From contig CACZZN010000005.1 in assembly GCA_902785705.1 (NCBI GenBank), positions 62,001 to 126,000 on the forward strand: a stretch of DNA of 64,000 nucleotides, read 5' to 3'. The position numbers and the translations under genes were made by a program. The stretch comes from an uncultured Veillonellaceae bacterium. Its GTDB lineage: Bacteria; Bacillota; Negativicutes; Selenomonadales; Selenomonadaceae. The notes under the pieces were generated by a model. It was given only the letters and a program-made list of their open reading frames with translations, was not told where the DNA came from and searched no databases. Shown piece after piece: positions 1 through 64,000 of the stretch (the stretch's first letter is position 1; every line of letters starts with the position of its first letter).

Positions 1-2547
1 CTGCTCCACGCGATAGGGGCCAAGTCCCAGTTCCCTGTGCATAAGCACCATGGGAACCGTGGCATCCCGAAGATTGAACTTCTTCCCGAGAGAGGCGACG
101 AACACCACAGGGAATTCCAGCCCTTTGCTCTTGTGGATGCTCATGATGCGCACCACGTCCTCGCTTTCGCCCAAGGTGCGCGCCACGGCAAGATCCGTGT
201 CCATGTCCTGCATGCGTTCCACAAAGCGCAGGAAACGGAACAGTCCGCGAAAACTCGTTTCCTCATAGGCTGCCGCACGATCCACCAGCATGCGGAGATT
301 TGCCTGCTTCAAAAGTCCTCCGGGCAGTCCCCCCACATAATCATAATAGCCCGTATCCCGATAAAGCTGCCAAATCAGTTCCGGCACGCTGAGTTCCCGT
401 GAAAGCACGCGCCAGCCGGACAAGCGCTCCGCAAAGCGCGCCGCATGTCCCGAAAGCTCCTGCGGCAGGCCGCTTTCTTTGTTGCCCGCCCGATGGAGTG
501 CTGTATAGAGATCTTCCTCCATCGCTGCCTGCCGAAGCTCCGCCAGCTCTTTCGGCGTGAAACCACCAATGGGGGAAAGCATGACTGCTGCCAGCGGGAT
601 GTCCTGCCGCGCATTGTCCAGAAGCGTCAGCAAGGCCAGCATCACACGGATCTCCTGCTCCTGAAAATAGCCCGCGTCCACAGAAGCATAGGCGGGGATA
701 TCATTCCTGCGCAATACCTCCAGCATCTCGTTGGCCGTACCTTTGACCGAGCGCATGAGTACCACGGCATCTCTCCATCGGAACGGACGATACGCACCTG
801 CCGAACTGTCAAACACCAAAGTATTTCCTGCCTTTATCTCCTTTAAGCGCTCCGCGATGAGCTGCGCCTCCCGCGCCGCTCCCCTAAGCTCGGCCTCGTC
901 GGTCCCCTCCGCGGATTCGTCTGTCTCCTCCGACGCATCCTCCTCATCATCTGCAATGATGTCAAGCTCTACCGGGCTCTGCAGGGTATGACCGCCGGAC
1001 TGCGGATAGCTTGCGCCCGCGTAGAGCATTTCGTCTTTCCCGTAGCCAATTTCCATGGCCCCTTCCACCATGACCTGCGCAAAGATGAAATTGATGGCGG
1101 AAAGCACCTCCGGGCGGCTGCGGAAGTTCTTGGAAAGATCGATGCGTTCGTATCCGTCGCCTGCCCCGCGATAGCCATGATATTTTCCCAGAAACAACGT
1201 GGGATCCGCCAAACGGAACCGATAGATGCTCTGCTTCACATCCCCCACCGCAAAGAGATTGCGTTTTTCCGGACGCGTCACGAGCTGCAGAATGGCCTCC
1301 TGCACGCCATTCGTATCCTGATACTCATCCACCATAACGGACTTGTATTTCTGCTGCAGCTCCTCCGCTGTCGGCGACGGGAGCAGCTTCCCCGCCTCGT
1401 CCCGCTGCCCGCCCGCGGACAGGATTTCCAGCGCGAAATGCTCCATATCGCTGAAGTCCACAAGGGATTTCTCATGCTTCGCCGCCGCGTAGGCCTGCAA
1501 AAACTCCACGGTGATCTGTACCAGCGCACGAACGGAAGGTTCCGCCGCGCGCAGATCCTCCAAAAGCTCCTGTTCCGTCTGCCGGAAATATTTCGTGCGC
1601 AGCGACTGCACAAGCTTCTTGTAGCTGTCACGCAGATGTTTGACCGGAAGCTTGACTGCATCCTCCGTCCCTTTCGGAGCTGTCTTGAGGCGTCCAAAAT
1701 CGTGCAAGGTGAATGCATGGTACAGTTCCTGCCAGCTGTTTCCCTGCAGGGCGCTGCGGATGGACTGCAGCAGCGCCTCATCCTCCTGCAGATTTTCCAG
1801 GTAAAAATCCGCGCCCAGTTCCTCTGCCAGCCGCAAAGCTTCCCCATGCTCCTCCAGCGCCTGCTGGATGCCAAGCCGGATTTCGTTCGTTACCGCATCG
1901 TACCACTTGGTATCGGAAAGTCCGGTCACAGCCTCCGGCGAGAAGTCCACGGCCAGCCCCTGCAGCCATTCCCGCGGGAACGGCTGGCTTTGGGAAAAAT
2001 GATACAGCCGGAGCACCAGCCCGTAAAGAGCCTCATCCCCCCGCTCGCTGCCGCCGAAGGCATCCGTGAAACGCAGGAACTCCTCATTGCCTTCCTCATA
2101 TTTTTGCTGGAACAGCTCCTCCAGCACGTCCTGCTGCATCAACCGGAGCTCTTCCTCGCTTGCCACGCGGAACCTGGGATCCAGCTCGATTTCAGAGAAA
2201 TTTCTGCGCAGGATGGACTGGCAAAAGGAGTCAATGGTCGTGATGGAAGCGCCCGAAAGCAGGACGATCTGCCGATCCAGACGGGCAAGCTTGTCCGCAT
2301 CCCGCTCCTCTGTCATCTGCTTCATGAGCGCCGACTCGATGCGTTCCTGCATCTCCTCTGCTGCCGCATGGGTAAAGGTAACGACCAGCAGTTCGTCCAC
2401 ATCGCACTCGCCTGCAAGAATCATCGTAATGATCCGCTCCACGAGCACAGCCGTCTTGCCGGAACCGGCAGCCGCCGCGACCAGAAGATTCTTGTCCCTC
2501 GTGCCGATCGCCTTTTGCTGGTCTTCCGTCCAATTGCGCTTTGCCAT
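1..2547 (-). CDS. addA: ATP-dependent helicase/nuclease subunit A, 3' end cut by window edge
   Basis: The reading frame stays open from an ATG at 2547 to the left edge (849 codons). Family members run to about 1200-1250 residues, so the C-terminal nuclease domain lies outside. Visible UvrD/Rep motifs are Walker A AAAGSGKT near residues 25-32, VVTFTHAAAAEMQERI (motif Ia), VDEYQDTN (motif II), GDVKQSIYRF and SIHKSKGLEFPVVF. The family pairs with AddB to resect double-strand breaks in the cytoplasm (RecBCD equivalent). The start is supported by AAGGAGG about 6 bases upstream. addB lies upstream on the same strand, but 1.65 kb of opposite-strand genes separate the two. The identity is firm; the missing end cannot be judged here. 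Confidence 0.95.
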   Translation of the reverse strand, partial: MAKRNWTEDQQKAIGTRDKNLLVAAAAGSGKTAVLVERIITMILAGECDVDELLVVTFTHAAAEEMQERIESALMKQMTEERDADKLARLDRQIVLLSGASITTIDSFCQSILRRNFSEIELDPRFRVASEEELRLMQQDVLEELFQQKYEEGNEEFLRFTDAFGGSERGDEALYGLVLRLYHFSQSQPFPREWLQGLAVDFSPEAVTGLSDTKWYDAVTNEIRLGIQQALEEHGEALRLAEELGADFYLENLQEDEALLQSIRSALQGNSWQELYHAFTLHDFGRLKTAPKGTEDAVKLPVKHLRDSYKKLVQSLRTKYFRQTEQELLEDLRAAEPSVRALVQITVEFLQAYAAAKHEKSLVDFSDMEHFALEILSAGGQRDEAGKLLPSPTAEELQQKYKSVMVDEYQDTNGVQEAILQLVTRPEKRNLFAVGDVKQSIYRFRLADPTLFLGKYHGYRGAGDGYERIDLSKNFRSRPEVLSAINFIFAQVMVEGAMEIGYGKDEMLYAGASYPQSGGHTLQSPVELDIIADDEEDASEETDESAEGTDEAELRGAAREAQLIAERLKEIKAGNTLVFDSSAGAYRPFRWRDAVVLMRSVKGTANEMLEVLRRNDIPAYASVDAGYFQEQEIRVMLALLTLLDNARQDIPLAAVMLSPIGGFTPKELAELRQAAMEEDLYTALHRAGNKESGLPQELSGHAARFAERLSGWRVLSRELSVPELIWQLYRDTGYYDYVGGLPGGLLKQANLRMLVDRAAAYEETSFRGLFRFLRFVERMQDMDTDLAVARTLGESEDVVRIMSIHKSKGLEFPVVFVASLGKKFNLRDATVPMVLMHRELGLGPYRVEQ

Positions 2548-2753
2548 CACCGGGCCTCCTTAAAAATGATTGAACTTGCCAATCCTACCAAGATTTCCAC
2601 ACCATCTTGCACCAATTCGCCTCTCATGTCGTTATTTCCTGCCTATTTTCAAGAGGTTTTCAAGAAATCTGAGTTCGATGTTCTGCTAAAAAGTGACACC
2701 AATAGGACAAAGTGATATAATAATGAAGGAGAGCTTTCCCCTTTACAGGGGAG

Positions 2754-2779
2754 AAAAAGGCGGAGCAATCCGCCTTTTT
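2754..2779. terminator. Symmetrical intrinsic terminator hairpin
   Basis: A stem AAAAAGGCGGA / TCCGCCTTTTT closes over a GCAA loop. A-runs and T-runs flank both arms, so it can work in either direction. It sits between addA and the divergent PC4-like gene. Its right arm overlaps the proposed -35 element of that gene. Confidence 0.75.
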
Positions 2780-2807
2780 GTTTAATAGCTGGAAGAAATG
2801 TTATAAT
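2778..2807 (+). promoter_or_regulatory. Sigma-70-type promoter for the PC4-like/DUF1016 pair
   Basis: TTGTTT (2778-2783) and a perfect TATAAT (2802-2807) are 18 bases apart, about 60 bases before the first gene. Of the 321 gene-free bases at 2548-2868, this promoter and the adjoining hairpin are the only signals I can name. I found no convincing minus-strand promoter for addA there. Confidence 0.55.
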
Positions 2808-2868
2808 ATTACTGATGAAGAACAGGTATATATAGATAATTGATTTGCTTAAAGAATCAGGAGTAGCT

Positions 2869-3099
2869 ATGGAAAATGTAAAATTTGAAATCAAACACCA
2901 TATTGGTGTTCTCTCCGAAAGTGCTAAAGGATGGCGCAAGGAGCTAAATCTTATCTCATGGAACGGACGTGACCCAAAATACGATATCCGTGACTGGTCT
3001 CCAGAACATGAGAAGATGGGCAAAGGAACCACTCTTTCCAACGAAGAAGTTGAAAATCTTTATACCTTGCTAAAAAACATAATGGAGACTCATGATTGA
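2869..3099 (+). CDS. PC4/YdbC-like ssDNA-binding protein
   Basis: A 76-residue protein resembling the bacterial PC4-fold family (Lactococcus YdbC). The pattern is a beta-rich start (VKFEIKHHIGVLSES), then KGWRKELNLISWNGR, KYDIRDWSPEHEKMGKG and a C-terminal helix. Family members bind single-stranded nucleic acid as dimers. The ATG at 2869 is preferred because GGAG lies about 7 bases upstream; an in-frame start at 2845 has no such site. Its stop overlaps the next gene by 8 bases, so the two are probably translated together. It sits inside an otherwise adjacent addB-addA pair, which suggests acquisition. Confidence 0.8.
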   Translation: MENVKFEIKHHIGVLSESAKGWRKELNLISWNGRDPKYDIRDWSPEHEKMGKGTTLSNEEVENLYTLLKNIMETHD

Positions 3100-4147
3100 T
3101 ATGTTGATGAATCAAACAGACTATCTGGCTACCATACAGAAAATCAAGGCTGAAATCCAGAAAGCACAGTATCAGGCAACCGTAAAGGTCAACAGCGAAT
3201 TGCTGCTGTTGTACTACCACATCGGACAGGCCATCAACAGGCATAAAGTCTGGGGGAACAAGTTCATTGAGAACCTGTCCCGTGACCTGCGGCTGGAATA
3301 TCCTGATGCCAAGGGCTATTCCGTGCGCAACCTCAAGTATATGTCCAAGTTCGCCGCTCTTTTTCCAGAAAGAGAAATTGTGCAAGAGGTGCTTGCACAA
3401 TTATCATGGTACCATGTTGTTACCCTTATGGATAAGGTAAAGGAACGGCCTGTTCTGCTCTGGTATGCAAAGCAGAATGTTGAAAATGGCTGGTCGCGCA
3501 ATGTGCTGGTTCACCAGATAGAGAGCAATCTGTACGCCAGACAGGCCACTGCCGATAAAATCAGCAATTTTGAAACTAGGCTCCCGGCACCCCAGAGTGA
3601 ACTGGCCACCCAAATGATGAAAGACCCCTATATCTTCGATTTTATCCCCTTCAAGGCGGATATGCTGGAACGAGATATAGAAAACGCTATGGTGGCCGAA
3701 GTAACCAAGCTGCTGCTGGAGCTTGGTGCTGGCTTTGCCTTCCTAGGCAATCAGTATCACCTGAATGTGGGCGGCGAGGACTTCTACTTGGATTTGCTCT
3801 TCTACAACCTGAAGCTGCGTTGCTATGTGGTCATCGAGCTAAAGACAGGCGACTTCAAGCCGGAATATGCCGGTAAATTAAATTTTTACCTGACCGCAGT
3901 AGACAACACCCTAAAGACAGATCAGGATGCTCCCACCATCGGCTTGCTACTGTGCAAGGGAAAGAACGACCTGATTGCCGAATATGCCTTGCAGGACATC
4001 AATAAGCCCATTGGTGTCAGCGAATACAGGCTTACAGATGAGCTACCGGAGAAATTCCGTCAGCAGTTGCCATCCATCGAAGATATCAAGAATCGTATCG
4101 GGAATGATGTCATGAATATTTCTGGGCTGACGAAAGCAACCCGTTAG
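3092..4147 (+). CDS. DUF1016 (YhcG-type) PDDEXK nuclease-domain protein
   Basis: 351 residues: an N-terminal helical DUF1016_N region (about 10-150, with YYHIGQAINRHKVWGNKFIE) and a C-terminal YhcG PDDEXK-like domain (about 175-330). The nuclease signature is visible as Asp234 in FYLDLLFYN and Glu249-x-Lys251 in VVIELKTG. Family members are predicted nucleases, often seen in restriction and defence islands; their substrate is not generally established. The start overlaps the PC4-like gene and has GGAG upstream. The gene runs convergently into addB with 54 bases between stops. Its placement between two AddAB subunits is inferred to be an insertion. Confidence 0.85.
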   Translation: MIDMLMNQTDYLATIQKIKAEIQKAQYQATVKVNSELLLLYYHIGQAINRHKVWGNKFIENLSRDLRLEYPDAKGYSVRNLKYMSKFAALFPEREIVQEVLAQLSWYHVVTLMDKVKERPVLLWYAKQNVENGWSRNVLVHQIESNLYARQATADKISNFETRLPAPQSELATQMMKDPYIFDFIPFKADMLERDIENAMVAEVTKLLLELGAGFAFLGNQYHLNVGGEDFYLDLLFYNLKLRCYVVIELKTGDFKPEYAGKLNFYLTAVDNTLKTDQDAPTIGLLLCKGKNDLIAEYALQDINKPIGVSEYRLTDELPEKFRQQLPSIEDIKNRIGNDVMNISGLTKATR

Positions 4148-4201
4148 AGCCCGTCCATGTCCATGTGGCAGAGGGAAATCCGACACCAAATACTACGAAA
4201 A

Positions 4202-7200
4202 TCAATTCACCAAGTTCTTCTCCTTTCCCGGCATCTCGTCCGGCTGCTGCTTGATGGCCATGCCATCCATGATTTCCTCATCCCCCAGCTTCTTGATTTC
4301 CCGGCACGCATAGCCCGGGAGTTCAGGCTCGAAGCCGCAAAGCAGCTGGTAGGCGCAGTATTGGCAAGCTTGCGTCCCGTCCGCCATGCGATAGGGGCGT
4401 GCAGCGATATCCCCCGACAAGATCCGGCGACCCGTGTCCTCCAGCAGATAATCAATGTATTGCATCAGAATGTCAAATTCCTCCAAGCTTCTGACACTTG
4501 CCCGATTTGTCTGGCTGATGGATCTGTCCTTGTTCAGCTTTACTTTAATGAACTGCTGCTTGCTGTCAATCGCCTCGATGACTTCAGGATCAGCCAGCAC
4601 CCAGCCGGGCATCTTCAGCCCGCTTTCAATCTTTTTGCGTGCCTCTTCCGGTGAAATCCGCTGCTCTGCACGGTAGGTCGGATACCGCAGGAAGCAGTAA
4701 AGCATACCGGCGGGAAGCACCTCCCCCGCACCTGTCCCGGAAAGCAGATTCCTGGCCACCAGCAGGTAGGTCAAAAGCTGCATCTTCAGCCCGTAATAGA
4801 CCTCGACAAGATTGATATACGCCTGCCCTGTCTTGTAATCCATGATGAGGAAATATTTCCCGTCTTCGTCAAAATCCATTCGGTCGATCTGTCCGACAAT
4901 CTCCACTCTTGCCTTTCCAAGCTCATAGGAAAGCGGCGGCATGGCTCCCACGCCGCGCCCGAAGGAGCGCTCGAACACCTGCGGGTGGAAACGGCTTGCC
5001 GCATCGAAGGCAATCAGCCTGCGGATACTGCGCTCCGCAAGGATGCGGATCCGCTCCAACTGATGCCGGTACTGCGCCGTGCTCAAAAGTATCTCATTCT
5101 GAAGTCTTGGGGCCAGACGCGCCAAGATTTCCTGCACCATCGCCTTCCACTCGACTTCCCCGACCTCGCTCCATCGTCTACCGTCTGCCTTCAGCAATTC
5201 CCCAAATTCACGCAGCGTGCTGTGCAGCAGATTTCCCAAGTCCAAAGCCTGAAAACGGTATTCCTGCCTTTCTTTCAGTTTCAGGCCATATTGGGCAAAA
5301 TGCTGGAACGGACAGCTTTTGAAACGCTCGAAACGCGTCACGCTGCCATGCAGCCTGCCGCCCTTCGTAAAGAGGCGAAGGGCCAGTTCTTCCGGAAGGC
5401 TGCCCTCCGGCGCACGGGCAAACAACCCTGAGATGGCAAGTTTCCTGCGTTCCTGTTCATTTTCCTGCCGAAGAAGCCAGTTATAAGCATCCTGCCACCA
5501 CGGAGCCATGCTGCCCTTCTCCTTCTGCCCGCGAAGCGCGGAGGCAATACCGGTCAACACACGTCTGCTGTCCGAAAGCCGCAGGGAAGCAAGGCGGGAG
5601 AGCTGCGCTTTCTCCGCCTTTTCTTCCGTCTCCAGGCTTGCCAGGGGAATGAAGAGGAATTCCGCATGCGGCAGGATGCTGCGTATGCGCTCAACCAGCG
5701 AAGACGGGGCCAGCCCTTTTCCCTCAGCGTCTGCCAATGCATAGGAAATCCAAAGGTATTCCCGCGCCTGCGTGAATCCATGGTACAGCAGATATTTCTC
5801 CGCGAACAGCGCATCCTTTCCGCCGCCTGCGATTTCCAGCCCCATGGAATGCAGGTGCAGGCGATCCGCATCCGTGAGCAGCCCCTGTTCCCTGCTGCGC
5901 CTTGGCATACTGCCCTCATTTGCACCCAGAATATAGATTGCGCGCGTATTGGAAAGACTGTTTTGGTCGAAATCCGCAACGGTCACATAGTCAAGCCCGG
6001 GCGGTATCAGGGACATCTCCAGCGCATCCAGCCCATCCCCAAGCAGCTGCTCATAAACTCGCGGCTCCATTTCCTCATCGCCGCTGATTGCCACCAACTG
6101 CTCGAAAAGCTCCATGATATCGTCCCAGATCTGTGCATGCTCCCTGCCCATGGCAAGATTGCCCTTTGCGTCTGCTGCCTCCGCCCAAGCTGCAAGCTGT
6201 GAGGGCACCTGCAAGGATTCCAGCAAACCGTACAGCACGGTCGTGATGCCCCGTACCGATTTCGCCTGCTTCATGCCGTCCGCAAATGCCGACAGGTATT
6301 TCAATGCTCCCCTCCGCACAAGATTGACCGCCGCCAGATGCTCCTGCTGCGCTTCGGAAAGCTCGTTTGCTTCCTCCTCGATGGAGTGCCGGAACCACGG
6401 CCAATCCTCCTCCATCCGCCAGCGCTTTTCCCCGCGGATGCCGAATTCCAGCACATAGTTCTCCAAAAGGTCGATCTGCTCCCAAGTCATAGGAAAGAAC
6501 CCTGTGCGCAGGCAGCGGAAGACCGCCTCGTACCGCCAGCCATGCAACAGTTCCAGCGCCGAACGCAAAAGCTCTGCCAACGGATGATGCGCCGCCGCCC
6601 GTTTCCTGTCCACAAAGAATGGGATTCCATGATCCTCCAACACCAGAGGCAGCAATCCATCATAAGCGCCATGCTCCCGAACAAGAATCCCGATGTCATG
6701 GAATCGATAGTCCTTTTCCCTGCACAAGCGCAAAATATCTGCCGCGATCGCCTCCACCTCCATGCGTCGGTTCGCGGCCTCCACGATATGCACGCCCTCC
6801 CCTGCTTCGACAGGTCGGGGAGGGAAAGAAAAGATCTGCTGCTCCACTTCCTGAAGCGCAGGCAGGCTGAGTCGATGAGCCCCCGCAAGCTCGGTGATCC
6901 TCCGCCCGATCTGCATCCGTCCTGCAAGCTGCCAGAGCCAGACAAAGCTTTCGTAGGCACGATGGAATACTCCGGTTTCCCTGTGGTTCTCAGGCGCATG
7001 CTTGGAAGGCTCCATGCAGAACGTCACATGCACATGCTCCGCTTTCTGCAGCACAGCCTCCAGAATGGCTTTCTCCTGCGGATTGAAGAACGTGAAGCCG
7101 TCCACATAGACCTCCGCACCCTCCAGAAATTCTGCCTGCGGAATCTTTTCCGTCAATACATTCAAAAGATCTCCCGCATCCATCAGCTGGCGGCCCTCGA

Positions 7201-7708
7201 ACGCAGAAGCAAACGCACGCTCCAAAAGCGCAAGATCCGATAGTTTGCCCGCCAGATACGCATCCGAAATCTTCTCCGCCACATCGGAAAGCTGCTCCGG
7301 CTCGACACGATAGCTTTTCAGTTCCTGCAGCATGTCAGACAAAGATGCGCTGAACCCCCGTTGCCGCGCTGCCCTTGCAAAAGCCGAAAGCTGCTCCCCA
7401 TGCTGCTGGAGCACGCGCCGCAACAGAAGCCTTCGTCCGACCTCCGTCATATGGGGCTTCGACATGCCGCCGGTTTCCATGAGGATCTGGCGTGCGAACC
7501 GGCGAAAACCGAACACATAGGCACGAAAAAATCCCTGCCCCGTCCCCATGGAGGCCGCCAGATCGCGTTCCGCCTGATAGGTCATATGCTCCGGCAGCAG
7601 CAAGACCAGTGCAGTCCCTAGAGGAGCCTGTTCCATCTTCTTCCGCATATCTTCAATGCACTGATAGGTTTTTCCCGTTCCGGCCCGTCCCATGATAAAT
7701 TCCAGCAT
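4202..7708 (-). CDS. addB: ATP-dependent helicase/nuclease subunit B
   Basis: 1168 residues, normal for AddB. It begins with MLEFIMGRAGTGKT, giving a Walker A at residues 7-14. The RecB-type nuclease core is seen in IDRMDFDEDG and FLIMDYKTG. Fe-S cysteines are present as SCPFQHFAQYGL and the terminal CQYCAYQLLC, the iron-sulphur staple that holds the nuclease domain. With AddA it forms the break-resection complex. I chose the ATG at 7708 over 7720 because GGAGGATATT directly precedes it. The usual close addB-addA junction is lost here. Confidence 0.95.
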   Translation of the reverse strand: MLEFIMGRAGTGKTYQCIEDMRKKMEQAPLGTALVLLLPEHMTYQAERDLAASMGTGQGFFRAYVFGFRRFARQILMETGGMSKPHMTEVGRRLLLRRVLQQHGEQLSAFARAARQRGFSASLSDMLQELKSYRVEPEQLSDVAEKISDAYLAGKLSDLALLERAFASAFEGRQLMDAGDLLNVLTEKIPQAEFLEGAEVYVDGFTFFNPQEKAILEAVLQKAEHVHVTFCMEPSKHAPENHRETGVFHRAYESFVWLWQLAGRMQIGRRITELAGAHRLSLPALQEVEQQIFSFPPRPVEAGEGVHIVEAANRRMEVEAIAADILRLCREKDYRFHDIGILVREHGAYDGLLPLVLEDHGIPFFVDRKRAAAHHPLAELLRSALELLHGWRYEAVFRCLRTGFFPMTWEQIDLLENYVLEFGIRGEKRWRMEEDWPWFRHSIEEEANELSEAQQEHLAAVNLVRRGALKYLSAFADGMKQAKSVRGITTVLYGLLESLQVPSQLAAWAEAADAKGNLAMGREHAQIWDDIMELFEQLVAISGDEEMEPRVYEQLLGDGLDALEMSLIPPGLDYVTVADFDQNSLSNTRAIYILGANEGSMPRRSREQGLLTDADRLHLHSMGLEIAGGGKDALFAEKYLLYHGFTQAREYLWISYALADAEGKGLAPSSLVERIRSILPHAEFLFIPLASLETEEKAEKAQLSRLASLRLSDSRRVLTGIASALRGQKEKGSMAPWWQDAYNWLLRQENEQERRKLAISGLFARAPEGSLPEELALRLFTKGGRLHGSVTRFERFKSCPFQHFAQYGLKLKERQEYRFQALDLGNLLHSTLREFGELLKADGRRWSEVGEVEWKAMVQEILARLAPRLQNEILLSTAQYRHQLERIRILAERSIRRLIAFDAASRFHPQVFERSFGRGVGAMPPLSYELGKARVEIVGQIDRMDFDEDGKYFLIMDYKTGQAYINLVEVYYGLKMQLLTYLLVARNLLSGTGAGEVLPAGMLYCFLRYPTYRAEQRISPEEARKKIESGLKMPGWVLADPEVIEAIDSKQQFIKVKLNKDRSISQTNRASVRSLEEFDILMQYIDYLLEDTGRRILSGDIAARPYRMADGTQACQYCAYQLLCGFEPELPGYACREIKKLGDEEIMDGMAIKQQPDEMPGKEKNLVN

Positions 7709-7740
7709 AATATCCTCCATGAGGAACTGGAGGAAAATAA

Positions 7741-7835
7741 GTTAGTCATATTGCGTAGAACAAATTTTGTCTGACAAGGAAGCGGAAACGCAGTCGTAGC
7801 AGAGCTACGTCAAGTTTTCGTTTTCGACAGTTCCT
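7741..7835. repeat. Dispersed intergenic repeat, copy A
   Basis: Intergenic DNA upstream of addB has a core CAAGG...AAACGCAGTCGTAGC, followed by GCTACGTCAAG. It contains a small stem CGTAGC-AGA-GCTACG. A second, diverged copy lies at 19985-20096 with CATAG/CTATG at the same place, so the stem bases co-vary. Ends are approximate. Confidence 0.6.
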
Positions 7836-7846
7836 AAGTCACTGTA

Positions 7847-7893
7847 GAAAAAACGCAGACTGCCACGCATGATCGCGCAACAGCCTGCGTTTC
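7847..7893 (-). terminator. Intrinsic terminator after the PaaK-like gene
   Basis: On the minus strand AAACGCAG and CTGCGTTTTTTC form an 8-bp stem with a T tract, just past the stop at 7902. The loop is long (about 26 bases), so the folding is less certain than for short hairpins. Confidence 0.6.
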
Positions 7894-7901
7894 TTTGCAT
7901 A

Positions 7902-8879
7902 TCAGAATGTCGTAAACGGTGTCGCAACACGTACAAAAGTACGCCCGCAGCTGCATGTCTCACTGATACGATATACAGCCTGTCCCGTACGGTAACGGAT
8001 CAACGGCATGGCCTCCGCCGCAAGCGTCGTAATGACAAGCTCTGCCATACAATTATCCTCCAATACCGGCTCATTGCTGTTGAAGGCGATGAGCTCCGGA
8101 TAATAGAAATCCTCCTGCACGTGCTGCCCCGAATGTGCCTCGCACTGGTAGAGCATGCAGGCCGTCCCGATCTCCGGCGGCGCATAAAGATTATATACCT
8201 TCGTGCAGGTGCGCTCCTGAATGTGATGCTGCAGGGGATTCGCGATATTGACCGGGTTGATGCAGAGAATCTTCGTGATGGGATAGTCGATGATATTCTT
8301 GCCCGTTGCCTGCAGCTGGATAATCAGCTGCATAATCAGCTGCGGCGTGCTGATGAGCGTATCGATCCCAACGATTTCCATGAGTCTCAGCCATTGACGA
8401 TAATCCGTCCCCAACGGCACGACCATCGCTCCGATGAGCTCCAGCGCGTACTGGATATCCAGGAGCCTGCTATCCGACAAATCCCCCTGCAGTCCCACCA
8501 CGGAGGCATTCGTAAGACCCGCTGCCACCAGACACCGCGCCATCATCTCCACCTGATGCCCAATATCTCCATTCGTATAGAGCTTCGTGACCTCCCCCGT
8601 CGCATCCGCGATATGATTCAGCCGCAGAATACTGGAAAGAGGCATCGTCAGCAAGTCCAACGAATCAATCTGGCGCAGATTCGATATCCGAAGAAAGGGA
8701 AGCTTCCGAATATCGGAAAGTTCCTTGATGTCCTCCGGTGTCACGCCCGCCCGCTGAAAAGAGTCCTGATAGAAATGGCTCTTGCTGTACGACCATTTCA
8801 CGACGCGCTGCAGACGCTCCAACTGGAGTGCCTGCAGCTTTTCCCGCTCCATTTGCTCTACTTGCGCATTTGCATACAT
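7902..8879 (-). CDS. Shortened phenylacetate-CoA ligase (PaaK)-like protein
   Basis: 325 residues, similar to the N-terminal domain of PaaK-type adenylate-forming enzymes: an opening helix (ERLQRVVKWSYSKSHFYQDSF), PEDIKELSDIRKLPFL, YNLYAPPEIGTACM where the family has an xxPE motif, and RYRTGQ. It stops right after CSCGR, where the family normally enters its C-terminal lid domain (full length about 430). The AMP-binding loop, usually SSGTTGKP, reads ADATGEVTK. The lid and key loop residues are therefore missing or altered, and ligase activity is doubtful. ATG 8879 and GTG 8882 are both possible starts. It lies immediately downstream of cheR on the same strand. Confidence 0.7.
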   Translation of the reverse strand: MYANAQVEQMEREKLQALQLERLQRVVKWSYSKSHFYQDSFQRAGVTPEDIKELSDIRKLPFLRISNLRQIDSLDLLTMPLSSILRLNHIADATGEVTKLYTNGDIGHQVEMMARCLVAAGLTNASVVGLQGDLSDSRLLDIQYALELIGAMVVPLGTDYRQWLRLMEIVGIDTLISTPQLIMQLIIQLQATGKNIIDYPITKILCINPVNIANPLQHHIQERTCTKVYNLYAPPEIGTACMLYQCEAHSGQHVQEDFYYPELIAFNSNEPVLEDNCMAELVITTLAAEAMPLIRYRTGQAVYRISETCSCGRTFVRVATPFTTF

Positions 8880-8942
8880 CACAACACATCCTGATCCAAG
8901 TCATTGATGAAGTGCCCGAATGTACAGCCTTCACACGCCCCG

Positions 8943-9725
8943 TTACGTCAAAGGCCTCTGATAGAAGAACGGCTGGAAGCTTGTATAGCCGAGTTTGCGG
9001 AAGTTCAGGATCGCCTCGGTCGCCCCCACGAACAAGATGCCTCCCGGTTTCAGCGCCTTGAAGAAATTCGCATACAGCTGATCCTTGGCTTCCTCTGTGA
9101 AATAGATGACCACATTCCTGCAAAGAATCAAGTCAAATCCGCTTTCAAACGGATCTTTCAGCAGATTGTGGCGCTTGAACTCAATGACGGACTTGATCTC
9201 CGGCTTGACCGCATACTTGCCGTCCACCAAATCAAAATACTTTTTCTTCCGATCCGCAGCCATGCTCTTGAGTTCATTGTCCGTGTAAACACCGCGCTTC
9301 GCCTTTGCCAGGATTTCGATATCGAGATCGCTCGCAAGGATCCGATGCTTGACCCCCGGCGTCATCTCCTTCATGATGATGGACAGGGAATAGGGCTCGG
9401 CGCCGATGGAGCAGCCGGCACTCCAGATATTGAGCTTCGGTGAGCGCTTCAGCAAATCCGGAATGACATCCGTTTCCAATTTCGAGAATTTTTCAGGCGT
9501 ACGGAAAAATTCCGACACGTTGATGGTCAGATACTCGATGAATTCCGCAAAATCGTCCTTGTTCTTGGACACCATATCAAAATATCCCGTATAGGTATTC
9601 ACGCTGCTCCGTGTCACGAGATTTCCGATGCGCCGCTTCATCTGCGGTTCTTTATAAAGATCCAAATCAATTTCTGTTTTTGCCTTCAATTTTTGCTTAA
9701 ACGTGCTCCAGTCCTTCTCATCCAT
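8943..9725 (-). CDS. cheR: Chemoreceptor glutamate methyltransferase CheR
   Basis: 260 residues with the CheR N-terminal helical domain (about 1-75, RRIGNLVTRSSVNTY) and a SAM-dependent methyltransferase fold: NIWSAGCSIGAEPYSLS (SAM loop), ASDLDIEIL, FDLILCRNVVIYF and LFVGATEAI. It transfers methyl groups from SAM to receptor glutamates for adaptation. GGAGGG precedes the ATG. An MCP gene is directly upstream on the same strand but is cut off by a terminator. The PaaK-like gene follows. A CheB-like gene lies 4 kb away on the other strand. Confidence 0.93.
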   Translation of the reverse strand: MDEKDWSTFKQKLKAKTEIDLDLYKEPQMKRRIGNLVTRSSVNTYTGYFDMVSKNKDDFAEFIEYLTINVSEFFRTPEKFSKLETDVIPDLLKRSPKLNIWSAGCSIGAEPYSLSIIMKEMTPGVKHRILASDLDIEILAKAKRGVYTDNELKSMAADRKKKYFDLVDGKYAVKPEIKSVIEFKRHNLLKDPFESGFDLILCRNVVIYFTEEAKDQLYANFFKALKPGGILFVGATEAILNFRKLGYTSFQPFFYQRPLT

Positions 9726-9823
9726 GATGATCGTCCCTCCAAACTTTAGTTGCTATATGACATATTCACCTTGATGCCATCAAAATCCTTCTTCTTCGCA
9801 GAAAAATGTTCATCAACCTCATC

Positions 9824-9868
9824 AAAAAAGCTGCAGGTAAGCAACAATCTCTCACCTGCAGCTTCTTT
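9824..9868 (-). terminator. Intrinsic terminator after the MCP gene
   Basis: On the minus strand, GAAGCTGCAGGTGAG and CTTACCTGCAGCTTTTTT form a strong stem with a T tract just after the MCP stop. cheR is therefore likely to have its own promoter in the next 100 bases. Confidence 0.85.
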
Positions 9869-9882
9869 TCTCACTTTTGGGT

Positions 9883-11667
9883 TTAAATCTTGAAACCGCT
9901 CAAGGAATTCTGCATATCCTGCGCCATGGTCGCCAGCGAACGGCTCGCATCTGCAATCTCGTGCATCGTCGCCGTCTGCTCCTCGGAAGCAGCGGACACC
10001 GTTTCGGATTCCTTCGCCACAGCACGGCTCTTCGCATTGATGTTCTCGATGGCCTTCGTGATCATCTTCGAACTCTCCGAAAGATCCGCTACGATGGATT
10101 CCATACGCGAGGACTGCTCCGAGATATCCGTCACCATCTGTGCAATCTCGCGGAAGGAGGAGCCTGCTTCGTCCACAGCTCCGGTTCCGGTCTTCACCTG
10201 TGCTACGCCGTCCTGCATGACCGTGACCGCGTTCTGCGCCTTCTCCTGAATGGAGCCGATCAAAGCGGAAATCTCGCCCGCGGAAATCTGGGACTGCTCC
10301 GCCAGCTTGCGGACTTCATCCGCCACAACGGCAAATCCGCGACCGTGCTCCCCTGCACGGGCTGCCTCGATGGCCGCGTTCAACGCCAAGAGATTAGTCT
10401 GCTCCGCAATGCTGGAAATCGCGTCAACAATCTTGCCGATCTTGTCGGATTCTCTGCCGAGTTCCGCAATGACATCCGCAGACTCGCTGACGGAGGACTC
10501 GATGAGCTTCATCTGCTCCACCGCATGCATGACGTTCTTGGAACCCGCCTCCGCGGCGGCATTGGTGCTCTGGATCTTGCGGCTGGACTCCATCAGCGTG
10601 TTGGTGAACGTCTCCATATTGGTGGCAAGCTGCTCCGTCTGCTCGGTCGCATTCGCCACCTCAGTGAACTGCTCGTTGCAGGAAGCCGCCACATTCACGA
10701 TGGAATTCGCCACCTGATTGATGACATCCGTGGACTGATCCGTGCTTGCGGTCAGCTGCTCGGAAGCTGCAGCCACCTGCTCCGCAGAAGTCACGACCTT
10801 CTTCATCATGTCGTTGATGTTCTGCTGCACCTTCTGCGTGCCGCGCGTCATCTCGCCGATTTCGTCCATGCGGTCCGTGTTCGGAGGCGCGGAGCTCGCG
10901 CGGAAGTCGCCCGTGGCAAGAATGCCCATGGACTCCGTCAGACGGATGATCGGCGCCACCATCTGGTTCCCGAAGAAGACGGCCGCTGCAATCAACAGAG
11001 CTTCCAAGACCACAATGACGATCGCAGTATGGATGACGCTGTTCCAGAAAAATTCCTCCGTCTGTTTCTGCTGTTCCGCCACACGCCCATCAATGTAATC
11101 GATCCAGATACCGGTACCAATGACCCACTGATACGGCTCATAGGCAAGCGTATAGTTGAGTTTCGGCAGAGGCTCCGTCTCATTCGGCTTCGCAAACATC
11201 AGTTCCGTAAAGCCGCCGCCCTGCTTGCGCCCGTTCTCAATCATCTCCCGGATGAACGCCTTCCCGGTGGGATCTTTCAGGTCGATACGGGACTTCCCCT
11301 CTGTGGGACGTCCCAAAAGAACCACGTTGACGCCCTCATAGGTATCCGCATAGAAATAGCCTGCCCCGTCGTCAAACCGCAAATCACGGACAAGCGCCGC
11401 AGCCTCGATCCTCGCCTGCTCCTCCGTAATGAGCCCCGCCTGCTGGCGCTTATGGATCTCGTCCACCAGGCTGACCGCGATCTGCGTCTCCATCTTCAGC
11501 TCGCGCTGCACATCCGACAACAACGACTCACGATAGCTCGTCACTTGCTGCTCCGACTGATCCGCCATATTCTTCAAGAATATGCCTGCAATACAGATCA
11601 TGGTAATCAGCGAGGAGCCAACCATCAACATGATAAACTTGAACCTCATTGATTGAAATCCCGCCAT
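9883..11667 (-). CDS. Methyl-accepting chemotaxis protein with a Cache sensor
   Basis: 594 residues: a transmembrane helix (about 8-30), a periplasmic single Cache domain (about 35-190, with [18 protein letters not shown] and [15 protein letters not shown]), a second membrane helix, HAMP, and a C-terminal signalling coiled coil with the conserved hairpin tip [20 protein letters not shown] and [16 protein letters not shown]. It probably senses a small organic ligand in the periplasm and controls CheA through CheW, neither of which is in the window. No C-terminal NWETF-type tether is present. The start at 11667 has GGGGAGG upstream; a longer in-frame start at 11766 is less likely. Confidence 0.92.
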
Positions 11668-11841
11668 GAAAATCCATCCTCCCCTAAAACTTGCTAAAAA
11701 TAGCGCTGCATAAAAACTGACATCACAAATATCTATTATGCGTACTAATTCGATATCCAGCCACAAATTCCTTCTTTATCATCAACAAAAAAACAACTTT
11801 TTTTCAAAAAAGCAAAAACAGCGGATTCTTCTAAAATTTTT

Positions 11842-11871
11842 CTTTATTTGCCCTGCAAATAAAGCTATAAT
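11842..11871 (+). promoter_or_regulatory. 10-bp perfect palindrome abutting a TATAAT box ahead of rqcH
   Basis: CTTTATTTGC (11842-11851) and GCAAATAAAG (11855-11864) are exact inverted copies around CCT. TATAAT follows at 11866-11871. A good -35 box is not evident, since the palindrome occupies its place. It could be an operator; no T tract follows, so it is not a standard terminator. Confidence 0.5.
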
Positions 11872-11911
11872 AAGGTCAGAGTTTTGTAATCATTTACGAG
11901 GTAACAGTTCA

Positions 11912-13669
11912 ATGAGTCTTGACGGTTTTTCCATGCATCCGCTCTGCAAAGAGCTGAATCAGGCCCTATGCGGCGGGCGTATCGACAAGATCACGCAGCC
12001 GAACAAATATTCCGTTGTGCTTTCCGTGCGCCAGCCGGGACAAAACTTCCTGCTCCGGCTTTCCGCACATCCGCAGAACCCGTCCGCGCATCTGCTGTCC
12101 CATCCTTTGGAAAATCCGCCGGAACCCCCTGTCTTCTGCATGGTGCTGCGGAAATACATCGAGACCGGGCGCATCGCGGAGATCCGGCAGCACGGCTTGG
12201 ATCGCCTGCTGCTCATCGACATCGATACCATTGCCGCAGGCGGCAGCATCGTGACACGGACGCTTGCCGTGGAGCTGATCGGGAAATACAGCAATATCGT
12301 CCTTGTGGAGAACCAAAAGATTATTGACGCGCTTCGGAAGATCGGCGCGAACAACAGCCGTGTGCGCACCGTGCTCCCCGGACAAGCGTACGAACTGCCC
12401 CCCGGACAGGACAAACTCAACATCTTTGAGGTTTCCGGCCGACAGATTCTGGAGCGGATCCATGCAGAGCCGGAGCTGAAGCTTTCCAAAGCCATCCTCA
12501 ACACCTGCATGGGCTTTGGCCCCGTGTCCGCGAAGGAAGCCGCTTTTCTGGCAGGTCTGCCTGCCAACATCCCGGTGCGCGAGCTGGACACAGCAGATGA
12601 CGGCGCCCTTGCAGATGCTTTTTTCGAGCTCAAGGCAGCCTGTGCAGAGGTGTCCAAACCATGCCTGCTGCTGGATGCCAACAAAAAGCTCCTTGCCATG
12701 GCAGCCTTTCCCTTGCACTATCTCACGGATGCAGCCTCCACCCTCGGTTTCCCGGACATGTCCGCTCTTCTGGAACGCGCGGACGAAGTTGCCGGAAGCT
12801 ATGTACTGCCGGATAAGGACCGTTTCAAAAAGCTGGTGAAGAACGAGCTGAACCGCGCCACCAACAAAATCGACGTACTGCGCCGGGAACTCGAAGATGC
12901 CGACAACGCGGAGGAGTGGCGCATACGCGCAGACAACCTCATGACCTATCAGTATCAATATCGGGATCATGCAGACGCAGAGATCACGGTAACGGATATC
13001 TACAGCGAAGACGGCGGGCAGATCATAATCCCGCTGGATCAGCGCCTGACACTCGTCCAGAACATGCAGGCATGCTACAAAAAATACGACAAACTCAAAC
13101 GTGCGCAGGAACTGCTGCGCGAACAGCAAAAAAAATGCGAGGCAGAAGTGGACTATCTCGCAAGCATCGAAGCCTCCCTCCTCTCATCCTCCACGTTGGC
13201 TGAAATCGCCGAGATACACGACGAGCTCATTGCCGGGGGATATCTTCATGAAAAACCCCGCAAAAAGAACAAGGACAAGCCTGCCAGCCCCTTCCTGTTC
13301 CACGCGCCTGACGGAACGGAAATCCTTGTGGGAAAAAACAACTACCAAAATGACCGGCTCACCTTCAAGACCGCAGCCCATAATGACTTATGGCTCCATG
13401 CGCAGAATATCCCTGGCTCCCATGTGATTTTGCGCTGCGAAGGAATGGCGCCGTCGGAGGATACACTGATGCTCGCTGCGGGTCTTGCCGCCCATTTCAG
13501 CAAGGCACAAGGCTCTTCCAAGGTGCCCGTGGACTATACGGAATGCCGCTACGTAAAAAAGCCTTCGGGCTCCAAGCCAGGTTTCGTGATCTTCACGAAC
13601 CAGCACACGCTTTATATCACCCCGGACGAAATCGAAGGACTCCACGAACTTATTTCCGAAGGAGGTTAA
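11912..13669 (+). CDS. rqcH: Rqc2/RqcH-family ribosome quality control protein
   Basis: 585 residues, the usual length for bacterial NEMF-family proteins (older name FbpA, fibronectin-binding). The NFACT-N domain opens MSLDGFSMHPLCKEL; a middle helical and coiled-coil region follows (about 280-430); then NFACT-R with DIWLHA-like DLWLHAQNIPGSHVIL and VDYTECRYVKKPSG. The family binds stalled 50S-peptidyl-tRNA complexes and adds C-terminal alanine tails. GAGGT lies 8 bases before the ATG. An upstream in-frame extension to 11738 crosses the promoter region and is rejected. The next gene starts 2 bases after the stop. Confidence 0.92.
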   Translation: MSLDGFSMHPLCKELNQALCGGRIDKITQPNKYSVVLSVRQPGQNFLLRLSAHPQNPSAHLLSHPLENPPEPPVFCMVLRKYIETGRIAEIRQHGLDRLLLIDIDTIAAGGSIVTRTLAVELIGKYSNIVLVENQKIIDALRKIGANNSRVRTVLPGQAYELPPGQDKLNIFEVSGRQILERIHAEPELKLSKAILNTCMGFGPVSAKEAAFLAGLPANIPVRELDTADDGALADAFFELKAACAEVSKPCLLLDANKKLLAMAAFPLHYLTDAASTLGFPDMSALLERADEVAGSYVLPDKDRFKKLVKNELNRATNKIDVLRRELEDADNAEEWRIRADNLMTYQYQYRDHADAEITVTDIYSEDGGQIIIPLDQRLTLVQNMQACYKKYDKLKRAQELLREQQKKCEAEVDYLASIEASLLSSSTLAEIAEIHDELIAGGYLHEKPRKKNKDKPASPFLFHAPDGTEILVGKNNYQNDRLTFKTAAHNDLWLHAQNIPGSHVILRCEGMAPSEDTLMLAAGLAAHFSKAQGSSKVPVDYTECRYVKKPSGSKPGFVIFTNQHTLYITPDEIEGLHELISEGG

Positions 13670-13670
13670 T

Positions 13671-14786
13671 ATGCAACCCATACGTTTCCTTATCATTGAC
13701 AACACCAGCTATTACCATCAGGAACTCAAGCATCAGTTGGAGCGCTGTCTGCAGCAGGGCGCCGCCATCGAATTTGCGATTTCTCCGGAAGCTGCGGAAC
13801 AACGGTTCCTCAGCTTCCGCCCCAATATCCTTGCAGTGAATTTCATGATGCTCAATCAGCATCGGAACGGGAAGAAGTACCTTCCCTACCTCACAGAGCG
13901 TACACACCTTCCGGTGATCGTCTTCGGTTCCATTGAGATGGGGAAGTCTGTCGCCTTGCAGGACGGTGCTGCTGATTACATCCTCAAGCCCATGGAGCGC
14001 TATCGGATGGAAGCGTTCTCGAAAAAACTTGCAAAATCTGTCACAAACACAGTGGAAAAGAATGCGGCCCGAAAACAAACGCCGCCAGATTTCAGCGCAA
14101 ATCTGCCTCATACCAATCCGCAATCAGAGCAGCTCAAGGCAAAGTTCATCCAAAACGAAGGCAATGTCAAAAAAACGTCGGCTTCTTCCATGCCCCAGCC
14201 CCATCCGAACAGCCGTATCAAGCTCATTGCGATCGGCTCCTCCACGGGCGGTACAGAGGCTCTGACGGTCGTCCTCACCAAGCTGCGTCCCCCTATGCCC
14301 CCCATCGTCATCACACAGCATATCCCGCCTACCTTTTCCCTGCTGTTTGCATCCCGGCTGAATGCGGACTGCATACTGCATGTCAAGGAAGCCGCAGACG
14401 GGGACCGCCCGGAGCCAAATACCATCTACATCGCTCCGGGACAGCTCCACATGCGCGTTCTGCGCGAGCCGACCGGCGCCATGCGGATCTCCTGCCAGCC
14501 GGGACCCAGAGTGCATGGCTGCTGTCCCTCCGTCGATGTTCTCTTCAAATCTGTCGCGGCGAATATCCGTGATCATGCCATGGGTGTTATCCTGACAGGC
14601 ATGGGAAGAGACGGCGCCGACGGATTACTGGAAATGCGGAAGGCAGGATCGCCCACCATCGGGCAGGACGAAAAGACCAGCACGGTCTACGGCATGCCCC
14701 GTGCCGCATGGGAAGAAGGCGCGGTGCAGGAGCAGTTCCCGTTGGAAAAGATTGCGGACGCAATCACGAAAATCGCACGGAATTAA
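13671..14786 (+). CDS. CheB-like protein-glutamate methylesterase with a degenerate receiver
   Basis: 371 residues: an N-terminal receiver-like domain (1-120), a linker, and a C-terminal CheB methylesterase domain (about 183-370). The catalytic set is visible: Ser in AIGSSTGGTEAL, His217 in TQHIPPTF, and Asp in LTGMGRDGADGL. In the receiver, the acidic residue at 10 (LIIDN) and the lysine of YILKPM are kept. The position expected for the phosphorylated aspartate reads AVN57FMM, an asparagine. Activation by CheA phosphotransfer is therefore doubtful. Its GGAGG site lies within the end of rqcH, so it is translated with that gene. Confidence 0.85.
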   Translation: MQPIRFLIIDNTSYYHQELKHQLERCLQQGAAIEFAISPEAAEQRFLSFRPNILAVNFMMLNQHRNGKKYLPYLTERTHLPVIVFGSIEMGKSVALQDGAADYILKPMERYRMEAFSKKLAKSVTNTVEKNAARKQTPPDFSANLPHTNPQSEQLKAKFIQNEGNVKKTSASSMPQPHPNSRIKLIAIGSSTGGTEALTVVLTKLRPPMPPIVITQHIPPTFSLLFASRLNADCILHVKEAADGDRPEPNTIYIAPGQLHMRVLREPTGAMRISCQPGPRVHGCCPSVDVLFKSVAANIRDHAMGVILTGMGRDGADGLLEMRKAGSPTIGQDEKTSTVYGMPRAAWEEGAVQEQFPLEKIADAITKIARN

Positions 14787-14798
14787 AGGCACTCTTTT

Positions 14799-15917
14799 TC
14801 ATTCCAATTCCCTTGCCGTGAGAATTGATTCCACTTTGATATCCTTGCGCCGATTCAGGTCAATGAACTCATCCTTGATGGTCTGCACGACCGGCAGCGA
14901 TGTCACGCGGCTCTCGTCAATATAAACGATGCGGGCTTTTTGTCCGTCAGACAGCCTCACCCAGTTGCCATTGAGTGCGTGGCAGATATTCTTCATGAAC
15001 AGCACGCCATATTCCGTGTCCAGCTTCCCGTTCAGCACATCCTCATAAAGCACGCCCAGCACATCAAAGGGAGAACTGCGGCGCGCATAGATGCGATCCG
15101 TCGCCATCGCGTCATAGATATCCAGGATCCCGATGATCCGTGCAAACTCATCGATCTGATCCTTGCGCACTGCATTGGGATATCCGGAGCCATCGCAGCG
15201 CTCATGATGCTGCAGGATCCCGAAAAGCACATCTCTTTTCGAGCCGATCGGCCCCAGTTTCAGCATATTATAGCCGTATTCCGCATGCTTCTTAACCGTG
15301 CTGAATTCCTCCGGCGTCAGCGAATCACGCTTGTCGAGGATTTCAGAGGGGACCTTCATCTTTCCCACATCATGCAGGACAGCCGACATCATGAGATCAT
15401 GCGCCCGCTCCTTCGGCCATGACATCCAGCGGCACATGAGCCCTGCAAGAATCATCACATGCAGCGCATGATGGATGACATAGGAGCCATCCCTGCTCAT
15501 ATTGTGGATCTGGGATACCGCTTTTGCTCCATTGCAAAGCTCCTCCACATTCTTCGGAGATAAGATATCCTCGATCTCCTGCAGTTCCAAAACTTCATTC
15601 TTGTAAAGCTGCTGGTAGATGCGCTGGACACGCTGATATGCCCGTTCATAGGAGCCGACATACTCATCGTCCAGCAGGAACTCCTTTCCCGGAATCTCCA
15701 CCAAAGCATCCTCATCCGACTCTTCAATGTATACAAAAAAAATCGGCCGCTCCAAAAGCGAATAGATCATCTGATTTGTCAGGACGGTTCCGGCGCCGAT
15801 CAGAATGCTGGTATCCGCATCCATGATATCGCGCCCGACCTTCATCCCCTCGCGCAAATCCTCCACCGTATATGACTTCAACATTTCCTTGGCCCCCAGT
15901 CCCGAATGCACGTTCAC
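14799..15917 (-). CDS. HD-GYP domain protein, probable c-di-GMP phosphodiesterase
   Basis: 372 residues. The N-terminal part (1-130) has no domain I can name apart from a short YTVEDLREGMKVGRDI opening that is common in this family. An HD-GYP domain follows with VLHDVGKMKVP, HHERCDGSGYP and RIIGILDIYDAMATDR. HD-GYP enzymes hydrolyse cyclic di-GMP with a bimetal site, and the signature residues are present. The start is a GTG at 15917 with GAGGG upstream; an ATG at 15881 is an alternative. The gene converges on the CheB-like gene, with 12 bases between stops. Confidence 0.88.
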   Translation of the reverse strand: MNVHSGLGAKEMLKSYTVEDLREGMKVGRDIMDADTSILIGAGTVLTNQMIYSLLERPIFFVYIEESDEDALVEIPGKEFLLDDEYVGSYERAYQRVQRIYQQLYKNEVLELQEIEDILSPKNVEELCNGAKAVSQIHNMSRDGSYVIHHALHVMILAGLMCRWMSWPKERAHDLMMSAVLHDVGKMKVPSEILDKRDSLTPEEFSTVKKHAEYGYNMLKLGPIGSKRDVLFGILQHHERCDGSGYPNAVRKDQIDEFARIIGILDIYDAMATDRIYARRSSPFDVLGVLYEDVLNGKLDTEYGVLFMKNICHALNGNWVRLSDGQKARIVYIDESRVTSLPVVQTIKDEFIDLNRRKDIKVESILTARELE

Positions 15918-16064
15918 CTAAGCCCTCACACTGATAAATATTTGACAAGAATTTCCATTTCCCTCCAACCAAGAGGAGAAAATTTTTGAAAGATAGCTTT
16001 ATCCGTACCGATTGCCTTCAGAACATGCTATACTATAGTTGCAAGTTTATTGACGCTTGGAGGT

Positions 16065-16778
16065 ATGACCTTGAAATTCCAGAAATCCATGGGCATGGTA
16101 CGTGCGATCGCAGCCGCCCTGATTGTATTGCTCTTCGCCATCATACATCTGCTGAATCCGGAGTTTTTTCCCTACCTGGGCCGCATGCTCGTGCACGGGG
16201 ACATCGTGGAAACCGCGGAATACATCCAGTCCTTCGGTCCCTGGGCCCTATTTTTCAGTTTCTGGCTCACCCTCTTTGTGAACGCCCTCGGCTTCCCGCC
16301 TGCCATCATCTTCTCCACAGCCAACACACTGATTTTCGGGATCGTGCCCGGCATCATCCTGTCCTGCGTGGCCGAGACCGTCGGCGTCACCATCAGCTTT
16401 CTGCTGCTGCGCTTCTTCTTCCGCGAGACAGCGGAAAAAATCATCCGCAAGAGCAAATATCTGAATTCCATTGATGAATACAGCAGCAAGAACGGGTTCA
16501 CGGTCATGCTCATCGCGCGCATGGTACCCTATATCCCCTCTGCGCTCCTCAACGCGATCGGGGCGCTGTCCTCTCTGAGTCTGCGGGACTATGTGATCAC
16601 CTCCTTCATCGGGAAGTTCCCTTCCACGGGCATCGAGGCAATCATCGGGCACGACACCATCACAAAGCAGGAGGATCCGACGCGCTTGATCGTTGTCATC
16701 ATCTTCGCCATCCTGCTCATCGCCGGAGCGTACTATTATCAGAAGAAACATTTGAAGCAGCAGGAGGCAAATCCATGA
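16065..16778 (+). CDS. TVP38/TMEM64 (SNARE-associated/DedA-like) membrane protein
   Basis: 237 residues with about five or six hydrophobic segments. The VTT-domain signatures are FVNALGFPPAIIFSTANTLIFG, GIILSCVAETVGVTISFLLLR and MLIARMVPYIPSALLNAIGALS. Members are cytoplasmic-membrane proteins, some acting as lipid scramblases or flippases; the cargo here is unknown. GGAGGT is unusually close to the ATG (1-2 bases), so a TTG at 16050 cannot be excluded. It overlaps the following phosphoesterase by 4 bases (ATGA), so the two are co-translated. Confidence 0.82.
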   Translation: MTLKFQKSMGMVRAIAAALIVLLFAIIHLLNPEFFPYLGRMLVHGDIVETAEYIQSFGPWALFFSFWLTLFVNALGFPPAIIFSTANTLIFGIVPGIILSCVAETVGVTISFLLLRFFFRETAEKIIRKSKYLNSIDEYSSKNGFTVMLIARMVPYIPSALLNAIGALSSLSLRDYVITSFIGKFPSTGIEAIIGHDTITKQEDPTRLIVVIIFAILLIAGAYYYQKKHLKQQEANP

Positions 16779-18049
16779 TGTCCAGGCGGAAGTTCATCAC
16801 GCTTTGCGGAAAGCTCTGCATTGCCCTCGGACTCAGTTCCTATTTCCCGGGGATTGCCAGCGCCGCACAGACCGCGGACGGCCATCCAAGGCTCACGGAG
16901 GTCGCCTGTCTTCGGCAGCTTGTGACAAAGGATCCGGCCCATTCCCGCATCCTGATGTTCCAAAGCGACAAACTACTGAAGGATCTGCAGCTGGAATACC
17001 GTAAAACAGGGACGCCTGACAGCCGCTTTCTTCCGATTGCCTATCAGTATCTGGAGCAGGAAAGCATGCCGCAATTCATCTACCACTGCGAGCTTTCCGC
17101 CCTCCTCCCCGGCGCGCGCTACGAATTCCGTATCCTGAGCGGCGAACGTGCCACGGACTGGCAGCCGGTCATCCCCGTCCACGAAGACAGCTTTCAGATG
17201 CTCATCTTCTGCGACTCTCAATGCGTGGATTACGACGTATGGAGGGAGGTGGCGGAAGCGGCCTGCCACAGGCATCCTGCCGCAGAACTCTCCACCGTCA
17301 TCGGAGACTTCACGGACAACGGGCAGTCTTTTTATCAGTGGCAAGGTTGGTTCCAGGGCGCGGAACGCTTGCTTTCCTCCACGATTTTCGCTCCTGTCAT
17401 GGGGAATCACGAGTGCTACGATCTGAAATGGCAAATGTGCCTGCCGGAGGGCTATCTTGCCTACTTCCGGCATCCGGCGAATGGCAGCCTGCGTTTCAAC
17501 GAATATTACTATTCCTTTGACTATGGCCCGGTTCACTTCATCGTGCTCAACAACCAGTTCGACGAATTGGACGGAATCCGCCCCGGGCTTTTGAGGGAAC
17601 AGCTCGCATGGCTGCAGCGGGACGCGAAAAAAAACCGGCTCCCTTGGAAGGTCGTGCTCATGCACAAGGATGTCATTCACTACGAATATCCCGATCCCGT
17701 GAAGGGACCATGCTACATCAATGACATCGGCGAAGCCTTCATGGGAGCCTTTGATGCTCTTGGCATCGATCTCGTGCTCACGGGCCATCTCCACACCTAT
17801 CGCAACCGCCATCACATCTTCGCAGGGAAGCCCGCCGACCGCGGCCCCGCCTACGTGCTTTGCGGCCTCGCGGGAGATCAGCGGTATCCCGGCATCCGGA
17901 TCGACCCCGTCTTTGACAAAGTCACCGCCCCCCAGCCCGAAACGGACAACTACCTCACCCTGGACGCCGCAAGCGAAACCCTCCGCCTGCGCTGCTATTT
18001 GCCGGATGGGACTGTAATCGACGATATGACGCTTTCACACGCAAGATAG
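16775..18049 (+). CDS. Tat-exported metallophosphoesterase, purple acid phosphatase-like
   Basis: 424 residues. A twin-arginine signal, SRRKFITLCGKLCIALGLSS ending at IASA, predicts export folded. Calcineurin-like motifs follow: FCDSQC, GDFTDNGQ, GNHECYD, MHKD and TGHLHTY, with a beta-sandwich-like stretch before them (about 40-140). The overlap with the DedA-like gene suggests a joint job at the envelope, for example releasing phosphate from exported or lipid-linked compounds; that part is inference. Confidence 0.85.
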   Translation: MMSRRKFITLCGKLCIALGLSSYFPGIASAAQTADGHPRLTEVACLRQLVTKDPAHSRILMFQSDKLLKDLQLEYRKTGTPDSRFLPIAYQYLEQESMPQFIYHCELSALLPGARYEFRILSGERATDWQPVIPVHEDSFQMLIFCDSQCVDYDVWREVAEAACHRHPAAELSTVIGDFTDNGQSFYQWQGWFQGAERLLSSTIFAPVMGNHECYDLKWQMCLPEGYLAYFRHPANGSLRFNEYYYSFDYGPVHFIVLNNQFDELDGIRPGLLREQLAWLQRDAKKNRLPWKVVLMHKDVIHYEYPDPVKGPCYINDIGEAFMGAFDALGIDLVLTGHLHTYRNRHHIFAGKPADRGPAYVLCGLAGDQRYPGIRIDPVFDKVTAPQPETDNYLTLDAASETLRLRCYLPDGTVIDDMTLSHAR

Positions 18050-18095
18050 GCGGCTGAATGAATCAGCGTCTCCTTACGGAACTGTTCCAAAAGCA

Positions 18096-19028
18096 TCACA
18101 GCCCCTGCAAAAAGCCGAAGATGCTCTTCCAATAAGCCTCCGGCGCTTCCTTCATGGCATCCCCGTGCCCTGCGCCCTGCACCAGCAGCTTCTCTTTTTT
18201 CCCTGCTCCCGAGGCTGCAAAGAGCCTTTCCATCATAGCAGGGGAAATCAACTTGTCCGCATCGCCGTGAATGAACAAGGTGGGAACCTTGACCCTGTCA
18301 ATGACCTCGATCGGTGCTGCCTCTGATACTTTGGCTCCGGTCTTCCAGCCGCTTACCACATCCACACAATTCAGAATGGGAAAAGTGGGCAGCCCAAAGA
18401 GCACCCCAAGCTGCTCGCCAAACATTTCATAGGCGCTGGTATAGCCGCAATCTTCCACCACGGCGATCAACTGCGGACAGTCATCCCTGGCCGCTGCCAA
18501 GAGCGCCGTAGCCGCCCCCATGGAAACGCCGTGGAGCACGATTTTGGCCTCCGGATCACGCTCCACAATCTGCTGCGCCCAGAGCGCTATTTCCCCGCTC
18601 TCTTTGGCGCCCATCGTGATGTACCGGCCCTCGCTTTCCCCCGAAGCGCAAAGGTCAGGGGTCAGCACCTGCCATCCCTGCTCCAAGTAGGCTTCTGCAT
18701 AGTCCCTGGCGTAGCGCTGGTCGCGCCCGTAGCCGTGGATAAGGACAGCCCACCGATATCCCGGTGTCTCCGGCAGGAAATGCGTCGCAACGAGTTTCCG
18801 TCCGTCTGCTGAGATGCATTCCCACTGCTCACGACCGGCCTGCGGCAGCTTGGGAATCATCCTGCCCTTGTCCTGGATGCGCTCGCAAGCAGACGGTATC
18901 GCTAAGGGATCCTCTGCGTTCCCCCGCTTCAGGGCAAAATCCACGAAATAAGCGCCCACACCATAGCCTGCCGCTGCCAGCAAAAACAAGACAGCAATCC
19001 CGCCGCAAATGTATTTTTTGTTGAACAT
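18096..19028 (-). CDS. Membrane-anchored alpha/beta hydrolase
   Basis: 310 residues. An N-terminal membrane helix (about 8-30) precedes an alpha/beta-hydrolase domain. The nucleophile elbow is HGVSMGAATA, the acid loop FIHGDADKLI, and the catalytic His GAGHGDAM. The oxyanion region is LIHGYGRDQRY. It resembles the serine hydrolases annotated as BAAT/S9-like in Firmicutes. The substrate cannot be told from sequence. It is convergent with the phosphoesterase gene. Confidence 0.85.
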   Translation of the reverse strand: MFNKKYICGGIAVLFLLAAAGYGVGAYFVDFALKRGNAEDPLAIPSACERIQDKGRMIPKLPQAGREQWECISADGRKLVATHFLPETPGYRWAVLIHGYGRDQRYARDYAEAYLEQGWQVLTPDLCASGESEGRYITMGAKESGEIALWAQQIVERDPEAKIVLHGVSMGAATALLAAARDDCPQLIAVVEDCGYTSAYEMFGEQLGVLFGLPTFPILNCVDVVSGWKTGAKVSEAAPIEVIDRVKVPTLFIHGDADKLISPAMMERLFAASGAGKKEKLLVQGAGHGDAMKEAPEAYWKSIFGFLQGL

Positions 19029-19072
19029 CTACCCGACCTGCTTTCCAACGTAATATTGTCCAGCGTTCCATC

Positions 19073-19110
19073 GTTTCGCTCAATTATTCCTGATTTTGGA
19101 CGAAAAATGC
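19073..19110. repeat. Degraded copy of the acetyltransferase promoter/operator
   Basis: On the minus strand ATTTTTCGTCCAAAATCA then AATAATTGAGCGAAA closely match ATTTTTCCTCCAAAATCA and TATAATTGGGCGAAA at 19732-19767. The match continues into CGCTGGA. The copy has lost the -35 and TATAAT. The acetyltransferase gene lies between the two. Confidence 0.6.
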
Positions 19111-19697
19111 TATCTGTCCCAGCTTTTCTTTGCGTCATCATCTGTAATTTGACGAATCACCCTGCAAGGATTTCCTACGGCCACACTGTTAGATGGAATA
19201 TCCTTTACCACAATGCTGCCGCCTCCTATCACCACGTTGCTTCCAATCGTGACACCGGGCATGACCTGCACGCCTGCACCAATCCAGACATTATCACCGA
19301 CGACAATCGGATATGCGTATTCCAGTCCCTGATTTCTCCGTTCAAAATCGATTGGATGTCCAGACGTGTGGAAACCGCAAGATGGTGCAATGAAAACATC
19401 GTGGCCAAAAGTCACACCTCCTGCATCGAGAATCACCAAACCGTGATTCGCATAAAAATTTTCCCCCACTTTGATTCTATAGCCATAATCACACCAAAAA
19501 TCCGGCTCAATGTGAACATTCTTTCCTGTTTCTCCGATGATCGATTTAATGAACTCATGTCTCTCATCTATATTGTCTATCGCAAGGTTGTTGTATTTTT
19601 GGCAAAGAATCTTGCATTGAATTCTTTCCCTTTCAAGCTCCTTATCGTAATTGGCATCATATAGTTTCTGATGCAGCATCTTATCTTTTTCTGACAT
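19110..19697 (-). CDS. Maltose/galactoside O-acetyltransferase-like protein
   Basis: 195 residues. An N-terminal Maa helix motif (MLHQKLYDANYDKELERERI) precedes a left-handed beta-helix of hexapeptide repeats (about 70-180): VHIEPDFWCDYGYRIKVGE, the catalytic-type His in PSCGFHTSGHP, and VWIGAGVQVMPGVTIGSN. The family moves acetyl from acetyl-CoA to sugar hydroxyls. The ATG at 19697 is chosen because AAAGGAG lies 10 bases upstream and a good promoter and operator sit 45-70 bases upstream. A continuous frame to 20036 exists but crosses those signals. Confidence 0.85.
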   Translation of the reverse strand: MSEKDKMLHQKLYDANYDKELERERIQCKILCQKYNNLAIDNIDERHEFIKSIIGETGKNVHIEPDFWCDYGYRIKVGENFYANHGLVILDAGGVTFGHDVFIAPSCGFHTSGHPIDFERRNQGLEYAYPIVVGDNVWIGAGVQVMPGVTIGSNVVIGGGSIVVKDIPSNSVAVGNPCRVIRQITDDDAKKSWDR

Positions 19698-19740
19698 TTT
19701 AGAAATGCTCCTTTCATCCAGCGAATTCCATTTTCGCCCA

Positions 19741-19769
19741 ATTATATTTGATTTTGGAGGAAAAATCAA
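19741..19769 (-). promoter_or_regulatory. Promoter with overlapping 8-bp-arm operator for the acetyltransferase
   Basis: On the minus strand TTGATT and TATAAT are separated by exactly 17 bases. TTGATTTT-TCCTCC-AAAATCAA is a perfect inverted repeat covering the -35 and most of the spacer. This geometry suits a repressor. No regulator gene is adjacent. Confidence 0.7.
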
Positions 19770-19982
19770 TTCATTGGACAAAAAAGGTGCCTCCGATATC
19801 ATATCCGTTACAATGACACAGTCTTTTGCCCAGTACAGATTAAAATCCTTTTTGCCGGGTCTATACATGACATTCTGAATCCCCTGGTTCTGCAGGAACC
19901 GGAAAACATAGATGCTGCTTTCTTTTTCAACCTGTATGAAAACCGTATTCTGCGCAATCAGATGGTTTAGAAACTCGTTCAT
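19770..19982 (-). other. In-frame coding-like remnant upstream of the acetyltransferase
   Basis: An open stretch begins MNEFLNHLIAQNTVFIQVEK and runs without a stop into the acetyltransferase frame. It includes YVFRFLQNQGIQNVMYRPG and LYWAKDCVIVTDMISEAPFL. It looks like real protein but I do not recognise the family. A promoter lies between it and the acetyltransferase start, so it is more likely the tail of a lost gene than an N-terminal domain. Confidence 0.4.
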
Positions 19983-19984
19983 TA

Positions 19985-20096
19985 AATGAGCTTGGCCCAG
20001 ATTTGCGAGAATTGGCTGTCCATTGCAAGGCGACAAACCGCAGTCATAGTGGTGCTATGTCGAGGATTTGTCAACACAGGATGGGCTGAGGAATTA
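19985..20096. repeat. Dispersed intergenic repeat, copy B
   Basis: It contains CAAGG, AAACCGCAGTCATAG, GCTATGTCGAGG and CAACACAG, matching copy A at 7741-7835. The inner stem is CATAG/CTATG instead of CGTAG/CTACG. The outer ends CTTGGCCCAGATTTG and GGATGGGCTGAGG are roughly inverted copies. It separates the Fic gene from the acetyltransferase remnant. Confidence 0.6.
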
Positions 20097-20130
20097 ATCA
20101 ACACACCCTAAATTCCTTTGTTAAAAATTT

Positions 20131-21024
20131 TTATTCGTGTAGTATTTTCAAATATGCGTCCAGCCTTGCGTTGATATACCCGGCAAGCAGTCCTTCCATA
20201 GCGGAAAGATCGTGCTTGACATGGTAGGCATCAAAGGCATTGTAATACATGACCCTGTCGGTAAACTTGATGTCGATAGGCGGATATCCCGCCTTCATCA
20301 GTTCAAGGTTGACAAGCAGTCTGCCGGTTCTGCCGTTGCCGTCGATAAAAGGATGAATGCCTTCAAACTCGATATGAAACCGGGCGAGCTTTGTTACGAT
20401 GTGTTCCTCGCTTGCAGCGTAGTCCTGCAGAAGCTGTTCCATTTTCGGTTCGATAAGATACGGCTGCACAGGTTCATGATGAGCGCCCATAATGCGCACG
20501 GGAACTCTTCTATAAACGCCTCGGTCATCCTTTTTGTCTGCAAGTACAAGATAGTGGATCTGTTTAATGATGCTTTCGGTGAGAGGCGCTTTTTCTTTCA
20601 CAAGCTCTCTGACATAATCGAAAGCCTCTTTATGACCGACAGCTTCCATATGATCTTTCAGCGGTTTCTGAGCTATCGTAAGTCCACGGAGAACAAGGTC
20701 GGTTTCCCGGAGCGTCAGCGTGTTGCCCTCGATAGCGTTGGAGTTATATGTGTATTCGACTGTAAATTCCTCATTGAACCGCTCCAGTTCACCTTCGGTC
20801 AGAGGTCTTCTGCCGTCCAGCTCCACTTTTTTGCGGTTGATCTGAGACAGGATACTATCTTTCGATTTAAACCTGCCATCGACGGGCTTTTCCGCGTCAA
20901 TCGGGATCTTCCAGCCGCGTCCTTCCTGATACGCGCCGGGAATCTTGCCCTCGGAGCATAATACTCTTATTCTTCTGTCGGAAATACCCCATTTCGCGGC
21001 CGCTTCTTTTACCGTCATATACAT
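20131..21024 (-). CDS. Fic family protein with N-terminal HTH
   Basis: 297 residues. An excisionase/MerR-like DNA-binding segment (1-45: MTVKEAAAKWGISDRRIRVL) precedes a Fic domain. Its core HPFIDGNGRTGRLL carries the catalytic His and the GNGR anion site. The inhibitory helix SNAIEGN (S/TxxxEG/N) lies N-terminal to the core, so the enzyme is probably auto-inhibited. Fic proteins usually transfer AMP to protein hydroxyls. The start at 21024 has GGAGGTGA upstream. The DNA-binding domain and the repeat array at its promoter suggest self-regulation, which is inference. Confidence 0.93.
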   Translation of the reverse strand: MYMTVKEAAAKWGISDRRIRVLCSEGKIPGAYQEGRGWKIPIDAEKPVDGRFKSKDSILSQINRKKVELDGRRPLTEGELERFNEEFTVEYTYNSNAIEGNTLTLRETDLVLRGLTIAQKPLKDHMEAVGHKEAFDYVRELVKEKAPLTESIIKQIHYLVLADKKDDRGVYRRVPVRIMGAHHEPVQPYLIEPKMEQLLQDYAASEEHIVTKLARFHIEFEGIHPFIDGNGRTGRLLVNLELMKAGYPPIDIKFTDRVMYYNAFDAYHVKHDLSAMEGLLAGYINARLDAYLKILHE

Positions 21025-21052
21025 AAGCCCTCACCTCCAATCTGGATGTTTT

Positions 21053-21081
21053 ATTATACCATACTATCGGAATAATATCAA
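21053..21081 (-). promoter_or_regulatory. Consensus sigma-70 promoter of the Fic gene
   Basis: On the minus strand TTGATA (21081-21076) and TATAAT (21058-21053) are 17 bases apart, about 30 bases before the Fic start. One copy of the TTATTCCG repeat lies in the spacer and touches the -35. Confidence 0.85.
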
Positions 21082-21182
21082 GGTTATCGGAACAACATAT
21101 TACAGAATAGCGGAATAATATAAACAGTTGCGGAATAACCTCCTTCCTGTTGGAACAATGCAGCCGCAATCAGCGGAACAAT
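21068..21182 (-). repeat. Array of six TTRTTCCG repeats upstream of the Fic gene
   Basis: Plus-strand copies of CGGAAYAAYAT begin at about 21068, 21088, 21111, 21131, 21151 (first base changed) and 21174. Spacings are 20, 23, 20, 20 and 23 bases, close to two helical turns, so all copies face one side of the DNA. The innermost copy overlaps the Fic promoter. Confidence 0.8.
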
Positions 21183-21267
21183 AGAAAAGACACCCGGAAA
21201 TTTCCGAGTGCCCTTAAACATCATATTGCAATCTTGGAGTGCTTTTAATATTGTAGTTTGCGGACCG

Positions 21268-21300
21268 TTTGCAGCCTTGAAGGAGCTGCAAAGCCTTTTT
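21268..21300 (+). terminator. Isolated intrinsic-terminator-like hairpin
   Basis: TTTGCAGC and GCTGCAAA form a perfect 8-bp stem around CTTGAAGGA, followed by GCCTTTTT. No plus-strand gene precedes it, so it may be left over from a deleted gene. The rest of 21183-21480 holds only a CACCCGGAAATTTCCGAGTG palindrome (21190s) and nothing I can call a gene. Confidence 0.5.
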
Positions 21301-21481
21301 ACGAGCCGTTTCCTCGACCCCCTCATGCCGGAACATTCTCAAAACCGGCGCACCCGGATTGCAGTGTTATTCTTGCAATCTTGGCAGATCTCATCGGATA
21401 CAAGGCCAACAGTCCGGACGTTGACCGGAGCAAAACCGAAATCCTGACGCTCTGTTATGATCTCGATATACTATTTTGGTC

Positions 21482-21616
21482 TTATGAAGGTTTTTTCTCC
21501 GCTTCCTCGGCATCCCTAATCTGATAATAATCATCCATATTGACGGAGACTTTTATCGTATCATCGGGTTTTCGTCTGCCCAAGAGGCACACAGTCTCCA
21601 CATGGCTCGATTGCTC
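21482..21616 (-). pseudogene. 3'-end fragment of a 23S rRNA uracil methyltransferase gene
   Basis: The minus-strand frame reads EQSSHVETVCLLGRRKPDDT and continues to NMDDYYQIRDAEEAEKK and a stop. SSHVETV is the C-terminal motif of RumA/RlmCD enzymes (the intact gene at 25869-27245 ends SSHVETVVLMS). Only the last 45 codons remain. Upstream, TCGTTCTCGGAAA occurs at 21652-21664 and 21714-21726. Both copies sit in frames reading D(I/L)FPRT, the motif that normally precedes SHVET, so several such ends seem to be stacked here. Confidence 0.6.
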
Positions 21617-21842
21617 CAGATTGATGTCAAATATCCGTCAAATTGCTCCGTTCGTTCTCGGAAATATATCAACGGCATTTTTGACCTTAAAATAGCCATT
21701 TTTTCGACCGCACTCGTTCTCGGAAACAGGTCGATGTGGTTGTCCCTACTTATAATATGGAACCGGGCAAACTTGCCGACCGTCTCAAAACTACGCTCTG
21801 AGGAAATAAGTCCGAAATCCCATCCACTCGACCTTAGAGATT

Positions 21843-22427
21843 TTATACATCTGGTTTTTCACCAAATTCAAATCTTGCTTTTCCTGCTGCGATAGCAGCA
21901 ACAGCGACGTCCTCTTCTGTCCTATCTGGAACAACCCGTAACCCCTTCATAAACCGAGAATAGTATTCTTCTTCAATGAGTTCTTTAGGTGCCTGAATAC
22001 GACAATTGTCTGGATATTTTTCTGAAGGCCATTCCCATACATATTCCTAAATTCCGGAAAAATCTCCAACTCGAACAGCGCATAAGTTCGGTGATCCAAT
22101 AAGGACTGAAAACTTGATGTTTTCATTATCAAGCCTACGACAGAATTCTTCGCACTTTTTTATTTCGCCCAAACTCAACGGTTTGCCTTTGATCTCGAAC
22201 CACCTATTCAAGCTTGGAATATAAAAGTCTGGAAGATATCTGGTTCCATCCATTTCGAATCCTTCGATTTCATATTCATAAGTTAGACCGACTGCATTGA
22301 AAAAGACAGCCCAGCGAGCTTCAAGTCGACTACGAAATCGATGTCCGTCATATTCTGTTTCAATTGCTTTTATATCATTACTCACGGACGAATAAGCCTC
22401 TTTCTTCAAATGCAACACCATTACCAT
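21843..22427 (-). pseudogene. PDDEXK-like hypothetical gene interrupted by an in-frame TAG
   Basis: The first 126 codons encode YDGHRFRSRLEARWAVFFNA, GTRYLPDFYIPSLNRWFEIKG and so on, a family found in mobile elements whose DFYIP...EIKG spacing resembles a PDDEXK nuclease core. A TAG at 22047-22049 ends that frame. Reading through it, the same frame continues for 67 codons (EYVWEWPSEKYPD to AAIAAGKARFEFGEKP) to a TAA, which resembles the normal tail of the family. A single nonsense mutation is the simplest reading. Its start overlaps the preceding gene's TAA by one base. Confidence 0.7.
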
Positions 22428-22978
22428 TATTCATGTCTTACAAGGACTCTCTTAGTGTCCTTGTATTTTTCACGCAATGATGGGATGTTTATATCAGTAC
22501 CTAATACTTCACGAACGACGCCCCATAGACCATCTTTTTCATCCGGGAAGCTATCCATATACTGGTTAAACGGGAGTTCCATCACGAACTTTGCCTGATC
22601 CTCGATGCCTCTGCCCGGAACACCATAATCCAATATAGGAGACAACCCTGTTTTGATGTCTTTTCCAAAAACAATAACTCCTGATGCCGGTGCTCCTCCA
22701 AGCAAGGTCATGCTTATCGCAAGATCAATCATTTTATCATCAAGGCTAATCCATGAGTGATCAAAGTACAATCCTTGCCCAAGCACCTCGCCTATACATA
22801 GAGAAGGTGTATATCCGATCTCAGATAGGCAAACATATAACGCAGCGCACGAAGCGTGGCAGGCACCCCACCATTATTTTCTCTCCATGTACCTGTACAT
22901 GTTTGCCAGAACATCCCCTACATCTTCTTTATAGCCATTTTCTTTAACTGCATAACTTATTTGCTCCGGAACACTCAT
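22427..22978 (-). pseudogene. Hypothetical gene of the GmrSD operon, interrupted by an in-frame TAA
   Basis: An ATG at 22978 overlaps the GmrSD-like stop (ATGA). It opens MSVPEQISYAVKENGYKEDV and runs 34 codons to MYRYMERK, where a TAA stands at 22874-22876. The same frame then continues WWGACHASCAALYVCLSEIG, CIGEVLGQGLYFDHSWISLD and on to VLVRHE. The Cys-His and FDHSW residues look like a papain-like or transglutaminase-like core, but I cannot name the family. Restarting at the GTG at 22786 would lose the Cys-containing part. Confidence 0.65.
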
Positions 22979-25557
22979 TGTGTCTTTCTTAAACAGCAAT
23001 TCTTATATTTTTTCCCGCTTCCGCATGGACACGGATCATTTCTTCCTATTTTCATCACGCGCCCCTTCTTTATTGTTTTATAAAGGAAGTTAGCCATCTG
23101 GAGCCAATCGGTCTCGTTCTCGATGCTGACATTATTCAGCTGAATGAATACCTTGGACGATTTGATGTCGTCGCCACGGTTCCACTGGAGCGTCGTGCCC
23201 AGCGCAGATTCTATTTCTGCTTTATGTGTATACAGGCTATCGAATGCAGCCTTGTTTTCTTGCTTATTTCCTCTGCCAAATACGACCTCTGTCCGCGCCG
23301 CATCAAAGTTTGCTACGCAGCAAAGATAGAAGCCGCCTATACCAAAGAAGCCGTTGATCCAGTTATCCCTTGACGGATTAACATTGGAGAAGGAACCATC
23401 CTCGCCGTGAGCTTTCTGGATAATCGGGAGCGCGTATGTCCAATATTTTCTTCGGAGCTCGTAACGGCTACCCGGTTCATCCTCATTCACTTCGTTCTCA
23501 TCACGCAGATAAAATACCAAGTCTGCCGGATCTTCATCGTACAATTTGAAGAGACGACTCAGAACAGATAGCTTGCTCTGAGTGCTGGTGTTTGTCCATA
23601 CATAGATGCCATCGCCGATCTCAAGCGACTTCGTGAACGCATCCTGATTTGTATTGAAGTGGAGAGCAATGTTCTCCTCCTCCGACATGGCCAGCTTAGT
23701 GATAATGGCCTTATCCTCGGCATACAGAATCTGAATAACCTTCTGGAACATCTCAACCCAGCTCGTTACCGGCTGCTCAGTGTTTTTAAAGGTGAACTTC
23801 GCAATCAGTCGTCCGGTCAGTTCGCCCTCATCCTCAAGCGTATAAGTGTCAAGCTGCTTTTCTTCCGGTTTATATTCTGTGACAGGTGCTGCCCAGATTG
23901 ACAGAGCCCGACCCATGAGATATTCGCTGCGCTCCTCCAGCTCCGCCAGCGTCCACTTGTCCTTCTTGGCAATCCAAGTATTCATGCGGATACCACTGTC
24001 ATCGAAACCGTTCTGCATGGTTCTCTTTTCAGTGAAAGAGCTATTGCTGTATTTCGAGTTGTAGGCCGTCAGCGTAAGATTTGCCATGCGATGCAACCAC
24101 AGCTCATGTATCTGCTCATAGTCATCGCCCAGCTCCTTCTGCCACACCGGTGTCAGATGCTGAGGCATAATGTGCTCAATCGAATAGGTGCCGTCATCAC
24201 AGTGACGGTATACATCCTTATCCTCCGAAGTACCGAAGTTCTCGAAGCGCTCAAGAATGTAAATCTTATTCTTGCTGTTCATCAGATAAACTGGACGTTC
24301 CTCAAATGCCGCCTTAAACTCCACATCGTCCGGGAAGCGGGCACGCTCTTTCTTGGAAAGAAGTGCATACTTGAGCTTCTCGACATAGTTATCCTCGGTA
24401 CCGTCGTATCGTATGATCTCTCGGTGCAGCATGAGGAAGATTTTATTCAGAGCATTTGTCGGCAGGTCACACATCGTCCGGCGGAACAGGTAATTCTCTG
24501 TCGTCAGGAAAATCTCAGTGACCTGTGCCAACGTCAGTTTGTTTTCGTTATATAGGCGCAGCACTTCGAGGAAATACGGCCTTGTTACCGTAGTCTCCAA
24601 ACGATTCAGTCGGTCAATACAAGCGTCAAGGGCGGCACTGCCAGAATTACCATCAAGGAGAATCTGGTACCGCTTTGCGTAGGCCAGCATCTCGGCAAGG
24701 AGTGGTTCCGTTTCGATTTTTCCAAGCTCCACAAAGTCCTTAAAATTGATGTAGATCTTCTTCTGCTGCGGGATGGCCTGCTGCTTCACACTCAGGTAAT
24801 CCCGGATAAAGGCGCTTACATCATACTTCGTGCAAACCTCGATCTTATTCCAGTATTTCTCGTAATAATCCTCCTGCTCCTTAGAAGGCAAGCCCATCAA
24901 TATGAAATTTCTGATCTTATCACCTTCACTGAGGTCAAGACCGGTCGAGTTCAGGCTCTCAAAAATGAGCTGCGGATTGTCGTCCATATCCAGTCGGATG
25001 TTTATAATCTCCAGACAGCAGATCGCATCGTAAAGCTGATCGATGGTGATTTCCTGTTTCTGAATGCGGTCATAAAAATAATCGTAATTCACAGTCAGAT
25101 TGGACTCGCGGATATGCTCTGTCGGATCAGAGAACAGCTTCCCGAAAGCCGTCTGGTCATTCTTTACCGGTTTGAGCTTGATACGGGTATCCTCCGGCTT
25201 CCACTTGTCCACGAGGTATTCCTCGAAAATTCGCTGCTTCAGATTAGCGGTCTCCGGCACAATGACACCCTTATCAATCAAGTTATACATGGCAAGGAAC
25301 AACAGCGAAACTGTCGTAAGACGCTGCTGGCCATCAATGATCAGAAACTCCTCATTGTGCCCATCCGGATTATAGACAGAAACAAGACTCCCGAAAAAGT
25401 GACTCTTCCGGTTCCCCTTGATGATCTTTACAAGATCATCATACAGCTGCTTGCAGTTTTCGGTTTTCCAGTCATAGTTTCTCTGATAAACCGGAATGAC
25501 AAACCGCTTGTCTGAGCCCTCCATATATTTAACGAATTTGCATTCTGAACCTTTCAT
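22975..25557 (-). CDS. GmrSD-like DUF262/DUF1524 restriction protein with DUF4268 and SEC-C tail
   Basis: 860 residues. The DUF262 (ParB/Srx-like) N-terminal domain has IPVYQRNYDWK and IIDGQQRLTT (DGQQR). DUF1524 carries an HNH-type core, SIEHIMPQHLTPVW and HRMANLTLTAYNSKYSN. A DUF4268-like region follows (about 700-830, DNWINGFFGIGGFYLCC). The last 25 residues are a SEC-C zinc motif, RNDPCPCGSGKKYKNCC. GmrSD proteins are type IV enzymes that cut modified phage DNA using NTP. The SEC-C tail is an uncommon addition. Two further genes overlap it in one operon. GAGGAGG precedes the ATG. Confidence 0.9.
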   Translation of the reverse strand: MKGSECKFVKYMEGSDKRFVIPVYQRNYDWKTENCKQLYDDLVKIIKGNRKSHFFGSLVSVYNPDGHNEEFLIIDGQQRLTTVSLLFLAMYNLIDKGVIVPETANLKQRIFEEYLVDKWKPEDTRIKLKPVKNDQTAFGKLFSDPTEHIRESNLTVNYDYFYDRIQKQEITIDQLYDAICCLEIINIRLDMDDNPQLIFESLNSTGLDLSEGDKIRNFILMGLPSKEQEDYYEKYWNKIEVCTKYDVSAFIRDYLSVKQQAIPQQKKIYINFKDFVELGKIETEPLLAEMLAYAKRYQILLDGNSGSAALDACIDRLNRLETTVTRPYFLEVLRLYNENKLTLAQVTEIFLTTENYLFRRTMCDLPTNALNKIFLMLHREIIRYDGTEDNYVEKLKYALLSKKERARFPDDVEFKAAFEERPVYLMNSKNKIYILERFENFGTSEDKDVYRHCDDGTYSIEHIMPQHLTPVWQKELGDDYEQIHELWLHRMANLTLTAYNSKYSNSSFTEKRTMQNGFDDSGIRMNTWIAKKDKWTLAELEERSEYLMGRALSIWAAPVTEYKPEEKQLDTYTLEDEGELTGRLIAKFTFKNTEQPVTSWVEMFQKVIQILYAEDKAIITKLAMSEEENIALHFNTNQDAFTKSLEIGDGIYVWTNTSTQSKLSVLSRLFKLYDEDPADLVFYLRDENEVNEDEPGSRYELRRKYWTYALPIIQKAHGEDGSFSNVNPSRDNWINGFFGIGGFYLCCVANFDAARTEVVFGRGNKQENKAAFDSLYTHKAEIESALGTTLQWNRGDDIKSSKVFIQLNNVSIENETDWLQMANFLYKTIKKGRVMKIGRNDPCPCGSGKKYKNCCLRKTQ

Positions 25558-25563
25558 CTGTCT

Positions 25564-25725
25564 TTATTCCTCCTCGTTTGATAGCGAGGCCTTCAGTTTT
25601 AATTTCCCGGTACTGCCATCCTTCACGACATACTCCGGATTTTCCTTGATAAATCGCGCCGACTCACGCGAGAAGCCATTTCTCTGCAAAAGGATCGTCA
25701 GCGGATTTGTGGTGCCGTATTCAAC
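25564..25725 (-). pseudogene. C-terminal stub of a DEAD/DEAH-type helicase
   Basis: About 54 codons read HYVEYGTTNPLTILLQRNG, FSRESARFIKENPEYVV and KLKLKASLSNEEE. From memory this matches the C-termini of large DEAD/DEAH helicases found in defence islands. The frame has a stop just upstream and no helicase motifs, so the 5' part is gone. It ends 7 bases before the GmrSD-like start, the position of an upstream operon partner. Confidence 0.5.
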
Positions 25726-25838
25726 ATAGTGACATCTATCGTGGCAACTCAACTCTCACACTTTTTGAGCTAATTTGCCCTTCGATAAGTTACCGAGAAG
25801 CATTTGGTCTGCCCGATGTTAAATTCCTCCGATTGTCC

Positions 25839-25868
25839 GAAAACCGCAGTATTACTGGGCTTTTGCGG
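25839..25868 (-). terminator. Weak terminator after rlmCD
   Basis: On the minus strand CCGCA and TGCGG enclose AAAGCCCAGTAATAC, followed by TTTTC, directly after the rlmCD stop. Confidence 0.4.
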
Positions 25869-27245
25869 CTATTTTCCTTCGACTCTTGACATCAATACTA
25901 CTGTCTCGACATGCGAGCTAAACGGGAACATATCCACGGGCTGCACTTTCTCCGCCCGATATCCCAATCCATCAAGAATTGCAATATCCCTTGCCAGCGA
26001 GGCGGGGTTGCAGGATACATAGACGATTCTTTTCGGCTCCATCTGTGCGAAAGTTTCCAGTACCACCGGCGTGCAGCCGGCTCTCGGGGGATCTACGACA
26101 ACGACATCTGGGCGGATGCCTTGCTTGTAGAGCTTGGGCATAACGACGGTTGCGTCTCCTACGATGAATTCCGCGTTCTTGATGTGATTGTCCCTGGCAT
26201 TTTGCCGGGCATCCAAAATCGCAGGCTTTACGATTTCGATGCCGTAAACCCTGCGGGCTTTCCGGGCGAGGAACAACGTGATGGTCCCCGTGCCGCAATA
26301 GGCGTCTATGACGATTTCATGTCCGCTGAGCTCTGCGAATTCCAGTGCCTTGTTATAGAGCACTTCTGCCTGCTCGCTGTTGACCTGAAAAAATGATCTT
26401 GCGGAAATATGGAAATCCAGCCTGCCAAGAGAATCCAGAATCGTCGGCTTGCCCCAGAGGAGCTTTGTTTCCCTTCCCAGAATGACGTTATTGTGATAGG
26501 TCTGGATATTCTGTTGGATGCTTGTGAGCTTCGGCACTTTTTCGCGCAACAGCCGCACGAATTCCCTGGCTTTCGGAAGTTCTTTCGTCGCCGTCACCAG
26601 CACCGCCATGAGTTCTCCGTTTTTTCCCACACGCCCCATGACATGACGCAACACGCCCGTATGCCGATCCTCATCATAAACGGAGATATGAAGCTGATCC
26701 ACGATTTCGCGTACCGCGTTGACAATCGCATCGTTGCCCTGCTTCTGGATATGACATTCATGCGTGTCGATGATGTCATGGCTCCCCTGTGCGAAGCATC
26801 CGATGACAGTCCTGCCCTTGCTCCTCCCGATGGGGAACTGCATTTTATTTCGATAGTTCCACGGATGCTCCGCAGGCAAAGTCTCCCCCACAAAAAGGTC
26901 AGGACGTTTGCCGATACGGGAAACAGCGTCGACGACCTGCTGATGCTTTGCCTTGAGCTGTGCCTCATAGGAAAGATGCTGGAGCTGACATCCTCCGCAA
27001 GCGTGATAAACCTTGCATTTGGGTTCCACGCGATCCGCACTTTTGCGCAGGATTTTCAACAACCTGCCCCTCGCATAAGTCTTCTTGACTTCTTCAATCT
27101 GCGCCTCGACAAGCTCGCCCGGCAACGCATAAGGCACAAAAACCGTAAATCCCTCAAATTTTCCCACGCCTTCACCGCTGCTGCCCAAACCGTGGATTTC
27201 AATTTCGTAAGTCTTCCCTTTCACCACAGGGATTGTCTTTTTCAT
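25869..27245 (-). CDS. rlmCD: 23S rRNA (uracil-C5)-methyltransferase, RlmD/RlmCD type
   Basis: 458 residues. A TRAM domain (about 5-65, YEIEIHGLGSSGEGVGKFEG) precedes Fe-S cysteines (CKVYHACGGCQLQHL) and the methyltransferase fold: VIDAYCGTGTITLFLA (SAM), VVVDPPRAGC and the nucleophile Cys in YVSCNPASLARD. It ends SSHVETVVLMSR. The family makes 5-methyluridine in 23S rRNA with SAM. Whether this copy is RlmC-, RlmD- or dual-specific cannot be decided. It overlaps gph by 4 bases (ATGA). The accessory region begins just past its stop. Confidence 0.92.
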   Translation of the reverse strand: MKKTIPVVKGKTYEIEIHGLGSSGEGVGKFEGFTVFVPYALPGELVEAQIEEVKKTYARGRLLKILRKSADRVEPKCKVYHACGGCQLQHLSYEAQLKAKHQQVVDAVSRIGKRPDLFVGETLPAEHPWNYRNKMQFPIGRSKGRTVIGCFAQGSHDIIDTHECHIQKQGNDAIVNAVREIVDQLHISVYDEDRHTGVLRHVMGRVGKNGELMAVLVTATKELPKAREFVRLLREKVPKLTSIQQNIQTYHNNVILGRETKLLWGKPTILDSLGRLDFHISARSFFQVNSEQAEVLYNKALEFAELSGHEIVIDAYCGTGTITLFLARKARRVYGIEIVKPAILDARQNARDNHIKNAEFIVGDATVVMPKLYKQGIRPDVVVVDPPRAGCTPVVLETFAQMEPKRIVYVSCNPASLARDIAILDGLGYRAEKVQPVDMFPFSSHVETVVLMSRVEGK

Positions 27246-27943
27246 AAACGCTCCAATCTTTCCGATTCCCGTTCTGCGTTCCCCACAAAGTTTAATCGTT
27301 CCAACAGTTCCATCGGATGCTTCAGGATCAGATCCGCGCCGCTTTCCACCAGTTCCGACTCCGGGCGGAACCCCCAGCTGACACCAATCCCGAGGAATCC
27401 TGCACGGCTTGCCGTTTCCATGTCCACCGGACTGTCTCCGATATATGCGACTTCCTCGGGGAGAACGCCCATACGTTCTGTAATCTGCAAGGCACGGGAC
27501 GGATCCGGCTTGCGAGCCTGTCCGGGAACATCTCCCACGATCTCGCGAAATATCCCGGCAGGGAACAGCTTTGCGGCGATCAATCTTGCTGCAGGCTCCT
27601 GCTTGTTCGTGCAGACGGCCAGTGGGATTCCCTTCTGCTGCAGCTTCCCCAGCATTTCAAGGATTCCCTCATAAGGCTTCGATTTGTTCATCATATTTTT
27701 TTCATAAATACCTTTGTAACGTACCAAAGCCTCATCCACAAAAGTCTCATTCTCTGCCATGTCCTTCGGCAAGCTGCGCTGGATCAGCTTTCTGGGGCCG
27801 TTCCCGACAAAATAACGGTACTCTTCCAGCGTATGTCCCGGATATCCGTAAAATGACAGCAGCTCCTCCACGCTGTCCGCCAAATCCTCCAAAGAATTAA
27901 GCAACGTTCCATCCATGTCAAAAATCACCGCACGATACTGCAC
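27242..27943 (-). CDS. gph: HAD-family phosphoglycolate phosphatase-like hydrolase
   Basis: 233 residues. HAD motif I is FDMDGTLLNS, motif II VCTNKQ, motif III K (QARKPDPSRAL) and motif IV YIGDSPVDMETASRAG. The cap lies between motifs I and II. The likely role is clearing 2-phosphoglycolate from damaged DNA ends, which fits its repair and rRNA-modification neighbours but is not proven. I chose the GTG at 27943, 6 bases after AAGGAGG; the ATG at 27949 sits directly on that site, and a frame to 27991 exists. Confidence 0.85.
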   Translation of the reverse strand: MQYRAVIFDMDGTLLNSLEDLADSVEELLSFYGYPGHTLEEYRYFVGNGPRKLIQRSLPKDMAENETFVDEALVRYKGIYEKNMMNKSKPYEGILEMLGKLQQKGIPLAVCTNKQEPAARLIAAKLFPAGIFREIVGDVPGQARKPDPSRALQITERMGVLPEEVAYIGDSPVDMETASRAGFLGIGVSWGFRPESELVESGADLILKHPMELLERLNFVGNAERESERLERL

Positions 27944-27993
27944 AAACATCCTCCTTCGCACAGGAACTTTCCAAATGTAGTCCCGTAACATGA

Positions 27994-28034
27994 GACTTAT
28001 CCGGTGGGAGCCTTAACCTCCCACTGAATAAGTC
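27994..28034. repeat. Long imperfect palindrome between gph and the diguanylate cyclase gene
   Basis: GACTTAT-CCG-GTGGGAG and CTCCCAC-TGA-ATAAGTC face each other across CCTTAAC: two perfect 7-bp arms separated by a 3-base mismatch. No T tract follows on either strand, so this is not an ordinary terminator. Confidence 0.65.
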
Positions 28035-28051
28035 GAATAAACCCACTGTCG

Positions 28052-30502
28052 TCAGTTTTCTTTCTTCATTGCCATCTTATGCTCATACATCGCCGCATCC
28101 GCCTCATGGAAAACGGCTGCGTATTCCATGCCGCTCCGATAGACTCCAATGCCTCTGGCCACGGATACAGCCAGTTCGTCGCCCTCCACCTCGAAGCGCT
28201 CTGCCTGCGTCTGTTCGTCGAAGGAACGAAGCAGCTGCTCCCGATGCTCGTAGTCCTGTTTCTCCAGAATGGCTACAAACTCATCGCCGCCCACACGGAA
28301 GACAGGACTGTGAGCGAACACTCTGCAGATGATATTTGCCGCACGGCGGATCAGCTCGTTTCCGGCTTCATGCCCATAGCGGTCGTTGACGCGCTTCAGG
28401 AAATTCGCATCAAATACCACAACAGCATAGGCAAGCGACTCTTCAGACCTGCGCTTGTCAAGCTCTGCTCCTTTCCGCATGTAAGCCGCCGTATTCCGAA
28501 GCCCTGTGAGCTTGTCCCGATACACATAGACTTCCAGCTTGGAAACCATCTCGCGGATGCTGTCCACCAAAGCGCCCAGTTCGTTTTCCGACTCGTAGGG
28601 GATCTTGACATCCAGATTGCCTGCCGCAATCCTTTTCGCTGCATCCGTCAATGCCAATAAGGGACGGATGCCACGGGAAGCCAGCCAGATGCTGAAGAAC
28701 GATACCATGATTGCCACGAATAACATGCTCGCGATCAAATGCATCAGCATATTGTTGCGCTCCGCGTACACATCGTGGCGGGGCATTGCTATGCCCAGCC
28801 AAACGCCGTCGAAAAGATAGGTCTCTCTTTCATAATAGCCGGGATTCGGCACAAAATCAGCTCCCTGCTCAAAATCCCTATGATAGAGCACCCTATCGTT
28901 CCGATCCATCAGATAGACATGTCCATAATCATAAACCGCCATTCTGCGGACTTCATGGACCAGATACTCGAAATCGATGTCCATGCCCACAATGCCCACG
29001 AAATGATTTCCCTCATAAAACGGCGCGACATAGGAAATGACATAGTCCTTCGTCAGGGGATCGATGTACGGCTCGATCCATGTTGCATGATGGCGCTGCA
29101 TCGGAATATAAAACCAGCCTACATTTTTTACATCGGTCGGCTCATATTTCGAAAGATCGATGGGAACCCTCCGGTAGAAAGAAGGGATCGCTCCTTCCCA
29201 GCGATCCGCCTCACGTTCCCACGAAAAACCGCTAATCGGCCCCGCATAGGACGGATCGCAGCGCAGGTAAAACGCAATACTGCCGTCCGTACCGGCGGCA
29301 ACCAACTCGCAGAAACGCTCCATCCGCTTCAGGTAATCCTGTCGATACGCTTCATCATTCACAAGACGGTCATAGCTTTCCATTTCATGCAGGGCCAAAG
29401 CCTTCATGCCATTGACGGAAACCCGTATGCCGTCGAACGTCCTCCGCATCCGTTCCCGGCAGATGGCGCTCATCTCTTCCATGGACTGCTCCGCATGCTG
29501 ACTGAGCGCATAATCCATTGCGAAAAAACAGCCCCATCCCAGCACTGCGGCGGAAATAAAAACTGTCACGACCTCCAGCAGCACGACATTGGTCATGATG
29601 GAACGCCGATAGCGAAGCAGCATATAAAAAAGAGCGATCATCGCTGCATTTACCATGGTCAGGCATTCCGCAATGTACTGCCGCCATGTGTCGATCTGGT
29701 CCAGATCGTAGATGATGCCGGAAACATCCAAAAAAACAAACAACGCAAAAAAAGAAAGGAAGAATAGAAGCGCCATGCTCCAGCTGCTGTCGTGCGAAAA
29801 GCTCCCTGCGCCGACGGAGACGTCCTGCTCTGCTGCGCTCTCGGTACTGCCGCTGATCTCCGGTGATGCCGAACGGAAAAGATAGCGCTGTTTTGGTTGA
29901 TAAAATGCGTAGTTACGGCTGATAAGATAGAAAAACCAAATCGATCCAAAGAAAATCGCGATGTTAAAGTCGTTGACAAAACAAAGCAGCACATATTCGA
30001 TGCAGGAATTGATACGGGAACCCGTATGTTCCCGTATTTGAGCCCATCCCTCCGCATCCATGGTGAGCCCTTGAAAAACGGACGTTACCGAAAAGGTAAG
30101 AAACAAAATTCCGACGAACTTCAGCAAACAGTGCGCACTGGAAGAAAAAACCGGCTCCCCCGGACGCACAAAACAAGAATGCCACAGGCGAAACGGCAGA
30201 TACGCAGATAAAAAGACACAGAGCGCATCTCGGCAAAGGACCCAGAAAGACTGCGCCGAGACCGCGCCCGCCCCCTCCTGCTCCATAAGACGGCCAACGG
30301 CCTGCCAGTCCACGCCTGTCAGCAATTCCCCCACGAAAACGCCTGCGGCCGCCACGGGCCCCCACATCAGCCCAAGCAAAGGCGGCAGAAACGTCGCAAA
30401 TCGGACCACCTGCAGCGGCATCACAAAAATAACAGGCGCAGCCATCACGCATATGGAATAAACGATGAGCGAACAGAAAAAGCGGCAAACTACTCGTTTC
30501 AA
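28052..30502 (-). CDS. Membrane diguanylate cyclase (MASE-like, dCache, HAMP, GGDEF)
   Basis: 816 residues. About eight hydrophobic segments lie in the first 310 residues (for example PLLGLMWGPVAAAGVFVGEL). A periplasmic dCache domain (about 350-570) has DYVISYVAPF and GIVGMDIDF. Then come a membrane helix, HAMP (RGIRPLLALTDAAKRIAAGN) and a complete GGDEF domain (RDKLTGLRN, NDRYGHEAGN, RVGGDEF). No RxxD inhibitory site precedes GGDEF. It should make c-di-GMP in response to an external signal. The start is TTG with GAGGAGGTG upstream, 32 bases after the TRAP-type binding-protein stop. Confidence 0.9.
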   Translation of the reverse strand: MKRVVCRFFCSLIVYSICVMAAPVIFVMPLQVVRFATFLPPLLGLMWGPVAAAGVFVGELLTGVDWQAVGRLMEQEGAGAVSAQSFWVLCRDALCVFLSAYLPFRLWHSCFVRPGEPVFSSSAHCLLKFVGILFLTFSVTSVFQGLTMDAEGWAQIREHTGSRINSCIEYVLLCFVNDFNIAIFFGSIWFFYLISRNYAFYQPKQRYLFRSASPEISGSTESAAEQDVSVGAGSFSHDSSWSMALLFFLSFFALFVFLDVSGIIYDLDQIDTWRQYIAECLTMVNAAMIALFYMLLRYRRSIMTNVVLLEVVTVFISAAVLGWGCFFAMDYALSQHAEQSMEEMSAICRERMRRTFDGIRVSVNGMKALALHEMESYDRLVNDEAYRQDYLKRMERFCELVAAGTDGSIAFYLRCDPSYAGPISGFSWEREADRWEGAIPSFYRRVPIDLSKYEPTDVKNVGWFYIPMQRHHATWIEPYIDPLTKDYVISYVAPFYEGNHFVGIVGMDIDFEYLVHEVRRMAVYDYGHVYLMDRNDRVLYHRDFEQGADFVPNPGYYERETYLFDGVWLGIAMPRHDVYAERNNMLMHLIASMLFVAIMVSFFSIWLASRGIRPLLALTDAAKRIAAGNLDVKIPYESENELGALVDSIREMVSKLEVYVYRDKLTGLRNTAAYMRKGAELDKRRSEESLAYAVVVFDANFLKRVNDRYGHEAGNELIRRAANIICRVFAHSPVFRVGGDEFVAILEKQDYEHREQLLRSFDEQTQAERFEVEGDELAVSVARGIGVYRSGMEYAAVFHEADAAMYEHKMAMKKEN

Positions 30503-30534
30503 GCTTCCACCTCCTCAAAGAGATGTTGTACGGC

Positions 30535-31551
30535 TTATGGAATCCGGAACGCCTCGCAGGCTTCCGCCCCGTACTTTTCCTTCAGGTGACCAATCAAAGA
30601 TTGTGTGCGCTCCTGAAATTTTGTTCGTTCCTCCGGTGAAAGCTCAATGACCTCCATGCCGTTCGCAATGCATTCCCGCAAGAACCTTTGTTCATTTTCC
30701 TCCACGTAGTCCCTTCCCCAGTTGCAGGCCGCTGTCATCTTTTCCTGAAGCATTGCCTGTGTTTTAGGTTCCAGCATATCCAATGATTTGGTATTCGCGA
30801 CGAAAATGTAATTTTCATAGGCATAATTCCAAATCGTCATGTATTTCTGTATATCATCCAGATTCGCGGACAGTATTGTAAGATAGCTGTTCTCTTGTCC
30901 GTCCGTGGTTCCCTGCCGTATGGTGGTCGGAAGCTCGCTCCAGCTCAGGGGAATCGGTTCGGCTCCCAAGGCCCGAAAGAACAGAAAGTAGCTTCCCTGC
31001 TTCCCAAGCACACGGATTTTCAGCCCCTGCATATCTTCCACATTTCTGACCGGACGTTTGTCATTCGTGAGCTGGCGGAATCCGTTATGGGTCGAGCCCA
31101 GATAGCGGATGCCCTGCATCTCCAAAAGTTTCGCATAATACGCCCCGCCCGTTTCATCGATGACCTTTCGCGCCTCCTGATAGCTTTGATAGCTCCAGGG
31201 AATCGTACCGACCGACAAGCGTTCATCCAGTATTGCCATCGTGCCGGAGGTGTAGGCCGCCAGATCCACAGAACCGTTCGCTATCATCTCCACGCCCTTG
31301 GTCGTGTTGCCGCCTGCCAGCTGATCCCTCGGATAGACCTCGATATGAACCCGCCCGTTTGTCTCTTCATCTACCAGCTGGGAGAATTTGCGCGCCACCA
31401 TGGTATCGATGCCACGTTCCGTGCCATTGACCGCCATGACCATCCGCACTTTCTGATATTCCCCTACATCATGCAGCATCCTTTTTTCCTGTCCACAGCC
31501 GATCAACGCGAGCGAAAGGATGCACAGAAGCACAGCGCAGCACCTCTTCAT
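30535..31551 (-). CDS. TRAP-type (DctP) solute-binding lipoprotein
   Basis: 338 residues. A lipoprotein signal, LLCILSLALIGC, is followed by a DctP fold: HIEVYPRDQLAGGNTTKGVEMIANGSVDL, GTIPWSYQSYQEA, the signature arginine region GLKIRVLGKQGSYFLFFRALGAEP, and GQENSYLTI. Members bind organic acids in the periplasm. No TRAP membrane subunits (DctQ/DctM) are nearby. The next gene in the same direction is a membrane diguanylate cyclase, so it may present ligand to that sensor; this is inference. The ATG at 31551 has GGGGAG upstream. Confidence 0.88.
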   Translation of the reverse strand: MKRCCAVLLCILSLALIGCGQEKRMLHDVGEYQKVRMVMAVNGTERGIDTMVARKFSQLVDEETNGRVHIEVYPRDQLAGGNTTKGVEMIANGSVDLAAYTSGTMAILDERLSVGTIPWSYQSYQEARKVIDETGGAYYAKLLEMQGIRYLGSTHNGFRQLTNDKRPVRNVEDMQGLKIRVLGKQGSYFLFFRALGAEPIPLSWSELPTTIRQGTTDGQENSYLTILSANLDDIQKYMTIWNYAYENYIFVANTKSLDMLEPKTQAMLQEKMTAACNWGRDYVEENEQRFLRECIANGMEVIELSPEERTKFQERTQSLIGHLKEKYGAEACEAFRIP

Positions 31552-31663
31552 CCCATCACTCCCCTCTTTACAGAGCCTGAGGCAAACACCATACCCTCGG
31601 CTATCTATTCGACGGTCAGCGTTGAAATCCCTGCAACCCGGAAAATTCTCTGAAAAGCTGCAC

Positions 31664-31706
31664 AAAAAATCGGCAAGCCGGTCAGAAGACGCCTGCTTGC
31701 CGATTT
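31664..31706 (-). terminator. Intrinsic terminator of gatCAB
   Basis: On the minus strand AAATCGGCAAGC and GCTTGCCGATTTTTTG form a 12-bp stem with a T tract, directly after the gatB stop. Confidence 0.9.
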
Positions 31707-31716
31707 GCGACACGAT

Positions 31717-33159
31717 TCAGTTGTCCAGCTTGCTCGCAAGCAGCTGGTTCACCATCTGCGGATTCGCCTTGCCTTTGGTCTGCTTCATGACCTGGCCCAC
31801 CAGCGCGCCGATGGCCTTTTTCTTTCCGGCCTTGTATTCCTCTACCGCCTTGGGATTCGCGGCAATCACCGCATCCACGACGCCCTCGATTTCCTTTGTG
31901 TCCGTGATCTGCACAAGGCCCTTGTCCTTCACGATCTGCTCGGGGGACGCATCGGAAGCCCACATTTCCTTGAATACCGTCTTGGCGATTTTGGAGGAGA
32001 TCGTTCCCTTGTCGATAAGTGCGATCATCTGCGCCAGCCGCTTTGCGTCCACAGGGGAATCCTGGATTTCCTTTCCCTCTGCATTGAGGTTTTTGGACAG
32101 GTCTCCCATCATCCAGTTCGCCGCGGCTTTCGCGTCGGCTCCTTCCGACACCATGGCATCGAAATACTCCGCCATCGCACGGGTGCTGGTGATGATGCCC
32201 GCGTCGTAGTCAGAAAGGCCAAATTCCTGCTGCAGACGCTCACGACGCGCATCGGGAAGCTCCGGAAGCTCCTTGCGGAATGCTTCGATCTGCTCCGCCG
32301 TCGTCACGATGGGCGGAAGGTCAGGCTCAGGCATATAGCGGTAATCATGGGCGTTTTCCTTGCTGCGCATGGAAAGCGTGATGCCCCGCTCCGGATCCCA
32401 GGTACGGGTTTCCTGGACGATATGCCCGCCATCCTCCAAGACCTCTGTCTGGCGCTCGATTTCATAATTGATGGCATCCTCCAACGACTTGAAGGAGTTG
32501 ATGTTCTTCATCTCCGTGCGCGTGCCAAGCTCCTTGGACCCTTCCGGACGCAGGGAAACATTGATATCGGCACGCAGATTGCCCTCCTCCATACGGCAGT
32601 TGGACACATCGATGTACTCCATGATAGCCTTGATCTTTTCCATATAGGCACGCGCTTCCTCCGCGGAGGAAAGATCCGGCTCGGAAACGATTTCCAGAAG
32701 CGGGACGCCCGTGCGGTTATAGTCCACATTGGAAGTCGCGGAATCCTTGATATTCGTGCCGGAATGCACCAGCTTGCCGGCATCCTCCTCCATGTGGATA
32801 CGGGTCAGGCGGATGCGTTTTTTCCCGGACTCTGTATCGATATCCACCCATCCATGCTCCGCAATGGGCAGATCGTATTGCGATGTCTGCCAGTTTTTTG
32901 GCAGGTCGGGATAATAGTAGTTCTTGCGGTCGAATTTGCTGTATTGATTAATCGTGCAGTTCGTTGCGAGCCCTGCCTTGATGCCGAACTCCACCACCCG
33001 TTTGTTGATGGTGGGCAGCACCCCCGGCAAGCCAAGGCAGACGGGGCATACATGGGTGTTCTGCTCTGCCCCGAAACCCGTTTCGCAACCGCAGAAAATC
33101 TTTGTCTTTGTCTTCAGCTCACAATGGATTTCAAGACCAATGACTGCTTCATAATTCAT
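31717..33159 (-). CDS. gatB: Asp-tRNA(Asn)/Glu-tRNA(Gln) amidotransferase subunit B
   Basis: 480 residues, full length. It starts [21 protein letters not shown], with zinc-type cysteines ([17 protein letters not shown]), [15 protein letters not shown] and [12 protein letters not shown]. The C-terminal YqeY/tail domain has [18 protein letters not shown]. GatB binds the misacylated tRNA and activates its side chain for amidation. It overlaps gatA by 4 bases. Confidence 0.97.
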
Positions 33160-34628
33160 GCGTTCTTCCCTCCAATGCTTGCCATTTTCGTATGGAAGTC
33201 CTGTGTTTGCTCATAGGTATAGGCCGCTCGCAGGATAGTCTCCTCATCCAGCGCCTTGCCGATGATCTGAAGCCCGATTGGCATGCCCTTGCTGCTGAAG
33301 CCGCAGGGGACGGAAATGCCGGGAAGTCCCGCGAGATTCAAGGGAACCGTGCAAATATCCTGCAGGTACATCTGCAACGGGTCGCTGACGAGCTCCCCGA
33401 TTCTGAAAGCAGGCGTCGGAGCCGTCGGAGCCATAATGACATCCACTTTTTCGAATGCTTCCGTAAAATCCTGCTGCACCAAGGTACGCACTTTCAGCGC
33501 CTTGAGATAATAGGCATCGTAGTAACCGGCGGAAAGCGCATAGTTGCCGATCATGATGCGCCGCTTGACCTCCTCGCCGAACTTCTCGCTGCGGGTATTG
33601 GTCATAAGCTCCACAACATCCGCGCCATTGACGCGCTCACCATAGCTGATGCCGTCATAGCGTTCCAGATTGGTTGCCGCCTCGGCCGGTGCGATCAGAT
33701 AATACGTGGAGATTGCATAATCCGTATGGGGCAGGGAAATCTCCACGACCTCCGCCCCCAGTTCCTTGAACTTGTCAATGGCAGCGCGGACTGTCTTTTC
33801 CACATCCGCATCCATGCCCTTGACAAAATACTCTTTCGGAAGACCGATTTTCAGCCCCTTGACATCCTCTTTCAACGCCTTTGTGAAGTCGGGAACCGCT
33901 GCATCCGCAGAGGTGGAATCCATCTCATCATGGCCTGCGATGACATTCAAAATATGCGCGCAGTCCGTCACATCCCGGGCAATCGGCCCGATCTGATCCA
34001 ATGAGGAAGCATAGGCCACCAGCCCATAGCGGGAGACCCGTCCATAGGTCGGCTTCATGCCTACCACACCGCAAAAAGAGGCGGGCTGGCGGATGGATCC
34101 GCCCGTATCCGAGCCAAGCGCCCAGATTGCCGTCCCTGCTGCTACGGCAGCCGCACTGCCGCCGGAGCTCCCCCCCGGGACACAATCCGTATCCCAAGGA
34201 TTATGCGTCGGATAAAAGCCGGAATTCTCTGTGGAACCGCCCATGGCGAACTCATCCATATTGGTCTTCCCCAGCATGACAGGGTGTTCCTTTTCGAGCT
34301 TCGTCATGACCGTCGCATCATAGGGAGGCACGAAGTGCTCCAGAATCTTCGACGCACAAGTGGTCGGAACGCCCTTTGTGCAGATATTGTCCTTGATTGC
34401 GCAGGGAATTCCCTCCAAAAAGGCAATCGCATCGCCCCTGGCGATTTTCTCGTCCGCTGCTTTCGCTTGGACAAGCGCCGCTTCCTTTGTCACATGGAGA
34501 TAGGCCTTTACATCCCCCTCCACCTCGTCCATACGGGCCAGCACATCCTGCGTGAGCTCCGCCGAGGTGATTTCCTTCTTCACGAGCATGTCATGGAGAA
34601 CATGCGCCGGTTGTTCAAATAATCTCAC
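33156..34628 (-). CDS. gatA: Asp-tRNA(Asn)/Glu-tRNA(Gln) amidotransferase subunit A
   Basis: 490 residues, amidase-signature family. The catalytic Ser-cisSer-Lys triad lies in CAIKDNICT (Lys) and [22 protein letters not shown] (both serines). GatA releases ammonia from glutamine for the GatB reaction. The start is GTG with GGAGGG six bases upstream. The operon order gatC-gatA-gatB is standard and suggests Gln-tRNA and/or Asn-tRNA are made indirectly. Confidence 0.97.
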
Positions 34629-34641
34629 GTTCTTCCCTCCA

Positions 34642-34932
34642 TCACTCTTCCAGAACTCTCGGAACCTTGAAGTAGCCGTCTTCCTTCAGCGGCGCATTGG
34701 AAAGCGCTGCCTCGCGGTCGAGGGACGGCTTCACCACATCCTCACGGAACACATTCTGCATGGGCAGCGCATAGGTCGTGGGCTGCACCTGTTCCGTATC
34801 CACGCCGGAAAGGTTCTCCACATAGGTCAGGAAAGCATCCATCTGCCCCATATATTTGTCTGCCTGCTCTTCCGGAATGGAGAGACGGGAAAGCACCGCC
34901 ACATTATCCAAATCCTTCTTCGTGACTTTCAC
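34642..34932 (-). CDS. gatC: Asp-tRNA(Asn)/Glu-tRNA(Gln) amidotransferase subunit C
   Basis: 96 residues. GatC features are [40 protein letters not shown] and [21 protein letters not shown]. It wraps around and stabilises GatA on GatB. The start codon is GTG at 34932 with GGTGA just upstream. It is the first gene of the operon and lies directly downstream of the 45-bp direct repeats. Confidence 0.95.
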
Positions 34933-34975
34933 TTAATTCACCATCCATTTCCAAAATTCAAAACTAAACTTCATT

Positions 34976-35090
34976 ATAACGCAAGCGTTCAAATTTTGCC
35001 ATAGGCAAAATACTCCTCTTAGCGTTTCGACAGGTTAATCCTGTCATAACGCAAGCGTTCAAATTTTGCTATAGGCAAAATATTCCCCTT
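34976..35090. repeat. Two 45-bp direct repeats, each with a perfect hairpin
   Basis: Copies at 34976-35020 and 35046-35090 differ at three positions. Each begins ATAACGCAAGCGTTCAAA and contains TTTTGCC-ATA-GGCAAAA (TTTTGCT in the second). Between them lies GACAGG-TTAAT-CCTGTC (35028-35044). A third fragment, TTTTGCCATAGG, follows at 35090-35101. They fill the gap between the MFS gene and gatC. Confidence 0.8.
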
Positions 35091-35135
35091 TTGCCATAGG
35101 GAGAGTTTGCCGTGCCGCAAGCCGCTAATCGCATT

Positions 35136-36341
35136 TCAGGCTGCCTTGGCAATGGTATCGCCGTGAAACCTTTGGACAAGCTGCCACAACACAAAGGATA
35201 ACATTACGGCGAATATCATAATCACGTTCAGCCCGTGAATATAATCCGGCCACGGAAGAGCGGCCGCCATCATGCCGAAACTGCCGAACATGGTTTGCAT
35301 AAACTTGATCACGGACGAGGCCGTACCGGCGTTGTTGTCGGTAATGCTGAGCAGCCAATTCATGGAATGTGACCGGGTAAATGAATTTGCCAATGTATAG
35401 GGAACATAGCACATCAAAAAGACCACAGCACCGTCCCTGCCAACCGCCAGCATGGCTATGGCGCTGAAAACAGCCAAGGCAAAGCAGATATAAGTGAGCC
35501 TGAACTTTGACAGGCGGCGGCTTAGTTTCAGGTATAAAAACGGCCCCAATATGGAAAACGATGCGTTGATGGCGTAAAAATGGCTGTAGGTTTGCGCGGA
35601 CAAGCCAAAATGTTCCACATATATGAAGGATGACAAATTTATGTACGCCATAAAGGGAGTCGAGAAACAGGCAAACACCAAGAGCAGCAGCATAAAGTCC
35701 TTACGATGGGCAACTTCCAGCAGCAGCGACAAAGAATGAAGCATTGTGCCTTGATAACGGGATTGCGGCAAAAGCGTTTCGGTCAGCAGACACGCCAAGA
35801 TAAAATTTATTGCGCCCAAAACAGACAACAAGACAAAGGCTCCGTGCCATGCGGTAAACGTAAGCAAAAAACCGCCGATAACGGGAGCCACGATTGGTGC
35901 AATTACCCCCAACGCCTGAGTGACGGCCAAAATCTTTTTCATTTTGCTCCCGCTGAATATATCTTTTACCAAAGCCGTCGATACGGTTATAATCGCGCCC
36001 GAACCGATAGCTTCAACGATACGGGCGCCAATCAGGACATATATGTTGGGAGCCATCGCGCAAAGAACCGATGCAAGGGTATATACTGACGTCCCGAACA
36101 GCAGAATGGGCCGTCGCCCGTATTTATCGCTCAAAGGGCCAAGCAAAATCATGGAAATTGCATAAAACACAAAGAATAAAGTTAAGGTAAGACTCACCAA
36201 AGATTGCGATACCGAAAAATATCCGCTCATTTCCGGCAAAGCCGGCAGGTACAGATCCGTGGACAAGGGGACAAACATATTCATAAAAGCTATAAAAATA
36301 ACCATAAAGCGATCGGGCAAATTTTTTTTTAGCGCTTCCAT
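35136..36341 (-). CDS. MFS transporter, Bcr/CflA drug-resistance type
   Basis: 401 residues with about 12 membrane helices. The loop 2-3 MFS motif is GPLSDKYGRRPILLFG. The opening FMNMFVPLSTDLYLPALPEM is typical of Bcr/CflA exporters (bicyclomycin, chloramphenicol-like drugs). The DNA is visibly less GC-rich than cstA and gatCAB on either side, and direct repeats flank its 3' end, so it may be acquired. The ATG at 36341 lies 12 bases inside the end of cstA; no clear ribosome-binding site is visible. A much longer frame to 36698 is a cstA shadow. Confidence 0.88.
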   Translation of the reverse strand: MEALKKNLPDRFMVIFIAFMNMFVPLSTDLYLPALPEMSGYFSVSQSLVSLTLTLFFVFYAISMILLGPLSDKYGRRPILLFGTSVYTLASVLCAMAPNIYVLIGARIVEAIGSGAIITVSTALVKDIFSGSKMKKILAVTQALGVIAPIVAPVIGGFLLTFTAWHGAFVLLSVLGAINFILACLLTETLLPQSRYQGTMLHSLSLLLEVAHRKDFMLLLLVFACFSTPFMAYINLSSFIYVEHFGLSAQTYSHFYAINASFSILGPFLYLKLSRRLSKFRLTYICFALAVFSAIAMLAVGRDGAVVFLMCYVPYTLANSFTRSHSMNWLLSITDNNAGTASSVIKFMQTMFGSFGMMAAALPWPDYIHGLNVIMIFAVMLSFVLWQLVQRFHGDTIAKAA

Positions 36342-37759
36342 ACAGTAGCCCGCGCAAACAGCGCAATACAGAGAAGGGCAAACACGATGCCGGATGGATA
36401 GGAAATGGATGTGGAAAGCTGCAGCCCTTCCGGCGCATACAAAATATAGGTGCTGGTGACCGCAGACATGAAAGCGGCGGGAACTGCCGCGATCAGATAG
36501 GCACGGCTCCCCTGCATGGTGCGATAGAGGTAGACCGCGCCTGTCCAGAGAACAATCATGGCGAGCGTTTGATTGGTCCATGAGAAGTACCTCCAGATGA
36601 TGTGGAAATCCATCTGGGAAAGAAGCCCGCCGACAGCCAGCAGGGGAACCGCAAAGAGCAGACGCTGCATCGGCTTCGACTGCCCGACACCAAACCAATC
36701 GGCCAACGTAAGGCGCGCGCTGCGGAATGCCGTGTCACCGGAGGTCAGCGGACAGGCGATGACACCAAGCATGGCAAGCGTAGCGCCGATATAGCCGCTG
36801 ATGCCGCTGCCCCCCATAAAACCGACGCAGATATCATAAACCACGGTACCGGCGCCGCCGTCAGCCAGCGCCTTGGCCAGATTGCCTGTTCCGTCATAAA
36901 ACGTGATGCCGGCAGCCGCCCACACAAGCGCAATGATGCCCTCTGCGACCATTGCGCCGTAGAACACGGGACGTCCCAGACGCTCGTCCTTCAAGCATCG
37001 GGACATGATGGGGGACTGGGTGGAGTGAAAACCGGAAATCGCGCCGCATGCCACGGTGATGAACATCAGCGGCCAAATGGGCATAGCATCTCCCTTCGGG
37101 TGCAGATTCACCAGCTGCATCTCCGGCATCACATGTCCGCCGACCCCCAGAAGCATGCCGCCCATGATGCCAAGGGCCATCACGATCAAACAGACGCCGA
37201 ACAGGGGATAAAACCGGGAAATAAGCGCATCAATGGGAAGCAGCGTCGCAAGGAAATAATACAGCAGCACACAGGGCAGCACGATCGTAGTCGCGACTCC
37301 CGTAAGATTCGAAAGCAGCCCCGCAGGCCCCGTCATGAACACTGTGCCCACCAGAACCAGAAGAACGACGGAAAAAATCCGCATGACGGTCAGCATGACA
37401 GGTCCCAGATGACGCCCCACTACCTCGGAAATGCTCTTCCCGTCCTCCCGCAGGGAAATCATCCCCGAAAGGTAATCATGGACGCCGCCCGCGAAAATCG
37501 TTCCGAAAACGATCCAAAGATAGACGCTCGGCCCCCACAGCGCTCCGCCCAGCGCCCCGAAAATCGGGCCCAGCCCTGCGATGTTCAGCAGCTGGATCAG
37601 GAACACCTTCCACGTAGGCAGCGGGATATAATCCACACCGTCATTGTGCACCACAGCAGGCGTGGGCTTGTTCGTGGGCCCGAAAATCCTTTCCACGACG
37701 GTGCCATAGATAAAAAATCCTGCAATCAGCGCACACAGAGCAGCTAAAAATGTAAACAT
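36329..37759 (-). CDS. cstA: CstA-family carbon-starvation transporter
   Basis: 476 residues, the shorter Gram-positive form. About 14 hydrophobic helices and CstA signatures are seen: VVERIFGPTNKPTPAVVHNDGVDY, AGLGPIFGALGGALWGPSVYLWIVFGTIFAG, VHDYLSGMISLREDGKSI, GFHSTQSP and LTSGDTAFRSARLTLAD. Characterised members take up pyruvate or peptides. The ATG at 37759 has GGGAGG 8 bases upstream; the ATG at 37765 almost touches that site. Confidence 0.92.
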   Translation of the reverse strand: MFTFLAALCALIAGFFIYGTVVERIFGPTNKPTPAVVHNDGVDYIPLPTWKVFLIQLLNIAGLGPIFGALGGALWGPSVYLWIVFGTIFAGGVHDYLSGMISLREDGKSISEVVGRHLGPVMLTVMRIFSVVLLVLVGTVFMTGPAGLLSNLTGVATTIVLPCVLLYYFLATLLPIDALISRFYPLFGVCLIVMALGIMGGMLLGVGGHVMPEMQLVNLHPKGDAMPIWPLMFITVACGAISGFHSTQSPIMSRCLKDERLGRPVFYGAMVAEGIIALVWAAAGITFYDGTGNLAKALADGGAGTVVYDICVGFMGGSGISGYIGATLAMLGVIACPLTSGDTAFRSARLTLADWFGVGQSKPMQRLLFAVPLLAVGGLLSQMDFHIIWRYFSWTNQTLAMIVLWTGAVYLYRTMQGSRAYLIAAVPAAFMSAVTSTYILYAPEGLQLSTSISYPSGIVFALLCIALFARATVWKR

Positions 37760-37867
37760 TCTCATTCCTCCCTCTTCAACTGAAAAACGAAGCCTCCGAA
37801 GGTGCATTTCCTCACGGACGAATTCCATCCTCACAGCACTCTGCGAAATATTCCATTTCCCTTCTCC

Positions 37868-37911
37868 GAAAAAAGAAAGGCAGTTCCTGCGTCACAGCAA
37901 CAGGAACTGCC
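37868..37911 (-). terminator. Intrinsic terminator of the RND cassettes
   Basis: On the minus strand GGCAGTTCCTG and CAGGAACTGCC form an 11-bp perfect stem followed by TTTCTTTTTTC, about 70 bases past the RND permease stop. The remaining bases of 37760-37980 show no gene. Confidence 0.9.
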
Positions 37912-37980
37912 GGGAAAACCACAATACCCATACGGAACTTGGCGTGCACAGCAGCCGCATTTCCCCTGTATCAAGCCATC

Positions 37981-40900
37981 CTATTCGCTTTTCTTGGAAG
38001 GCTTCAGCTTCTCTGCAATCTTCTCGACCATGACGTAGAATACGGGAATCAGGAAGATGCCAAGAGATGTCGCAAAGAGCATGCCTCCCACGACCGCGAC
38101 CCCCATGCCGTTACGGGAGGCCGCGCCCGCTCCCGTTGCGATGGCAAGCGGGATACAGCCGATGATGAAGGCCAGGGATGTCATGATGATCGGACGCAAA
38201 CGCAGATTCGCCGACTCCAGCGCCGCTTTCACCGCATCCATGCCCTTGTCCCTGCGCATCTTCGCGAACTCAACAATCAAGATCGCGTTTTTCGCCGCAA
38301 GGCCCATCAGCATGATGATACCAATCTGCATGTAGACACTGTTCTGCAGGCCGGCATTCGGATGTCCGGCCGAGGCCTCCACAATGCTCATCGCAAATTC
38401 CGAGAACAGGGCACCGAAGACGCCGATCGGGATGGTCATGAGCACCGAGTACGGAACGCTCCAACTCTCATAAAGCGCTGCCAGCGACAGGAACACAAAG
38501 ACCAACGACAAAAGCATGACCTGCCCCGTAGAGCCGCTTGCCTGCTTCTCCTCTCGGCTCATGCCGGACCATTCCACATGGTACCCGTTTGGCGCAACCT
38601 GCTGCACAACCTCTTCGATGGCTGCCATGGCCTGACCGGAGCTGTAGCCCTCCCCTGCCTCTCCCTGAATGGAGACGCTGCGGGTTCCGTTGAATCGGGT
38701 GATGACCGAGGGAGCCGTCCCAAGCTTCGGCGTGACCAGTGCGCTCAGCGGGACCATTGTCCCCAAATCGCTGCGCACAAAGACAAAGTTCAGCGTCTCT
38801 GCCTCGTTGCGATACTGGGCATCCGACTGGAGCATGACCTTGTAGCTGCGCCCGAAGCGGTTGAAATCATTGACCTGAAAACCGCCGAAATTGACCTGAA
38901 GCGCGGTGAACACATCGGACAGATTCACGCCGAGATTCGTGACCTGATTGCGGTCCAGCTCGAACTGATAGGTCGGCGAATTGATCGCATAAGTGGTGCG
39001 CACCGCCGCCAGCTCCGGCCGCTGGTTCGCTGCCGCGATGATCTTCTCTGTGACCTCGTTCAACTCCTCATCGCTGTGGCCGCCCATATCCTGAAGCTCC
39101 ATGGTCCACCCGCCGACCATGCCGAGGCCGGGCAGGGATGGCGGCAAGAAGCCAAAGATGGTTGCCTCCGGATGATTCATGTAGCCAAGAACATTCGCCT
39201 GATTGACAATCTGGGCAATCTGCTTGTCAAACTCCTTGCGATCCGCCCAGTCATCCAGAGAAATGAACAATGTGCCCATATTCGACTTGTTGCTGGAGGA
39301 CAGGACATCATAGCCGCTCATGTGCATGACGCCCTTTACCCCCGGAATTTTCTGGATGTCTGTCGCAAAGGCATCCACCGTATCCCTGGTGTGGTTGAGG
39401 GATGTTCCCTCCGGCAGCATCACAGCGGCTAGGAAGTAACCCTGATCCTCGTCCGGCACAAAGGTGGACGGCAGGATCTTGAAGAGCAGTCCCGTAAGTC
39501 CGCAGACGATGAGCAGGAACACAATGGCCAGCTTCATATGGGAAATGCACCAACCCACCTTGCCCGTATAGCGCTCGCGGATTCTGTCAAACCATGCGTT
39601 GAACGCATCGAAGAAACGTCCCAGAGGCCCTTTTGCCTCATTTTTGTCCTTTTTCTTCAGCAGCATGCCGCAAAGGGCAGGCGTCAAGGTCAGCGCAATG
39701 AACGCGGACAATGCCATGGAAATGGCGATGGTCAAAGCAAACTGCCGATAGAGCACGCCTGTCGTTCCCCCAAGGAAAGCTACCGGCACAAAGACAGCCG
39801 CCAGCACGAAGGCGATGGCCACGACCGGCCCCTGCACCTCGTCCATTGCTACTTCCGTTGCCTCGATGGGGCCGAGTCCCTCGGATTCCATGTGCTCTTC
39901 CACATTCTCGATGACCACGATCGCGTCATCCACCACCAGACCGATGGCAAGCACCATGGCAAAAAGCGTCAGGGTATTGATGGAAAAGCCCAGGACAATG
40001 AAGGCGCCAAAAGTTCCCACCAAGGAAACCGGGACGGCCAGCAGCGGGATCAGCGTTGCGCGCCATGTCTGAAGGAACAGGAACACAATGATGACAACCA
40101 GCGCCAACGCCTCAAAGAAGGTATGCACCACCTCGTTCAGGGAAGCGCGGATAAAGTTCGTATTGTTGACGACTTCATGATACTCCATATCCGAAGGGAA
40201 GGACTTGGAGGCATCCTTCAGGAGTTCCTGGACCTGAGAAACGCTGTCCATCGCGTTGGCATCGCTGGTAAGCTGGACAGCAAACCCGATGGCCTGCTGA
40301 TTGTTGTACTTGGATATGACCGAGCTGCTCTTTTCGCCCGTCTCAATGCGCGCCACATCCTTGAGACGCGTATAGGCGCCATTGCCGGCCGATTTCAGCA
40401 CAATCTCGCCGAATTCCTCCGGGGTGACCAGCCGTCCCTGCACCGTGCCGGTATACTGCTTCTCCTGCGTATCCGGAGCGGGCATCTGCCCGATGACGCC
40501 CGCAGGCGCCTGAATGTTCTGCTTCTGAATGGCTTGGGTCACGTCTGCCATGGTAAGCCCCCGCTGCGCCAGCTTGTCGGGGTTCACCCAGACGCGCATG
40601 GAGTAGTCCGAGCCAAAGACTTGGACCTTGCCGACGCCCGGAACGCGCTTGATGGCATCAATCAAGTAGATATCCGAATAGTTCTTCAGAAACTCCGGCT
40701 CATAGGTTCCGTTCGGGGACACGATGGATACGACCAATGCCATGGACGGTGAGCTTTTCTCCGTCGTGACGCCTGCGGTCAGCACGTCCGACGGCAGCGT
40801 GGAATTCGCCAGCGCCACCTTGTTCTGCACATTGACCGCGTCCATGTCGGCATTGGTGTCCAGACCGAACCGCACCGTCAAACTGTAGGTGCCCGTGCTG

Positions 40901-41148
40901 TCCGAGGACGAGCTCATGTACGTCATGCCCTCTGTGCCGTTGACCTGCTGTTCAATGACCTGCGCCACCGTATCGTTCACGACATTGGCGTTCGCGCCGG
41001 TGTAGGTGGTCGAGACGTTGACCGTCGGCGGCGAGATCTGCGGATACTGGTCAATCGGCAGCTGCAAGGCTGCAATGGTGCCGATGATCACAATCATGAG
41101 AGCTATGACGATTGCAAAAACCGGACGATGAATAAAGAATCTTGCCAT
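37981..41148 (-). CDS. RND multidrug efflux permease (HAE1/AcrB type), second cassette
   Basis: 1055 residues with 12 membrane helices and two large periplasmic loops. Proton-relay aspartates are in GLVVDDAIVVIENVEEHM. Other AcrB hallmarks are PTVNVSTTYTGANANVVNDTV and FVPDEDQGYF. It drives drug export by proton antiport together with its adaptor, which lies 10 bases upstream. GGGGGG precedes the ATG. It is closely similar to the permease at 42385-45576, so the cassettes look like duplicates. No outer-membrane factor follows. Confidence 0.95.
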   Translation of the reverse strand: MARFFIHRPVFAIVIALMIVIIGTIAALQLPIDQYPQISPPTVNVSTTYTGANANVVNDTVAQVIEQQVNGTEGMTYMSSSSDSTGTYSLTVRFGLDTNADMDAVNVQNKVALANSTLPSDVLTAGVTTEKSSPSMALVVSIVSPNGTYEPEFLKNYSDIYLIDAIKRVPGVGKVQVFGSDYSMRVWVNPDKLAQRGLTMADVTQAIQKQNIQAPAGVIGQMPAPDTQEKQYTGTVQGRLVTPEEFGEIVLKSAGNGAYTRLKDVARIETGEKSSSVISKYNNQQAIGFAVQLTSDANAMDSVSQVQELLKDASKSFPSDMEYHEVVNNTNFIRASLNEVVHTFFEALALVVIIVFLFLQTWRATLIPLLAVPVSLVGTFGAFIVLGFSINTLTLFAMVLAIGLVVDDAIVVIENVEEHMESEGLGPIEATEVAMDEVQGPVVAIAFVLAAVFVPVAFLGGTTGVLYRQFALTIAISMALSAFIALTLTPALCGMLLKKKDKNEAKGPLGRFFDAFNAWFDRIRERYTGKVGWCISHMKLAIVFLLIVCGLTGLLFKILPSTFVPDEDQGYFLAAVMLPEGTSLNHTRDTVDAFATDIQKIPGVKGVMHMSGYDVLSSSNKSNMGTLFISLDDWADRKEFDKQIAQIVNQANVLGYMNHPEATIFGFLPPSLPGLGMVGGWTMELQDMGGHSDEELNEVTEKIIAAANQRPELAAVRTTYAINSPTYQFELDRNQVTNLGVNLSDVFTALQVNFGGFQVNDFNRFGRSYKVMLQSDAQYRNEAETLNFVFVRSDLGTMVPLSALVTPKLGTAPSVITRFNGTRSVSIQGEAGEGYSSGQAMAAIEEVVQQVAPNGYHVEWSGMSREEKQASGSTGQVMLLSLVFVFLSLAALYESWSVPYSVLMTIPIGVFGALFSEFAMSIVEASAGHPNAGLQNSVYMQIGIIMLMGLAAKNAILIVEFAKMRRDKGMDAVKAALESANLRLRPIIMTSLAFIIGCIPLAIATGAGAASRNGMGVAVVGGMLFATSLGIFLIPVFYVMVEKIAEKLKPSKKSE

Positions 41149-41158
41149 GGTATCCCCC

Positions 41159-42331
41159 CTACTGCTGCTTCTTGCTGTCCGTCGTCATAGAATAGCCCAT
41201 CTCCTCCGGCGTCACCAGCGTCGTATCCAGTTCCTTGCCGTTCTGCAGGCTCGCAAGCCCGTCCACGATGACTATGTCCCCATCCGAAACGCCCTTGTCC
41301 AGCAGGTAGTAGTCACCAAATTCAAACACCGGTTTGATGACATGGGACGTGGATTTATGATTTTCATCCACCAGCAGCACGAACTGCTTTCCCAGAAGTT
41401 CCTGCACGGCCGCCTTCGGCACCAGAATCGCATTTTGGGCGCTCCCGCCGGTCACTTTGACATTCGTGAACATCCCGGGCAGCAATACGCCGTCGGGATT
41501 CGGGAAAATCGCCTTGACGGTCAGCGTTCCCGTTCCCTCGGCAAGCGCTCGGTCGGACTGCACAATATGCCCCACATGGGGATACTGTTCCCCGTTCGCA
41601 AGCGTCAGCGTCACCTTCTGCTCCACATTGCCTGCCCCGGACATCACATAGGACGCAATCCACAAATATTCTTGCCCCGTCACGGCAAACGTCACATAAA
41701 TAGGATCCGGCGCCGTGATGGTGACCAGATGCGTCTGCCCCGCAACCGTGTAGGTACCCACCGACACGTCGTCCAGCGCGAGTTTCCCGTCCATCGGCGC
41801 GTAGACGATGGTATCATCTAAGTTCTGCTGCGCATATTGGAGCAGCGCCTCTTTGGCGGCCACTTCCTCTTCGCAGCTCTTTACCCGCGTCTTCTGCGTC
41901 GTGACCTGCTGCTCGGAAATCGCATTGTCCTTCAGCAGCTCCTCATTGCGCATCAAGTCGATCCGGGCATTTTGCAGGAGGACTTGCGCGTTTTCCAGAT
42001 TGGCCTGCGCCGCCATGACATCCGACTCGTACTGCTTGCTTTCCAGACGGTAGAGCGGCTGCCCTGCCTTCACCCATTCCCCACCGCTGATATATTTCTC
42101 CACGACACGGCCCGAGACCTTGGACTGCACGACCACATCCGCAACGCTTTCCACGTTCCCCGGGAATTCATGGAAAAGATTCGGCGTGGACTGCTTCGCA
42201 ATACGCATCACCTTCACGGGAACCGGCGCTTCCGCAGCCTCCTCCTTTTCCCCGCCGCATCCGCCGACCAGCAGCGCCGCCAACAGAGCTGCCAATGCGA
42301 AGAACTTCCCTTTCCAACGACAAACCGGCAT
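41159..42331 (-). CDS. RND periplasmic adaptor lipoprotein (AcrA type), second cassette
   Basis: 390 residues. A lipoprotein signal ends ALLVGGC. The lipoyl/hairpin architecture is ADVVVQSKVSGRVVEKYISGGEWVKAGQPLY, a coiled-coil hairpin (about 105-175), then VYAPMDGKLALDDVSVGTYV-like beta-barrel segments. It bridges the inner-membrane pump to an outer-membrane channel. The ATG at 42331 follows AGGAGGTGG. The first RND cassette ends 53 bases upstream. Confidence 0.93.
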   Translation of the reverse strand: MPVCRWKGKFFALAALLAALLVGGCGGEKEEAAEAPVPVKVMRIAKQSTPNLFHEFPGNVESVADVVVQSKVSGRVVEKYISGGEWVKAGQPLYRLESKQYESDVMAAQANLENAQVLLQNARIDLMRNEELLKDNAISEQQVTTQKTRVKSCEEEVAAKEALLQYAQQNLDDTIVYAPMDGKLALDDVSVGTYTVAGQTHLVTITAPDPIYVTFAVTGQEYLWIASYVMSGAGNVEQKVTLTLANGEQYPHVGHIVQSDRALAEGTGTLTVKAIFPNPDGVLLPGMFTNVKVTGGSAQNAILVPKAAVQELLGKQFVLLVDENHKSTSHVIKPVFEFGDYYLLDKGVSDGDIVIVDGLASLQNGKELDTTLVTPEEMGYSMTTDSKKQQ

Positions 42332-42384
42332 AAAGCCACCTCCTGCAACTACCATATCCCAATGCCTTTGTTACATATATCCTG

Positions 42385-45300
42385 TTACATATAATCGATG
42401 GATGTACGCTTCCGCTCCTGCTTGATGCCGCCAAGCTTCGAGGAAACATACTCCACAATGACGAAGAATGCAGGAATCAGGAAAATACCGAGCGACGTAG
42501 CAAAGAGCATGCCGCCCACAACCGCAACGCCCATGCCGTTGCGCGCTGCAGCACCCGCGCCTGTGGCAATCGCCAAGGGCAGACAGCCGATGATGAACGC
42601 AAAGGACGTCATGAGAATCGGGCGCAGGCGAAGCCCCGCCGCCTCCAGCGCCGCCTTCACGGGAGCCATGCCGCGGTCCACACGGACCTTCGCAAACTCC
42701 ACGATGAGGATCGCATTCTTTGCCGCCAGACCGATAATCATGATGATACCAATCTGCATGTAGATGCTGTCCTGCAAGCCCGCATTCGGATGCCCAAAAA
42801 ACTTTTCGACAAAACTGAGCCCGTACTCAGACACCACCGCACCAAAGACACCGGTCGGCACGGTCAACAGCACCGCATAGGGAACGCTCCAGCTCTCATA
42901 GAGGGCTGCGAGGCACAGGAACACAAAGACCAATGCCAGCGCCAGAACACGGCTGGTAGAGCTGGCTGCTTTTCGCTCCTCACGACTCTGCCCGGACCAC
43001 TCGATCTGGAACCCCGTAGGAGCCTCTTGATGCACGATTTCCTCAATCGCCGCCATTGCCTGGCCGGAGCTGTATCCCGCTCCTGCATTGCCCTGGATGG
43101 TCACGGCCCGCGTCGCATTGAATCGGGAAATCTGCGTCGGCCCTGTGCTCAGTTTTGCACGGATCAGGGTATCCAGAGGCACCATCTGCCCGGCGGAACC
43201 CTTCAAGAAGATGAATTTCGCTGCCTCCGCCTCGCTCCGATAGCGGGTGTCCGACTGCAGCATGACCTTATAGGTACGCCCGAACTGATTGAAATCATTG
43301 ACCTGCTTGCCGCCGAAATTGATCTGCAGCGCATTGAACACATCCGAAAGCTTGACGCCGAGCATTTTGACCTTCTCGCGATCCACCTCATACTCATAGG
43401 TGGGCGAAGTGATGCTGTAGGTCGTGCGCACGCCCAGAAGCTCCGGACGCTGGTTTGCCGCCGCCACGATCCGTCCCGTGATCTCATTGAGTTCCGCGTC
43501 CGTATGCCCTGCCATATCCTGCAGCTGCAAGGACCAGCCGCCGACCGTGCCCAAGCCCGGGAGCGCCGGCATATTGAAAGAGATGACCCGCGCCTCAGGC
43601 ACTACTTTCGCACCCAAGCCGAACATCGTCCGAACGCCGTCGTCCACGGATGCACCATCGCCGCGCTGATCCCATGATTTCATGCCCACGACCAGCAGGC
43701 CCGCATTCGGCTTGGAACCGAAGGACAGAATATCGAAGCCGGTGATATACATGACGTTTTCGAGACCGGGAATATTGTCCTTTACTGCCATGGCCAATTT
43801 GTCCATCGTGTCCGACGTGCGGTTCAGCGAAGTGCCCTCCGGCAAGGAAACCGATGTCATGAAGTAGCCCTGATCCTCCTCCGGCACAAACGTCGAAGGG
43901 AGATGCTGATAGACCAGCCAGGTCAGGCCGCAGATCAGGAACATGAAGATCACCGCGTAGCGCGCCCGATTGATGAGCCGTGCCACAATGTGCACATAGC
44001 GGTTCTTCGTACGGTTGAACCATTCATTGAATGCCGTGAAGAACCGATCCAAAAGACCCGTCCGCTTCTCGTCCAGAGCATGGGGCTTCAGGATCATGGC
44101 GCAGAGCGCCGGCGTCAGGGTAAGCGCCACAAACGCAGAAAGCGCCATGGAAATCGCAATGGTCAGCGCGAACTGCCGATATAGCACGCCCATCATTCCG
44201 CCCAAGAACGCCACAGGAACGAAGACCGCCGCCAAAACAAAGGCAATCGCCACCACAGGTCCCTGCACCTCGTCCATGGCACGCTCCGTCGCATCAATCG
44301 GCGTCAAGCCGCTTTCCATATGATGTTCTACGTTCTCAATGACCACGATGGCATCATCGACCACAAGCCCGATGGCAAGCACCATCGCGAAAAGGGTCAG
44401 CGTATTGATGGAAAATCCAAGAATCAGAAATGCCGCAAAGGTCCCGATCAGGGAAACCGGCACCGCAAGCAGCGGAATGAGCGTCGCACGCCAGTTCTGC
44501 AGGAACACAAAGATGACCAGCACCACCAGCAGCAATGCCTCTATAAATGTCTCCGTGACCTCATGGATCGAGGCGCGGATATAGTCCGTGCTGTCGAATA
44601 TCTGGGACAGTTTCAGCCCCGGAGGCAGATCCGGACGCGCCTTGTCCAGGATCTCCTGCACATTTGCCACGGTATCCATCGCATTGGCATCACTTGTCAT
44701 CTGGATGCCGAATCCCACCGCAGGATATCCGTTGAATTTCGCGACGATGTTGTTGTCCTTTTGGCCGGTCTCGATGCGTGCCACATCTTTCAGCCGCACA
44801 ATGGCGCCAAGCCCATCCGCACGCAGAATGACATTCCCGAATTCTTCCGCTGTCACCAGTCGGCCTTGCACCTTGCCCGTATACTGCTTCTCCTGCCCGT
44901 TCGTTGCAGGCATGGCGCCAACCACGCCTGCCGCCGCCTGCAGATTCTGCTCCTCCAGAGACGAGACCACATCTGACACGGACAATCCCAACTCCGCGAG
45001 CTTGTCGGGATCCAGCCAGATACGCATGGAATAATCCGATCCAAATACCCGCACATCGCCCACGCCGTCCACGCGCTTGATCTGATCCATCAGATAGATG
45101 TCCGCATAGTTTTTCATGAAGGCGCGGTCGTATCTCCCATCCGGAGAATTCAGGGAAATCATCAGCGCCATATCATTCGATGCCTTGCGGGTCGTCACGC
45201 CGACCTTCTGCACATCCGCCGGGAGGCTCGCATTCGCGATGGCGACATTGTTCTGCACCTTGACAGAGTCCATATCGCCGTCTGTCCCTACCTGGAATAC

Positions 45301-45576
45301 GACCTGCAGGTTATAGCGCCCCGTATCGTCCGAATTGGAGCTCATATAGTCCATGCCGTCCGTGCCGTTAACCTGCTGCTCGATGATCTGTGCGACGGTC
45401 TCATTGACAACATCCGCATTCGCGCCCGTGTAGCTCGTGCTCACGGAAATCGTAGGCGGCGAAATCTGCGGATACTGGGCAATCGGCAGCTGCAACCCTG
45501 CTAATATGCCCACCAGCACGATGATGATTGCGATGACGATCGCAAAAATCGGCCGATGGATAAAGAATTTTGCCAC
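42385..45576 (-). CDS. RND multidrug efflux permease (HAE1/AcrB type), first cassette
   Basis: 1063 residues of the same family and layout as the permease at 37981. It has GLVVDDAIVVIENVEHHM, ALTIAISMALSAFVALTLTPALCA and FVPEEDQGYF. It starts with GTG after TAAGGAGG and lies 12 bases downstream of its adaptor. Differences from the second permease are mostly in the periplasmic loops, so substrate ranges may differ. That is inferred from the family, not shown. Confidence 0.95.
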   Translation of the reverse strand: MAKFFIHRPIFAIVIAIIIVLVGILAGLQLPIAQYPQISPPTISVSTSYTGANADVVNETVAQIIEQQVNGTDGMDYMSSNSDDTGRYNLQVVFQVGTDGDMDSVKVQNNVAIANASLPADVQKVGVTTRKASNDMALMISLNSPDGRYDRAFMKNYADIYLMDQIKRVDGVGDVRVFGSDYSMRIWLDPDKLAELGLSVSDVVSSLEEQNLQAAAGVVGAMPATNGQEKQYTGKVQGRLVTAEEFGNVILRADGLGAIVRLKDVARIETGQKDNNIVAKFNGYPAVGFGIQMTSDANAMDTVANVQEILDKARPDLPPGLKLSQIFDSTDYIRASIHEVTETFIEALLLVVLVIFVFLQNWRATLIPLLAVPVSLIGTFAAFLILGFSINTLTLFAMVLAIGLVVDDAIVVIENVEHHMESGLTPIDATERAMDEVQGPVVAIAFVLAAVFVPVAFLGGMMGVLYRQFALTIAISMALSAFVALTLTPALCAMILKPHALDEKRTGLLDRFFTAFNEWFNRTKNRYVHIVARLINRARYAVIFMFLICGLTWLVYQHLPSTFVPEEDQGYFMTSVSLPEGTSLNRTSDTMDKLAMAVKDNIPGLENVMYITGFDILSFGSKPNAGLLVVGMKSWDQRGDGASVDDGVRTMFGLGAKVVPEARVISFNMPALPGLGTVGGWSLQLQDMAGHTDAELNEITGRIVAAANQRPELLGVRTTYSITSPTYEYEVDREKVKMLGVKLSDVFNALQINFGGKQVNDFNQFGRTYKVMLQSDTRYRSEAEAAKFIFLKGSAGQMVPLDTLIRAKLSTGPTQISRFNATRAVTIQGNAGAGYSSGQAMAAIEEIVHQEAPTGFQIEWSGQSREERKAASSTSRVLALALVFVFLCLAALYESWSVPYAVLLTVPTGVFGAVVSEYGLSFVEKFFGHPNAGLQDSIYMQIGIIMIIGLAAKNAILIVEFAKVRVDRGMAPVKAALEAAGLRLRPILMTSFAFIIGCLPLAIATGAGAAARNGMGVAVVGGMLFATSLGIFLIPAFFVIVEYVSSKLGGIKQERKRTSIDYM

Positions 45577-45588
45577 TCCAATGCCTCC

Positions 45589-46800
45589 TTACGACTTCGA
45601 TGGCGCATTCAGTTTGCTGTCATTGAAGGGTGTCGTATCTGCCTTCAGGGAGAACCCCATCTCCTCGGCGGAGGTCATCGTGATGTTCAGCGGCATGCCC
45701 TCGCGCAGGCTGCTGAGACCCTCCACGACCACCACATCGCTCGGTGTCAAGCCATCCTTTATAATGTAGTAGCTTCCCACCTTGTCGCCCAGCGTGACGG
45801 TCCGCGCCTCAGACTTGTTGTCCTGCCCGACCACCATGACAAAGGATTTCCCCAGAAGCTGCTGCACAGCACGCTGGGGAACCAGCATCGCATTCGGCAC
45901 GACCTTGCCCGAAAGCTTCACGCGCACAAACATGCCCGGCAACAAAAAGTCATCCGGATTGGCGAAAAGCGCCTTCAAGGTCAGCGTCCCCGTGTTGTCC
46001 GCAAGGCCGCGATCCGATTCTGCGATTTGCCCGAGCAGCGGATACTGCGTCCCGTCGGCAAGCGTGAGGGACACGTTGATCGGTCCCTGGCCGCCATGCT
46101 GCGTCGTAGATACATCCATGAATTTCAGATATTCCGTCTCGCTGATGCTGAACTGCGCGTAGACCGGATCGGAGGAGCCGATGGTCACCAGATTCGTCAC
46201 CCCGGCCACCGCAAACGTCCCGACTGCCACATCATCCACGGCAAGCTGCCCCGTCATCGGCGCGTAAATCACCGTATCCTCCAGATCTTCCTGCGCTTTC
46301 TTCAAAAGAGCGGCATTCGCCGCAGCGGAAGCCTCATAGGAGTGCACATTCGCCCGCTGCGTTGTCACGGATTGCTCCGAAATCGCCTCGGACTCGTAGA
46401 GGTGCTCATAACGTGCCAAATCAATGCGCGCATTGTTGAGCGTGGCCTCTGACTGCGCCAGATTCGCCTGGGCCTGCAAGACGGCAGACTCATACTGGCG
46501 GGAATCAATCCGGTAAAGCGGCTGCCCCACCTGCACCATCTGTCCGCCCGTCACATATTTTTCCACCACTTTGCCGGAAACTTTGGACTGGACATAGACC
46601 TCGTTCTTGCCCACGATCTTGCCCGCGTATTCCGCGGCAATCGGCGTATCCTGCTGGATCACCATCATCGTCTTGACCTGCACTGCATTCATCTGCTGTG
46701 CCTGCTGCTCATCATTCCCACACCCGCTGAAGAGCGAAGCCGAGATCATCATAGCCGCCGCCAGCACGGCGCTTGCTTTCTTATGCTTTAGAAAAAACAA
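45589..46800 (-). CDS. RND periplasmic adaptor lipoprotein (AcrA type), first cassette
   Basis: About 403 residues. The lipobox is SLFSGC. It has EVYVQSKVSGKVVEKYVTGGQ, a coiled-coil hairpin (about 110-180) and VIYAPMTGQLAVDDVAVGTF. The best start is an unusual TTG at 46800, eight bases after AAAGGGGG; no ATG is well placed. The promoter at 46881-46909 reads straight into this gene, making it the first of the four-gene efflux run. Confidence 0.9.
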   Translation of the reverse strand: MFFLKHKKASAVLAAAMMISASLFSGCGNDEQQAQQMNAVQVKTMMVIQQDTPIAAEYAGKIVGKNEVYVQSKVSGKVVEKYVTGGQMVQVGQPLYRIDSRQYESAVLQAQANLAQSEATLNNARIDLARYEHLYESEAISEQSVTTQRANVHSYEASAAANAALLKKAQEDLEDTVIYAPMTGQLAVDDVAVGTFAVAGVTNLVTIGSSDPVYAQFSISETEYLKFMDVSTTQHGGQGPINVSLTLADGTQYPLLGQIAESDRGLADNTGTLTLKALFANPDDFLLPGMFVRVKLSGKVVPNAMLVPQRAVQQLLGKSFVMVVGQDNKSEARTVTLGDKVGSYYIIKDGLTPSDVVVVEGLSSLREGMPLNITMTSAEEMGFSLKADTTPFNDSKLNAPSKS

Positions 46801-46866
46801 AAAATAACCCCCTTTGAACAGAGCCAAAATTGCACAAAATATCCTGCTGAAACAGGAAAGAGTCCA

Positions 46867-46909
46867 ATATAACAAATTATATGATATCGTATTCTCCAAA
46901 AGAAGTCAA
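46867..46909 (-). promoter_or_regulatory. RND promoter with downstream palindrome
   Basis: On the minus strand TTGACT (46909-46904) and TATCAT (46886-46881) are 17 bases apart. ATATAA-CAAA-TTATAT (46867-46882) is an inverted repeat overlapping the -10 and probable start site. A TetR- or MarR-type repressor is plausible, but no such gene is adjacent. Confidence 0.75.
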
Positions 46910-46935
46910 GAATTGCGCAGATTCCCACAATTCGC

Positions 46936-47748
46936 TCAACTTGCGAGCGATATCCTTTCCAAATCGTCCGGGACGAGCACATTCCCTTGATAGTACCGTC
47001 TCGCTTCCTCCGTGTAATTCGCCTTTCGATGTGCCATATCTTTGTCTTCCGTGTGATAGAGCACAAGATTTTTTACGCCCAGTTCTGCTGCAAGCTCGCT
47101 GGCTTCCTTGACCGTACTGTGATTCTTCTCGTAGGGCTTGAACACATCCCGTGCCCCATAGAGGCAGAACGCCTCGGAAAGCAGCCAGTCCGCCCCCTCC
47201 GCATACTGTTTCGCATGCTCATTGTACGGTTCGTCCCCCAGACAGGTGAACCTCATGCCATCCGAAAATTCCAGCTGATAGCCGAACTGCTTCGCCTTGG
47301 TAGAAAGGATATCGAATGCCGTGAGCACAAGCCCCTCGAAGGGAACCTTCTCCCCATCCTTCACTTCCTGCAGGATGATGCGGCTGCCGAGCTGCGCCAG
47401 ATCCTTCTTTTTCAACGTCATGCGCGCCATCGTCTCCAGCATCTCCTTTACCGCATCATGGCAGTAGATATGGAGTTCTCCCTCAAACTTCCCCTGATTC
47501 ATGAGCGTCGCAATCTTGCGGATCACCCAAATGACCCCCAGCACATGATCCGTATGCCCATGGGTCACGAACATGTGATGCACACGCTTCCAGTCCGCTC
47601 CCGCAAGCTCCATCTGCCGCAGGATTCCATTCCCCCCGCCGGCATCCGTCAAAAAGATCTCCCCATTCTCCAGCCTCACAAAGAAACAGGTATTATAGCA
47701 ATGCGTCACCATCGCGTTCCCCGTCCCCAGCATCACAAGCTCTCTCAT
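46936..47748 (-). CDS. MBL-fold metallohydrolase, RNase Z-like
   Basis: 270 residues. Metallo-beta-lactamase motifs are LTDAGGGNG, FVTHGHTDHVLG (HxHxDH), LGDEPYNEHA, a late LYHTED and the SEAFCLY region. It is closer to RNase Z/AtsA-like hydrolases than to lactamases, but the exosite of true tRNase Z is not seen, so the substrate is unknown. GGAGG lies eight bases before the ATG. The RND promoter begins 27 bases past its stop. Confidence 0.83.
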   Translation of the reverse strand: MRELVMLGTGNAMVTHCYNTCFFVRLENGEIFLTDAGGGNGILRQMELAGADWKRVHHMFVTHGHTDHVLGVIWVIRKIATLMNQGKFEGELHIYCHDAVKEMLETMARMTLKKKDLAQLGSRIILQEVKDGEKVPFEGLVLTAFDILSTKAKQFGYQLEFSDGMRFTCLGDEPYNEHAKQYAEGADWLLSEAFCLYGARDVFKPYEKNHSTVKEASELAAELGVKNLVLYHTEDKDMAHRKANYTEEARRYYQGNVLVPDDLERISLAS

Positions 47749-47791
47749 TTTTGCATCCTCCAGTTCCTTCTATGTCGTGATCATCATAATG

Positions 47792-47826
47792 AAAGGCTCC
47801 TCGTTGCCAGCCAGCGAGGAGCCTCC
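47792..47826 (-). terminator. Terminator of the fab-rnc operon
   Basis: On the minus strand AGGCTCCTCG and CGAGGAGCCTTTC form a 10-bp perfect stem with a short T-rich tail, just past the rnc stop. Confidence 0.75.
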
Positions 47827-47843
47827 TTGTCATTCGATCACAT

Positions 47844-48557
47844 TCATTTTCGCAATTTTGACAGCGCTTCTTTCGCCGCCATCTGTTCCGCTTCCTTTTT
47901 GCTCCGCCCAAGCCCCGTCCCGTACACGGTGCCCTCGATGCTCACCGCGAATTCATAGGAACGGTCATGATCCGGCCCTGTCGCGCGCAGCTCCACATAG
48001 TCTACATGGCGATCCGGCTTACGCTGGACGATTTCCTGCAGGATCGTCTTGTAGTCCTGCAGATTCTCGCCCAACCGGACGCGCGCAAACTCAGGCTCCA
48101 ATTGCCGAAGCACGTAGTCCTTCGCAGTCTCCCAGCCCTGATCCAGGTAAATCGCGCCAATCACGGCCTCAAAGGCATCTTCCAGATTCGAGGTCCGCGT
48201 CCTGCCGCCGCCCATTTCCTCGCCATGCCCCAAGAGCAGCGCATCACCGAGGGCCAGATGCCCCGCAAGCTTCGCAAGGGTTGCCGAGCATACGATGCTC
48301 GCCCTTGTCTTCGTCAGCTCACCCTCGGGCAGCTTCGGGAAATGCTCATACAGATAGGTGCTGGAAGCAAGTTCCAGCACCGCATCTCCAAGAAATTCCA
48401 GTCGTTCGTTATGCATCACATGACGCTTTGCCTCATTCGCATAGGAAGTATGCGTCAACGCAGCATTGAGATAGCCAAGATTCCGGAAATGAACGCCCAG
48501 CCGCTGCTCCAAAGCGCGAAGCTCCTGCTCGCGGCGGGCTGTCAGCTTATCACTCAT
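47844..48557 (-). CDS. rnc: Ribonuclease III
   Basis: 237 residues. The catalytic RNase III domain has NERLEFLGDAVLEL (signature) and EDAFEAVIGAIYLDQGW. A C-terminal dsRNA-binding domain (about 165-237) has DYKTILQEIVQ and GLGRSKKEAEQMAAKEAL. It cuts double-stranded RNA such as rRNA precursors. It starts 8 bases after fabF, a common association in Firmicutes. The ATG at 48557 is preferred to a TTG at 48569. Confidence 0.95.
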   Translation of the reverse strand: MSDKLTARREQELRALEQRLGVHFRNLGYLNAALTHTSYANEAKRHVMHNERLEFLGDAVLELASSTYLYEHFPKLPEGELTKTRASIVCSATLAKLAGHLALGDALLLGHGEEMGGGRTRTSNLEDAFEAVIGAIYLDQGWETAKDYVLRQLEPEFARVRLGENLQDYKTILQEIVQRKPDRHVDYVELRATGPDHDRSYEFAVSIEGTVYGTGLGRSKKEAEQMAAKEALSKLRK

Positions 48558-48565
48558 GCAACCTA

Positions 48566-49810
48566 TCAATCCTCATACTTCTTGATGACCAGGCAGGCAT
48601 TATGTCCGCCGAAGCCAAAGGAATTGGAAATCGCTGCCCGCACCTTCTTCGCCTTTGCCTTGTTGGGCACATAATCCAGATCCATGCCCTCATCCTGCGT
48701 TTCGTAATTGATGGTCGGCGGCAGCATATCATTCTGGACAGCCAGCACCGTCGCGATGCATTCCACACCGCCCGCTGCCCCAAGCATGTGGCCGGTCATG
48801 GATTTGGTGGAGGAAACAGAAACCGTCTTTGCCGCCTCGCCGAACACAGTTTTGATTGCCTCGGTCTCACCCGCATCATTCATATGCGTGGATGTGCCGT
48901 GAGCATTCACATAGTCCACTTCCTCGGCCTTCATACCCGCGTCATCCAGCGCAAGCTGGATGCACTTGGACTGGTATTCCCCGTGGGGAGCAGGGCTCGT
49001 GATGTGATAGGCATCATTGTTCATCCCATAGCCCACAAGCTCCGCATAGATCTTTGCACCGCGTGCCTTCGCATGTTCCAGGCTTTCCAGCACCACCAGA
49101 CCGGCGCCCTCGCCCATGACAAAACCGCTGCGGTTCTTGTCGAAGGGACGGGATGCATGGGCAGGATCATCATTGTGGTCCATGCAGAGTGCCTTCATCG
49201 CACAGAAACCGGCGACTGCAGCAGGGGAAACACTGGCCTCCGTACCGCCTGCCACCATCACATCCGCCTCGCCGCGCTGGATCACGCGGAACGCGTCGCC
49301 AATGCAGTTCGCTCCCGTGGCGCACGCCGTCACCACACAGCTGGAAGGACCATGCAGGTGGAAGGTGATGGCGACATGACCTGCCGCCATATTCGGAATC
49401 ATCATCGGAATGAAGAACGGACTGATGCGGCCCGGTCCCTTGGCAAACATCTTCTCATACTGGGAATGCATCGTCTCAATGCCGCCGATGCCGGACCCCA
49501 CATAGGCGCCGATACGGTTGAGATCCTCTTTCTCCAGATCCAGCTTTGCATCTTCGATTGCCATCTTGGCCGCTGCCACCGCGAACTGCGTATAGCGATC
49601 CATACGCTTCGATTCTTTCTTGTCGATATAGTCCTCCGGAACAAAATCCGTCACTTCGCCGGCAATCTGGGAACTGACCTCCGCAGGATCAAAGCGCGTA
49701 ATGCGTTCAATGCCGTTCTTTCCCTCCAAAAGAGCTTTCCAGAAATTCTCCGCACCGATACCGATTGGCGTTATCGCCCCCATACCGGTAATCACTACAC
49801 GATTGCTCAA
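48566..49810 (-). CDS. fabF: 3-oxoacyl-ACP synthase II
   Basis: 414 residues. The condensing-enzyme triad is the Cys in VVTACATGANCI, the His in NAHGTSTHMND and the His in MTGHMLGAAGG. NSFGFGGHNACL is at the end. It elongates acyl-ACP with malonyl-ACP. The start is TTG at 49810, eight bases after AAAGGGG; MSNRVVITGMG is the normal N-terminus. Confidence 0.96.
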   Translation of the reverse strand: MSNRVVITGMGAITPIGIGAENFWKALLEGKNGIERITRFDPAEVSSQIAGEVTDFVPEDYIDKKESKRMDRYTQFAVAAAKMAIEDAKLDLEKEDLNRIGAYVGSGIGGIETMHSQYEKMFAKGPGRISPFFIPMMIPNMAAGHVAITFHLHGPSSCVVTACATGANCIGDAFRVIQRGEADVMVAGGTEASVSPAAVAGFCAMKALCMDHNDDPAHASRPFDKNRSGFVMGEGAGLVVLESLEHAKARGAKIYAELVGYGMNNDAYHITSPAPHGEYQSKCIQLALDDAGMKAEEVDYVNAHGTSTHMNDAGETEAIKTVFGEAAKTVSVSSTKSMTGHMLGAAGGVECIATVLAVQNDMLPPTINYETQDEGMDLDYVPNKAKAKKVRAAISNSFGFGGHNACLVIKKYED

Positions 49811-49837
49811 TGCAATAGCCCCTTTCCTATGACAATC

Positions 49838-50782
49838 TCAAACCGCCGCTTCCGCCTCGCCAACGAGCTGCGCAAAAATTTCCTTGACCGAAAGGATTTT
49901 CTGCAGACGCGGCATATACTCGCCCGTGAACACCAAGCCCGTCTCCACATCTCCCTGCTGCGCACGCATGAGTGCACGGATAATGCAGAAATTATGCTTG
50001 CACGCCTTCAGGCACGAATCGCATACCTTGGGCGGGACAGGCCCTTCCATGACCTTCTGTGAAAACGGGGTGCGCACCGCACGCCCGGGAAGCCCCACAG
50101 GACTATGGATGACCACGATATCCTCAGGTTTCGATTTCAAATAGTATTCCTTCAACGCAGGCGCGCCGTTCGCTTCCTCGCATGCCGCGAAGCGCGACCC
50201 CATCTGCACGCCGTTTGCGCCCATCTTTATAAAATCAACGATGTCCTGGCCTGTCACAACGCCGCCGGCGGCAATGATCGGCAAGCTGATGGCTTCCCGA
50301 ATGCTCGGTATCAGCTCACGCACAGAGGTATCCGTGCCCAGATGCCCCCCGGCCTCCTTGCCTTCCACGACAACTGCCGTGGCGCCAAGACGCTCTGAAA
50401 TTTTCGCTAATTTAACGGAAGACACGATGGGAACGATTGGCGTCCCCGATTCCTTGCCAAGCCCAAACATATCACGAGAAAAGCCTGCGCCCGCTACCAC
50501 CAGGTCGATCCCCTCATCAATGGCTGTGTTCACAATGCCCGCAAAATCACGCGCGGCCACCATGATGTTGATGCCAACCACTCCATCGGTCAAGGAACGC
50601 GCGAGCCTGATTTCGTAACGAAGCTCCTCATGGGACATCCCGGATGCCGCAATGAGCCCAATGCCTCCCTCGTTCGCCACAGCTGCCGCCAAACGGGCCG
50701 TGGACAGACGAATCGCCATGCCGCCTTGGACAATCGGTACTTTCGCAACTTTCGTGCCAATTTTCAGCGCTGGAAGCTTCAA
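49838..50782 (-). CDS. FMN-dependent NMO/FabK-like reductase with a C-terminal Cys cluster
   Basis: 314 residues. A TIM-barrel flavoprotein of the nitronate monooxygenase/FabK family: PIVQGGMAIRLSTARLAAAV, VVEGKEAGGHLGTD, LPIIAAGGVVTG and NGVQMGSRFAACEEA. Unlike the FabK in the same operon it ends with VCDSCLKACKHNFCIIRAL, four cysteines that could hold a metal or Fe-S centre. It sits between acpP and fabF, so it probably acts on acyl chains or detoxifies nitronates; the role is unsettled. The TTG at 50782, after GGAGG, is the best start. Confidence 0.85.
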   Translation of the reverse strand: MKLPALKIGTKVAKVPIVQGGMAIRLSTARLAAAVANEGGIGLIAASGMSHEELRYEIRLARSLTDGVVGINIMVAARDFAGIVNTAIDEGIDLVVAGAGFSRDMFGLGKESGTPIVPIVSSVKLAKISERLGATAVVVEGKEAGGHLGTDTSVRELIPSIREAISLPIIAAGGVVTGQDIVDFIKMGANGVQMGSRFAACEEANGAPALKEYYLKSKPEDIVVIHSPVGLPGRAVRTPFSQKVMEGPVPPKVCDSCLKACKHNFCIIRALMRAQQGDVETGLVFTGEYMPRLQKILSVKEIFAQLVGEAEAAV

Positions 50783-50887
50783 GACAATTCCTCCCATCAG
50801 CCCTACCCAGGAACCATCCGAAAATGTTCCTTTAGAAAATCCCGCGAAGCAGCTTCACGGGATTTTGCAAAAGGTAAGACACTAAAC

Positions 50888-51118
50888 TTATTTGTTCTGG
50901 TCTATATAGGTCACAACGTCCTGAACGGTCTTGATCTTCTCTGCGGCCTCATCCGGAATCTCAATGTTGAATTCCTCCTCAAAAGCCATGATCAGCTCAA
51001 CGATATCCAGGGAATCTGCGCCCAAGTCATCGATAAAGGTAGATTCAATAGCTACCTCGTCAGCTTCAACACCCAGCTGCTCAACTACGATATCTCTAAC
51101 TTTTTCGAAAGTCGACAT
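50888..51118 (-). CDS. acpP: Acyl carrier protein
   Basis: 76 residues, acidic. The phosphopantetheine attachment serine is Ser36 in [18 protein letters not shown]. It carries growing acyl chains for the surrounding enzymes and for PlsX. Confidence 0.97.
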
Positions 51119-51157
51119 CTCGTTTCACCTCCCTCCGCTGATGCTAATACCATCATA

Positions 51158-51901
51158 TCACATAACCATGCCGCCGTCTACATGAATCACCTGACCTGTG
51201 ATATAAGCGGCCTGATCCGATACCAAAAACGCAACGGCATCCGCCACATTTTCCGGCGTTCCCATCCGCTGAAGCGGAATGCCTGCCAGCGCTGCCTCCT
51301 TGGCTTTATCGGAGAGCACCGACGTCATATCCGTATCGATAAAGCCCGGCGCAACCATGTTCACCGTGATGCCGCGGGATGCAAACTCTTTTGCCGCAGA
51401 CTTGGAGAACCCGATGACGCCTGCCTTCGCCGCGGCATAATTCGTCTGGCCGGCATTGCCGTTCACGCCGACCACGGATGTCATATTCACGATGCGCCCG
51501 CTGCGCTTTTTCATCATGAGCTTGGATACCACCTTCGTGCAGTAAAACACGCCCTTCAGATTCGTATCCAGCACTGCATCGAAATCCTCATCCTTCATCC
51601 GCACCAAAAGCCCGTCACGGGTGATTCCCGCATTATTCACAAGGACATCGATCCCGCCGAAAGCCTCCACGACCTTTGCAACCATTTCCTCCACAGCAGC
51701 CGCATCCGCCACATTCGCCTGAACCAGCAGTGCTTCGCCGCCGGCAGCCTCGATTTCCGCCTTGACCGCCTCCGCCTTTTCCGTATTGCCCGCAAAGTTA
51801 ATGGCAACCTTCGCGCCCTCAGCGGCAAGACGAATGGCTATCGCGCGCCCAATGCCGCGGGATGCCCCCGTAACCAGCGCGACCTTACCGTCTAAGAGCA
51901 T
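51158..51901 (-). CDS. fabG: 3-oxoacyl-ACP reductase
   Basis: 247 residues, short-chain dehydrogenase. The NADPH loop is [20 protein letters not shown] is present, and the catalytic Tyr-x3-Lys is in [10 protein letters not shown], with the Ser in MTSVVGVNG. The ATG at 51901 follows AAGGAGG, which lies within the end of fabD. Confidence 0.96.
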
Positions 51902-51902
51902 A

Positions 51903-52847
51903 TTATCGAACCTCCTTGAAATAGTCAAGCACTTTTTGCAAAGTCTCAAGATTTTCCACGTTCATGCTCGTGAGCTTGCGGTCAATGCGCTTGTTGAATC
52001 CGCAGAGTGTCTTTCCCGGGCCTGCCTCCACAAAGGTGTCCGCGCCAAATTCCACCATCGTCTTCACACAGTCGATCCACAGCACAGGATGATCCGCCTG
52101 CGCCACAAGATTCGCCTTGATATCCGCGGCTTTCGTTTCCAGCTTTCCGTTATAATTTGCCACCACGGGGAACGCCGCATCCCGCAGCGTGATCTTGTCC
52201 AGCTCCGCCGCAAGCTTCTCCGCTGCTGGTTTCATAAGAGTGCTGTGGAACGGCGCACTGACCGGAAGGATCACAGCCTTCTTCGCGCCTGCCGCCTGCA
52301 ATGCCTCGACAGCCTTCTCCACGCCCTGCGTCGTACCCGCAATGACCGTCTGTCCCGGGCAGTTGAAGTTCACGGCCTGCACCGCGCCCGCTTCTGCAGA
52401 AGCCTTTTCGCAGGCATCCGCAATCACAGCGTCCTCAAGGCCGATGATGGCCGCCATGCCGCCTTCCCCCACCGGCACAGCCTCCTGCATGAACTGTCCC
52501 CGCTTGTGCACCAGGAGAACCGCATCCTGAAAATCCATGACGCCGGCAGCCACCAGAGCCGAGTACTCACCCAGACTGTGCCCGCCTGCCACTTCCGGCT
52601 GGATTCCATGCTCCTTCAAGATCTCATTTACGATGACGCTCATGGTAAGAATCGCCGGCTGGGTATTCGCAGTAAGCTTCAAATCCTCCGCAGGCCCCTC
52701 GAAGCACATCTTCTGAATCGAATATCCGAGCGCCTCATCAGCCTCCTTGAACAGCTTTTCCGCGACCTCATACTGCCCGCAAAAATCCTTGCCCATGCCA
52801 ACAGCCTGAGCTCCCTGCCCGGGAAATACGAACGCCAGTTTCCCCAT
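51903..52847 (-). CDS. fabD: Malonyl-CoA:ACP transacylase
   Basis: 314 residues. [12 protein letters not shown], the nucleophile Ser in [15 protein letters not shown], and [11 protein letters not shown] with the catalytic His region are present. It loads malonyl onto ACP. Its stop is one base from the fabG start, so the two are coupled. Confidence 0.96.
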
Positions 52848-52885
52848 CTCAGCACCTCATTTTCTTTTGATTGTTCTCCGAAAAC

Positions 52886-53830
52886 TCAATAGTTCGCCTG
52901 CAGACGTTCCACCGCTGCAGGAAGCCCCTTCACGATATCCTCAATGATCTGTTTCACAGGCTTGATATCCTCCAGCATGCCGGAAATCTGCCCAATCATG
53001 ACCGAGCCGTTCTCCACATCGCCTTCATGTGTCGCACGGTGCAGGCTGCCCACGCCAAGTTTTTCCAGTTCCTCCGCCGGCGCTCCTGCGGCCTCCATTT
53101 CCAGATAGGTACGCGTAAGCTTATTGGCAAGCACGCGCGCGGGATGCCCAAGCGTGCGTCCCGTCACGACGGTGGAGCGGTCCTTCGCCTTCATGACCAT
53201 GTTCTTGTAATTCTCGTGTGCAATGCACTCCTCGGACATGACGAACCGGGAGCCCATCTGCACTGCGTGCGCCCCCAGCGCAAACGCCGCCGCCATGCCG
53301 CGGGAATCCGCGATGCCGCCCGCTGCGATGACAGGAACATCTACTGCGTCCACCACCTGCGGAACCAGCGGCAGCGTCGCAATCTCACCAATGTGTCCGC
53401 CGCTCTCCGTACCCTCCGCAATGACCGCGTCCGCACCAATGCGCACCAGACGCTTCGCGAGAGCCACCGAAGCCACAACAGGGATCACCTTGCTGCCGAT
53501 TTCCTTCAATGCGGGCAGATACTCCCCGGGATTGCCGGCTCCGGTCGTGACAACCGGCACCTTCTCATCCACGACAACTTCCATGACCTCTTTCACGAAC
53601 GGGGACATGAGCATGACATTCACGCCAAAGGGCTTATCCGTCCAGCCCTTGCACTTTCGGATCTCCGCACGCAAAACATCAGGCGGCATATGTCCCGCGC
53701 CGATGAGCCCCAGTCCCCCTGCGTTGGAAACAGCGGAAGCCAGTTCTGCCGTGCCGATCCATGCCATGCCGCCCTGAAAGATTGGATACTTTATGTTGAG
53801 CATCTTGCAGATCACATTGTTTTCAAACAT
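52886..53830 (-). CDS. fabK: Enoyl-ACP reductase II (FMN)
   Basis: 314 residues. PIFQGGMAWIGTAELASAVSNAGGLG, GVNVMLMSP, IAEGTESGGHIGE, PVIAAGGIADSRG and AVQMGSRFVMSEEC match FabK. It reduces the double bond in each elongation cycle using NAD(P)H and FMN. It occupies the place after plsX where fabH is commonly found. AAGGAGG is ten bases before the ATG. Confidence 0.9.
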   Translation of the reverse strand: MFENNVICKMLNIKYPIFQGGMAWIGTAELASAVSNAGGLGLIGAGHMPPDVLRAEIRKCKGWTDKPFGVNVMLMSPFVKEVMEVVVDEKVPVVTTGAGNPGEYLPALKEIGSKVIPVVASVALAKRLVRIGADAVIAEGTESGGHIGEIATLPLVPQVVDAVDVPVIAAGGIADSRGMAAAFALGAHAVQMGSRFVMSEECIAHENYKNMVMKAKDRSTVVTGRTLGHPARVLANKLTRTYLEMEAAGAPAEELEKLGVGSLHRATHEGDVENGSVMIGQISGMLEDIKPVKQIIEDIVKGLPAAVERLQANY

Positions 53831-53909
53831 TCGAATGAATCCTCCTTACTTGGGAACCTAAACTCCCCCGTCATTTCATCATACAGGATAATATAGATAA
53901 ATACCGGTA

Positions 53910-54938
53910 TCATTTCTTTTCACTGTCATGCGAGCCTATCTCCTCCTTTGCCAGCGTATCACGGATATGCGCGAGCACATTGCCCTTGACATATTCGTTT
54001 GCCACGCCGATGGCGCTGCAGATCGCTTTTGCGTTGGACGAGCCGTGGCTGATAATGCAACAGCCATTGACGCCCAGGAGCGGCGCCCCGCCATACTCGG
54101 AAGCATCGAGTCTCTTTCCCAGCTTCTTCAGCGTCGGCATGAGCAGAAAAGCTCCACATTTTGCAAGAAGCCCTCCATCCTTGATGGCTTCCTTGATCAG
54201 TTTCAAAATGGTTTTTGCCAGCCCCTCTGCAAATTTTAACACAACATTGCCAACAAATCCATCACAAATTACGACATCGATATGCCCTTTTGGGATATCA
54301 CGACCCTCCGCATTGCCGACAAAGTTGATGAAATGCAGCTTCTTCAAGAGCTGGTAGGTTTCCTTCGCCTGTTCGTTCCCCTTGGTTTCTTCTTCTCCGA
54401 TATTGAGAAGACCGACTTTCGGACTTTTCTTTCCATATACATATTCCGCATAAATGGATCCCATGACACCGCTCTGCACCAGATGCTCAGGGCGGCTGTC
54501 CACATTCGCGCCGGAATCCAGAAGAAGCGTCACGCCATGCAGTGTCGGAAGCGGCGTCGCAATCGCCGGGCGTCCTACGCCGCGAATGCGCTTCAGGATG
54601 AGCTGCGCTGCCGTCACCGCCGCGCCTGTGCTCCCCGCGGAAAGCACCGCATCGCATTCGCCCTCCTTCACAAGGCGCGTAGCCACCACCACGGAAGAAT
54701 CCTTTTTTGTGCGCACAGCGTCCGCTGGATGCTCATCCATGCCAATGACCTCCGAGGCGTGATGGATGGTGATGCCGAGCTGCTCCCAGTCCTTTTCATG
54801 CTTCAGTACGGCACGTATCTTCTCCTCGTCGCCCACCAGCACGATTTCACATTCGTACTTCCTTGCAGCGCGCACCGCGCCAAAGACAATTTGTTCCGGT
54901 GCAAAGTCACCGCCCATAGCATCGACTGCGATTTTCAC
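53910..54938 (-). CDS. plsX: Phosphate acyltransferase PlsX
   Basis: 342 residues. VKIAVDAMGGDFAPEQIV, LSAGSTGAAVTAAQLILKRI, RPAIATPLPT, LLDSGANVDSRPEHLVQ and GAPLLGVNGCCIISHGSSN are PlsX signatures. It makes acyl-phosphate from acyl-ACP for phospholipid synthesis. The start is GTG at 54938, six bases after AGGAGG; it lies 11 bases after fapR. Confidence 0.95.
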   Translation of the reverse strand: MKIAVDAMGGDFAPEQIVFGAVRAARKYECEIVLVGDEEKIRAVLKHEKDWEQLGITIHHASEVIGMDEHPADAVRTKKDSSVVVATRLVKEGECDAVLSAGSTGAAVTAAQLILKRIRGVGRPAIATPLPTLHGVTLLLDSGANVDSRPEHLVQSGVMGSIYAEYVYGKKSPKVGLLNIGEEETKGNEQAKETYQLLKKLHFINFVGNAEGRDIPKGHIDVVICDGFVGNVVLKFAEGLAKTILKLIKEAIKDGGLLAKCGAFLLMPTLKKLGKRLDASEYGGAPLLGVNGCCIISHGSSNAKAICSAIGVANEYVKGNVLAHIRDTLAKEEIGSHDSEKK

Positions 54939-54949
54939 AGAATTCCTCC

Positions 54950-55513
54950 TCAACAAGCCTCCCACGCAACCATGATAAACTTCGCGCGGAAGACCTCCTC
55001 GCGATCATTGCGGGTTTTTACCCACACAAAATATTTATTTCCTCTCACATGGATGATCTCGGCTTTGGCCACCAGCTTCTCTCCCATGTGTACGGGAACC
55101 TTGTACTTCACATTCGCCACGCCGGTCACAGCCATAGGCACATCAATGACAGCCGAGGCAAGGGAATTTGCCTGAGAGAACATATAATGTCCCTTTGCGA
55201 TCTGTGACTTGGCGTAGACCATGTCCTCCGTGATGCGCATGAGCGAAATGCCTGAATGCCCCGGCTCCAGATCAATGAGCTCCCCTACGACCTCTTCCTT
55301 TCGCTCCACCGATTTCAGCTTGTCCTGCGCGCTTTCCGCCATTCTGCGGATGCGCTCGCGAAGCTCCGGTATCCCAAGTTCCAGGCGATCCAGACGGATG
55401 GTCTGCACACTGACCTGCAACGCCCGAGCAAGCTCCTCATCTGTCAAAAAGGGCTTTTCATGAACCTGATCCAGCAAGATCTGCTGCCGTTGCTGTTTTT
55501 TGACCCGCGGCAT
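54950..55513 (-). CDS. fapR: Fatty-acid biosynthesis repressor FapR
   Basis: 187 residues. An N-terminal DeoR-like HTH (about 15-60, LTDEELARALQVSVQTIRLDRLELGIPE) is linked by a helix to a hotdog domain (about 85-187) that in B. subtilis binds malonyl-CoA. Binding releases the repressor when lipid precursor is abundant. A FapR-type box lies in its own promoter region, so the operon is probably self-regulated. Its ATG is preceded by AAGGTGATG. Confidence 0.93.
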   Translation of the reverse strand: MPRVKKQQRQQILLDQVHEKPFLTDEELARALQVSVQTIRLDRLELGIPELRERIRRMAESAQDKLKSVERKEEVVGELIDLEPGHSGISLMRITEDMVYAKSQIAKGHYMFSQANSLASAVIDVPMAVTGVANVKYKVPVHMGEKLVAKAEIIHVRGNKYFVWVKTRNDREEVFRAKFIMVAWEAC

Positions 55514-55533
55514 TCACATCACCTTTTTATACT

Positions 55534-55567
55534 AGTCTCAGTTAGAAATTTATTTCTTACTGAGACT
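55534..55567. promoter_or_regulatory. 34-bp near-perfect palindrome in the fapR leader
   Basis: AGTCTCAGT-T-AGAAAT and ATTTCT-T-ACTGAGACT mirror each other around TT with only a T/T mismatch in each half. It lies 21 bases before the fapR start codon, in the transcribed leader. It may be an operator or an RNA hairpin that hides the ribosome-binding region. It does not resemble the FapR box. Confidence 0.75.
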
Positions 55568-55583
55568 GCATGAGACGTTCGCG

Positions 55584-55619
55584 GGTTAAAATCCTCATAA
55601 AACACCTGAAATTTTAACC
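55584..55619. repeat. 9-bp inverted repeat in the fapR leader
   Basis: GGTTAAAAT (55584-55592) and ATTTTAACC (55611-55619) enclose 18 bases. It sits between the FapR box and the longer palindrome, so the leader RNA could form two consecutive hairpins. Confidence 0.6.
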
Positions 55620-55627
55620 TGCGATAA

Positions 55628-55693
55628 GTATTAGTACCTGCTACTACAACCAATTATAAGACTCATTATAGCGGCTTTTCACATAAAAAGCAA
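55628..55693 (-). promoter_or_regulatory. fapR-plsX-fab promoter and FapR box
   Basis: On the minus strand TTGCTT (55693-55688) and TATAAT (55670-55665) are 17 bases apart. Downstream, TAGTA-CCTGC-TACTA (55632-55646) within TTAGTACCTGCTACTA resembles the published B. subtilis FapR operator. It is centred about 20 bases after the expected start site, where bound FapR would block transcription. Confidence 0.85.
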
Positions 55694-55718
55694 GCGTATC
55701 ATGAACCCCATTGCACAC

Positions 55719-55745
55719 AAAATGAGCAGGACAACGTCCTGCTCA
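55719..55745 (-). terminator. Terminator after rpmF
   Basis: On the minus strand TGAGCAGGAC and GTCCTGCTCA form a perfect 10-bp stem around GTT, followed by TTTTGTG. It separates rpmF from the fapR promoter. Confidence 0.8.
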
Positions 55746-55783
55746 CGAGCCGCAGGCCAAGGCCCGGCAAATCTGCACGGATC

Positions 55784-55963
55784 TTATTCTGCAGCGGCTA
55801 CAACTTCCCTGCCATCATAATAGCCACATTCCGGGCATACATGATGCGGCATTTTCGGCTCATGACACTGCGGGCAAGCAACAAAGCCCGGCGCCTCCAG
55901 CTTCCAATTGGCACGGCGCTTGTCGCGGCGAGCCTTGGACATCTTGCGCTTAGGTACTGCCAT
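55784..55963 (-). CDS. rpmF: 50S ribosomal protein L32
   Basis: 59 residues, read directly from the minus strand. It begins [20 protein letters not shown] and has two zinc-type pairs, CPQC and CPEC. The start has AAGGAGGTG seven bases upstream. It follows the yceD gene, the usual yceD-rpmF pair found ahead of plsX/fab genes in many bacteria. Confidence 0.97.
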
Positions 55964-55997
55964 CGCGGATACACCTCCTTAAATCCGGGAATCCTCT

Positions 55998-56501
55998 TCA
56001 TTTCAGATTTTTGAACTGCTGCAATGCCGCAAGCCTCGGATCCGGCACAAAAGAATCGCAACCGCATTCCCTCTCATTGCGATTGGCGCCGCAAACGGGA
56101 CAAAGCCCCTTGCAATCGGACTTGCAGATATTGCTGAGCGGCTGTGCCGCAAGTAATGTATCTCGAATCATGTCCGTGATGTCGATCACATCTCCATCGA
56201 AACAGTTTATACTGTCATCCTCTGCCCCATCCGCAGTCCCGCAATACTCTTCCGAGAACTCACAGACCTGTTCCGCCACGGAGGGCGTGAGGCAACGGTC
56301 ACAGATAAAATCCTTCCTGCAGGTAATCCGCCCGCTGACGCGATAGGCCGCCCCTGTGGCAACAACGCTTCCCTGAACAACGATATCCTTCAGCTCCGCA
56401 TGCTCCAACACAGCGCCTATGTCCTCGGCCTCGACAGAAAACCTGAACGGGATATCCTTCCCGTTTCCGTTCCTTACTTCAGCAATATTCACTTTCATCA
56501 T
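55998..56501 (-). CDS. yceD: YceD/DUF177 family protein
   Basis: 167 residues. Conserved cysteines occur as CDRCLTP and in the C-terminal CKSDCKGLCPVCGANRNEREC. The family is linked to 23S rRNA accumulation, from studies in other bacteria. It is co-directional with rpmF, 34 bases apart. Either of two adjacent ATG codons can be the start. Confidence 0.88.
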   Translation of the reverse strand: MMKVNIAEVRNGNGKDIPFRFSVEAEDIGAVLEHAELKDIVVQGSVVATGAAYRVSGRITCRKDFICDRCLTPSVAEQVCEFSEEYCGTADGAEDDSINCFDGDVIDITDMIRDTLLAAQPLSNICKSDCKGLCPVCGANRNERECGCDSFVPDPRLAALQQFKNLK

Positions 56502-56583
56502 CCAGCATCAACCTCAACTCATTATAGCGACAGGTTCATGGTTTGTCAAGCAAATTGCCGATAGAGCAAGAAACTCCATGTCC

Positions 56584-56844
56584 TCAGTATCTTCCCCTGT
56601 CATGCTTCATCTTGCTGACCGGTATATTTGCCACTAGCGCCACGGAATCGTCATCGTTTGCCAAGGAAATTTCCATGTCCTGCTTGTTGATCTCCATATA
56701 ATTGGAAATCACGCGGATGATATCATCCCGCAGCTGGTCCATAATCTCCGGCGATACATTGGCCCGGTCATGGATCAGGACTACCTTCAAGCGGTCACGG
56801 GCGATTTCCTTGGAAGATTTCTCATTCTTGCCGAAAATTTTCAT
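56584..56844 (-). CDS. minE: Cell division topological specificity factor MinE
   Basis: 86 residues. Membrane-targeting start MKIFGKNEKSSKEIARDRLK, the MinD-contact helix RLKVVLIHDRANVSP, then a dimer domain. It stimulates MinD ATPase and drives Min oscillation or localisation. The ATG at 56844, five bases after GGAGG, is better than the ATG at 56859. Confidence 0.93.
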   Translation of the reverse strand: MKIFGKNEKSSKEIARDRLKVVLIHDRANVSPEIMDQLRDDIIRVISNYMEINKQDMEISLANDDDSVALVANIPVSKMKHDRGRY

Positions 56845-56872
56845 AAGTGCCTCCAGCATCTGTGCAGCCCCC

Positions 56873-57661
56873 TTACCTTCCGAATACTCGCTTCAGCTTC
56901 GCAAAGAAACCTTCCTTTGGGAATTCCATAAAAGGAATCTGTTCACCGCAGATACGTCCCACAATATTGCGGTACGCCTGACCCGCATGGGAGTTTTCCA
57001 TCGTGATGACCGGCTCGCCGCGGTTGGTCGAGGTGACCACCAGCTCATCATCCGGCACCTGCCCGATGCACTCAATCGAGAGGATATCGTTGATATCCCC
57101 CATATCCAGCATGTCCCCCTTTTCCACCATCTGCGGGCGGATACGGTTGACCACCAGCTTGATGTTCTCCTTGTCCGCACGTCCAAGCTCGCCGATGATC
57201 TTGTCGGCGTCACGCACTGCGGAGATTTCGGGCATCGTCACCACAATGGCGCAGTCCGCTGCGGCGATTGCCGTCTGGAATCCTTGCTCGATCCCTGCCG
57301 GGCAGTCAATGAGAATGTAGTCGTATTCCTTTCTGAGCTCTTCGCACAGTTGCACCAGCTGCTCAGGATTCACCGCGCTCTTGTCCTTGACCTGGGAGGT
57401 CGGGAGGAGGAACAGTGTCTCGAATTTTTTATGGCGCACCAGCGCTTTCTTGTACGCCACGCGCCCCGAGATCACATCCACCAAATCGTACATGATACGA
57501 TTCTCCAGCCCCAAAAGCAAATCCAGATTCCGAAGCCCCGTATCCGTGTCTACCAATACCACTTTATTCCCACGCATGGCAAGACCCACGCCCAGATTTG
57601 CCGTCGTTGTCGTCTTGCCCACGCCGCCTTTTCCCGATGTAACTACGATAACCTCGCTCAT
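56873..57661 (-). CDS. minD: Septum site-determining ATPase MinD
   Basis: 262 residues. Deviant Walker A SGKGGVGKTTTTANLG (Lys11 and Lys16), IDCPAGIEQGFQTAI and a C-terminal amphipathic helix (GFFAKLKRVFGR) for membrane binding. It recruits MinC and MinE. Confidence 0.96.
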   Translation of the reverse strand: MSEVIVVTSGKGGVGKTTTTANLGVGLAMRGNKVVLVDTDTGLRNLDLLLGLENRIMYDLVDVISGRVAYKKALVRHKKFETLFLLPTSQVKDKSAVNPEQLVQLCEELRKEYDYILIDCPAGIEQGFQTAIAAADCAIVVTMPEISAVRDADKIIGELGRADKENIKLVVNRIRPQMVEKGDMLDMGDINDILSIECIGQVPDDELVVTSTNRGEPVITMENSHAGQAYRNIVGRICGEQIPFMEFPKEGFFAKLKRVFGR

Positions 57662-57671
57662 TCGTTTTATC

Positions 57672-58349
57672 CTACCTTTCTATCGGCTCGATGACTATTC
57701 TTCCGTCTTTGATGGAAGCTCGTTCTGCCTTGTCCGTCTTTTCCACCACGTCCGGAGAGCGCGCGATGAGATTCGCTATGCGGATCTGCGTCGGCATCAG
57801 GTGATCCGCTATGATGAATGCCTTGGAGTTCCCATAGGCCCCCGCATGCACCATGCCGCGGCAGGTGCCCCGGATATCGATGCTGCCGCCTGCGATGATC
57901 TGCGCTCCGGGATTCACGTTGCCGCAGACCAGCACCGAACTCTCTGTCTGGATTTCCTGCCCTCCGCGCAGTGTCTTGTTGATGACCACCATCTGCTGCA
58001 CTTGCGGTTCCGTGCTCGTGTCTTTCCCCGGTTTCGGCTCCTTTGCCGCCTCCTTGGCAGGCTGCCGCTGATCCTGCTGCTGTTCCTTGCCCTTCGCGTG
58101 CGCCGCTGCGTGCTTCTCGGTACGGAACCGCATGCCCCGGCGATGGAAAAGCCGCTTCAGTTTCTCGATCTGCTCATGGGGAAGAGAATCCTTCGACACA
58201 AAAACTTCCGTCCCCGTCACAAAAAAACTGGATCCCGATTCAAACCGCTGAAGGATTTCCTTCTCAATCGCTTCATAATCAGCGTCCTTCGCAAAGGAAA
58301 GCTGCAATCCCGATCGGGTTCCCCGAATCTTTACAATCGCATCGCTCAT
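57672..58349 (-). CDS. minC: Septum inhibitor MinC
   Basis: 225 residues. MinC-N (1-90), a charged, low-complexity linker rich in K, Q, P and E (about 95-130), then a beta-helix MinC-C with NKTLRGGQEI, VNPGAQIIAGGSIDIRGTCRG and the MinD-binding AFIIADHLMPTQIRIA. It blocks FtsZ assembly away from mid-cell. The ATG at 58349 is chosen over a GTG at 58352. Confidence 0.94.
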   Translation of the reverse strand: MSDAIVKIRGTRSGLQLSFAKDADYEAIEKEILQRFESGSSFFVTGTEVFVSKDSLPHEQIEKLKRLFHRRGMRFRTEKHAAAHAKGKEQQQDQRQPAKEAAKEPKPGKDTSTEPQVQQMVVINKTLRGGQEIQTESSVLVCGNVNPGAQIIAGGSIDIRGTCRGMVHAGAYGNSKAFIIADHLMPTQIRIANLIARSPDVVEKTDKAERASIKDGRIVIEPIER

Positions 58350-58440
58350 CACAAACCCCGCTCACTTTTCATGAAAAATACTGCACATGTTCTTCATTAT
58401 ACAAGAATCTTTCCTGTCTGTAAATCACAGATTGCCGAAA

Positions 58441-60249
58441 CTATTCTCCCTGCGTGCCCGCAACCGGCTGTGGCTGCGGTGTCTGCGGCTGGTCCAGCCC
58501 GAATGCCGCCTCAAGGATCTTCCGCCCGATGGGGACGGCTGACTGCGAGCCGTATCCGCCCTGCTCCACGATCACTGCCACGACCACATTCGGGTTGCTG
58601 AAGGGACCGTAAGCCACAAACCACCCGTGGTCGCGTCCCTGCGAGTTCTCCGCCGTCCCGGTCTTGCCGGCGATGTCAATCGGGAATCCCGCAAAGACGC
58701 TTGCCGCAGTCCCGTATTTCGTCACGTCATGCAGACTGGACTGCACCAATTGGATGACCCATGCAGGCACGTCCAGCTGGGAAAGCAGCACGGGTTGGAA
58801 TTCCTTCAGGACTTTCCCATCCTGCGTCACCATCCGCCGTACCAGATGGGGCTGATAGCGGTTGCCGTTTGCCGCAATTTCGCCCATGACCATGGCGGCC
58901 TGCAGCGGCGTCACCAGATTGAATCCCTGCCCGATGGCGGCATCAAAGGTTTCGGAAAGATACCATTCGTCCTCAAACACCTTCCACTTGTAATCGCGGT
59001 TTGCCACAAGCCCGTCCGATTCATAGGGAAGATCGATGCCTGTCTGCTTGCCCAGTCCGAACATACGCGCATACTTTTCCAGAAGGTCGATGCCGAGACG
59101 GTTTCCCATTTCATAGAAATACACATTGTCCGAATGCGCCAATGCATCGCGGAAATTCAGCCAGCCCAGCACCTCGCCGCCTGCATTGCCCTTCGGAATG
59201 ATCCAGTGATGCCCCGAATCGTAGATCTGCTCCTCCGGCGTGACCTTGCCCGCCGCCAACGCTGCTGTTCCGGTCACGATTTTGAAGGTCGAGCCGGGAG
59301 GATACTCCCCTGTGATGGTCTTGTTGTCCATCGGGTGATCCGGGTTCGTATTGATGGCATTCCAGTCCTTCTCCGAAATGCCATGCGCAAAGAGATTCGG
59401 ATCGAAGGCAGGGCGGCTCACCATCGCCAGCACCTCCCCCGTCTGCGGGTTCATGACCACGGCTGCTGCCGCAGAGGCATGGATTGCCGCAAGCTGCTCA
59501 TCGACGGCGCGTTCCGCCGCAGACTGCAGATGCTGGTCAATGGTAAGCACCAAGTCCGCCCCGGGCACCGGCTCCTTCTTCCCGAGGATCTGCACGGGTC
59601 TGCCGGACACATCCACCTCAACCTGCTCACCGCCGTTTTCACCACGGATTTCCTTGTCGTAGATCTTCTCCAGGCCGAACTTCCCGATGATATCGCCTGA
59701 CTTGTAGCCCTCATCCTTGCGCCGTTCCAACTCTTCATCGCTGATTTCGCTCACATAGCCAAAGGTATGCGCGCCTTCCTGCTTGAGGATATAATTTCGG
59801 ATGGGCTGGATCTCGATCACAACGCCCGGATAGGCGTTCTTCTGTTCCTCGATGACCGTGACGATATCCGCCGTCACATCGCTTTTAATGCGAATCGGAT
59901 CGAAACCGGTATGCGCATCGATCTTCTCATGGATTTTTTCGACGGGCATCTTCAGCAAATGGGAGAGCCGCAGGATCACATCCTCAGAAATGGGAGCGGT
60001 CAAGGGCAAAAGGGATACGATAAAGCCCGGGCGGTTCGTCACCAAGGGAATCCCGTTCCTGTCAAAGAACGTACCCCGCGGAGCCACCGAGGGGATGATG
60101 CGGATGCGGTTCCCATCCGCCAAACGGGCATAGTGCTCCCCGTCATAGACCTGCAGATAGCCTGCACGCCCGATCAGCACAAACACGATCAAGATGATTA
60201 CAATGCCCAATGCCTTCAGGCGCCCGTCGAAATCCTCATTTTCCCCCAC
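58441..60249 (-). CDS. mrdA: Penicillin-binding protein 2, elongation transpeptidase
   Basis: 602 residues. One N-terminal membrane helix (about 14-32), a PBP dimer domain (RGTFFDRNGIPLVTN), and a transpeptidase domain with STFK (Ser nucleophile), SDN and KTGTAE. It crosslinks peptidoglycan with the rod complex and fits its place next to mreBCD. The GTG at 60249 follows GGAGAG at six bases. A frame to an ATG at 60330 would cross a terminator-like hairpin, so the shorter form is preferred. Confidence 0.93.
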   Translation of the reverse strand: MGENEDFDGRLKALGIVIILIVFVLIGRAGYLQVYDGEHYARLADGNRIRIIPSVAPRGTFFDRNGIPLVTNRPGFIVSLLPLTAPISEDVILRLSHLLKMPVEKIHEKIDAHTGFDPIRIKSDVTADIVTVIEEQKNAYPGVVIEIQPIRNYILKQEGAHTFGYVSEISDEELERRKDEGYKSGDIIGKFGLEKIYDKEIRGENGGEQVEVDVSGRPVQILGKKEPVPGADLVLTIDQHLQSAAERAVDEQLAAIHASAAAAVVMNPQTGEVLAMVSRPAFDPNLFAHGISEKDWNAINTNPDHPMDNKTITGEYPPGSTFKIVTGTAALAAGKVTPEEQIYDSGHHWIIPKGNAGGEVLGWLNFRDALAHSDNVYFYEMGNRLGIDLLEKYARMFGLGKQTGIDLPYESDGLVANRDYKWKVFEDEWYLSETFDAAIGQGFNLVTPLQAAMVMGEIAANGNRYQPHLVRRMVTQDGKVLKEFQPVLLSQLDVPAWVIQLVQSSLHDVTKYGTAASVFAGFPIDIAGKTGTAENSQGRDHGWFVAYGPFSNPNVVVAVIVEQGGYGSQSAVPIGRKILEAAFGLDQPQTPQPQPVAGTQGE

Positions 60250-60266
60250 AAAAATCTCTCCTGCAT

Positions 60267-60298
60267 AAAACAAGAAAACAAGGCACCAAACGGTGCCT
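60267..60298 (-). terminator. Terminator or attenuator between mreD and mrdA
   Basis: On the minus strand AGGCACC-GTTT-GGTGCCT is followed by TGTTTTCTTGTTTT. It would reduce, not necessarily stop, read-through from mreBCD into mrdA. Confidence 0.7.
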
Positions 60299-60326
60299 AC
60301 TGAAAGACGGAATCCTCCGTGGATCC

Positions 60327-60821
60327 TCATTTGTTTTCCCCAAGACGTTGATCCAGCTCATAGACCGCCTTGTGGACCGGATACGCAAACACCAGTTGAT
60401 ACGCAAACATCGGAAGCAGTACATCCTGCATATTGGTTGCAAGATGAAAGCGATACCCTAATAATAGCATAAGTGTGACAAGAATGAAATAGTTTCCTGC
60501 CGTTGCAAAAACAGATGCCATGATGGGCAGGAAAAACTCCTCTTTGAAAACGCGATCCGAAAGCTTTCCGCACACCCACCCGATCACCATATAGCTCAGG
60601 ACGGAACATCCCAAAAAAGTGCCTGTGCCCAGATCCTGCAAGAGTCCGGCGCAAAAGCCCATCAGGACGCCAAAGCGGCAGCCTTGCAGGAAGGCAAAAG
60701 AAACCGTCAGCAACAGCAGCAGATTCACCGATATGCCATGATACGCCAAAAGCGGAAACAGCGAGGACTGGAACACGTAAAGCCCCGCTGCAAAAGCCGC
60801 CCATATCCCGATTTTTTTCAT
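60327..60821 (-). CDS. mreD: Rod shape-determining protein MreD
   Basis: 164 residues with five or six membrane helices, including LLLLLTVSFAFLQGCRFGVLMGFCAGLLQDL, the family signature region. It overlaps mreC by 4 bases (ATGA). It anchors MreBC to the membrane with the elongasome. Confidence 0.92.
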   Translation of the reverse strand: MKKIGIWAAFAAGLYVFQSSLFPLLAYHGISVNLLLLLTVSFAFLQGCRFGVLMGFCAGLLQDLGTGTFLGCSVLSYMVIGWVCGKLSDRVFKEEFFLPIMASVFATAGNYFILVTLMLLLGYRFHLATNMQDVLLPMFAYQLVFAYPVHKAVYELDQRLGENK

Positions 60822-61750
60822 GGCTGCACGCCCTCCATCCCCGCTTCCGGCACTGTCTCCGTGCCCGGTGTCTGGACGGGCGGCTGCAGTGGCTCAGGAG
60901 GACTTTCCCTGGAGGCGACGATGACTGCCACATCCTCCAGCTTCTGGAAATTCACCGATGGCTCCAACACACCGTATTTCAGCAATCCGCCTTCATCGTT
61001 CCGGATGGTCTGTACACGCCCTACAATGATGCCTTTCGGATAGACACCACCAAAGCCTGAGGTCACGATGATATCGTCCTCCCGCATGTCCGCTGTCTTT
61101 GGAATATTGACCATGCGCGGCATCGTAGGATTGCCCATATCGCCCTCGACGATACCTGTCACACGGGATTCCGGGCGCTGCACCAAGGTCCCCACGGAAG
61201 ACCGCGGATCCAGAATCAACTGCACCTTGGAGGAAATCGGGCCGGCCTCCGTCACGTGCCCTACCAGTCCCATGGGAGTCACGACCGCCATATTCTCACG
61301 GACGCCGGCCTGCGTCCCGCGATCGATGACGATCATGCTGGACCACGTTGCCGATTCCCGCCCGATCACGCGAGCCGCGACCAAATCGAACTGCGTCGCG
61401 GCCTGCTTATAGCCCAGAAGCTCCCGCAAGCGTTCATTTTCCGCGGCATATTCACTGGCCGTCAGATTCTGCGCACGAAGCTGTTCCACTTCATTGCGCA
61501 GCATCTTGTTCTGCTCATGCACCGTGACGATTTCCCAAATATTCGATGTCACATAATTGAGCTGGCTGCCCACCCAGGAAACGGCCTCCTGAAAGGGCAT
61601 CAGCACCAAAGAAACGGCCTGGCTGCTGACCACCGGCTGGAACCTGCCGCGGGCGGCAAAGAAAATAATACAAAAAATGCTCACGAACACGAAAATCAAT
61701 GCCCATATCTTGCGGGCGGAATTTCTTTCACGCCTGACACGATTGCTCAT
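60818..61750 (-). CDS. mreC: Rod shape-determining protein MreC
   Basis: 310 residues. A membrane helix (about 12-32), a periplasmic coiled coil (about 75-115) and two beta barrels with [22 protein letters not shown] and [15 protein letters not shown]. The last 30 residues are rich in Pro, Glu and Thr. It links MreB to PBP2. It overlaps mreB and mreD by 4 bases each. Confidence 0.95.
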
Positions 61751-62787
61751 TGTCTCAGCTTCTTCGAGGTCATCACGACACGCTTCAGCAGATTGATATT
61801 CTCAAGGGATTTTCCCGTCCCCTCGCCGACGCAGGAAAGCGCGTCCTCGGACACCAATACGGGCATCCCCGTTTCCTGCGCGATGAGTTTGTCCAAATTC
61901 TTCAGCAATGCGCCGCCGCCTGTCATCATAATGCCATGATCCATGACATCCGCCGCAAGCTCGGGCGGTGTCCTTTCCAGCGTCCCCTTGACCGCCTCAA
62001 TGATCTTGTAGATTGGCTCATTGAGCGCCTCGCGGATTTCCCGTGCCTGGATGTTCAATGTCTTCGGCAGTCCGCTCACAAGGTCACGGCCACGGATGTC
62101 CATCGAATGATCGGCTTCCGGCGTCACGATTGCCGTTCCGATGCTGATCTTGATTTCCTCTGCGGTGCGCTCGCCGATCATGAGATTATACATCTGCTTG
62201 ATATAGCGCACAATGGAATCATCCATCTCATCGCCCCCGATGCGGATGGACCGGCTGGTCACGATACCGCCCAAGGAAATAACCGCAATCTCCGTCGTAC
62301 CGCCGCCGATATCCACGACCATGCTGCCCGTCGCTTCCTCCACGGGAAGTCCCGCACCGATCGCAGCTGCCATCGGCTCCTCAATGAGATAGGCCTCCCG
62401 TGCGCCTGCCTGCTGTGCCGCATCGATGACGGCACGCTTCTCCACCTCTGTCACGCCGGAGGGCACGCCCACCACGACGCGCGGGCGCACAAAGGACTTC
62501 GTGTTCATCGCCTTGCGGATGAAGTATTTCAGCATGGCCTGCGTCACGTCAAAGTCCGCGATGACGCCGTCCTTCATCGGACGAATGGCAACGATATTCC
62601 CGGGCGTCCGCCCGATCATCTGCTTTGCTTCCTCACCGACAGCCAGCACATCTCCCGTATCGCTCTTGATGGCCACCACAGAAGGCTCCCGCAGCACAAT
62701 GCCGCGCCCCTTCACATGCACCAACGTATTCGCTGTTCCCAAATCGATCCCCATATCATGGGACAAACCGCCAAAAAGACTCCACAT
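61747..62787 (-). CDS. mreB: Actin-like rod shape protein MreB
   Basis: 346 residues. The phosphate loops are [15 protein letters not shown] and [32 protein letters not shown] and [12 protein letters not shown] are also typical. It polymerises under the membrane and guides wall synthesis. The ATG at 62787 gives the normal N-terminus [22 protein letters not shown] is 11 bases upstream, a long spacing. Confidence 0.96.
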
Positions 62788-62853
62788 GTAACAAAAATCT
62801 CCCTTCACCGTCAAAAAAATATAGCAAGATGAAAGTCTTCCATTTCTTTCCAC

Positions 62854-62914
62854 CAAAATGAGCGCTGTATTTTTACAGCACTCATAATTTATCATATTTA
62901 CCTGCTCTTTGCAA
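62854..62914 (-). promoter_or_regulatory. Putative mreB promoter running into a stem-loop
   Basis: On the minus strand TTGCAA (62914-62909) and TAAATT (62891-62886) are 17 bases apart. GAGTGCTGTA-AAAA-TACAGCGCTC (62883-62860) then TTTTGG follows at once. The hairpin may end radC transcripts or form the 5' end of the mreB RNA. Confidence 0.5.
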
Positions 62915-62967
62915 TACGGCTTCCGAATGTATTCATGAAAAAGCAGATGGCAGCATGTTCCACCGTT

Positions 62968-63657
62968 TCAAGTGAGCAGCCCCTTCTCCTTCATGGACAG
63001 GAATCTCTCATCCCCCAGTATGATGTGGTCCAGCACCGGGATATCCATGATCTTCCCCGCCTTTACCAATCGCTGTGTCACGGCGATATCCTCCCTGCTG
63101 GGGCTTGGATCGCCGCTTGGATGATTGTGCAGCAGGATCATGGAGGCCGCCGCATAGCGCACTGCTGTCTGAAACACCTCCCGAGGATGCACGACGGAAG
63201 CTGTCAAGCTTCCCACAGACACATCCGGCATGGCTAAAATATGATTTTTCGTATTGAGCAGCATGACGGCAAAATGTTCCTTCTGCTCATGCCGGAAACG
63301 CGGCATGGCAAAATGCGCCACATCCTCCGGACCGTGAATGATCTCAACCCTCTCCGCCGCCTTCTGTGAGAGCCGTCTGCCAAGCTCCACCGCCGCAAGG
63401 ATCGCGGCCGCTTTCGTCGGACCCACGCCATGGACCTTCGCAAGCTCCGCAGCAGAGGCATGCATCATGGCCACCAGTCCCATGTCCTTGTAAAACGCCA
63501 GTACCTGCTCTGCAATGTGCAGCACGGATTCGTCCTTTGTACCCGTGCGCAGCAGGATTGCCAGAAGTTCCGCATTGCTGAGGCAGCCTGCCCCGTAGAG
63601 AATCAGTTTTTCCCGCGGCCGTTCATTCGACGGCAGATCCCTTACCATGATTGCCAT
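62968..63657 (-). CDS. radC: RadC/YsnA-like JAMM-domain protein
   Basis: 229 residues. UPF0758: a helix-hairpin-helix region (VHGVGPTKAAAILAAVELGRRL) and an MPN/JAMM metalloprotease-like domain with LLHNHPSGDPSPSRED. Despite the name, its repair role is disputed. The ATG at 63657 has GCAGGA upstream and overlaps the end of maf by 35 bases. The order maf-radC-mreBCD is common in Firmicutes. Confidence 0.92.
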   Translation of the reverse strand: MAIMVRDLPSNERPREKLILYGAGCLSNAELLAILLRTGTKDESVLHIAEQVLAFYKDMGLVAMMHASAAELAKVHGVGPTKAAAILAAVELGRRLSQKAAERVEIIHGPEDVAHFAMPRFRHEQKEHFAVMLLNTKNHILAMPDVSVGSLTASVVHPREVFQTAVRYAAASMILLHNHPSGDPSPSREDIAVTQRLVKAGKIMDIPVLDHIILGDERFLSMKEKGLLT

Positions 63658-64000
63658 AAAGATCGATTCCTGCCTTTCCGGCAAGCTCGCGGACAGCATA
63701 GAGGGGAAGTCCCACGACATTGGACCAGGAACCTCGGATTCCGCGGATAAAGCACTCTGCGCCGCCCTGGATGGCATAGGCGCCGGCCTTGTCCATCGGC
63801 TCCCCCGTCGCGACATAAGCCGCTATCTCCGCTTCCGTCATCTCCCCAAAGATCACCTCTGTCGTTTCCGTTGATTGGAAAACCTGTCCCTGCCGGACAA
63901 AAGCAATCCCCGTGATGACCTCATGCGTCTTTCCCGCAAAAGAGCGCAGCATGGCCTTTGCATCCTCCGCATCCTTCGGCTTGCCATAGATGTGATGTTC
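63623..64000 (-). CDS. maf: Maf-family nucleotide pyrophosphatase, 5' end cut by window edge
   Basis: The last 125 codons are present. Recognisable Maf features are HHIYGKPKDAEDAKAMLRSF, HEVITGIAFV, EIAAYVATGEPMDKAGAYAIQG and IRGSWSNVVGLPL. The family hydrolyses non-canonical or canonical NTPs such as dTTP/UTP and is tied to septum control. The N-terminal active-site loop lies beyond the right edge. Confidence 0.92.
   Translation of the reverse strand, partial: EHHIYGKPKDAEDAKAMLRSFAGKTHEVITGIAFVRQGQVFQSTETTEVIFGEMTEAEIAAYVATGEPMDKAGAYAIQGGAECFIRGIRGSWSNVVGLPLYAVRELAGKAGIDLYGNHGKGSAVE

What the first reader, a model, noticed from the sequence alone, without database searches (positions are those of the whole stretch)
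21053..21182. Six phased TTRTTCCG repeats over and upstream of the Fic promoter
Copies are 20-23 bases apart, about two helical turns, and the innermost lies in the spacer of a consensus promoter. The Fic protein carries an N-terminal HTH. A protein stacking on one DNA face could repress its own gene. Such phased arrays are not usual for Fic genes and recall iterons or phage-type operators.
Basis: partly seen in the sequence, partly recalled or inferred. Interest (0 to 1): 0.68.

Follow-up and report, generated by a model that had tools for sequence, protein, structure and literature searches.

The report
Self-repression operator array before Fic gene
The six evenly spaced repeats are very probably docking sites through which an enzyme that tags other proteins with AMP shuts down its own gene; the arrangement has travelled with this gene across at least three bacterial phyla and into phages.

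Summary
In detail: five exact TTRTTCCG copies and one TTGTTCCA, all on the minus strand, 20-23 bp apart, the innermost filling the spacer of a TTGATA-17-TATAAT promoter. It is not chance and not peculiar to this genome. Of 81 close HTH-Fic genes (window included), 71 carry a three-site operator with rigid 23 + 20 bp spacing; the window and 10 others carry a second triad. The triad also precedes the gene in Leptotrichia, Mycoplasmopsis and phages.

The sites follow the N-terminal HTH_17 domain. Eleven Fic relatives without it have no site. More distant HTH-Fic genes mostly keep one spacer site, often with an inverted partner. HTH_17 proteins fused to other domains carry variant sites at the same promoter position, and the variant tracks the recognition helix (Arg20 with TTCC, other residues mostly with TTCG).

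Best explanation: the Fic protein's own HTH binds the array, blocks the promoter and represses its gene. Binding was not measured. CccR, a Yersinia Fic protein with a C-terminal HTH, is a proven precedent with an inverted 46-bp operator. New here: direct-repeat triads, a different HTH, and an inferred specificity rule. Verdict: new variant of a known kind.

The parts
20131..21024 (-). Fic gene, 297 aa, class II: inhibitory motif SNAIEG, active-site motif HPFIDGNGRTGR, N-terminal HTH_17
   Evidence: Pfam PF02661 E=1e-21 and PF12728 E=1e-7; motifs conserved in 81 homologues; AlphaFold model pLDDT 89
20890..21024 (-). HTH_17 domain, residues 1-45, recognition helix S15-DRRIRVL-C23
   Evidence: Arg17, Arg18, Arg20, Leu22 and Cys23 invariant in 81 proteins
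20854..20889 (-). flexible linker between HTH and Fic domain (about residues 46-57)
   Evidence: lowest pLDDT of the model, residues 52-55 below 50
21053..21058 (-). -10 TATAAT
   Evidence: sequence
21068..21075 (-). operator site O3 (TTATTCCG), in the promoter spacer
21076..21081 (-). -35 TTGATA
   Evidence: sequence
21088..21095 (-). operator site O2 (TTGTTCCG), 20 bp from O3
21111..21118 (-). operator site O1 (TTATTCCG), 23 bp from O2; O1-O2-O3 is the conserved triad
21131..21138 (-). second triad, site O3' (TTATTCCG)
21151..21158 (-). second triad, site O2' (TTGTTCCA, degenerate)
21174..21181 (-). second triad, site O1' (TTGTTCCG)

Best explanation
The array is the autoregulatory operator of the Fic gene. 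The N-terminal MerR-like HTH_17 domain of the Fic protein reads TATTRTTCCGATA. Molecules bound at the three sites of the inner triad, on one face of the DNA, occupy the promoter spacer (O3) and the DNA over and just upstream of the -35 element (O2, O1), and exclude RNA polymerase. A second, weaker triad upstream, present in the window and 10 relatives, adds docking sites and probably steepens or extends repression. Because a 17-bp spacer is already optimal for sigma-70, repression is more likely than MerR-type activation, which works on overlong spacers. Shown here: the sites, their conservation, their link to the HTH domain, and the covariation of site with recognition helix. Inferred: binding, cooperativity, and the sign of regulation. 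In this reading the protein is a one-gene module that carries an AMP-transferase, its own inhibitory helix and its own repressor domain.
For: (1) Triad with 23/20-bp spacing in 71 of 81 genes (score 22-24 of 24); the site bases are the conserved part, and the DNA between sites is mostly poorly conserved apart from the -35 and -10 elements. (2) Same triad before the gene in Mycoplasmopsis, Leptotrichia and, with extra copies, a Streptococcus phage, so it moves with the gene and does not depend on a host regulator. (3) 0 of 11 Fic relatives lacking the HTH have any TTRTTCC or GGAAYAA within 200 bp; most HTH-bearing relatives down to 43% identity do. (4) In 96 HTH_17 representatives, a half-site lies at the same spacer position of the protein's own promoter in most; among HTHs with Arg17-Arg18, Arg20 goes with TTCC in 30 of 30 and non-Arg20 with TTCG in 25 of 33 (Fisher 7e-15; 9 of 9 against 20 of 26 at below 70% identity, 8e-7); Mantel partial r 0.41, p below 0.001. 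(5) An HTH with the same helix (SDRRVRVLC) on a HipA_C-like protein, not a Fic, has a TTATTCCG inverted pair in its promoter. (6) Strict pair and triad patterns occur nowhere else in the own genome, and among 398 genomes of the phylum the triad occurs only before HTH-Fic genes. (7) Experimental precedent CccR, a Fic-HTH autorepressor (PMC9755527).
Against: No binding or expression data. The Arg20 group is mostly one clade, so its sequences are not independent; one non-Fic fusion (L265) and the spread over other HTHs only partly remove this. Direct repeats do not fit a simple two-fold symmetric dimer such as CccR. One close homologue (L034) has no site at all, and two (L066, L075) have it displaced by an insertion. 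A standalone HTH with Gly20 (L167) also has TTCCG, so residue 20 is not the only determinant.
Confidence: 0.86

Rival explanations
1. The sites are bound by the Fic HTH but the effect is activation, or a switch between activation and repression as in MerR proteins whose operators lie between -35 and -10.
For: HTH_17 is MerR-like and the conserved site lies in the promoter spacer in most HTH_17 genes examined.
Against: Classical MerR activation acts on 19-20-bp spacers; here the spacer is 17 bp with near-consensus -35 and -10 elements in most loci. CccR represses.
Confidence: 0.07
2. The array is bound by another regulator, encoded by the host or an unlinked element, that controls Fic.
For: None direct; it cannot be excluded without binding data.
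Against: The operator is kept with the gene across three phyla and in phages, is missing from HTH-less Fic genes, and its sequence covaries with the gene's own HTH.
Confidence: 0.04
3. DNA binding mainly controls enzyme activity: the array stores Fic in an inactive (or deAMPylating) assembled state near its gene, and release from DNA switches on AMP transfer.
For: CbFic2 AMPylation and deAMPylation are stimulated by DNA and by DNA-induced dimerisation (PMC10628234). The inhibitory helix is conserved in all homologues. Two triads are more sites than simple promoter occlusion needs.
Against: In CccR, a mutation that abolishes operator binding hardly changes toxicity or AMPylation (PMC9755527). 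The innermost site always overlaps the promoter, which points to transcription.
Confidence: 0.15
4. The repeats are plasmid-type iterons or a recombination site.
For: Direct repeats about two helical turns apart resemble iterons; the HTH matches phage excisionase profiles (phrog_2655).
Against: No replication or integrase gene is conserved next to it. Triads lie at a near-fixed distance from the Fic start codon and include its promoter.
Confidence: 0.01

Closest known systems
CccR of Yersinia pseudotuberculosis (class II Fic toxin and transcription factor, PMC9755527)
   Same: Class II Fic protein with a DNA-binding HTH that represses its own promoter through sites near -35 and -10. Its operator is two inverted 10-bp arms over 46 bp; the more distant HTH-Fic genes found here have inverted arms spanning 45-46 bp, matching that geometry.
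   Different: HTH is C-terminal and of another type; operator is an inverted pair, whereas the window's group uses direct-repeat triads; CccR is a T6SS-secreted effector, for which nothing was seen here.
BldC of Streptomyces (PMC5859096)
   Same: MerR-like HTH that binds direct repeats cooperatively along one face of promoter DNA.
   Different: BldC is a 68-aa protein with 9-bp contiguous repeats, one turn apart, and a pleiotropic regulon; here sites are 20 and 23 bp apart, the HTH is tethered to an enzyme, and no second target was found in the genome.
RdfS / excisionase-type winged HTH proteins (PMC11963761)
   Same: Related HTH type (phrog_2655 excisionase match), oligomerises on DNA, negatively autoregulates.
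   Different: Those act in excision of mobile elements; no integrase neighbours here.
CbFic2 of Coxiella burnetii (PMC10628234)
   Same: Class II Fic enzyme with an HTH that binds DNA; DNA alters enzymatic activity.
   Different: C-terminal DeoR-type HTH; no specific natural binding site is known for it.
MerR family operators
   Same: Site lies between -35 and -10.
   Different: 17-bp rather than overlong spacer; direct repeats; no effector-binding domain.

Membership tests
Class II Fic proteins (Fic/DOC, PF02661) | Fic active-site motif HPFx[D/E]GNGRxxR | tested here: met
   HPFIDGNGRTGR; exact motif in 78 of 81 proteins; PF02661 E=1e-21
Class II Fic proteins (Fic/DOC, PF02661) | N-terminal inhibitory helix motif [S/T]xxxE[G/N] | tested here: met
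   SNAIEG at 95-100; [ST]xxxE[GN] in 81 of 81
Class II Fic proteins (Fic/DOC, PF02661) | AMP-transfer activity | not testable with these tools
   needs a biochemical assay
HTH_17 (PF12728) DNA-binding domain | profile match above the curated cut-off | tested here: met
   32.3 bits against cut-off 27; well-predicted HTH with a two-strand wing
Autoregulated Fic-HTH repressors (CccR type) | specific operator overlapping the gene's own promoter | tested here: met
   conserved triad with O3 in the promoter spacer
Autoregulated Fic-HTH repressors (CccR type) | two inverted arms about 46 bp apart in outer span | tested here: not met
   window group has direct repeats only; met instead by more distant homologues (45-46 bp)
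Autoregulated Fic-HTH repressors (CccR type) | demonstrated binding and repression | not testable with these tools
   needs EMSA, footprint, reporter
BldC family | small free-standing MerR-like protein on contiguous 9-bp direct repeats | tested here: not met
   fused to a Fic domain; 20/23-bp spacing
Plasmid iterons | associated replication initiator gene | tested here: not met
   no conserved neighbour gene in 81 loci

The most novel reading that the evidence does not exclude
The rigid direct-repeat triad organises a defined higher-order Fic assembly (three, or with two triads six, tethered enzymes on one DNA face) whose formation both silences the gene and sets the enzyme's AMP-transfer state, so that DNA itself acts as the antitoxin. 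In addition, HTH_17 domains form a swappable autorepressor cassette with a readable specificity rule, carried by Fic, HipA-like, methyltransferase, AraC-type and other proteins.
Probability: 0.2. Interest if true: 0.75.

Novelty: new variant of a known kind. Interest (0 to 1): 0.52.

Why it matters
Class II Fic enzymes are widespread and their control is poorly understood. A single gene that carries toxin-like enzyme, inhibitory helix and its own repressor domain, together with its operator, would explain how it can move between phyla and phages and be regulated at once. The helix-to-site covariation makes the DNA specificity of a large group of unstudied HTH_17 proteins predictable from sequence, and the contrast between direct-repeat and inverted operators in the same family gives a clean system for asking how tether length and oligomeric state set operator geometry. 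I found no description of such arrays in the papers that could be searched, but that library lacks most subscription journals.

Tried and rejected
Chance: rejected by shuffles and conservation. Iterons or recombination site: no replication or integrase neighbours conserved. Array shared with unrelated genes: of 32 IMG/VR contigs with a three-copy pattern, 4 are HTH-Fic promoters, 2 are the phage operator without Fic (L087, L115) and the remaining 26 look like short-unit tandem repeats or clustered coincidental matches. Other targets in the own genome: none with paired sites, and the extended site ATTRTTCCGNTA occurs only in this array. Pattern TTGAYATTRTTCCG-N7-11-TATAMT alone also hits non-Fic promoters in viral contigs, so a single spacer site is not diagnostic. 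HTH of the Fic protein against solved structures by sequence: only spurious weak hits. The search for related loci with the standalone HTH in viral contigs gave nothing, so the HTH survey was built from whole-genome searches instead. Search for a conserved partner gene: none.

Full report
Observation. The repeats are real. On the minus strand the region between the Fic ATG (21024) and 21181 holds five exact TTRTTCCG copies and one TTGTTCCA, start-to-start 20, 23, 20, 20 and 23 bp apart counting outward. The expected number per strand in such a stretch is about 0.0035. The innermost copy lies in the 17-bp spacer of a near-consensus promoter, TTGATA-N17-TATAAT. Cumulative distances (0, 20, 43, 63, 83, 106 bp) correspond to 0, 1.9, 4.1, 6.0, 7.9 and 10.1 turns at 10.5 bp per turn, so the 'one face' reading is right.

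The gene. The downstream protein has HTH_17 (PF12728) at residues 2-42 and a Fic domain (PF02661) at 147-241. It carries the class II inhibitory motif SNAIEG and the active motif HPFIDGNGRTGR, both conserved in the family. PADLOC lists relatives as defence candidate PDC-S04 and SoFic. The AlphaFold model (pLDDT 89) shows a well-defined HTH with a small wing, a poorly ordered linker around residues 46-57 and a Fic core like FICD and CdFic.

Conservation. A search of one genome per species gave 80 homologues at 80-94% identity from many Bacillota groups. Their upstream regions carry the same array. Aligned at the promoter, 71 of 81 genes (window included) score 22-24 of 24 for three sites spaced exactly 23 and 20 bp, and the consensus is TATTATTCCG-N13-TATTATTCCGATA-NNN-TTGATA-TTGTTCCG...TATAAT, with the sites and the -35 and -10 elements the most conserved parts. 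The unit is therefore a triad. The window and ten relatives have a second triad upstream with the same internal spacing (22-23 and 19-20 bp) while the distance between triads varies from 20 to 27 bp; shuffled upstream DNA gave none. Six copies are thus two triads.

Spread. The triad accompanies the gene in Mycoplasmopsis cynos (TTATTCCA, TCATTCCG, TTGTTCCG; 23 and 20 bp), in a Leptotrichia shahii plasmid (22 and 20 bp) and, with extra copies, in Streptococcus phage Javan422. Neighbouring genes are not conserved, so gene plus operator is the mobile unit.

Link to the HTH. Among more distant Fic relatives, 0 of 11 without the HTH have any TTRTTCC or GGAAYAA within 200 bp upstream, while most with the HTH do. 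At 44-58% identity the HTH-Fic genes keep one site in the promoter spacer and have an inverted partner upstream with an outer span of 45-46 bp in about nine distinct loci. The proteins with direct-repeat operators have a linker of 25 residues from KP to RP; those with inverted or palindromic operators that could be measured have 30-32. This is confounded with ancestry but suggests that tether length and operator geometry go together.

Specificity covariation. A survey of other HTH_17 proteins in the same genomes (standalone, or fused to AraC-type, MalT-like, methyltransferase and AAA-ATPase domains) shows most have a half-site at the same place, just inside the spacer of their own promoter, but with a different sequence. 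Among HTHs with Arg17-Arg18, Arg20 goes with TTCC in 30 of 30 representatives (two of these degenerate) and other residues with TTCG in 25 of 33 (Fisher 7e-15; 9 of 9 against 20 of 26 at below 70% identity, 8e-7). Across 80 representatives helix distance and site distance correlate (r 0.45, partial 0.41 given the rest of the HTH, p below 0.001). A HipA_C-like protein with the Fic-type helix SDRRVRVLC has the Fic-type site as an inverted pair. The simplest explanation is that each HTH binds its own promoter. Caveats: the Arg20 group is dominated by one clade, and a Gly20 phage protein (L167) also has TTCCG.

Mechanism. Occlusion of the promoter by the protein's own HTH is the best explanation. 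The 17-bp spacer argues against MerR-type activation. The precedent is CccR, a class II Fic toxin whose C-terminal HTH binds AGATAATCAT-N26-ATGATAATCT near -35 and -10 and represses its own gene (PMC9755527). Its 46-nt inverted operator matches the 45-46-bp inverted pairs of the distant homologues found here, which suggests a common Fic-dimer geometry. The window's direct-repeat triads need another assembly, perhaps allowed by the flexible tether, with BldC as a model of a MerR-like HTH on direct repeats (PMC5859096). DNA could also modulate the enzyme, as in CbFic2 (PMC10628234), but in CccR the two functions are separable.

Phage connection. In several phages and prophages the HTH-Fic gene sits between the terminase large subunit and the portal gene (L157, L103, L112, L018, L019, and Javan422 in its annotation). 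Two contigs (L087, L115) have only the triad left in that gap, without Fic and without a -10. They read most simply as operator remnants of a lost Fic gene.

Verdict. The interpretation of self-repression is well supported by comparison but untested at the bench. The finding is a new variant of an established kind, Fic-HTH autorepressors, with a distinctive operator architecture and a useful specificity rule.

Noticed in passing
L115:768-825 and L087 (reverse strand, start): Phage contigs keep the 23/20-bp triad between terminase large subunit and portal genes with no Fic gene and no -10; related phages have HTH-Fic in that gap, so this looks like an operator remnant.
   Followed up: partly
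L172-L201, L205-L264: Most HTH_17 proteins surveyed, standalone or fused to AraC-type, MalT-like, D12 methyltransferase or AAA-ATPase-like domains, have a helix-dependent half-site inside their own promoter spacer, often as an inverted repeat overlapping the -10.
   Followed up: partly
L265 (G289:C3): HTH_17 fused to a weakly matching HipA_C domain, with an inverted TTATTCCG operator; a second toxin-like enzyme type with the same regulatory cassette.
   Followed up: partly
window 22975-25557, minus strand: 860-aa GmrSD_N + GmrSD_C + DUF4268 + SEC-C protein matching PADLOC Orf5/HEC-06/PDC-S11 models; a defence-like gene near the Fic gene.
   Followed up: no
window 19110-20036, minus strand: ORF joining a DUF6577 fragment to a maltose-acetyltransferase cap and hexapeptide repeats; looks chimeric.
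   Followed up: no
window 21186-21215: Imperfect hairpin (AAAGACACCCGGAAA/TTTCCGAGTGCCCTT) directly upstream of the array; similar hairpins with a T run occur at the same place in L003, possibly a terminator of the upstream transcript.
   Followed up: no
L034 upstream of 3001: Close homologue with an intact Fic gene but no operator site at all within 300 bp; promoter apparently replaced.
   Followed up: no
L029: Gene on a 3.5-kb contig binned as Methanocorpusculum (an archaeon); more likely a binning error than transfer to archaea.
   Followed up: no
L274 (NZ_LR214986.1): Record called plasmid 13 of Mycoplasmopsis cynos is 987 kb and is probably the chromosome; the Fic gene there uses TGA for tryptophan and sits beside a type I restriction-modification gene.
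   Followed up: no

Follow-up and report, generated by a model that had tools for sequence, protein, structure and literature searches.

A probable composite of two decayed elements at the 3' end of rlmCD in a Selenomonadaceae-like bacterium

The DNA behind rlmCD in the window, i.e. the whole stretch of 64 kb that was analysed, is probably a decayed tandem accretion of the CIME type, in which the remains of two elements form a composite island at the 3' end of the gene. The island carries a foreign RlmCD tail and the conserved right end (RE) of an element, which meet at a short junction, and it is inserted between rlmCD and the Fic gene that natively follows it (Table 1); an exchange of RlmCD tails of the same kind is found in a relative. 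The initial annotation had read this region as an integration hotspot marked by stacked 3' ends of rRNA methyltransferase genes, a reading that is partly supported, being right in outline but wrong in detail.

Table 1. Features of the region from rlmCD to Fic in the 64-kb window.
Feature	Positions	Strand	Evidence
Intact rlmCD (23S rRNA uracil-5-methyltransferase)	25869-27245	-	Pfam tRNA_U5-meth_tr and TRAM; end VDMFPFSSHVETVVLMSRVEGK, then stop
attB-like core of intact rlmCD, CATGTCGAGACAGT (codons HVETV)	25900-25913	-	top matrix match of the window
Hachiman HamB-type helicase, C-terminal fragment	25564-25752	-	PADLOC HamB 4e-15, profile 792-845 of 866
GmrSD-type gene	22975-25557	-	Pfam GmrSD_N, GmrSD_C, DUF4268, SEC-C; PADLOC Orf5 6e-174
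Family-less open frame, probably a remnant	22427-22786	-	no Pfam or PADLOC match
Frame-broken gene without family match, possibly a nuclease	21843-22427	-	PADLOC PDC-S69 at E 0.009 only
Right end (RE) of element, conserved, apparently non-coding	21605-21832	-	alignments; 10 other loci with complete copy
DR1, attB-like repeat, the weakest	21776-21813	-	
DR2, attB-like repeat (IDLFPRTSAVE), contains one 13-mer	21705-21738	-	
DR3, left half of attB-like site (VDIFPRT), contains the second 13-mer	21650-21676	-	
Putative recombination core CATGTGGAGACTGT	21591-21604	-	two homology blocks overlap there
Element-borne RlmCD tail HVETVCLLGRRKPDDTIKVSVNMDDYYQIRDAEEAEKKPS, then stop	21482-21604	-	90-97% DNA identity in 13 of 79 loci
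Unassigned remnant between tail and native Fic promoter	21125-21448	-	
Fic gene with N-terminal HTH, native downstream neighbour of rlmCD	20131-21024	-	

The extent of the insertion is given by relatives in which the site is empty. In one of them (G286), the next gene after rlmCD, across a gap of about 310-340 bp, is a Fic gene with 80% identity to the one in the window, and a second genome (G014) has a broken Fic copy directly after rlmCD. Homology to G286 extends up to 25898 on the rlmCD side and is found again from 21124 on the Fic side, indicating that about 4.77 kb have been inserted in the window. The DNA homology with relatives breaks off near the rlmCD core, at 25898 (G286), 25891 (G014) and 25883 (G022). 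The distance from rlmCD to Fic in the window is 4,844 bp (about 4.8 kb) and holds the GmrSD-type gene and the HamB fragment; the coordinates and the Pfam and PADLOC matches bear out the earlier statement that rlmCD is intact, ends at 25869 and is followed by defence-type genes. The window RlmCD gene is up to 75% identical to those of family members. GC content is 39-49% inside the island versus 50-61% at 17500-19000 and 26000-28500, but it is also 38-49% at 19000-21000, outside the island and including Fic, so that the island is not delimited by GC. The source genome (2.01 Mb in 38 contigs, completeness 82%) has no congeneric genome among the matches listed; its gene set gives it a Selenomonadaceae-like appearance. 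An assembly chimera is conceivable, although native DNA lies on either side of the island and the contig has a length of 226 kb. Around the Fic gene, two further observations were made. An in-frame fusion joins an AbiEi-type antitoxin fragment (DUF6577) and a maltose acetyltransferase (19110-20036, minus strand), and two imperfect 42-bp repeats (21055-21139, TATCGGAATAATAT...), possibly an operator of the Fic protein, lie ahead of the HTH-Fic gene, with a similar array ahead of Fic in G286.

On the minus strand, the peptide SSHVETVCLL is encoded at 21610-21581 and its frame runs to a stop at 21482 (...DDYYQIRDAEEAEKKPS and stop). Relatives were collected by a genome scan with a two-row alignment, of which the best 80 of 128 were taken, representing 79 distinct loci. 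The DNA from 21604 to 21449-21460 is matched at 90-97% identity in 13 of them (for L144 only to 21503, where its sequence ends), with Lachnospiraceae MAGs as the best matches (up to 96.6%). At 11 of these 13 loci the tail continues an RlmCD, each time that of a different host. The remaining two are L136, where the tail is the continuation of a serine recombinase, and L145, where other DNA leads up to it; this DNA follows AbiEi and DUF1016 genes, and rlmCD lies 2 kb upstream. Since the tail is nearly constant behind different genes, it is attributed to an element and not to the history of the host genes themselves. As judged from these alignments, 21604-21482 is a foreign, element-borne RlmCD C-terminal tail. 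Its occurrence behind differing host RlmCDs agrees with the initial view of the fragment as a displaced rRNA methyltransferase 3' end, and an in-place duplication, which had been named as the contrary outcome, is ruled out by the 90-97% identity to Lachnospiraceae tails and by a similarity to the local rlmCD that reaches little beyond HVETV. Other tails of the DYY type behave similarly: at many of the listed junctions an RlmCD runs on into such a tail, and at some a recombinase or unrelated DNA does. A short-peptide search with the tail fragment, covering 380 genomes of the class, gave matches in the window and G257 only (2/380), tblastn of the fragment gave no match in plasmids and a single weak one in phages (E 0.1), and a DNA search of plasmids also gave none. 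Second, longer RlmCD 3' ends are present 1-6 kb downstream in G028, G024, G274 and G273 (L034, L035, L047, L048), in G028 with a DUF262-like gene and transposase-like genes in between; these are duplications of another sort and do not enter the evidence.

The RE (21832-21605) has other homologues. Window positions 22454-21591 are 93.5% identical in DNA to a Lachnospiraceae MAG (L169), where the counterpart of the frame-broken gene is intact (182 aa), and positions 21835-21581 are 77-81% identical to L210, L207 and L195, the spans differing slightly. Outside the window, a complete RE is found at 10 distinct loci (L169, L210, L207, L195, L213, L225 and L227-L230, with L195 and L226 counted once as the same genome region), among them the phage contig MT837304 (L213); the alignments do not include the short matches (34-80 bp) of L221-L224. 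All 10 stop at the HVET core and are followed by different RlmCD tails. Partial copies are carried by the phage record PV036450 and by G249, a genome of the same family as the window, in which a Fic gene is followed by about half of the RE (L235 12527-13781) and no rlmCD was found in the 16.5 kb covered. Of 387 genomes of the family f115, the searches found the RE in 9, six of them with a match longer than 200 bp; of 171 genomes of the window's own family, 2 have it, the source genome being one. The genes ahead of the RE differ: the window has a broken family-less gene, L225 and L228 have Fic, L226 has a type I RM system with GmrSD upstream, and L229 and L230 have a methyltransferase/helicase cluster upstream, the PADLOC analysis covering one gene of L229 and none of L230. 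Three pattern scans of viral contigs returned 0, 1 and 0 stretches, the only one (L238) showing the same RE match and flanking genes as L230. Since the RE is complete at 10 other loci and partial in at least two more, the block with its two D(I/L)FPRT motifs arrived ready-made in this genome.

The two homology blocks, which have different partners, overlap at 21604-21591, which defines a core about 14 bp long (8-19 bp depending on the pair of loci, leaving aside L195). As in rlmCD-targeting elements, the junction lies at the HVET codons of rlmCD with the 3' tail exchanged; for the serine recombinases of L136 (Porcincola) and L202 (Extibacter), recombination would be expected at CATGTGGAGAC. 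As had been proposed, rlmCD/rumA is a real integration target, and relatives carry elements at exactly this place. The proposed att core does not coincide with the junction. The 13-mer TTTCCGAGAACGA is present in exactly two copies (21652-21664 and 21714-21726), inside the two D(I/L)FPRT frames on the minus strand (VDIFPRT at 21673-21653, IDLFPRT at 21735-21715), and a third copy with up to one mismatch was not found in the 64-kb window; dinucleotide shuffling gives an expectation of 0.07, and two copies occurred in 0/100 shuffles. The exact repeat described initially is thus real for both D(I/L)FPRT frames but absent from the SHVET fragment, and its nearer copy lies 48 bp away from the junction that the two sets of homologues define, which argues against the 13-mer as att core.

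The resemblance of the repeats to RlmCD 3' ends was scored with a matrix built from 124 rlmCD 3' ends. IDLFPRTSAVE scores 9.3 bits, a value reached by 0/200 shuffles of the window RE, and the left-half sites score 19.0 and 16.8 bits versus a shuffle maximum of 10.5 (n=200). On the scale of 64 kb IDLFPRTSAVE is second to rlmCD itself (47.6 bits), with unrelated sites close at 7.8 and 5.8, and a sharper matrix sets it at 0.1 versus -6.5 for the next unrelated site. Within the stretch, D(L/I)FPRT thus resembles the end of RlmCD more than chance would give; this resemblance and the SSHVETVCLL fragment were among the initial observations. DR2 is the best site outside the core in all 12 RE sequences tested, and its score was unreached by 200 shuffles in 8 of them (the other four, L226, L225, L229 and L230, had 6, 26, 1 and 11). 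The left half exceeds every shuffle in 11/12 for DR2 (exception L225) and in 9 of the 11 copies having DR3 (exceptions L227 and L228), and DR1 scores at about the 95% level of shuffles; because the copies share ancestry, these tests are not independent. In an alignment of 11 sequences, mean column identity is 0.90 for DR1, 0.83 for DR2, 0.84 for DR3 and 0.94 for the core arm versus 0.72 outside, the blocks having been picked post hoc with the alignment already seen. The array may be the fossil of att sites that were stacked in an ancestor, or it may be a set of binding sites.

A recombinase was not found in the island (21125-25868) among its open reading frames or by Pfam and PADLOC, and the window does not show the integrase gene, at the right end and cut by the core, that is typical of rlmCD targeting. 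In the source genome PF07508 matches two genes, on contigs C14 and C15 only; C14 carries a large serine recombinase between type I restriction-like pieces (L236 6629-8203). Genes with Resolvase, Recombinase and Zn-ribbon domains cross the core in three relatives: in L136 and L202 their reading frame is that of the tail, in L206 it is a different one. Two genes annotated as DNA invertase stand beside the RE in PV036450, where a third gene reads as a probable recombinase, and the three genes after rlmCD in G277 are likewise candidate recombinases. The initially suggested comparison of strains downstream of rlmCD yields elements at the site in relatives and integrases in L136 and L202. Since the window is without a recombinase and the recombinase gene of relatives runs into the core, we infer by analogy that a large serine recombinase would have moved the window elements.

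The exchange of tails can be followed from end to end in G257, a genome of the same family. Its rlmCD has a related DYYRIKD tail (C18:47363), then follow 16.4 kb, and a C-terminal remnant, called recombinase-like from its sequence by eye and without a recombinase match in Pfam, precedes the displaced native end HVESVCLLMRKEKMVE at C18:30929; 1.0 kb past this end lies the gene that directly follows rlmCD in G258. G257 thus shows a tail exchange in full, in which an element entered at the HVET codons, gave rlmCD a new end and pushed the old one away. In the window, no displaced native tail is seen within 21125-21448. The tail of the window rlmCD is short and native-looking, its 31 bp from the core on being 90% identical to G022, with several other short tails about as close, and for this reason the left end of element B is not recognised. 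As a further example of a cassette G268 was considered, where a DUF262 gene stands alone between rlmCD and the next gene, but it was rejected because the core scar is absent.

The composite would have arisen in three steps. An element A, whose left end would encode the replacement RlmCD tail, would have inserted at the HVET codons, and an element B would have inserted at the same core ahead of A, so that the right end of B came to abut the tail of A at 21604-21591; the order, A then B, is the one we infer. Later losses would have removed the recombinase and most of the rest of A, together with the native rlmCD tail displaced before, while B would be left as recombinase-free defence cargo (HamB fragment, GmrSD-type gene, broken gene) and the RE with its attB-like repeats. 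The RE and the tail come from two different sets of homologues, as would fit two elements at one att site, but neither element is whole; clear parallels are L172 and L202. A single transfer is the main competitor. In this reading the RE, core and tail came jointly from a rumen Lachnospiraceae donor, either by homologous recombination or within a larger element, and there was no second insertion here. It is less favoured and has perhaps a modest chance of being right: both sides of the junction have their best matches in Lachnospiraceae MAGs (93.5% and up to 96.6%), and the displaced native tail was not found. It is opposed by the absence of the RE from all 13 tail-bearing loci, by the other tails that follow the 10 other complete REs, and by the position between rlmCD and Fic, which favours site-specific arrival.

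Repeated local insertion and excision at the 13-mer as att core, with stacked scars of rumA 3' ends as the outcome, was the mechanism proposed initially, and it could draw on the resemblance of the repeats to rlmCD 3' ends; given that the whole stack is conserved in other hosts, complete at 10 other loci, and that the junction is at a different sequence, it is very improbable. Equally little credit can be given to the RE being a structured RNA or a small gene in place of an element end. Its strong conservation and a 75-aa open frame in L210 would suit such a function, but the window RE folds with z-scores of -0.11 and -0.74, Rfam has no match in the window, the copies differ in length by 10, 11 and 1 columns, which shifts reading frames, and all 10 other complete copies end at the HVET core.

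The window segment belongs to a wider set of segments behind rlmCD. Complete segments without a detectable recombinase, running from rlmCD to a core or from core to core and 2.2-5.3 kb long each, are found in the window, L145, L146, L172 (three), L197, L211, L225 and L227; L226 adds a longer segment of this type (17 kb), which includes phage-like genes, the two cores of L176 are separated by 1 kb, and L147 and L202 are among those whose segments contain a recombinase. A pattern count gave at least two core sites in 2 of 90 loci, namely two in L202 and four in L172 (511, 4798, 7261 and 10007); one pair of the L172 hits represents the same tail. L172, from Frisingicoccus caecimuris, is the clearest stack, with its four HVET cores in 10 kb behind rlmCD and, between them, two DUF262-like genes, a RhuM-type gene and an AbiE pair. 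At a PADLOC threshold of E 1e-5, a match was obtained for 13/22 cargo ORFs (at least 150 aa) from the eight loci with 2.2-5.3-kb segments versus 8/20 controls upstream of rlmCD (20 of 23 listed ORFs run), so that the plain count does not show an enrichment of defence genes in the cassettes. The 13 exclude a desaturase-model match in L227, and the cargo count leaves out L226 (type I RM, GmrSD), the 1-kb inter-core segment of L176 and the IS-bearing segment of L228. The control matches include two UvrD-type helicases and three Cas3-HD proteins that look like housekeeping genes, and matches covering at least 80% of the profile number 10/22 versus 2/20, under a rule set post hoc. By their profile matches, many cargo genes are of defence type. 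A tentative extension of these observations is that the rlmCD 3' end might serve in gut Firmicutes as a capture platform, where large serine recombinases acting in trans would stack small recombinase-free cassettes. Each cassette might then combine a replacement tail for RlmCD, a single accessory gene or a few, often for defence, and an RE that ends in the HVET core. RlmCD could conceivably keep a working tail throughout while older cassettes shift downstream, and the attB-like repeats of the RE might be recombinase binding sites that would enable cassettes to move.

Among known systems, the nearest are streptococcal ICEs and IMEs, in which a single serine integrase inserts in rumA (PMC4701971, PMC5704250); in the account excerpted from the former, insertion exchanges the 3' parts of rumA and of the integrase gene, while triplets of integrases use other targets (PMC4701971). 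The target gene and the altered RumA C-terminus are shared, as is the exchange of gene 3' parts seen in L136 and L202. Unlike these elements, as far as the excerpts describe them, the window has no integrase or transfer gene, a Selenomonadaceae-like host and defence-type cargo, and its repeat-bearing right end has no mention in the excerpted text (PMC4701971, PMC5704250). The concepts of CIME and accretion, in a source that also covers rumA-inserted IMEs (PMC5704250), would fit the window in that integration and transfer genes are missing, an att end is kept and another element probably lies in tandem; here it is the right att end, a left end at rlmCD was not recognised and element A is nearly gone. 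The Ruminococcus phage NatCom_38182 (PV036450) likewise has an rlmCD 3' part at one end of its record and an RE with DR1 and DR2, but this is a 53.6-kb phage record whose RE ends after DR2. Integrons, which are marked by the tyrosine integrase IntI and attC cassettes, are similar in layout only; the relatives here carry serine recombinases. The product of rlmH is an rRNA methyltransferase. At this gene, called that of a tRNA methyltransferase in the part of the source concerned, staphylococcal SCC and the Enterococcus cassette chromosome insert (PMC6222049). As described there, they resemble the present elements in their large serine recombinases, the 3' region of an RNA methyltransferase gene, highly variable cargo and att-site remnants; they differ in that the target here is rlmCD and not rlmH, that the window island has no ccr genes or recombinase, and that in the relatives the C-terminus of the integrase itself is exchanged with the target gene. 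Accretion at rlmCD is known in principle, while the host, the cargo and the end structure do not appear in the excerpts of these three papers (PMC4701971, PMC5704250, PMC6222049), and none of the open-licence papers among the matches listed treats such defence cassettes behind rlmCD in Lachnospiraceae or Selenomonadaceae. Should the cassettes prove mobile, they would offer a route for phage defence among gut bacteria comparable to that of rlmH and SCC, and the signature of tail and core is a simple way to locate cargo at the rlmCD site. The exchange of gene ends at rumA/rlmCD is hereby extended to rumen and gut Lachnospiraceae, a Ruminococcus phage record and Selenomonadaceae-like bacteria, and in these the cargo is often of defence type and the non-coding end is in part shared.
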